A stretch of DNA of 22,827 nt, from positions 1 to 22,827 of IMG/VR virus record IMGVR_UViG_3300032331_000981. One strand, 5' to 3'. Under the pieces are notes generated by a model. It was not told the origin of the DNA, searched no databases, and saw nothing but the letters and a program-made list of their open reading frames with translations. Origin of the DNA: a virus. The position numbers were made by a program, and so were the translations under genes. This document shows positions 1-22,827 of the stretch, one piece after another (positions within the stretch are counted from its first letter, which is position 1; each line of letters begins with the position of its first letter).

Positions 1-249
1 GACGCCTTTGGCTGAAAAGATGTTGATTACCACAACACCAATCACGCTATTGCTTGCACCTGCGCCGGTACCCATCGTCACGTAGTTGTTATTGGCAAAG
101 CTGACCTGGCATTGCACCCAAGTGCTGATAGGTGTTGGCGTATATGCCATGTTGTGAAATACAACAGGAATAGCAGGCGCTAAGGCTAGCTCAGTCGCTA
201 GGCGGCCTTCGATTACAGCACGAATTGCATTGAGATCAAGCGCAGCCAT
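1..249 (-). CDS. Tail-terminator-like protein (partial, 3' end outside window)
   Basis: The visible 83 residues begin MAALDLNAIRAVIEGRLATE and run off the window edge with no stop. An amphipathic N-terminal helix, then a stretch typical of small phage proteins that pair or cap the tail end (VVFHNMAYTPTPISTWVQCQ), resembles the tail-terminator/DUF4128-like family. The start ATG overlaps the stop of the gp10-like gene as TAATG, so translation is probably coupled. Position after head closure and gp10-like genes is where the tail terminator normally sits in siphovirus late operons. The function is inferred mainly from this position and the N-terminal pattern; I cannot see the C-terminal half. Confidence 0.6.
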   Translation of the reverse strand, partial: MAALDLNAIRAVIEGRLATELALAPAIPVVFHNMAYTPTPISTWVQCQVSFANNNYVTMGTGAGASNSVIGVVVINIFSAKGV

Positions 250-695
250 TAGGATTGCCTCCCGATATGATCCGCCAGTTGCCTAGCGCGGTTTGCCATC
301 TGCCTTGCGATCAGCTCCACCCAACCAGCCGGCGCCTGTGTGCTGTGGCCATTGCCTAGGCGTTCTGCATATGGCAACGTGTTATGGATGTGATATGAGT
401 TGCCAACGCGCTCGCTGCCTGGGTTGTAGTTGATGCCTGTTGCTAGCCCTGGCGTGGGGCTTTGCGGTGGTGATGTTTGCCGCTTGAATGCGGCTGTGGC
501 TTTTTGCTGCGGCCCTGCATCATAGTTGCCGGTTGTATTTTCTCCTACTACCCAGCTCATGCGGAATCGCCCAGTATCAACTGGGCTTTGCATCTTTAGC
601 TCTAGGTCGGTCTCTAGTACCACAATGCGCAGCAACTTATCAACTTGCTCTTCGCTGAACTTACCAAAATCACTTAGCCTGATGATTTGCGCCAT
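249..695 (-). CDS. HK97 gp10-like head-tail / tail-completion protein
   Basis: A 148-aa protein with the hallmark SPVDTGRFRMSW segment (about residues 38-49), which in HK97 gp10-like proteins follows an N-terminal helix. The C-terminal motif LPYAERLGNGHSTQAPAGW (about 107-125) matches the usual 'YA..le.G.s.qaP.G.v' region of this family. The protein is known to act at the head-tail interface or tail tube end during siphovirus assembly. It lies 1 nt after the head-closure gene and its TAA overlaps the ATG of the next gene. The middle (residues 60-95) is rich in Gln, Pro, Gly and Ser and is probably a flexible loop. Family membership is fairly certain; the exact role in the neck is inferred. 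Confidence 0.8.
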   Translation of the reverse strand: MAQIIRLSDFGKFSEEQVDKLLRIVVLETDLELKMQSPVDTGRFRMSWVVGENTTGNYDAGPQQKATAAFKRQTSPPQSPTPGLATGINYNPGSERVGNSYHIHNTLPYAERLGNGHSTQAPAGWVELIARQMANRARQLADHIGRQS

Positions 696-696
696 G

Positions 697-1053
697 TTAA
701 GCCCTCAGTATCAGTTCGTAGGTAATCGACTGGTTATCTTGCTCAATTGTTTGTACGTTAATGATCTGATGCGAAATGGTGCTGATGATAACTCGATCAG
801 CGGTGCTAGGTGTAACAGCTAGATCAGTTGCAGCAATAAACAGCCTCTTATCACCGGCTTGGATCAGTTCATTTACTTCACGTGCCTTGACGTCTTGCAA
901 TACACCGCGCAAGCTGTAATCAGTTGTTGTTTCCGTAATTGCACCCGTGCTGGCATTGTAGGCGCCGCCACTGACGCGCCTATACGTCAATGCGCCGCCG
1001 AACTTCTCCATCAGCTTGGAGGCAGTCTTTTGCAGCGAGGAAGCTAGTGCCAT
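697..1053 (-). CDS. Head closure / head-tail joining protein
   Basis: A 118-aa protein beginning MALASSLQKTASKLMEKFG. The pattern of N-terminal helix, a 'TYRRVSGGAYNASTGAIT' segment, then beta-rich sequence (YSLRGVLQDVK, GDKRLFIAATDL, VIISTISHQIINVQTIEQ) fits the small head-closure proteins (SPP1 gp16 / HK97 gp9 type) that sit between connector and tail. The 'Y(N/D)..TG..t.t..d' segment is typical of these proteins. It sits between the small paralogue pair and the gp10-like gene, the expected place for a head closure gene. Its ATG is the base before the preceding gene's stop (overlap at 1053). No enzyme motif is visible. Confidence 0.7.
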   Translation of the reverse strand: MALASSLQKTASKLMEKFGGALTYRRVSGGAYNASTGAITETTTDYSLRGVLQDVKAREVNELIQAGDKRLFIAATDLAVTPSTADRVIISTISHQIINVQTIEQDNQSITYELILRA

Positions 1054-1301
1054 CAGAGCTTGTAGGCAATGCAGTGGCCAGCCGACAGGTTAATGCTGGT
1101 GAAAACACCATAAATCGTTACTCCAGCGGTAGGAGTATGGCCGGCCAATGATGCCCCGTCATAGTTGGTGCTAATGATTTCAGTGATTGCTGCGCTGCTC
1201 AAAAAAGTAATCGCACACCAGCGGCCAGTCACTGTTGTTGCGGCGTCAACAAAAGTTGCGCCTTTGGAATAATCAATGCCAAGCTGATTGGTATCGCCCA
1301 T
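1053..1301 (-). CDS. Small virion-associated protein, tandem paralogue B
   Basis: An 82-aa beta-rich protein that I cannot name. It is clearly related to the upstream neighbour at 1304-1534. Both have a TGR(W/F) segment near residue 20-27, a central beta region, then GVFTSINLSAG / AVFTSVTLTSG and end in IAYKL / AAYKI. The last 20 residues are the best conserved. Short proteins with this ending are, as far as I recall, common among unassigned structural genes of marine and freshwater phages. Position inside the connector region suggests a capsid decoration, head fibre or neck-associated role. Compact size, lack of charged clusters and no signal peptide also fit a virion surface protein. Function is inference. 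Confidence 0.65.
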   Translation of the reverse strand: MGDTNQLGIDYSKGATFVDAATTVTGRWCAITFLSSAAITEIISTNYDGASLAGHTPTAGVTIYGVFTSINLSAGHCIAYKL

Positions 1302-1303
1302 GA

Positions 1304-1534
1304 TCAGATTTTGTAGGCGGCAATCTTGCCGGATGTCAGCGTAACGCTGGTGAATACTGCTTCAACAGACTGGCCAGCCTTAAGTGGCACGCTGGTAAAT
1401 GTGTTGCCAGTCTGGTTCAGGATCACGGCGCTAGCGATCACTGAATCCTCAAAAGCAACCAGCTCAGAAAAGCGACCCGTGTGGGCTGCCGTATCGCTGA
1501 TGTACTCAAACCCAATGGCGTATTCGGAAGACAT
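1304..1534 (-). CDS. Small virion-associated protein, tandem paralogue A
   Basis: A 76-aa protein starting MSSEYAIGFEYISD, with the segment AHTGRFSELVAFEDSVI and the C-terminal block AVFTSVTLTSGKIAAYKI. It aligns with the 82-aa product of the next gene over most of its length, so the pair looks like an old tandem duplication (sequence divergence is high except at the C-terminus). It starts 2 nt after the connector stop and 2 nt separate it from its paralogue, so all are in one transcript. The likely fold is a small beta sandwich. A decoration or neck-whisker role is possible but not shown. Confidence 0.65.
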   Translation of the reverse strand: MSSEYAIGFEYISDTAAHTGRFSELVAFEDSVIASAVILNQTGNTFTSVPLKAGQSVEAVFTSVTLTSGKIAAYKI

Positions 1535-1536
1535 GA

Positions 1537-2100
1537 TCAGCTCCGGCGAATTGAGATATTGCCTGGTCCACTGATTCTAAGGCCTGTCAGGTAGCGTTCC
1601 ATCATCGGCGGCACCTTGTCAACACCGGCTTGTGGGCTGCTGGTGTTCAGCGTAACGCTAATCGGCCCGATGCTGACGCTGTTGTAATCTTCAAGTCCGC
1701 TAAGCCCAAGGCTATCGGTATTGTTGTTCAGGAAGACAGCCAGCACGGCCTGAGCTTGCTTGATCTGCGTTGGGATTTCGGTATCAGTAAAATAATCAGT
1801 TGTAATACGAAACGGAAACCCAACGGCGTAAGTATTGATGTAGGTATCAGGCTTGCGTACACCAGTGCGCGGCCATTGCAGCGCTTGCGTATCAGTAGCG
1901 CGGGCACCAAGAAACCGCTCGCGGTCTAGCCTTTGCGTTGCGGTGTACAATGCACGGTTTTTGGCATCGGTGGTTGCCGTTGCCCATGCAGTCACATCAG
2001 CATCTTCGATTAGGCCATCAATAATGGCCTGCGCATCAGCTAGCGTCTGGTACGTGTTTGACGTGCTTCCGCCGGCTGTTGCGATTAGGGTGATCGCCAT
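1537..2100 (-). CDS. Head-tail connector/adaptor protein (DnaT-like 'DnaT_2' type)
   Basis: A 187-aa protein with the pattern TYQTLADAQAIIDGL (residues 17-31), AKNRALYTATQRLDRERFLG (46-65) and ALQWPRTGV (73-81). This is the signature of a phage family often labelled 'putative DnaT-like ssDNA-binding protein' in databases but found in head-tail adaptor positions. The 'ALxWPRtGv' motif is the clearest part. The helical body is probably the ring-forming connector layer below the portal. It lies between the capsid-side genes and head closure, which supports the adaptor role over a DNA-binding one. No ribosome site is obvious before its ATG; its first 65 bases overlap the small gene at 2036-2212, which may couple their translation. 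Confidence 0.75.
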   Translation of the reverse strand: MAITLIATAGGSTSNTYQTLADAQAIIDGLIEDADVTAWATATTDAKNRALYTATQRLDRERFLGARATDTQALQWPRTGVRKPDTYINTYAVGFPFRITTDYFTDTEIPTQIKQAQAVLAVFLNNNTDSLGLSGLEDYNSVSIGPISVTLNTSSPQAGVDKVPPMMERYLTGLRISGPGNISIRRS

Positions 2101-2212
2101 TATTGGGTTCTGGTGTTGGATCTATCTTAGCTGGCTCCGGCGTAGAAAAAGAGGCCACATCCAAAGATGCAGCCTCCTTGTTACGCAGTCGCCGGAAGGC
2201 GAACAGTCCCAT
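2036..2212 (-). CDS. Small basic Pro-rich protein (hypothetical)
   Basis: A 58-aa reading frame beginning MGLFAFRRLRNKEAASLDVA and ending with a basic tail (NRNSRRKHVKHVPDAS). The middle is Pro/Glu rich (TPEPAKIDPTPEPNN). The ATG overlaps the stop of the upstream gene as TAATG, the linkage seen elsewhere in this operon. The frame fills an otherwise empty 110-nt gap, then overlaps the connector gene by 65 nt in another frame. Short genes with a hydrophobic start, Pro-rich linker and basic tail are often found just after the capsid gene in tailed phages, with unknown role. The long overlap is the main doubt. Confidence 0.45.
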   Translation of the reverse strand: MGLFAFRRLRNKEAASLDVASFSTPEPAKIDPTPEPNNGDHPNRNSRRKHVKHVPDAS

Positions 2213-2625
2213 TAGGCAACAGCAGATCCAGTGGAGCCCAAGCCATATAGGGTGATGGCCTGTGAACCGGCGGTGACATTAGTCACGTAGCCGATGAACT
2301 CCTTGGAGGCGTTCTGAACCACAGTGGCAACACCTGAAACGGTAACGCCAGAACCACCAGCAACGGTAATGGTAATAGCAGTAGCAGCAGCATTCAGTAC
2401 CACAACACGGAAGGAAGTACCGACAGCACAATCACCGCCAATGGCAGAGATGATGTTGGCAGCAGTTTCAGTGGTGTAGGTAGCGGTGCTGGTGGGGATG
2501 CCACGCACAATCGAGTTATACGATTGCGCAGCGGTCAATGTGGCAGTGTTGGTAACATTTGCCAAGGTGCTAGTACCAGGCAGCAAGCCGCCGGGGATGT
2601 CGCCAAGCTCAAAGATAGAAGCCAT
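2212..2625 (-). CDS. Putative capsid decoration / head protein
   Basis: A 137-aa, Thr/Ala/Gly/Val-rich protein with almost no charged residues after residue 60. Blocks such as TAITITVAGGSGVTVSGVAT and FIGYVTNVTAGSQAITLYGLG indicate a beta-sandwich or beta-roll fold typical of head decoration proteins and fibre tips. It starts 12 nt after the major capsid stop and is the only gene of this size next to it, where decoration proteins commonly lie. I do not recognise a specific family. A role in stabilising the shell is therefore inference from composition and position. It could also be a head fibre subunit. Confidence 0.65.
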   Translation of the reverse strand: MASIFELGDIPGGLLPGTSTLANVTNTATLTAAQSYNSIVRGIPTSTATYTTETAANIISAIGGDCAVGTSFRVVVLNAAATAITITVAGGSGVTVSGVATVVQNASKEFIGYVTNVTAGSQAITLYGLGSTGSAVA

Positions 2626-2636
2626 GGTTAATTACC

Positions 2637-3662
2637 TCAATCGAAGTTGGAGGTGTTAGTCGCACGCACGATACCAATGTTCTTGGTTTCGTACACCTTG
2701 GTCCAGTTGGTGATGGTCTCCAACTGAGCGCGGGTTGGGTTGGTGGTAGTCACCGCCCACTTAGCGCCAACAGGGTGATACACGTAATGAAGGTCCATCG
2801 ACATGGCATCGCTCTTGGCGAGGATGTCACGGTCGGTTTCAATCTCCATTCCCATTTGCTCACCGCTGGCGATAGCGCCTTGGGTGAAGAAATAGGTTGC
2901 ATACTCAGTGCTGGAGCCGCTGCCTTCGGTTTGAACGTCGTCAGAGACGATCACGCGCAGACCCATGTAGGTAGGTACGGTCACATCACCGCCATAGGCA
3001 GCAACGATCGTACCGCCGGACTGGGTAGTGCTAGTGCCACGGGCATCGGTGGTTGCCACGTAGTCAATAGCACGGCGCTCCACCAAGTCATAGTAGACCT
3101 TGGAGTGCATACAAACAGCAGCCAGCTTGTCGCCTTGGTCGCCCAGGATTGAGCGAGCTTCGGCAACGTGGCGGGGCGACAGCACGGTAGGTGTATCACC
3201 GCTCAGGCCGTCGATCGTCAGATCAACGAAAGAAGCAGAAGCGTTGGTGCCGAGCGTGCCGAAAATACCAGCCAGGCAGGAAAGAAGATCTTTCTGGCGT
3301 TGGTTGGCAACATAATCAGCAATCTTGGCGCCGATGGCGGCCATGGGGTCAGCGCCAGCAGCAAGGGCTGCAAGATCGCGTGCCTCAAAGGCGCGGCCAC
3401 GGTGCAGGATCACGCCAACTTGCTTATCAGCAGTGATCTTACCAGGGGTCAGTGAGGTGCTGTCAGTCAGCACTTCAAAGTCGCCAGATAGGTTGGCTTT
3501 CCAGAAGGGAACGTTGATGAAATCACCACCCTCGGTAGCATTCAACTCCGCCAGTGGTTGGACCACACCGCTAGCCAGGAAGGCATCGCGTTGGGTGGTC
3601 TGCTCCAACAAATAGGGAGTAAAAATCTCGGGGATGATGACATCAGAGCGAAGAGTCGCCAT
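2637..3662 (-). CDS. Major capsid protein (HK97-fold, Gp13-like family)
   Basis: A 341-aa protein starting MATLRSDVIIPEIFTPYLLE, the usual opening of the phage 'major capsid protein 13-like' family (PF20036 type). Other family features are the INVPFWKANLSGDFEVL segment (49-65), 'DKQVGVILHRGRAFEARDLA' (80-99, spine helix region begins), a long helical section with ADYVANQRQKDL, then AVCMHSKVYYDL (183-194) and a C-terminal axial domain with YHPVGAKWAV. It forms the icosahedral shell. It follows the scaffold gene as expected, and no protease gene or delta domain is seen, so the shell probably matures without a propeptide protease. An 85-nt leader with two hairpins precedes the ATG, which has no clear Shine-Dalgarno sequence. 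Confidence 0.9.
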   Translation of the reverse strand: MATLRSDVIIPEIFTPYLLEQTTQRDAFLASGVVQPLAELNATEGGDFINVPFWKANLSGDFEVLTDSTSLTPGKITADKQVGVILHRGRAFEARDLAALAAGADPMAAIGAKIADYVANQRQKDLLSCLAGIFGTLGTNASASFVDLTIDGLSGDTPTVLSPRHVAEARSILGDQGDKLAAVCMHSKVYYDLVERRAIDYVATTDARGTSTTQSGGTIVAAYGGDVTVPTYMGLRVIVSDDVQTEGSGSSTEYATYFFTQGAIASGEQMGMEIETDRDILAKSDAMSMDLHYVYHPVGAKWAVTTTNPTRAQLETITNWTKVYETKNIGIVRATNTSNFD

Positions 3663-3696
3663 GGTGTCGGGGGGGCAATGGGATGATTGACGGTTT

Positions 3697-3729
3697 GGGC
3701 GCAGCCCCTAGCTAAATGGCGCAGCCATT
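3697..3729 (-). promoter_or_regulatory. Paired GCA-triloop hairpins in the leader of the major capsid gene
   Basis: Two short perfect inverted repeats lie between the scaffold stop and the capsid start. They read GGGC-GCA-GCCC (3697-3707) and AATGGC-GCA-GCCATT (3715-3729). In the minus-strand transcript both would show a UGC triloop. No U-run follows either, so they are not classic terminators. They may mark an RNA-processing or stability element that raises capsid expression. Confidence 0.4.
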
Positions 3730-3747
3730 ACAGCAGTTGCATCCATA

Positions 3748-4413
3748 CTAGCGTTGCGCGGCTGCTTTCATGCGATCGTATAGATCACGATCAGTGCGAT
3801 ACAGCCTGGATTGCTCGGTTAGGTTGAATGTTTCAGGCGCAAACGGGTTTTTACCAAGTGGCGCCTGGCCTGCATTGCTGCCGGCTGATGGTGCGCCGCT
3901 GCCCTGCGGCCTTGGTGCCTTCTGCATCCATGATGGCAACGTCTTTGCCCATTCTGCGACTGGTGTGCGCTGGTAGCCGTCAACGACGACCACAGTCCCA
4001 TCAGGTTCGCGCTCGATCCTGTCGGCACTGAGCTTCGAACGCAGCACTAGGTCAGGGTCATGGACGATCTCAGCCAATGCCGTAACAGCAGGTGCAATCA
4101 ACTCAAGTTCTCGGACTTTTGCTTCGAGGGATTCAATGCGCTGGTCCTTTTGCGCCGTCGCCTCACGGTACTGCTGCTCCAGAGCTTGCCTTGCTTCGGT
4201 GTAGTTGCCTTGCTGTTCAAGCTGCTGCTGTTCATGCGTGCGCTTGAACTCAAGCAACTCATCGACGTTGACCCCATCTGGCACCTTAGACGCTTTGGAC
4301 TTTGCAGCACGTAGCTCAGTGATTAGCTCGCTGTTCTTGCGTTCTAATGCTTCGATGCTGCGTTGCATTGCATCAGTAGCCGCAGGCTCCTGATTGGTGA
4401 TTTCTTCGGACAT
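3748..4413 (-). CDS. Scaffolding protein
   Basis: A 221-aa, highly charged protein directly upstream of the capsid gene. Residues 15-110 form a long coiled coil (SIEALERKNSELITELRA, EARQALEQQYREATAQK, RIESLEAKVRELE). This is followed by a short helical region, a disordered Gly/Ser/Pro linker (PRPQGSGAPSAGSNAGQAP) and a conserved-looking tail NPFAPETFNLTEQSRLYR. Phage scaffolds of this kind guide capsid assembly and leave or remain inside the head; the basic C-terminal helix usually touches the shell. Length, coiled coil and place before the capsid gene all agree. A hairpin lies one base before its ATG. Confidence 0.8.
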   Translation of the reverse strand: MSEEITNQEPAATDAMQRSIEALERKNSELITELRAAKSKASKVPDGVNVDELLEFKRTHEQQQLEQQGNYTEARQALEQQYREATAQKDQRIESLEAKVRELELIAPAVTALAEIVHDPDLVLRSKLSADRIEREPDGTVVVVDGYQRTPVAEWAKTLPSWMQKAPRPQGSGAPSAGSNAGQAPLGKNPFAPETFNLTEQSRLYRTDRDLYDRMKAAAQR

Positions 4414-4414
4414 T

Positions 4415-4429
4415 TATCCCGCAGGGATA
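4415..4429 (-). promoter_or_regulatory. GCA-triloop hairpin touching the scaffold start codon
   Basis: A perfect inverted repeat TATCCC-GCA-GGGATA ends one base before the scaffold ATG (minus strand, 4413). It shares the GCA (UGC in RNA) triloop with the two hairpins after the scaffold gene. It leaves no room for a free ribosome-binding site, so it could limit scaffold translation or mark RNA cleavage. Confidence 0.4.
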
Positions 4430-4436
4430 GGTTGCC

Positions 4437-4709
4437 CTACCACTTTACCTTATCAGCCCAGTAAGCAGCAGACAGTTTACCCTTGGCGATATTATCGGCG
4501 TGCCGTGCCTTGAATGATGCGCGGCGTGCTTTATCTGCGGCTGATTCACCTTTCTTCGCTGGTGATCCTGATACACCTTGCTGGCCAAAGCGGATCAGCT
4601 TTACCGTATCGCCTTCTTTGGCAAGTACGGCATGGGACTTATTTGGATTATTTGGCGTGCGTTTGGGCTTGTTGTAACCCTCAAATTGCTCGCCGCGATA
4701 GGTGATCAC
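4437..4709 (-). CDS. Small basic phage protein (90 aa, conserved hypothetical)
   Basis: A 90-aa, Lys/Arg-rich protein. The start is GTG, overlapping the stop of the upstream gene as GTGA. The sequence MITYRGEQFEGYNKPKRTPN is followed by SHAVLAKEGDTVKLIRFGQQ and a C-terminal half rich in Ala/Lys/Arg ending in KGKLSAAYWADKVKW. I recall this type (AVLAKEG..VKLIRFG then SAAYWA.K.KW) as a family of unknown function common in aquatic phages, usually in or near head genes. Small basic proteins in this place could bind packaged DNA or the scaffold. No catalytic motif can be seen. Confidence 0.75.
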   Translation of the reverse strand: MITYRGEQFEGYNKPKRTPNNPNKSHAVLAKEGDTVKLIRFGQQGVSGSPAKKGESAADKARRASFKARHADNIAKGKLSAAYWADKVKW

Positions 4710-4870
4710 TTCTTTTTCTTGGGTTTCTTGGTAGTCTTAGCAGCGGCCTTGAATGCAGCGGCGCTAGGGCGGCCTTCTTCACCCTTGCGTGCCATGCGTT
4801 CTTTGCTGCCAGCTTCGATCCGCTTGCGCTTGGCGTTGATGTTGGCGTAAAGGCCGGGCTTCTTAGGCAT
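4706..4870 (-). CDS. Small Lys-rich protein (54 aa)
   Basis: A 54-aa frame starting MPKKPGLYANINAKRKRIEA and ending with a Lys-rich tail (KTTKKPKKKK). The 'GLYANI.AKRKRI..GS.E.M' opening is one I recall from many small phage proteins of unknown function. Its ATG overlaps the upstream stop as TGATG and its own TGA overlaps the next GTG, so three basic genes are translationally linked. The strong positive charge points to nucleic-acid contact, perhaps inside the head, but this is inference. Confidence 0.75.
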   Translation of the reverse strand: MPKKPGLYANINAKRKRIEAGSKERMARKGEEGRPSAAAFKAAAKTTKKPKKKK

Positions 4871-5043
4871 CACTTCTTCTTGCGGGTTTTGCCGGCTTCG
4901 GACAATGCAATAGCAATCGCCTGCTTACGGCTTTTGACCTTAGGGCCTTTGCCGGGGCCTGGCTTGCCGCTTTGCAGCGTGCCGCGCTTGTACTCACCCA
5001 TCACCTTGGCGACCTTGGCTTGGGATTTGGTTGGTTTTTTCAT
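4870..5043 (-). CDS. Small basic protein, DUF6496-like (57 aa)
   Basis: A 57-aa basic protein with the motif VAKVMGEYKRGTLQSGK and then KVKSRKQAIAIALSEAGKTR, ending RKKK. The block 'VM.E(Y/F)KRG.L.SG...KVKSRKQAIAIALSEAG' is the signature of the DUF6496 family, found in phages and bacteria, function unknown. The ATG lies 4 nt after the gp7-like stop, with GAGGG just upstream as a Shine-Dalgarno candidate. It is the first of three linked Lys-rich genes between gp7 and scaffold. Confidence 0.8.
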   Translation of the reverse strand: MKKPTKSQAKVAKVMGEYKRGTLQSGKPGPGKGPKVKSRKQAIAIALSEAGKTRKKK

Positions 5044-5047
5044 GCCC

Positions 5048-6244
5048 TCAGTCTATCGGCTTGTACTTCTCCCTCAGCTCTGCCAGCGTCAGCTCGGAGC
5101 CATCATCACGAACTAGCTTTGCCATGGCATCCGTTGGGCCGTACTTTTTGGCAAGGCGGTTAAAATATGCCACCTTGCCGGGGCCTAGCGCATCGGCCTG
5201 AGTAGTACGTGGCTGCTTTGCTAGCCATTGCCCGTAGGTTTCATTGCCTGGCACCGGCCCATCCATGCTTGCGCGTTTGCCTTCTGGCGGTGGTGGTATG
5301 TCAAGTGCTTTGTAGTCGATTACTGGCACCGTAGTCGATCGGCAATTGAAATGCTGCGGCGGCAATGGGCCTTTGCCATATTCAAACTCACGGCTATCCA
5401 ATGCACGGCATATTGCGCTGGTCCTGGTGTCAAGCGTTGCAATGTAGCGGTACTTCTTGGTAATGTCTTGATTGCCCTCGTACACCTGCTGACTGGCGGC
5501 ATTAGCTACTTGGTTGATGCTTGTTCGTACTAATGCAATAATCTGATTATCTGCTACTTGCGTTAGCTGTCCGCCTGCTGCTGCTATCTGCCCTACAGTT
5601 TTTGCTTCTTCACCAAATTGCAGACTACCGATCAGCCGCTTTGCTATTGATTGTGTTGTCTCACCAGTTAATAGACCATTGCGTACAACTTGGCTGAACT
5701 GCTCAGCTTGTGATGTAGCAATGCCGCGAAATGCTTTGCTTACTACTTGCCCATTGGGTAGCGTAATCGTTGCACCTTGCGCAGCAGTAAGGCTATAGGT
5801 CTGCGGTGCGCCGTTGACTGCGGCAAATAGATCATCCGATAATGTGACAACATTAAGCTGCGTTGGATCTGTTGTTACAACAGATTGCGCAAACTGCGGG
5901 CTGATCTCTACGGTATTGATATTGCTGCGCAATATACCTGGCGGCATGGCTTTGCGTAACTCATCGGTTACGAACTGCGATTGTAGCTCAGCAATTCCTT
6001 GCAGCTCGGTTGCCGTTAGCTCAGTCGCATCACCCGCCCAGCCATCAAGGGATTCTTTCAACTGCGCAAGGATTGACCGCAGCCGTGCAGCCTTGACCGG
6101 TGCCGCAAGGTCATCGATCACGCGCAACTGATCTACAGCATCAATGATGATGTCGTTATAGGCATTTATGACGCGCCGTGCAACGCTATTGCTATAGCGA
6201 TTAAGGTCGATCGCATTTTTATATAGCCTTGCTGGTGTGCTCAC
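5048..6244 (-). CDS. Head morphogenesis protein, SPP1 gp7 / Mu F-like
   Basis: A 398-aa protein. The N-terminal half is helical; the C-terminal half contains the Mu F/SPP1 gp7 domain (PF04233): RTSINQVANAASQQVYEG (about 239-256), then RYIATLDTRTSAICRALDSR (266-285) and LPPQHFNCRSTTVPV (294-308). The Cys in ICRALD and HFNCRS are the usual conserved pair. Family members are minor head proteins that bind the portal and help procapsid assembly or DNA entry. The start is GTG, overlapping the upstream TGA as GTGA. It sits one gene after the portal, as expected. The tail after residue 330 is basic and variable. Confidence 0.85.
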   Translation of the reverse strand: MSTPARLYKNAIDLNRYSNSVARRVINAYNDIIIDAVDQLRVIDDLAAPVKAARLRSILAQLKESLDGWAGDATELTATELQGIAELQSQFVTDELRKAMPPGILRSNINTVEISPQFAQSVVTTDPTQLNVVTLSDDLFAAVNGAPQTYSLTAAQGATITLPNGQVVSKAFRGIATSQAEQFSQVVRNGLLTGETTQSIAKRLIGSLQFGEEAKTVGQIAAAGGQLTQVADNQIIALVRTSINQVANAASQQVYEGNQDITKKYRYIATLDTRTSAICRALDSREFEYGKGPLPPQHFNCRSTTVPVIDYKALDIPPPPEGKRASMDGPVPGNETYGQWLAKQPRTTQADALGPGKVAYFNRLAKKYGPTDAMAKLVRDDGSELTLAELREKYKPID

Positions 6245-6519
6245 ATTCCTCTAACGCCAAATGCCTCAAGCGGCCATTCAGTACGGATATTTACATCAGC
6301 ACCTTGGATCATTGCATCAAGGATAACATCTGCTAATTCATTGAAGCCATCCTCGCCATTTTCCATGATGGCAAATTCTGTTACCTTATTATCTTTGATG
6401 TTGATGCGAACGATCGCCAGCATATCAACAGGCAGCCGACCGCGTACAAAGGTAAGCGTTTGGCCGCTGAAATCATGCTTAGTGCGACGGCGAAATAAGT
6501 CGCGGATCCAGTCGATCAT
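6241..6519 (-). CDS. Hypothetical 92-aa protein between portal and gp7-like gene
   Basis: The product begins MIDWIRDLFRRRTKHDFSGQ, with an aromatic/basic amphipathic N-terminal helix. A mixed alpha/beta section follows (LPVDMLAIVRINIKDNKVTE, AIMENGEDGFNELADVIL). I do not recognise the family. The ATG overlaps the portal stop (ATGA) and its stop overlaps the GTG of the gp7-like gene, so it is tightly built into the head operon and is very probably real. A portal- or gp7-associated role is possible from the position alone. Confidence 0.7.
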   Translation of the reverse strand: MIDWIRDLFRRRTKHDFSGQTLTFVRGRLPVDMLAIVRINIKDNKVTEFAIMENGEDGFNELADVILDAMIQGADVNIRTEWPLEAFGVRGM

Positions 6520-7883
6520 TGCAGGCCACCATTAGCAGTTGCGTCTACTTCTTCTTGTACATCAAAATCATCTCCTAGTACTTCACCATCTGATAATTGC
6601 ATCAGTAGCGTTTCCTTGGTGATTGTGCCTGCGGTGTAAAGTTGCAGCAGTGCATTAACGTCTGCCGGTTCCAACCTAGCGCCGATGAAATCACGATTTA
6701 CCGTACAGCTACCTGCTGCCTCTTGCTGGCCCATGAATTGCGCATGAAACTTGAGGCTATTGTCGATCATGTCTTGTACGTTTTGCGCAATCACCATCAT
6801 CGTGCTATCACCTTGACTGCGGTCGATCATCTTAGATGCTGCGGTTTCAGCCGATAGTTTCTGTCCCAATACAGCAGACAGACCTAGCTCATTGATTTGC
6901 GCTGCAATTTGATCTAACCGCTTGAATTGAAAATCAAAACTGCGGCCTTGCGGTTCAACGTATTCTGCCCTGCCATCAGCAGGAAATGCTAATGCTTCAC
7001 CGGGCCCTGCTGATACTTCTTCAGCACTTGTAGGAAAGCCAAAAAATGCTAGCATCGGCACGGCTGAAATATGGAGCTGGTTATCAAGATCTGATTGTAC
7101 CTGATAACTCTTTAGGTTTAGCTCTGCAATATCTTCCAGCGGTGGCCTTGATTCCATAAAGCCAACGCGGTTGCTGTATGCCACGCTGAATGGGATTTCT
7201 GACAGACTTGTAGTGCCTTCATCAACTACTTTGTATTCGCCATTATCTTGGCGTTGGTGGATCTGATACTGCCCAGGCGTTAACACACGCACCTGATCGA
7301 TTTGCTTCTCGCCGTACTTGCTATCTGGGTCTGCCTCTAGTACGGTTTCTTGCAGCCGTAGTTGGATTAATCGCTGAGCGCCATCTTGCTGCTCGGTGCG
7401 ATAACCGAGGATTTGCCGTGGTGTATAAGTACACCAATAAGGACGACCACCATTTGATGGTGCATCAACAAGGCAACCAATATGGCCATAACGTACCAGC
7501 TTGCGAGCGGTTTCGTATGTCCATACATTAAGGTCATTGCCTTGCATATCAACGTCGAACAACTGCTCGCGTATTGCATCTGATACATCTTGCAGCTTGA
7601 CGGGCTTGCGCGTCAACATACCAGCGAGCATACGCTCTAGGCGCTGGTAATAAGGTGGCACAACACTACGCGCTAGGCGGTTATCGTAGCTTTCGTCAAG
7701 TTCGCGTGGCTCCTGCGGTAGGTAGCGGCGATGCTTGCGCCGCATACCATAAGTTCCTTGCAGAAGATCCTCAATAAGGATCCAATGCGGCTCCTGCGCA
7801 TACCATGCGGAATTAGGATCCCCAACCTGCGCGATGCGCCGTTCGGTGACTTTGCGATCGTAGGCGGCTGGGGTGCTATACAT
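6516..7883 (-). CDS. Portal protein (DUF4055 type)
   Basis: A 455-aa protein with the architecture of DUF4055 portal proteins. The N-terminus includes the LLQGTYGMRRKHRRYLPQEP segment (about 41-60), followed by NRLARSVVPPYYQRLERMLAG (68-88) and the GMLTRKPVKL clip-side segment. The core has YGHIGCLVDAP, and the crown/stem region includes KMIDRSQGDSTMM and helices toward the C-terminus. It forms the dodecameric ring at the capsid vertex, binds terminase and is the channel for DNA. It lies between the terminase and head morphogenesis genes. Length is normal for the family, and the acidic C-terminus (GEVLGDDFDVQEEVD) is usual. Confidence 0.88.
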   Translation of the reverse strand: MYSTPAAYDRKVTERRIAQVGDPNSAWYAQEPHWILIEDLLQGTYGMRRKHRRYLPQEPRELDESYDNRLARSVVPPYYQRLERMLAGMLTRKPVKLQDVSDAIREQLFDVDMQGNDLNVWTYETARKLVRYGHIGCLVDAPSNGGRPYWCTYTPRQILGYRTEQQDGAQRLIQLRLQETVLEADPDSKYGEKQIDQVRVLTPGQYQIHQRQDNGEYKVVDEGTTSLSEIPFSVAYSNRVGFMESRPPLEDIAELNLKSYQVQSDLDNQLHISAVPMLAFFGFPTSAEEVSAGPGEALAFPADGRAEYVEPQGRSFDFQFKRLDQIAAQINELGLSAVLGQKLSAETAASKMIDRSQGDSTMMVIAQNVQDMIDNSLKFHAQFMGQQEAAGSCTVNRDFIGARLEPADVNALLQLYTAGTITKETLLMQLSDGEVLGDDFDVQEEVDATANGGLQ

Positions 7884-7913
7884 CAGCGGTTAATCAGTGT
7901 ATTTACTTTAGGG

Positions 7914-8084
7914 TCATTCTGCATCCTCTTCCTCCTCTTCGTCAGCCAGCATATCAAAGGCCAGGCGCTGCTTTACCAGCTCCAGGGCACCAAGAACCTC
8001 GATGGCGGTAACATCTTCAAGGCTGTCAACCAGATTATCGAGAGCGGTCAGGAAGTCTTCCATGGGTTTGGATGTAGACGGCAT
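7914..8084 (-). CDS. Small acidic protein between TerL and portal (56 aa)
   Basis: A 56-aa frame whose ATG overlaps the TerL stop as TGATG. Sequence MPSTSKPMEDFLTALDNLVD is followed by a helix (VLGALELVKQRLAFDMLADE) and a tail of acidic residues (EEEEEDAE). It fills the whole gap between TerL and portal, leaving 30 nt before the portal ATG. I do not recognise a family. The helix plus acidic tail could be a portal or terminase partner. The tight overlap, helical pattern and lack of a competing frame support it as a real gene. Confidence 0.65.
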   Translation of the reverse strand: MPSTSKPMEDFLTALDNLVDSLEDVTAIEVLGALELVKQRLAFDMLADEEEEEDAE

Positions 8085-9433
8085 CAGTATACCCTAACGC
8101 CAGTGCCCCGTCCAGCCCCAGCGTGCAATGGGTTAAACTCACGCCATACGAGGTAGCCGATGGCATCATTCATGTGGTCATAACCGCCATCCTTATCGGG
8201 TTCGCCTTTTTCGCTGTAGCTTTGAAGCTCCAGGCATTCGATTAATTTACGGCAACTGTGGTCAATGTGCAGGCGGATCTCACCTTTGCCATTTTCCATT
8301 AATGCTTGCATTGCTGCCACGCGATCACGCACGGGCGGGTTAGCGCGTGGTGATTGGTTTGACATGCCGTAGGATTCAAGGATTGCAATATCCGTCTGGC
8401 TTGCATTGGTACTACGATTACCGCCACTTGCGTCTGGGTAGACGTAAAGGCGATGATCTGGGTAGCGTGCTTTGATCGTTTGAGCTAAGGCATCAGTATC
8501 ATGCGCACCGCTGATCTCATCAAATACATATAATGTCTTGCCATTGCGGTATGCGATCACGGCAGACATATTGCCCACGTTAAAGTCAACACCAATACGC
8601 AGCGGTTCACGATATGATGGCGCCTCGATTGCGGTTACATGCTTTGCGCGATCAAAGCGGTCATAGACCTGGCCTGTGGTGAGATTGACAAATTCACCAT
8701 CAAGATAGGCTTTAAGTAGTTGCGGGTCATAGTTTGCTTCAAGGCGTTCGATGAAGTCTGCCGGCAGGTATGGATTATCTTGCGTACGCATCCTGATAAG
8801 CCGCCGATCATTGCGGCCTTTGCCATCTTCACTGGCAAATGTTTGCCACATCCACCTAAAGCCCTCTGGTGTTGATGCAGCAGCAAATTGGCGTATGTTA
8901 CCGGCACGTAAACGACCAAGGATCTTTGGAAATGCTTTGTTCGCTATTGCAGGTGCTACGGTATCGATTTCATCGGCCAAAATCCACGCAGCATTGATAC
9001 CGATAATGCGCTGCCAATTCTCAAAGCTGCGGCATAGGATCTTAGTATCACCGCCAGGCAGATGCAGCATGTATTCAGGTAATGGTGATGCTCGAAACGT
9101 ATATGGTATGTCATACGCTTCTAGGAAGTCGTCAAAGTCGCTTTGCCAAATATCACGAATCAATGGGCCTGTAGGCTCCATTACGACGCCAATAAACCCC
9201 TGATTAGCAATAGCAAGATGGACGGCTTTAGCGCATAAGGCGCGTGTTTTACCTGCGCCATAACCAGCACTAACGCCAAGTATGCTTGATGTTTGGTCAT
9301 CAACGAAAGCAAGCTGGCCAGGATGCAAATCCTCGCGGATACGTGCCAACAGGCTACTTACGTCGATGCTTTCATCACTGTAGCCAAACTGCTGTAATAC
9401 ATTGCCTGCCCTTGCAGTAGCAAGAATACTCAC
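8084..9433 (-). CDS. terL: Terminase large subunit (ATPase-nuclease)
   Basis: About 449 aa. Numbered from the GTG start: Walker A SAGYGAGKT at 55-63, Walker B AAWILADEID at 148-157, motif III ASTPEGF at 186-192, and the RNase H-like nuclease beginning with RIGVDFNVGN (279-288, catalytic Asp). The late HMNDAIGYLVW holds the last acidic residue. It packages DNA into the head by ATP hydrolysis and cuts the concatemer. I chose GTG at 9433 because it overlaps the TerS stop as GTGA, the habit of this operon; a TTG two codons upstream is less likely. It overlaps the next small gene as TGATG. Length is normal. Confidence 0.93.
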   Translation of the reverse strand: MSILATARAGNVLQQFGYSDESIDVSSLLARIREDLHPGQLAFVDDQTSSILGVSAGYGAGKTRALCAKAVHLAIANQGFIGVVMEPTGPLIRDIWQSDFDDFLEAYDIPYTFRASPLPEYMLHLPGGDTKILCRSFENWQRIIGINAAWILADEIDTVAPAIANKAFPKILGRLRAGNIRQFAAASTPEGFRWMWQTFASEDGKGRNDRRLIRMRTQDNPYLPADFIERLEANYDPQLLKAYLDGEFVNLTTGQVYDRFDRAKHVTAIEAPSYREPLRIGVDFNVGNMSAVIAYRNGKTLYVFDEISGAHDTDALAQTIKARYPDHRLYVYPDASGGNRSTNASQTDIAILESYGMSNQSPRANPPVRDRVAAMQALMENGKGEIRLHIDHSCRKLIECLELQSYSEKGEPDKDGGYDHMNDAIGYLVWREFNPLHAGAGRGTGVRVY

Positions 9434-9753
9434 GAACAAATCTGCGCTAGCTTTGCAGCAGTATTGATCGCGCCTAAGGCAATGTGCAACTGACCAGCAG
9501 CTCTAGCTTCTTGCTGTAGCGTTGCACATTGACTAAGTAAATCAGCCACCATTTGTGGACGTTCTAAGTCCCAATCTGCTTTGAGCATTTCACGCGCAAC
9601 AACTAAGTATTGATCGCAACTACGCGCACTAACCCCCCAGTGTTCCGAAGCATATTGAATGCAGTCTGATCTACGGCCACCATTAGCGATGATCCGCGCA
9701 AGCTGATTTGCGCGTTCAATCGTTTCCTGTTTGGTGCCTCGGGGTGCTGCCAT
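9430..9753 (-). CDS. terS: Terminase small subunit-like protein
   Basis: A 107-aa helical protein directly before TerL with overlapping stop/start. Residues 1-60 look like a helix-turn-helix DNA-binding unit (RANQLARIIANGGRRSDCIQ, then WGVSARSCDQYLVVARE), followed by a longer helical segment for ring assembly. Small terminase subunits recognise the packaging site on the genome and regulate TerL. Sequence alone is weak for family assignment; position and HTH pattern make the call. The ATG comes only about 15 nt after the U-run of the terminator hairpin, so its transcript must come from read-through or a promoter inside the terminator or the cyAbrB gene. Confidence 0.78.
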   Translation of the reverse strand: MAAPRGTKQETIERANQLARIIANGGRRSDCIQYASEHWGVSARSCDQYLVVAREMLKADWDLERPQMVADLLSQCATLQQEARAAGQLHIALGAINTAAKLAQICS

Positions 9754-9767
9754 AAATAGATGCTAGC

Positions 9768-9793
9768 AAAAGCCCCCAGCCGAAGCTAGGGGC
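9768..9793 (-). terminator. Rho-independent terminator (UUCG tetraloop) between cyAbrB and terS
   Basis: On the minus strand a 9-bp stem (9785-9793 with 9772-9780, one U-G wobble, mostly G-C) closes a UUCG tetraloop and is followed by UUUU (9771-9768). On the plus strand one pair becomes a mismatch and no T-run follows, so it acts leftward. It would end the transcript from primase through clamp and cyAbrB before the virion genes. Confidence 0.8.
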
Positions 9794-9801
9794 CGATGGT
9801 A

Positions 9802-10158
9802 TCAGAGTTTACTGATTGCCACGATGCCTTCCTCGACATCGACTTCAACGGCGAACTTATCGCCAGGCGCAAGGCCAAGTTGACTGGTGTAACCACCGGA
9901 CAGGATGGCATTACCGTTTTTCTGGATGGTGCCTTCGTAGGAAAGGGCACGGCCAGATTTCGGTGCTTTGACGACTTTAAGGCCATAGGCCTCAAGAAGG
10001 TTGGAGCGCAGTGCGGCGATTTTGGGTTTACCTTCTGCGGTGACGTACCCAGTGGCTGTCGCCAGTTCGGGTTCAGATATTTCGCCAAGGATTTTGACTT
10101 GTGCGAGCAGTTCGGAGCCTGTGAGTGCCATGTATGTGGTTGTGACCGTTGGAATCAT
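9802..10158 (-). CDS. Phage-encoded cyAbrB-like transcription regulator
   Basis: A 118-aa protein matching the cyanobacterial AbrB family (PF14250 type). The N-terminal part has LTGSELLAQVK (12-22) and ELATATGYV (31-39), like the host 'LTGKELL.KVKEL...' and '..CGY'. The C-terminal part has ALSYEGTIQKNGNAILSGGY (71-90) and LGLAPGDKFAVEV (94-106), like 'SY...VQ.NGNLLIG.AYT...GLKPGDEFEI'. Host cyAbrB proteins bind DNA and regulate carbon, nitrogen and stress genes. The ATG at 10158 overlaps the clamp stop (ATGA). ATG at 10131, just before LTG, is the alternative. It is the last gene before the terminator. Effects on phage or host promoters are inference. Confidence 0.85.
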   Translation of the reverse strand: MIPTVTTTYMALTGSELLAQVKILGEISEPELATATGYVTAEGKPKIAALRSNLLEAYGLKVVKAPKSGRALSYEGTIQKNGNAILSGGYTSQLGLAPGDKFAVEVDVEEGIVAISKL

Positions 10159-11216
10159 ACACGAACCTGCACGGGCATGACAAGGTAAAGCTGACCGTCA
10201 ATACCTACTGGCGACATGATGACAGGTGTGGTTGACGTGTTGGCTTGCATTTGAACTTTGGCACCATGTAAGTGTTTGAGACCATCGACTAGGTAACGGA
10301 CATTGAAGGCGGCATCAGGAAATGAACCGGAACAGGTAAGTTTTTCAGCGCCGCTGCTGGCTTCGGAATCTGCGACGATCGATAGGGTTTTGTTTTTGAC
10401 GGAAAGCCTTACCACATCGGAGTTGATGATGGCAATACGCTCTAGGGCTGCGATTAGGGCGATGCGATCAGCGGTGATGGTGTGCTTGAAGGTGTCAGGC
10501 ACCAGCTTTGATACGGCTGGATAGGCGCCTGCGAGGGTGCGTGAGGTAATGGTGACGCCATCGGCAATGATGATCGCTTGGCTGTTGGATGCAGCAAGCG
10601 TGACCGTAGGAGCATCGAGACGCTGGATAGCGGAGATGCTACGTGTCGGCAGGATGATGTCGATGGCACCATCGGCTGGCTGCGTGCGGGTGACCATGCG
10701 ATGACCATCGGTTGCCTCGATGCGCATGGTGCCGGCTTCTATGGCGACGTGCAGGCCGCAGATGACGCCTTTGGACTCATCGGTGGCAGCAGCAGCCAAA
10801 GCGCTACGCATGGGGTCCACAAGGGCCACGGAGACAGCTCCAGCGGTATCGACGACCGGAAGGGCGGGGAAGTCGTCTGCATCGTGTCCAGCGAGCTGAT
10901 AGGAGCCTGTAGCGCTCGACAATCTGACGGCAGTGCCATCAGCGGTCAGGAGCAAGGCAGCATCGTTGTCTAGGCGTCCGACGATCTCTGATAGGACGCG
11001 GTATGGGACGGCGATGGATCCTGCGGTTTCAACTGAAGCGAGGATCGTGGTTGAGATGCCGAGTTCAAGGTCGAAGGCTGAAACGCGCAGGTGGCCATCG
11101 GCCATGGCATCGATCAGGACATTGGAGAGGATTGGATGGGTCTTGCCGTTGGAGACAGCGCGACCGACGACCTTAAGCGCGTGGTTGAGGTCGGACTGAG
11201 CGGTGATGAATTTCAT
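10155..11216 (-). CDS. dnaN: DNA polymerase III beta subunit (sliding clamp)
   Basis: A 353-aa full-length clamp homologue. The start MKFITAQSDLNHALKVVGRA, then HPILSNVLIDA, FDLELGIST, and DDFPALP (115-121) mark domain 1. DESKGVICGLHVAIE and ATDGHRMVTRT mark domain 2, and the typical end LYLVMPVQVRV closes domain 3. This matches bacterial DnaN end to end and resembles cyanobacterial versions most. DnaN dimers encircle DNA and tether polymerase III and repair enzymes. No phage polymerase is seen in the window, so it may recruit host polymerase or displace the host clamp. It overlaps both neighbours by 4 nt. Confidence 0.93.
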   Translation of the reverse strand: MKFITAQSDLNHALKVVGRAVSNGKTHPILSNVLIDAMADGHLRVSAFDLELGISTTILASVETAGSIAVPYRVLSEIVGRLDNDAALLLTADGTAVRLSSATGSYQLAGHDADDFPALPVVDTAGAVSVALVDPMRSALAAAATDESKGVICGLHVAIEAGTMRIEATDGHRMVTRTQPADGAIDIILPTRSISAIQRLDAPTVTLAASNSQAIIIADGVTITSRTLAGAYPAVSKLVPDTFKHTITADRIALIAALERIAIINSDVVRLSVKNKTLSIVADSEASSGAEKLTCSGSFPDAAFNVRYLVDGLKHLHGAKVQMQANTSTTPVIMSPVGIDGQLYLVMPVQVRV

Positions 11217-11422
11217 GATGCGGCTTCGGTTAGGGCGGTGATAATGGCGCTGTAATCGGCGTCGAAACTGGCGACCAGTTCGGCGGGGATGGGGATGCCT
11301 TCGTCTTGTGCGTTATCGCGGATTGCGTTAGCGGTTGCCAGCGCCAAGGTCATGGCATCATGAAGACGATTGATGACGGGCGACTGCTTGGCTGTGATGC
11401 GAATCAAGTCTGGTGATGACAT
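11213..11422 (-). CDS. Hypothetical small helical protein upstream of the clamp
   Basis: A 69-aa frame ending in the overlap TGA/ATG with the clamp gene. Sequence features are ITAKQSPVINRLHDAMTLAL and IPAELVASFDADYSAIITAL; it is predicted all-helical. No family is recognised. The start is uncertain. ATG at 11422 gives a 65-nt overlap with the RHH gene in another frame; ATG at 11353 leaves 4 nt between genes and a 46-aa product. It is co-transcribed with the clamp and could be a partner, but nothing in the sequence shows it. Confidence 0.55.
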   Translation of the reverse strand: MSSPDLIRITAKQSPVINRLHDAMTLALATANAIRDNAQDEGIPIPAELVASFDADYSAIITALTEAAS

Positions 11423-11702
11423 ACGCGGTTAATAACTCAACATACTGCCTCGGGATGACACCACCCATAAAGGCAGCGGCATCAGAGACCAACGCATGGT
11501 ATGCGGTTGGCGTCAACCCATAAAGCCCCTGTTCATAATCCGCAACAATTGCCCGCTGCCGGATCAATGCCGAGCGGTTGGTACCTGCCGCTGCCGCCTG
11601 CCGGTCGATCATGTCCAGATCCTGTCTCTCCAGTCTCACTTTGATCTCAATCAATTTGGATGCGTGCCAGTGATACCAGTGTATCTCATCGAGTCCCAAC
11701 AT
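11358..11702 (-). CDS. Ribbon-helix-helix protein (CopG/Arc type) with C-terminal helical domain
   Basis: From the ATG at 11702 the product is 114 aa. Residues 18-52 (LIEIKVRLERQDLDMIDRQA, then AGTNRSALIRQRAI) show a beta strand followed by two helices with the 'T.RSALIR' turn of RHH DNA-binding proteins. A helical C-terminal domain follows (LTPTAYHALVSDAAAFMGG and YVELLTAYVITRL). The open frame extends upstream to 11777, but that part contains two copies of the TTTGCCTTCG repeat and reads unlike a protein, so I prefer 11702. RHH proteins act as dimers on short repeated operators. The two repeats just upstream make it a candidate for an autoregulator or an iteron-binding replication factor. 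Confidence 0.65.
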   Translation of the reverse strand: MLGLDEIHWYHWHASKLIEIKVRLERQDLDMIDRQAAAAGTNRSALIRQRAIVADYEQGLYGLTPTAYHALVSDAAAFMGGVIPRQYVELLTAYVITRLDSHHSQAVARHQSSS

Positions 11703-11718
11703 GCAAATACATCTACCC

Positions 11719-11950
11719 CGAAGGCAAATTGCAGCCCAGATCCCTTGGTATGACTCAAACGAAGGCAAAACACCCAAATGCCCTACTCTTCCTTATATGC
11801 ATTATGTATCACCCTGTTACCGTTTCTCTTTTCTTACTTGACTTGACTTGAGAGAAAAAAGAAAAAATGAGTAATAGCAAGGGGTTTGGGATGTTTTTTG
11901 CCTTCGATTTGGCTGCATTTGCCTTCGATTTGCCTTCGATTTGCCTTCGG
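11719..11950. repeat. Cluster of six TTTGCCTTCG repeats in the longest non-coding stretch (possible origin or operator)
   Basis: The perfect 10-mer TTTGCCTTCG occurs on the plus strand at 11897, 11918, 11929 and 11940 (spacing 21, 11, 11). It occurs inverted at 11719-11728 and 11760-11769 (41 apart). The last plus copy ends one base before the primase stop. Spacing of 11 puts sites on one face of the helix. Between the two groups lies an A/T-rich stretch with a thrice-repeated cttga and a purine run (about 11828-11870). This lies between primase-helicase and RHH genes and resembles an iteron-type origin or a multi-site operator. Confidence 0.75.
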
Positions 11951-14314
11951 TCAGGCCATGGACAGCCCCGTGAGCCGCTTTACGCGCAGGATCGGGTCCA
12001 TCTGAACGGTGAGCTCAGGCCATAGGGATTGGAGCCTGCCGACCAGCAACCGAGCCGCCTTGACCGGTGGATCATTGACTGGCGACAGCACCCAACGACC
12101 ATCCACTAGATAGCCTTCGGCCTCGTACCAGCCCTGGAGTCGCTCCCATACGGCCTTGAGCGGCACGCTGTGACCATCACCAGCCCATTGCAGCTCAGCG
12201 GCATCGCAGAACTCCCATAAGTGGCAACTGGAGCGGCGTACGGCATCCATGGCGGCATGGCCAGTGCTGTAGTCGATGCCGTAACCAACAGCAAGCTGCA
12301 TACCCTCAAGGAGCCAATTCAAAAAGGCAGGGCATATGTAACGACGGATGAAATCAGGGTCATCTTTTAAGCGTGGGTCAGCTTGGAGATGGGTTGGTTT
12401 TGTAGGTTTTGGCAGGAAAGTTTTACGGAACTTAAATACATGAAAACGGGTCTCGATTGCTACCTGTTCGCCCGACAGCGAAGGGTCTTTGTTGAGGTTA
12501 AAAACAAACAATGAAGACGGGATAAATTGCGACTCCTGCACACCTTTAAGTTCGTAAGATAACTCTTCTCCTGATATAGCGGCCTTCAGTGATTGCAAGT
12601 TGTCGATATGGACAAACTGTGAGTTTTCGCTTGACCAGTTAACAGATGCGCCGCGTAAAGGTGCAATGGGAAACTTACGACCTTGATCGTATTGGCGGAA
12701 GTCAGCAAGTGAACAGGACGTAAAATTACGGGCGCCAAGTGTATCGCGCAATGCAGTACGGATGGTGTCCTTACCGTTGCTGCCTTCACCGATCATCAGA
12801 ACGGCACGGGGTCTACCGCGTGTGGCGCGGTAATGTGCTAAGTCAAGGCCACTACCAAGGATGCGTTGGATCGTGTCTAGGTCGGTGCTGTCTACAGCCT
12901 CCAGCAGCCGCCACATATGCTCGGGATTTGCTTCAGGGTCATAGTCATACTCTGTGATATAGGTAAAAAACAGGTCGGGCGAGTGCGGCTCGAATCTGGT
13001 ATGGATGTCCCTACCGCTCCATACCCATGAGACGATGCCATTGCGGCAGTTGATGGCATTGCGAGGGTTGACGTCAACAGGCGATAGGTTGCGGCGTATC
13101 CAGGAGAGGGCTTCATCGACGTATCTAGGCCGGCGCCATGGATGGGAGCGGTTGCCGTGCTGGTCCTCAACGAATAGCTGCGACAGGAAGGCGGCCACCA
13201 ATGGCGCGAGTTCTTGGTCGGTACGTGCTTTGTAATGAGTGCCGCACCAATGATGGAGCACGCCTTCAACTTCAATCCAGCGATCGGCTGGGTAATTGAA
13301 CAGGTGCCGCAGGGTCAGATCCAACCATTCGGTATCGGTCTTGCTGACCAGCCGGCAGTTGAGGGCTTCCACCTCCACGGATCCAGCAGCAGAGGCAACG
13401 GCAGCAGGCCGCGGCGCTAATTGCGGTGGCCGCCAGCCGTGATGCTTCGCCCAGTACCAGAAAGTACCTTCGGTGATTTGGTCACCGCCTGAGCGTGCTA
13501 CCTGCGGCGCCTCGGCAAACAGCGGGCTATGCCGCTGCATCATTGCTACGGCCTGATCTGGGTCACCGACGACCTTGATTAGGCTCCACAGCAGATTGCG
13601 GTAAAACGGATACTGCTTTTGGTTTGGGATGGCGGCTGGTATGGCATCAAGCGCATCACGGATGTCGTCGATCGTGCGCGGCGCGTGTTCGGTGTGGCGT
13701 GCTGCCTGCTGCTGATGGTGGTAATGCTCTTCGTCAGGTAGGCAGGCTTCGAGGTCTGCCACTGAGTAGCGGATACCTGATGCGGTGACAACTGAGCACA
13801 AGGCGCCGAGCTCACCAGCGCCATTGGCGTGGTAGGTACCTGGCAGCCGCATGACGCGGGATGGATTCTTGATGGTGCGATCGGAATCGCAGAAATCAAT
13901 CAACCGCTGCTGGACGATCGCCCAATGGGATGGTGTGATCAGATCGGTCAGGAGCCAGTAGGTATGTATCGACTTGCCGCCGGTATCAACTTGGATCGAA
14001 GGCTCGGGCAACCCGAGATCCCGCCATGCGGTTAGCTGCCATTCACGCGGGCGATCATCCCATTCGACGAAGAAGGCACGGCAGGCGATGATGGTGGCAT
14101 CAGTGTCGCCGCCGTCATTGATGACGACATAAACGCCGCGGCCATCAGCCTGCCATTGCTCGATCGCTGACCGTGACGGGCCACCCTTACGGCCTGCATC
14201 ACCTGCTTTCTTGGGGTTTTTAGCGTGATAGAAGGCGCGTAGCCTGATGGTGCCGGGGGGTTTGCCTAGTAGGGACAGGAACCGCTGCGCCTCTGTGAAG
14301 TCAACGCTTTGCAT
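11951..14314 (-). CDS. RepB/D5-type primase-helicase
   Basis: A 787-aa protein if read from ATG at 14314; an in-frame GTG at 14344 would add 10 residues. The N-terminal primase part has FFVEWDD (81-87, acidic metal site), SIHTYW (115-120) and SRVMRLPGT (152-160), typical of the RepB-like/archaeo-eukaryotic primase group. The C-terminal SF3/D5 helicase has Walker A GEGSNGKDT (509-517), an acidic second motif ASVNWSSE (556-563), SSLFVFNLN (600-608) and an arginine region ETRFHVFKF (621-629). It would make primers and unwind phage DNA. Its 5' end overlaps a small RHH gene; the repeat cluster begins at its stop codon. Confidence 0.88.
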   Translation of the reverse strand: MQSVDFTEAQRFLSLLGKPPGTIRLRAFYHAKNPKKAGDAGRKGGPSRSAIEQWQADGRGVYVVINDGGDTDATIIACRAFFVEWDDRPREWQLTAWRDLGLPEPSIQVDTGGKSIHTYWLLTDLITPSHWAIVQQRLIDFCDSDRTIKNPSRVMRLPGTYHANGAGELGALCSVVTASGIRYSVADLEACLPDEEHYHHQQQAARHTEHAPRTIDDIRDALDAIPAAIPNQKQYPFYRNLLWSLIKVVGDPDQAVAMMQRHSPLFAEAPQVARSGGDQITEGTFWYWAKHHGWRPPQLAPRPAAVASAAGSVEVEALNCRLVSKTDTEWLDLTLRHLFNYPADRWIEVEGVLHHWCGTHYKARTDQELAPLVAAFLSQLFVEDQHGNRSHPWRRPRYVDEALSWIRRNLSPVDVNPRNAINCRNGIVSWVWSGRDIHTRFEPHSPDLFFTYITEYDYDPEANPEHMWRLLEAVDSTDLDTIQRILGSGLDLAHYRATRGRPRAVLMIGEGSNGKDTIRTALRDTLGARNFTSCSLADFRQYDQGRKFPIAPLRGASVNWSSENSQFVHIDNLQSLKAAISGEELSYELKGVQESQFIPSSLFVFNLNKDPSLSGEQVAIETRFHVFKFRKTFLPKPTKPTHLQADPRLKDDPDFIRRYICPAFLNWLLEGMQLAVGYGIDYSTGHAAMDAVRRSSCHLWEFCDAAELQWAGDGHSVPLKAVWERLQGWYEAEGYLVDGRWVLSPVNDPPVKAARLLVGRLQSLWPELTVQMDPILRVKRLTGLSMA

Positions 14315-14444
14315 CAGATTCCATGGCACGCAGTAAATGGTCACGGATTACGGCACCAATGCCGTAGCCGTATCTCACCTGAGACTCAAGCCAACGCCTG
14401 AGGTCTGGCGGGATGGTGATACTGGTCGATCGCGTCTTGGCCAT
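14301..14444 (-). CDS. Tiny ribbon-helix-helix regulator
   Basis: A 47-aa frame starting MAKTRSTSITIPPDLRRWLE and continuing with VRYGYGIGAVIRDHLLRAM. The strand STSITIP, helix A from PDLRRWLESQ and helix B from GAVIRDHLLR reproduce the complete RHH fold, about 45 residues, with no extra domain. It is the first gene of the leftward set and overlaps the primase start. The perfect palindrome at 14472-14486 lies 28 nt upstream of its ATG. The likely role is autorepression plus control of the divergent rightward genes. It was found by direct translation, being short. Family assignment is by pattern, not by search. Confidence 0.7.
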   Translation of the reverse strand: MAKTRSTSITIPPDLRRWLESQVRYGYGIGAVIRDHLLRAMESDAKR

Positions 14445-14460
14445 GCCTGCCGTGAGGTGG

Positions 14461-14490
14461 TTGCCAAAGGTTAGCAGAGTCTGCTAGGTT
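14461..14490 (+). promoter_or_regulatory. Weak promoter candidate for the rightward genes
   Basis: TTGCCA (14461-14466), an 18-nt spacer and TAGGTT (14485-14490) give a plausible but weak sigma70-type promoter 43 nt before the ATG of the helicase gene. The palindrome lies inside the spacer, so a bound repressor would block it. The -10 match is poor (3 of 6), hence low confidence. Confidence 0.3.
14472..14486. promoter_or_regulatory. Operator-like palindrome TAGCAGA-G-TCTGCTA
   Basis: A perfect 7-1-7 inverted repeat in the 88-nt gap between the divergent gene sets. Its size and symmetry fit a dimeric repressor site. The adjacent tiny RHH protein is the obvious candidate ligand. No other copy was noticed in the window. 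Confidence 0.6.
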
Positions 14491-14532
14491 GGCTGGGTCG
14501 CTACCTGGCGGCAGACGTACGACACCTTGCTT

Positions 14533-15903
14533 ATGGATGACAGTTACCAAGATTTCCTAGACCAGAAGCTGCACACTGGCGCAGCCCATGGTTTTGAGCC
14601 TATTTGGCTGCCGCCGCAGTTATTTGATTTTCAGCAATCGCTTGTAACGTGGGCGATTCGTAAAGGTCGAGCCGCAATTTTTGCGGATTGCGGATTAGGT
14701 AAAACTGCTATGCAGCTTACATGGGCTGAAAACGTAGCGCGACACTCTGGTAAGCCGGTCTTAATTCTGACGCCATTAGCAGTGGCAGCTCAGACCATCC
14801 GCGAGGGTGAAAAGTTTGGCATTGAGTGTCACCGCTCCAGTGATGGAACGGTCAAAGGTCGGATCGTAATTACCAATTACGAACGACTGGAACATTTCAA
14901 GCCAGCAGACTTTGCCGGTGTAGTGTGCGATGAGTCAAGCATTCTTAAGTCATTTGACGGTGCCCGCCGCAATGAGATCACCGATTTCATGCGTAAAGTG
15001 CCGTACCGGTTGCTAGCTACTGCTACTGCTGCACCAAATGACTTTATTGAGCTTGGCACTAGCTCTGAGGCTCTTGGCTACATGGGTCACATGGATATGC
15101 TGGCGCGGTTTTTCAAAAACGACCAGAACAACCTGACCAGTCGGCGCATGTATGGCGAGGCTCCTAAGTGGCGCTTCAAGGGTCATGCTGAGCAACCGTT
15201 TTGGCAGTGGGTTACTAGCTGGGCTAGAGCTTGCCGGCATCCATCAGATCTGGGCTTTGATGATGGCCGTTTTACCTTGCCGTTGCTGAACGAGATCGAC
15301 CATCTGATCAAAACCAGCACGGTGCCAGAGGGAATGCTGTTTGCGTTGCCTGCAACTGATTTGCGCGAACAACGCGCCGAAAAGAAGCGCACCGTAAAAG
15401 AACGCTGCGAGCAAGTTGCCAGCATGGTTGCCGATACCGGCCAGCCTGCGCTTGTATGGTGCCACCTTAATGAGGAAGGCGACCTACTTCAGCAGTTGAT
15501 CCCTGATGCAGTTCAAGTATCAGGCAAGGATAAAGACGAGACCAAGGAGCGCCGATTGATTGACTTTGCAGAAGGCCGGTCAAGGGTTTTGATTACAAAG
15601 CCTAAAATCGGTGCATGGGGATTAAACTTTCAAGTATGCAGCCACATTACATATTTTCCATCCCATAGTTTTGAGCAGTATTATCAATCGGTTCGGCGTT
15701 GCTGGCGATTTGGGCAGAAGCGACCCGTAACTGTTGACATCATCTTGACCGAAGGTGAACGTCGCATTATGGAAAACCTGCAACGCAAACGCGGGCAGGC
15801 TGAACAAATGTTTGGCAATCTTGTTGCCGAAATGAATCACTCGCTGGACATCCAGCGCAAAAAGTACAACACCACACCAATTGAGGTTCCCTCATGGCTA
15901 TGA
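14533..15903 (+). CDS. SNF2-type SF2 helicase/ATPase
   Basis: A 456-aa protein starting MDDSYQDFLDQKL; ATG at 14533 is preferred over the TTG two codons upstream. It has a Q-region LFDFQQSLVTWAIRKGRA (30-47), Walker A ADCGLGKTA (51-59), motif Ia ILTPLAV, motif II CDESS (132-136, DESS in place of DEAH), motif III TATA (163-166). The second RecA lobe has WGLNFQVCSHITYFPSHSFE and motif VI QSVRRCWRFGQ. This is a compact SNF2-like translocase without chromatin domains. It overlaps the following methyltransferase gene. Phage SNF2 ATPases are often placed with methyltransferases, and help in replication, recombination or counter-restriction is possible. The role here is not shown. Confidence 0.88.
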   Translation: MDDSYQDFLDQKLHTGAAHGFEPIWLPPQLFDFQQSLVTWAIRKGRAAIFADCGLGKTAMQLTWAENVARHSGKPVLILTPLAVAAQTIREGEKFGIECHRSSDGTVKGRIVITNYERLEHFKPADFAGVVCDESSILKSFDGARRNEITDFMRKVPYRLLATATAAPNDFIELGTSSEALGYMGHMDMLARFFKNDQNNLTSRRMYGEAPKWRFKGHAEQPFWQWVTSWARACRHPSDLGFDDGRFTLPLLNEIDHLIKTSTVPEGMLFALPATDLREQRAEKKRTVKERCEQVASMVADTGQPALVWCHLNEEGDLLQQLIPDAVQVSGKDKDETKERRLIDFAEGRSRVLITKPKIGAWGLNFQVCSHITYFPSHSFEQYYQSVRRCWRFGQKRPVTVDIILTEGERRIMENLQRKRGQAEQMFGNLVAEMNHSLDIQRKKYNTTPIEVPSWL

Positions 15904-16859
15904 TCACCGACCGCTACGCAATTTACAACGGCGACTGCATTGAGGTAATGCAAAGCCTGCCTACAGCTTCCGTGCATTTCTCAATCTACTCACCGCCTTT
16001 TGCTGGATTGTATGTCTACAGCTCAAATGAGCGTGACATCAGCAACTGCAAGGACTACGATCAGTTCATGAATCATTATGGCTTTGTTGTAAAAGACTTG
16101 CATCGGTTAACACTGCCAGGCCGGTTGACTGCTGTTCATTGCACCGACATTTCAAGCGGCAACAGCGGCAAGGATTCATTGATTGATTTGCCGGGCAAGA
16201 TTATTGAATTACATCAGCAACATGGCTGGCATTTTGTAGCACGTCATACGATATGGAAAGAGCCTCTATGGGTTCGCAACCGGACAATGGTAAAGAGCTT
16301 AGCCCATAAAACAATTGTTGATGATGGCGCCTACGCTGGTGTGGCATCTGCTGATTACTTGTTGATCTTTAGGCGCAGTGGAGAAAATACTATTCCAGTT
16401 GCACACCCTACTGGGCTAGATCATTACGCTGGCGAATGCCCGATCCCAAGCGAATTGCACAAATATAAAGGGTGGACTGGTAAGCAAACAGAAAACCGTT
16501 TTAGCCATTGGATTTGGCGGCGGTATGCGTCATCCATTTGGGACGACATCAATATGGGCCGGGTGCTTCCGTTTCGCGATGGCAAAGATCCTGATGATGA
16601 GAAGCATGTCCATCCGTTACAGCTTGATGTAATTGACCGTGCCATATGCTTGCGCTCCAACCCTGGCGAAACGGTGCTGACTCCATTTATGGGCGTTGGC
16701 AGTGAGGTTTATGGTGCGGTGCAACTTGGCCGCCGTGGTATCGGAATTGAGCTCAAGGAGTCGTATTTCAAACAGGCAATCAAGAACATGGAAATAGCAG
16801 TAGAAGACACCCGAGCGTCTGATCAGACTGAATTGTTTGATGTGGAGGTCATGGACTGA
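15894..16859 (+). CDS. DNA methyltransferase, beta class (N4-cytosine or N6-adenine)
   Basis: A 321-aa amino-methyltransferase. The catalytic motif IV SPPF is at 33-36, near the N-terminus. A KHVHPLQLDVIDRAI segment (237-251) is the usual region before motif I, and the AdoMet-binding motif TPFMGVGSEVYGAV lies at 263-276 followed by GIGIEL (282-287). Motif IV before motif I defines the beta class (PvuII-type). SPPF/SPPY favours N4-cytosine, though adenine methylation is not excluded. ATG at 15900, overlapping the helicase stop as ATGA, is an alternative start. No restriction endonuclease partner is adjacent, so protection from host restriction is the simple reading. The target-recognition part is about 100-235. 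Confidence 0.9.
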   Translation: MAMITDRYAIYNGDCIEVMQSLPTASVHFSIYSPPFAGLYVYSSNERDISNCKDYDQFMNHYGFVVKDLHRLTLPGRLTAVHCTDISSGNSGKDSLIDLPGKIIELHQQHGWHFVARHTIWKEPLWVRNRTMVKSLAHKTIVDDGAYAGVASADYLLIFRRSGENTIPVAHPTGLDHYAGECPIPSELHKYKGWTGKQTENRFSHWIWRRYASSIWDDINMGRVLPFRDGKDPDDEKHVHPLQLDVIDRAICLRSNPGETVLTPFMGVGSEVYGAVQLGRRGIGIELKESYFKQAIKNMEIAVEDTRASDQTELFDVEVMD

Positions 16860-18217
16860 TGAACCTTCGCCCCTATCAAACCCAGCTTTTAGACCAGATC
16901 CGCCAGTCAATGCGGCGTCACCGTAGGGTGTGCGCCGTGATGCCGACGGGTGCTGGTAAGAGTGTCGTTATCGCTGCGATCATTTATGCAGCGGCTGCTA
17001 AGGGTCGCCGTGTGCTACTACTGGCGCATCGTCGGCGGCTCATCAACCAGCTAAGCCGTACGGTAGGCAGTTGGGGTATCGAGCATGACGTGATCGTGCC
17101 AGGCCGGCACCAACGCGGTCATAGTGTTGCCGTAGGCAGTGTGCAGACGGTCGTTCGGCGGCTGGATAAGTTGCAGCCGCCGGATCTGATCATCATCGAC
17201 GAAGCGCACCATTTGACCCGCGATAACCAATGGGGTCAGGTGGTAGGGCATTGGCCTAATGCGTATCTGATCGGCAAGACTGCCAGCCCGCAACGTCTTG
17301 ATGGCCGCGGCCTAGGCGAGGTGTTTGATGATCTGGTGATCGGCCCTACACCGCAATGGTTGACGGATGAAGGCTTTTTAGCTAAGGCGCGGATCTTTTG
17401 CCCGCCTACTACGATGGATGCAAGCAAGCTGCGTAAGGTGCGCGGTGAGTTTGACATGCGCGAGGCAGCAGCAGCATTAGAGCAGGCCAAGATCCATGGT
17501 GATGCAGTTGAGCATTACTTGAAGATTGTTGCGCCAGGTACGGCGCTGGTGTCATGCGTCAGTGTGGAGTTTGCTGATGCTATGGCGGCGCGGTTCAATG
17601 CAGCAGGCATCCCAGCACGGGCGATCACTGGCGGCTGCGGTGATGATGACCAAGAGCAGATCTTCGACGACCTTGGCAAGGGGATTGTCAAGGTAGTGAC
17701 CTACTGCGAGATGCTGAGCGAAGGCGTTGATGTACCGAGCATCAATGCAGCGATCCTGCTGCGACCTACGGCATCGGTGACGATGTACCTACAGCAGGTT
17801 GGCAGGTGCCTCAGGCCAAAGGCTGATGGGTCGGCGGCGATCATCCTGGATCACGTCGGCAACGTACAGCGCCACGGCCTACCGACTGAGGAGCGCAACT
17901 GGACGCTAGAAGGCCGCGACAAACGCAAGCGCGATGCAGCACCAAGCGTGCGCATGTGCCCAAGGTGCTTCGCTGCAAATGCAACCACCGCTCAGGTATG
18001 CGGCGAATGTGGCCATGAGTTCACCACTGAGGCACGGGAGCTAGAAGAGTCCAGCGGTGAGCTGGTGGAGATCACCGCGGAACTGCGCCGTAAACGCGCT
18101 GAGGTAGGCGGCGCCCGCAGCATGGAGGATCTGTTACGGCTAGAGCGGCAACGCGGCTACAAACCAGGCTGGGCAAAGCATATTATGGCTGCACGGCAAG
18201 CCAGGAGGGTGGGATGA
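16859..18217 (+). CDS. DEAH-box SF2 helicase with C-terminal zinc ribbon
   Basis: A 452-aa helicase. Motif I PTGAGKS (29-35), Ia LLAHRRRL (54-61), II IDEAHH (113-118), III TASP (141-144), V TYCEMLSEGVDVP and VI QQVGRCLRP (312-320) are all present. A four-Cys zinc ribbon CPRC...CGEC (C367, C370, C381, C384) follows and a basic helical tail ends the protein (KPGWAKHIMAARQARR). It resembles the phage helicases placed next to VRR-NUC nucleases and related to the type III restriction/UvrB-like helicase group. The ATG overlaps the methyltransferase stop (TGATG). Replication or recombination is the likely task. All motifs look intact. Confidence 0.9.
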   Translation: MNLRPYQTQLLDQIRQSMRRHRRVCAVMPTGAGKSVVIAAIIYAAAAKGRRVLLLAHRRRLINQLSRTVGSWGIEHDVIVPGRHQRGHSVAVGSVQTVVRRLDKLQPPDLIIIDEAHHLTRDNQWGQVVGHWPNAYLIGKTASPQRLDGRGLGEVFDDLVIGPTPQWLTDEGFLAKARIFCPPTTMDASKLRKVRGEFDMREAAAALEQAKIHGDAVEHYLKIVAPGTALVSCVSVEFADAMAARFNAAGIPARAITGGCGDDDQEQIFDDLGKGIVKVVTYCEMLSEGVDVPSINAAILLRPTASVTMYLQQVGRCLRPKADGSAAIILDHVGNVQRHGLPTEERNWTLEGRDKRKRDAAPSVRMCPRCFAANATTAQVCGECGHEFTTEARELEESSGELVEITAELRRKRAEVGGARSMEDLLRLERQRGYKPGWAKHIMAARQARRVG

Positions 18218-18576
18218 CCAGCGAGCAGCACATCCAACAGCACATCCGTCTAGCATGCGGCACTGGCGCCACGCGGCTATTCCGCAACAACACCGGAGTG
18301 CTCCGCGACCAGCATGGCCGTCCGGTCAGCTTTGGGCTATGCAAAGGCTCTGCCGACCTGATCGGCTGGACAACGCGCACGATCACCGCCGATATGGTCG
18401 GTCAGCGGGTTGCGGTGTTCACCAGCATCGAGGTCAAGACCCCCCGCACTGGCCGCCTCACACCAGAGCAGCGGCAGTGGCTGGCAGAAGTCAAAACCGC
18501 AGGCGGGATCGCTGGTGTGGCGCGGTCTGTGGCTGATGCCGAGGGACTGTTACGAAATGCGACTGGCATGGGTTGA
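18214..18576 (+). CDS. VRR-NUC domain nuclease
   Basis: A 120-aa single-domain nuclease of the VRR-NUC group. RLFRNNTGVL (21-30) and VSFGLCKGSADLIGW (38-52, Asp48) are followed by the catalytic pair in FTSIEVKTPRTGRLTPEQ (E73, K75, Q86) and AGGIAGVARSVADAEGLL. The family cuts branched or flapped DNA, and in viruses it often sits by an SF2 helicase, as here (ATGA overlap). It probably processes replication or recombination intermediates together with the upstream helicase. Length is normal for the stand-alone phage form. All catalytic residues are visible. Confidence 0.9.
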   Translation: MTSEQHIQQHIRLACGTGATRLFRNNTGVLRDQHGRPVSFGLCKGSADLIGWTTRTITADMVGQRVAVFTSIEVKTPRTGRLTPEQRQWLAEVKTAGGIAGVARSVADAEGLLRNATGMG

Positions 18577-18600
18577 CACTGGCAGCAGTGCCTGTAGGAT
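18573..18600 (+). promoter_or_regulatory. Sigma70-like promoter candidate
   Basis: TTGACA (perfect -35) at 18573-18578, a 16-nt spacer and TAGGAT at 18595-18600. It overlaps the last codons of the VRR-NUC gene and would start RNA near 18607, before the first 18-nt leader element and the 93-aa gene. It may drive the small genes and the recombination cassette. Confidence 0.5.
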
Positions 18601-18624
18601 ATGGGGACAGGAGGCGAGAGCTTC

Positions 18625-18642
18625 CACTCCACATCTAGAGCA
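18625..18642 (+). repeat. Leader element copy 1 (CACTCCACATCTAGAGCA)
   Basis: This 18-nt sequence ends directly at the ATG of the 93-aa gene. It differs from copy 2 at one of 18 positions. It contains only a weak Shine-Dalgarno-like GAG. See copies at 18966 and 19201. Confidence 0.7.
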
Positions 18643-18924
18643 ATGACCCGCACCCTCTCCACCCGCTCTGTTCTTAAACTGCTTCGCAATGGCGGCTTTC
18701 CAATGGCCGCAATCATTGAGCAGTCCAAGGGCCGCATTGAAATTGGACACCTAACCGATGGCCGCGCAACTTGGGAACAGCAGCAAGCAAACTATGACCT
18801 TGCTAATCAAGCATCTAAATTGATTGGCTGGGATTGGTTTGGTAGCGGCTATGGTTCCGTGCATCTCTGGGCCGATCGTGGTTGCTCAGTTACTCGTGAG
18901 CTAATCAGCAACAATATGGATTAA
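18643..18924 (+). CDS. Hypothetical 93-aa protein
   Basis: The product begins MTRTLSTRSVLKLLRNGGFP and ends HLWADRGCSVTRELISNNMD. It looks soluble, alpha/beta, with a helix at YDLANQASKLIGWDW. I do not recognise the family. I chose ATG at 18643 because the shared leader ends exactly there, as for the two next genes; an in-frame ATG at 18601 lies at or before the expected RNA start. It is the first gene after the promoter candidate at 18573-18600. An AGGAGG at 18609-18614 is too far from the ATG to serve it. No function is assigned. Confidence 0.65.
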   Translation: MTRTLSTRSVLKLLRNGGFPMAAIIEQSKGRIEIGHLTDGRATWEQQQANYDLANQASKLIGWDWFGSGYGSVHLWADRGCSVTRELISNNMD

Positions 18925-18965
18925 CCCCCACGCGGCCCGCCAGAGCCGCACCCAATCTGGCAATC

Positions 18966-18983
18966 CACCCCACATCTAGAGCA
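18966..18983 (+). repeat. Leader element copy 2 (CACCCCACATCTAGAGCA)
   Basis: Ends two bases before the ATG of the 51-aa membrane protein. It matches copy 1 at 17 of 18 and copy 3 at 16 of 18 positions, although the surrounding sequence is unrelated. Confidence 0.7.
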
Positions 18984-18985
18984 AA

Positions 18986-19141
18986 ATGAACACCACCCAA
19001 GCATCAACCAAAGCCGACATCATCACGGCAGCCATGGAGATCACCGACAGCCAACAGGCCAAGATTGACCAGCTACAGCAACGGCAAGTGATCCTAATTG
19101 GATTGGTTGCATTGCTGACCGTGATTAACCTACTCGGCTGA
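18986..19141 (+). CDS. Small single-pass membrane protein (51 aa)
   Basis: The product MNTTQASTKADIITAAMEIT continues with a polar, Gln-rich helix (DSQQAKIDQLQQRQ) and ends in a hydrophobic segment (VILIGLVALLTVINLLG) that would span the membrane and reach the C-terminus. This is a tail-anchored layout with the N-terminal part in the cytoplasm. I do not recognise it. The shared leader element two bases before its ATG supports the gene. Small membrane proteins of phages can be holins, superinfection blockers or host-takeover proteins; nothing here decides among these. Confidence 0.6.
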   Translation: MNTTQASTKADIITAAMEITDSQQAKIDQLQQRQVILIGLVALLTVINLLG

Positions 19142-19200
19142 TACAACTGAGGGATAACAGTGCGGATGGCTTTAGCTAGGCGTGTCAACCCTCAACTATT

Positions 19201-19218
19201 CACCCCACACTTAGAGCA
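19201..19218 (+). repeat. Leader element copy 3 (CACCCCACACTTAGAGCA)
   Basis: Directly precedes the ATG of the 46-aa membrane protein. It differs from copy 2 only in two adjacent bases. Three copies in 600 bases, each placed 0-2 bases before a start codon, argue for a functional leader. Confidence 0.7.
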
Positions 19219-19359
19219 ATGACTAAACGCGAACGAGCATCAACCGCTGCATTCATCCTTTTGGTGACTGCATTGTTCTACATCACAACAAACAAAACAC
19301 TGTCCCAAATGACCGAAACGGATTGCAAGGCTGGCATCATTGCAGCGTGCCAGCGATGA
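19219..19359 (+). CDS. Small membrane protein (46 aa)
   Basis: The product MTKRERASTAAFILLVTALF continues with YITTNKTLSQMTETDCKAG and IIAACQR. A basic N-terminus followed by a hydrophobic helix (about residues 9-23) predicts a signal-anchor with the C-terminal half outside. The C-terminal part has two Cys. Its stop overlaps the ATG of the exonuclease gene (ATGA), so it is coupled to the recombination genes. Leader copy 3 ends at its ATG. Function unknown; it is not an obvious spanin or holin. Confidence 0.6.
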   Translation: MTKRERASTAAFILLVTALFYITTNKTLSQMTETDCKAGIIAACQR

Positions 19360-20144
19360 ACAACGCCGACTACCACGCCGACCCAGCAGTTAGCGCCAGT
19401 CACCTACATGCCATCGCAAAAAGCCCGCAACATTACTGGAGCCGTTACCTTGACCCGCAACGCCAGCCCGTAGAACCTACCGCTGCAATGCGTCTCGGCA
19501 GCTTGGTGCATTGCGCCGTGTTGGAGCCCGAGGAATTGCATAAGCGGTATGCCGTCTGCCTGCCGCGTAATACCAAAGCAGGCAAAGAGATGGCGCTGGA
19601 GCTTGATGCAAAGGGCATCGAGGCAGTAACCGGATCTGACATGGATCTGGCGCTGGCAATGGCCGCATCAGTGCGCAACCATCCGGTTGCCGCTGAATTG
19701 CTAAGCGTTGGCCTTGCCGAGCAGAGCGTTTGGTGGGATGATCCTGCTACCGGCCTGCGGTGTAAATGCCGCCCGGATTGGATTAATGGGTTAACGATCG
19801 TTGACCTAAAGACCACAACAGATGCCAGCGCTGATGGTTTTGCGCGATCCGTTGCGCAATACCGCTACCACGTGCAGCAGGCGCATTATCTGCAATCGCA
19901 TATTGCAGATCGGTTTATCTTCCTTGCGGTAGAGAAAACCTTCCCCTATGCCGTTGCCGTATATGAGCTTGATGCTGATGCTGTTGCAGTTGGTAAACAA
20001 TTGCAACAAAGCAACCTGCAAGCAATCGCTAACTGCAAGGATGCTCAGGCCTGGCCCGGTTACACCGACCAGATCCAAACGCTTAGCCTTCCACGCTGGG
20101 CGCAACACACACCCGAGCTGGCCCTGTCGCCAGATGACTTCTAA
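19356..20144 (+). CDS. PD-(D/E)XK exonuclease, RecE/exonuclease VIII-like
   Basis: About 262 aa from ATG at 19356. An upstream in-frame TTG is rejected because [17 protein letters not shown] is the usual family start and the ATG overlaps the previous stop. It has [12 protein letters not shown] (48-59, conserved His), [10 protein letters not shown] (136-145, Asp141) and [10 protein letters not shown] (149-158, Asp150 and Lys152), then [12 protein letters not shown] (168-179). These are the catalytic elements of phage 5'-3' exonucleases of the PDDEXK/DUF3799 group. It would resect double-stranded ends so that the annealase in the next gene can load; the two overlap as TAATG. Confidence 0.88.
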
Positions 20145-20902
20145 TGAGCAACCTAACCACTTGGACACCAGAGCAAACGCAACTGATCAGCAGCACCATT
20201 GCACCCGGTTGTAGCGGTGATGAGCTGAAGCTCTTTGCCTATGCCTGCCAACGCACTGGGCTAGATCCGTTCAGTAAACAGATCTACGCCATCAAGCGTG
20301 GCGGCAAGATGACCATCCAAGCCGGCATCGACGGCCTGCGGGCTATCGCTGAACGCACCGGCCAACTTGATGGCTCCGAGACGTACTGGTGTGGCGCTGA
20401 TGGCGCATGGCAGGATGTATGGCTTGCTGATAAGCCGCCTGCTGCTGCTAAGACGATCATTTACCGCAAGGGCAGCAGCCATGCCTTTATTGGTGTGGCG
20501 CGGTTTGCGGATTACAACGCCGGCCAAGGCCTGTGGTCCAAGATGCCAGCCGCGATGATCGCCAAATGCTCCGAAGCACTGGCGCTGCGTAAGGCATTCC
20601 CCGCCAACCTTTCGGGCGTCTACACCACCGACGAAATGGAGCAGGCGGAAGAGGTCACAGTGACACCTGTGGCCGCCCCTAAGGCCGCTCTGCCTGCCGC
20701 TGCGCCTAAGGGCACCAGCGCCACGTTTACCGCCGGCAAGGCCGCCATAGCGAAGGCCCAGACGCTGGATGAGTTGGCCGCCATACCAGCTAAGATGGCG
20801 GCTCGTTTGGCGGCGGGTGATATCACCCAAGACCAACACGATCAACTGCTAGCCCTAATGGTGGAACGCGAGTCTGCCATCACCGACCTTTTCGAGGATT
20901 AA
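20144..20902 (+). CDS. bet: Bet/RecT-family single-strand annealing protein
   Basis: A 252-aa protein. Residues 1-175 match the phage recombination protein Bet/RecT group: [20 protein letters not shown] (about 27-46), [20 protein letters not shown] (54-73), [12 protein letters not shown], and [20 protein letters not shown] (about 131-150). The C-terminal third is an Ala/Pro-rich linker ([19 protein letters not shown]) plus a helical end. It anneals complementary single strands made by the exonuclease. It lies between exonuclease and SSB, the normal trio. The linker may contact SSB, which is inference. Confidence 0.92.
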
Positions 20903-20905
20903 TCC

Positions 20906-21253
20906 ATGAGCCTTTACGCATCCGGTGTTGTTCGCATCATCAGCGACCCACAACTGAAATCATTTGACAGCGGTAATGTTGTCGTTAACTTTGCTGGTGG
21001 TATTGCCGAAGGCAAGGATAAAGATGGCAACTATATCAACAATGCCATTGATGTAGAAATCTGGGGTAAAAGCGCCGAGATTGTTTATGACAAGCTCAAG
21101 AAAGGTGACAGCTTATTTGTTACCGGCAACATTCGCCGTAATGAATGGATGGATAAAGACAGCGGCACAAAACGCAGCAAGCATTCCATGTCGGTTGCGC
21201 GGTTTGAGTTCCTGCCGCGTCCTAAAATGGATGAGGCACACGATGCGTTCTAA
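20906..21253 (+). CDS. ssb: Single-stranded DNA-binding protein
   Basis: A 115-aa OB-fold SSB. The opening SLYASGVVRIISDPQLKSFD, then VVVNFAGGI, AIDVEIWGKSAEIVYDKLKK (48-67), and DSLFVTGNIRRNEWMDKDSG (70-89) follow the normal SSB strand order. The end KMDEAHDAF is a short acidic tail ending in Phe, similar to the tip by which bacterial SSB recruits partners. It protects single strands in replication and recombination. The gene lies 3 nt after bet. The protein is shorter than host SSB because the long linker is missing. Confidence 0.9.
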   Translation: MSLYASGVVRIISDPQLKSFDSGNVVVNFAGGIAEGKDKDGNYINNAIDVEIWGKSAEIVYDKLKKGDSLFVTGNIRRNEWMDKDSGTKRSKHSMSVARFEFLPRPKMDEAHDAF

Positions 21254-21411
21254 TGGACTACGAAGCTATCTTTATTGAATGGTGGAAGCAATCCTATCCA
21301 TTCAACCCTGGCGCCCATGCAGTAATGACGCATACGGCATTTGCTAAATACGTCTTATGCTTATCGGATGCCCAGAATGCCCAAAGTGTAAAACAAGATA
21401 CAACGAAGTAA
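21253..21411 (+). CDS. Hypothetical 52-aa protein
   Basis: The ATG overlaps the ssb stop (TAATG). The product starts MDYEAIFIEWWKQSYPFNPG and continues AHAVMTHTAFAKYVLCLSDA, ending in QDTTK. Such short, aromatic-rich proteins that begin like 'FE.WW...y' are common in phage early regions, with no known role. The last 55 bases overlap the zinc ribbon gene in another frame. The overlap is the main doubt; the stop/start coupling supports it. Confidence 0.5.
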   Translation: MDYEAIFIEWWKQSYPFNPGAHAVMTHTAFAKYVLCLSDAQNAQSVKQDTTK

Positions 21412-21566
21412 TCTTGCGCAAGCCAACAACTGACGGTGATTTTATTCGTCGCCGTCATTGTTTGGATTGCGGCCATCGATGGTACACGCTGCAAACAGCA
21501 GAAACACCAATCGAAGGCCACACGCTTCAATGGTCAAAACTCACCTGCACTTACACCATCAAATGA
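21357..21566 (+). CDS. NrdR-like zinc-ribbon protein
   Basis: A 69-aa protein with C5, C8 and C11 followed by DGDFIRRRHCLDCGHRWYTL (26-45, with C35 and C38). The DG..IRRRH.C..CG.R(W/F)YT block is the zinc-ribbon part of NrdR, the ribonucleotide reductase repressor. The ATP-cone that NrdR uses to sense nucleotides is absent, so this is a ribbon-only protein. It may bind DNA or RNA polymerase. The stop overlaps the next start (ATGA). Whether it acts on nrd promoters is open. Confidence 0.65.
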   Translation: MLIGCPECPKCKTRYNEVILRKPTTDGDFIRRRHCLDCGHRWYTLQTAETPIEGHTLQWSKLTCTYTIK

Positions 21567-21826
21567 AACCCCATCAACTTGACCAGCAACGCTCCATCAT
21601 GATGGATGCGCTGTACGCCAAAAGTGGCCGTACATGCGGCACCTACACCGGCCTATGGCAGGAGTTTTGCTCTGGCATCGGCCCTAACTTCCGCGATGCC
21701 GACTACGAGCAGCTACATGCTGACGTATGCGAGGCCATGGATAACATCCATTCAATCATGACCCCTAAGCAGGCGCATCAGGCGATTGCCGTATGCCGCC
21801 GTCACTTGCTGGGGAAGTGGGCATGA
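21563..21826 (+). CDS. Hypothetical 87-aa protein
   Basis: Starts MKPHQLDQQRSIMMDALYAK. The ATG overlaps the zinc ribbon stop (ATGA), which sets the start although the open frame extends upstream. It is mostly helical: YTGLWQEFCSGIGPNFRDAD, then EAMDNIHSIMTPKQAHQAI and AVCRRHLLGKWA. No family is recognised. The stop overlaps the next ATG. It belongs to a chain of short overlapping genes, which usually signals host-takeover or regulatory genes, but the function is not visible. Confidence 0.6.
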   Translation: MKPHQLDQQRSIMMDALYAKSGRTCGTYTGLWQEFCSGIGPNFRDADYEQLHADVCEAMDNIHSIMTPKQAHQAIAVCRRHLLGKWA

Positions 21827-22017
21827 CCATGCACGAAACCAACCTGGCACTGCTGGAGTTTCTTGGTATTGACCCGGAATCGATGGTCACCCGAATTGAT
21901 CTGGTTGCCACTCCAGACGACTGCCCCAAGGTGACCGTCACCCGCCTGCTGCTGGATCTGCCTGGCGTCACAGAAACCCGCATGTTCAAACTTGTCCCTT
22001 ACTCAACTCCCGAATGA
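21823..22017 (+). CDS. Hypothetical 64-aa protein
   Basis: Starts MTMHETNLALLEFLGIDPES, followed by a strand-rich part (TRIDLVATPDDCPKVTVTRL, ETRMFKLVPY). ATG at 21823 overlaps the previous stop (ATGA) and is preferred to an in-frame ATG 30 nt upstream. The layout of a short helix then 'vt.i.l.a..dd.p.vtv.r' strands recalls small phage proteins that may resemble parts of tail or Ea-type proteins, but I cannot name it. Its stop overlaps the secreted RlpA-like gene. Confidence 0.6.
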   Translation: MTMHETNLALLEFLGIDPESMVTRIDLVATPDDCPKVTVTRLLLDLPGVTETRMFKLVPYSTPE

Positions 22018-22331
22018 AGCGACTTCTATTACTGCTGGCTTTGCTCGCGGCACCAGTCCAAGCCAGGACCGTCACGGCCACGGTGTACGACCCCTGGTAT
22101 TCAGGCCGCCCCGACTACTGTACGGGTCGCGCCTACCAGCATTGGGGCATCAGTGCAGCGCATCCGTGGCTGCCATGCGGCACCCGCGTCACCGTCACCC
22201 ATCGCGGTCGGTCGCTGGTGGTGCCGATCCGGGACCGCTGCGACTGCAACAGCATCGACCTATCAGCAGGTGCTGCCTATCGGCTTGGCGTGCCGCTTGA
22301 TGGTATTGCTCGAGTGGGGATTGAATACTGA
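22014..22331 (+). CDS. Secreted RlpA-like double-psi beta-barrel protein
   Basis: A 105-aa protein with a clear Sec signal peptide (MKRLLLLLALLAAPVQA, cleavage after Ala17). The remainder has TATVYDPWYSGR, LPCGTRVTVTHRGRSLVVPI (53-72), then RDRCDC...SIDLSAGAAYRLGV (73-93), which matches the RlpA/DPBB pattern 'G..V.V.....v.v.i.DR....IDLS..aA..LG'. RlpA proteins are septal lytic transglycosylases acting on bare glycan. Four Cys (36, 55, 76, 78) suggest disulfides. The domain is near minimal size and lacks the SPOR domain. A role in lysis or cell-wall change during infection is inferred; the location among early genes, not lysis genes, is odd. Confidence 0.8.
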   Translation: MKRLLLLLALLAAPVQARTVTATVYDPWYSGRPDYCTGRAYQHWGISAAHPWLPCGTRVTVTHRGRSLVVPIRDRCDCNSIDLSAGAAYRLGVPLDGIARVGIEY

Positions 22332-22365
22332 TGGCTGACCTATCACCTGGTGAGGCTGCTTTTAA

Positions 22366-22449
22366 ATGATTGAATTTATGCTGTTAACTGCTTTTACAAT
22401 TGGTTTTACAATTGGATATATTTTAGGTACAATGTTTCCTAATTATTAA
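22366..22449 (+). CDS. 27-aa single-pass membrane peptide
   Basis: The product MIEFMLLTAFTIGFTIGYIL ends GTMFPNY and is one hydrophobic helix. GGTGAGG about 10 bases before the ATG could be a ribosome site. A 12-codon frame at 22331-22369 links it to the RlpA-like gene by TGATG and ATGA. The coding part contains a tandem 12-bp repeat and a strong promoter, so the stretch may be a promoter region rather than a gene. Base composition is far more A/T-rich than the neighbours. Confidence 0.4.
   Translation: MIEFMLLTAFTIGFTIGYILGTMFPNY
22392..22415 (+). repeat. Tandem repeat TTTTACAATTGG x2
   Basis: Two perfect adjacent 12-bp units. The second supplies the -35 box (TTTACA) of the promoter at 22405-22433. 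The repeat explains the FTIGFTIG in the small peptide. It could be a regulator site. Confidence 0.7.
22405..22433 (+). promoter_or_regulatory. Sigma70-like promoter for the right-edge gene
   Basis: TTTACA (5 of 6), a 17-nt spacer, TACAAT (5 of 6). The expected RNA start is near 22440, giving a leader of about 29 nt before the ATG at 22469. It is the best match to a bacterial vegetative promoter that I saw. Confidence 0.65.
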
Positions 22450-22468
22450 CCAACACTATTTAATTACC

Positions 22469-22827
22469 ATGACTAACCAACAACACCCGATCACTCCACC
22501 GCCTGAACTAGTGCGTGAGTGGAATCAAGAAGTGATAGGTACTCACTTTAAGCCTTACGGTTATTCAGAGTTCATTGCCACCCGCGCCGCCCAATGGGGT
22601 GCCGACCAGGAGTTGGAGGCGTGCTGTGAGTGGCTTGAAAAGGAACGTGAACATTTAGGGTGGGCATACCGCCTAAACCCCCAAACGATCCGCGCCGCCC
22701 GCCGCCCCAAGCCACCGAGCTTGAAGGAGCGGTCGCTGCAACTGCTTGAGACCTACAACACCTCAGGCGTAAGGCTGACTGCAGACCAAGCAAACACCAT
22801 CCGCCGCGCCCTAGAGGCATTGCCCAA
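22469..22827 (+). CDS. Conserved cyanophage hypothetical protein (partial, 3' end outside window)
   Basis: The 119 visible residues start MTNQQHPITPPPELVREWNQ, continue TRAAQWGADQELEACCEWLE, then IRAARRPKPPSLKERSLQLL and end TIRRALEALP at the window edge. I recognise this layout (ITPPPELV..W, a AA.WGADQELEACCEWL block, LRAARRPKPPSLKE and 'TIRRALEALP') from unassigned genes found widely in Synechococcus phages. The function is unknown. Its own promoter lies upstream. Only a few residues are likely missing, since relatives end soon after the last block. Confidence 0.8.
   Translation, partial: MTNQQHPITPPPELVREWNQEVIGTHFKPYGYSEFIATRAAQWGADQELEACCEWLEKEREHLGWAYRLNPQTIRAARRPKPPSLKERSLQLLETYNTSGVRLTADQANTIRRALEALP

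Follow-up and report, generated by a model that had tools for sequence, protein, structure and literature searches.

A charge-reversed viral paralogue of cyanobacterial cyAbrB at the end of a cyanosiphovirus dnaN operon

A cyAbrB-family gene between dnaN and the terminase genes

We analyzed a 22.8-kb virus record (22,827 nucleotides in full, hereafter 'the window') whose large terminase is 77% identical to that of Synechococcus phage S-H1, 76% to that of KBS-S-2A, and 68% to those of Prochlorococcus phages MED4-117 and MED4-184. The window virus is a real cyanosiphovirus and, because its terminase resembles those of these phages, its host is likely a picocyanobacterium. Genes on one strand encode, in order, a primase, a ribbon-helix-helix (RHH) protein, gp69, DnaN, and a cyAbrB-like protein, and are followed by a terminator, terS, terL, and the portal gene (Table 1). 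Elsewhere in the window, a gene at 22014-22331, which may serve in lysis, encodes a septal ring protein of RlpA type; its rlpA score of 37 bits falls short of the family cut-off.

Table 1. Features of the window, and cyAbrB N-domain genes of other cyanophages.
Feature	Position	Strand	Basis or remark
Primase/helicase, opening the same-strand run	11951..14344	-	PF08706, PF19263, phrog_864/36873
Iteron cluster, six exact TTTGCCTTCG copies (two -, four +) around an AT-rich core	11719..11949	.	
RHH (CopG-type) protein, start uncertain	11358..11777	-	PF01402, 22.1 bits
gp69, small protein between RHH and dnaN	11213..11422	-	ORF, conserved among relatives
dnaN, DNA polymerase III beta clamp, 353 aa	10155..11216	-	PF00712/PF02767/PF02768
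Phage cyAbrB-like gene	9802..10158	-	118 aa; N-terminal domain ~10-60, AbrB-like core ~69-118
Rho-independent terminator hairpin after cyAbrB	9772..9793	-	9-bp stem, then TTTT (9768-9771)
Extended -10-like element TGCTAGCAT	9760..9768	-	6 nt before terS ATG
Small terminase (terS) candidate	9430..9753	-	phrog_34910 (unknown function), directly before terL
Large terminase (terL)	8084..9439	-	Pfam Terminase_6N/6C
P-TIM68 gp74 (T4-like cyanophage)	L192 3001-3159		N-domain-only protein
S-B28 gp49 (cyanopodovirus)	L194 2986-3546		N-domain + ArdA-like fusion
S-CBP1 gp5 (cyanopodovirus)	L195 1127-1693		N-domain + ArdA-like fusion
WH11-B (cyanopodovirus)	L196 1647-2207		N-domain + ArdA-like fusion

The first-pass annotation gave the coordinates and product of the cyAbrB-like gene correctly but omitted its minus strand. 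The dnaN stop codon overlaps the start codon of this gene (ATGA) in 19/19 relatives read, and an alternative start at M10 (MALTG) is likewise conserved. The gene is, as had been proposed, the last one before a terminator that precedes the virion genes. The hairpin has a fold z of -3.7 and, across 10 sequence variants, 97.8% of cells are paired, with two pairs changed on both sides; this retention of pairing through two-sided changes supports a real terminator separating the replication run from terS. The downstream TGCTAGCAT element is present in 18/18 relatives that reach its position (one changed base allowed). It may be a late promoter for terS, though it hints at this weakly because the window contains a single site and chance matches are expected at two mismatches. 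TTTTGCTAGCAT was rejected as a recurrent late promoter, as one site only was found within the window. In many relatives a ParB-methyltransferase-like gene (~400 aa, DDLKSDHKNARRRTDRS) fills the slot between dnaN and terS: it lies in the slot before terS in contigs L149, L158, L170, L172, and L175, and in L005 (1654-3567) it has been inserted downstream of the cyAbrB terminator, ahead of terS.

The predicted protein matches PF14250 (AbrB-like, cyAbrB superfamily) at 43.8 bits over residues 53-107 (Pfam, E 2.7e-11, gathering cut-off 25), bearing out its earlier assignment to the cyAbrB family. Its N-terminal part lies outside the PF14250 model yet can be aligned with 76 host cyAbrBs, and the protein retains the host-invariant residues L12, G14, L17, G37, Y38, L54, A57, and G59. 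An N-domain pattern L-x-G-x-x-L-x-x-x-VK ... GY is present in 8/8 sequences compared (L12, G14, L17, V21, K22, G37, Y38), as is, in the window protein, an AbrB-type core GR-S-Q-NG-Y-PGD-F (G69, R70, S73, Q79, N81, G82, Y90, P98, G99, D100, F102). The N-terminal signature read from the sequence earlier was thus right in its LTG..VK and GY parts but not in 'CGY', since the clade has a cysteine-free 'TGY'. We conclude that the window gene is a viral paralogue of the cyanobacterial cyAbrB family. No PHROGs or NCBIfam family model matched the protein, and none of 50,697 phage genomes contained a direct match to it.

A monomer model of the protein reached a moderate pLDDT of 73 (other models 48-60) and places strands and a helix where the AbrB swapped-hairpin fold expects them. 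Comparison of this model with PDB folds gave no significant match (Foldseek best E 0.39), a result that is uninformative because the fold requires a dimer. The sequence profile weakly touches the AbrB-like structure 2glw (E 0.005), and the best fold match in BFVD is an AbrB-family protein of phage MedDCM-OCT-S39-C11.

The region between the primase and RHH genes contains six TTTGCCTTCG copies, which is far above chance, and these copies are conserved inside the window clade. Positions 11719-11950 had been suggested as a cyAbrB target. However, clusters with multiple copies in both orientations and an AT-rich core occur in the homologous intergenic regions of L122, L124, L130, L149, L172, L178, L184, and S-H1, and L130, L149, L172, and S-H1 have their own cluster at the same place yet no cyAbrB. 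The repeats are therefore not specific to cyAbrB, and a role as cyAbrB operators is not supported; a replication origin or an array of RHH operators, switching in sequence between lineages, accounts for them better. The repeats that lineages carry at this intergenic place are unrelated in sequence (TTTGCCTTCG, TGTTACGCC, GCGGACGCAA, GGTAGGGCA, GTACCCCACCT, CCGTTCGGA) and have the look of rapidly changing iterons, whether of an origin or of an RHH operator.

Conservation, origin, and charge reversal of the window clade

Window-type cyAbrBs are encoded by 20 other IMG/VR contigs, all metagenomic, at 88-99% identity. Substitutions fall chiefly at third codon positions (dN/dS ~0.04-0.17), and the gene is under purifying selection. 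Among 19 sequences, invariant positions number 43/50 in the core, 42/51 in the N-domain, and 4/9 in the N-terminal extension.

A tree was built from eight window-type sequences together with cyAbrBs from hosts (76), plasmids (4), and other viruses (8). The window-type sequences form one clade with 100/100 support outside all sampled hosts, and the window protein does not group with host cyAbrB1 or cyAbrB2. The branch leading to the clade is so long (~6 changes per site) that a host source lineage is not assignable. The window-type trait appears once in the terminase tree.

These results bear on the possibility that the gene belongs to a host chromosome fragment or a mis-binned contig, or is decaying. 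In its favor, hosts have abundant cyAbrBs and host-like copies occur in nine other viral contigs, but phage genes lie on both flanks here, the clade and its very long branch stand outside the sampled hosts, the gene recurs in other contigs, and selection maintains it. We regard this explanation as extremely improbable; the tree and synteny rule out host contamination, and the gene's separate phage clade and phage neighbors uphold its earlier attribution to the phage. Two further sequences in our dataset, L046 and L092, are labelled Bifidobacterium breve and Chloroflexaceae but have typical cyanobacterial cyAbrBs and are probably mis-binned metagenome assemblies.

The window protein shares with host cyAbrB1/cyAbrB2 (Synechocystis Sll0359/Sll0822) the N-domain LTGxxLL..VK...GY and the C-terminal core GR-LSY-Q-NGN-Y-L-PGD-F, but at ~40% identity, with FTAFYEALLEAKG kept in part only. 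It differs further in its separate clade, core charge, and lack of cysteine, and in having D-x-EE for LGRK. Net charge of the 50-residue AbrB core is -2 in 8/8 window-type sequences tested, whereas the 76 hosts have a median of +4 (range +1 to +6); it is +3 in a second, terL-adjacent phage type and +4 in other viral copies. The G-x-K of the host LGRK motif is near-invariant (76/76 and 75/76), and in the window type it is replaced by D107-x-E109, followed by E110. As E105, D107, E109, and E110 are invariant in the 19 window-type sequences and the core is so constrained, this acidic wing is maintained rather than decaying.

No cysteine occurs in any of the 19 window-type sequences. Twelve of the 76 host cyAbrBs also lack CGY, so cysteine loss alone is unremarkable. 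In Synechocystis AbrB2 the conserved cysteine is glutathionylated, with altered oligomerization and promoter/DNA binding (PMC4264147).

cyAbrB proteins of other cyanophages

When contigs with related terminases were scanned with a profile, a second cyAbrB type emerged immediately after terL. Of 73 terminase rows whose flanks were long enough to judge, the window type was present in 15, the terL-adjacent type in 27, and neither in 31; a search dedicated to the terL-adjacent type recovered relatives from at least 152 contigs. Across the 80 of these contigs that were read, terL lies directly upstream in 74/74 cases and the portal gene directly downstream in 73/75 that extend far enough. S-H1, KBS-S-2A, MED4-117, and MED4-184 lack this type. 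The terL-adjacent cyAbrB resembles that of the window in phage group, protein family, and position beside the terminase, but sits between terL and portal, has a basic host-like core, and forms a separate clade. A single origin of the two types is compatible with the AU test (p 0.18).

Cyanophages of other families encode the N-domain separated from the AbrB core. P-TIM68 gp74 consists of the N-domain alone (52 aa; 66.6 bits, E 4e-16 for five million sequences), and one metagenomic relative of it (L203) shares 83% identity. B23 gp246 joins the N-domain to a basic segment (44.3 bits). An N-domain begins S-B28 gp49 and the WH11-B protein (37.5 bits) and S-CBP1 gp5 (27.1 bits); the best score among 60,000 shuffled decoys was 9.5. 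The remainder of these three proteins is strongly acidic (net charge -26 or -27, pI 4.05) and weakly resembles ArdA/anti-restriction families (Pfam E 0.03 for S-B28, PHROG E 8e-5 to 2e-3). A structure model of an S-B28 gp49 homologue was set aside at pLDDT 50. All three fusion genes precede an RNA polymerase gene, an early-gene site in T7-like phages, and judged from their sequences the fusions are candidate early inhibitors of cyAbrB.

Krakvirus MedDCM-OCT-S39-C11 encodes a protein (BAQ94494.1) that is similar to that of the window in length (118 aa), PF14250 match (28.9 bits), and slightly acidic core, and too diverged for placement in the cyAbrB tree. This phage is a T7-like podovirus, however, and its gene follows tail and internal virion genes. 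The first-pass annotation had noted no described phage cyAbrB function. The literature we searched, with many subscription journals outside its scope, contains no description of a phage cyAbrB, but BAQ94494.1, from an uncultured fosmid phage, is already annotated as AbrB family. The terL-adjacent type of uncultured cyanosiphoviruses, the charge-reversed window clade, and the N-domain-only and ArdA-like-fused proteins are newly described here.

Possible roles of the window protein

In the host, cyAbrB2 covers AT-rich DNA and IS elements and represses genes there, interacts with cyAbrB1, with which it also has sites in common, and behaves as a nucleoid-associated protein; it has been likened to H-NS and proposed as a defense against foreign DNA (PMC11368403). 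The proteins that counter H-NS are of three kinds – paralogues, truncated derivatives, and DNA mimics – and phages encode several of them (PMC6936261). Characterized antagonists of H-NS/MvaT (T7 gp5.5, Ocr, T4 Arn, LUZ24 Mip) and truncated H-NST share the logic of disarming a host silencing nucleoid protein (PMC6936261). Mobile elements achieve this through co-oligomerization or DNA mimicry, and we propose similar logic for the window protein – though the H-NS/MvaT antagonists have unrelated folds and are experimentally tested.

By this analogy, the window protein may engage the host cyAbrB system by co-oligomerizing with or displacing its members, in the manner of a counter-silencer; this is our tentative first choice among the readings considered. 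Encoded by the last gene of the dnaN operon and made alongside the phage's replication proteins, it would enter mixed oligomers with host cyAbrB, or compete for its partners, through the retained N-domain and core. With an acidic core and no cysteine to contribute, it might lower or alter the DNA binding of such oligomers, which would also be insensitive to redox state. The hold of host cyAbrB on phage and host DNA would thereby be relieved, the window protein acting as a phage counter-silencer of a nucleoid-associated protein. The combination of retained host-invariant structural residues, reversed core charge, absent cysteine, and purifying selection is in keeping with such a role. The first-pass annotation had raised the idea that a phage copy could compete with host cyAbrBs, and the charge reversal and the cyanophage comparison appear to favor it, as the cyanophage cyAbrB proteins fall into the same three types as the H-NS antagonists.

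Counter-silencers are usually early, and the dnaN-operon position suggests that the window protein does not have a purely early takeover role; judged from this position, the gene is probably expressed in the middle phase. The terL-adjacent relatives, which are the commoner type, keep a basic host-like core, as would fit autonomous DNA binding. It is accordingly plausible, if rather less probable, that the window protein is itself a DNA-binding regulator of altered specificity, acting on host metabolic genes or on phage promoters, for example to switch from replication to late expression at terS. Negative net charge is compatible with specific DNA binding, and this alternative carries weight mainly because the AbrB core is kept whole, as the most constrained part of the protein, and because the terL-adjacent cores are basic; related types also adjoin terL, and the terminator and -10-like element lie directly downstream, before terS. 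The acidic core and the change of the host GRK motif to D-x-E-E argue against it, as do the same gene order in L130 and S-H1, which have no cyAbrB, and the sole nearby repeat cluster, which shares its position with those of cyAbrB-less relatives. The 'late switch' proposed earlier is likewise borne out in position only, since sister lineage L130 still has dnaN directly before terS without a cyAbrB between them.

We consider it unlikely that the protein is architectural, coating or organizing phage DNA for replication or packaging. The phage cyAbrB always adjoins dnaN or a terminase, cyAbrB2 is nucleoid-associated-like (PMC11368403), and in the Acaryochloris plasmids pREC2 and pREC3 (L026, L027) cyAbrB adjoins an HU-family gene. 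But an acidic core is improbable in a bulk DNA-coating protein, and the flanks read at 31/73 related TerL loci contain no cyAbrB. Two other roles were rejected: an AbrB/MazE-type antitoxin, as the flanking genes are dnaN and terS with no toxin neighbor, and lysogeny control, as 15 related (possibly incomplete) contigs show no integrase above the cut-off. A single sub-threshold integrase match was seen in the L118 contig, which was included for its host-like cyAbrB and not for terminase kinship.

Returning to the counter-silencer reading, the occurrence of phage cyAbrB genes in several places points to a previously unstudied contest over a host regulator. A broader proposal, which we hold with somewhat more doubt than engagement of the host system by the window protein, is that cyanophages of several families are in an arms race against cyAbrB-based xenogeneic silencing and use three H-NS-type countermeasures. 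By analogy, the window clade, the terL-adjacent type, and the Krakvirus protein would be the paralogues, P-TIM68 the N-domain-only poison, and the acidic S-B28 and S-CBP1 fusions the DNA-mimic-like class, with the window protein a poison subunit of reversed charge and no redox response.

That cyAbrB2 acts as a nucleoid-associated protein is a recent finding, and its anti-foreign-DNA role is a suggestion. Widespread phage cyAbrB variants would be natural tools for testing cyAbrB as a cyanobacterial xenogeneic silencer, and the N-domain-only and fused variants would help show how the cyAbrB N-domain works. Picocyanobacteria are major primary producers; if true, the proposed contest would add a route of host takeover in these organisms.
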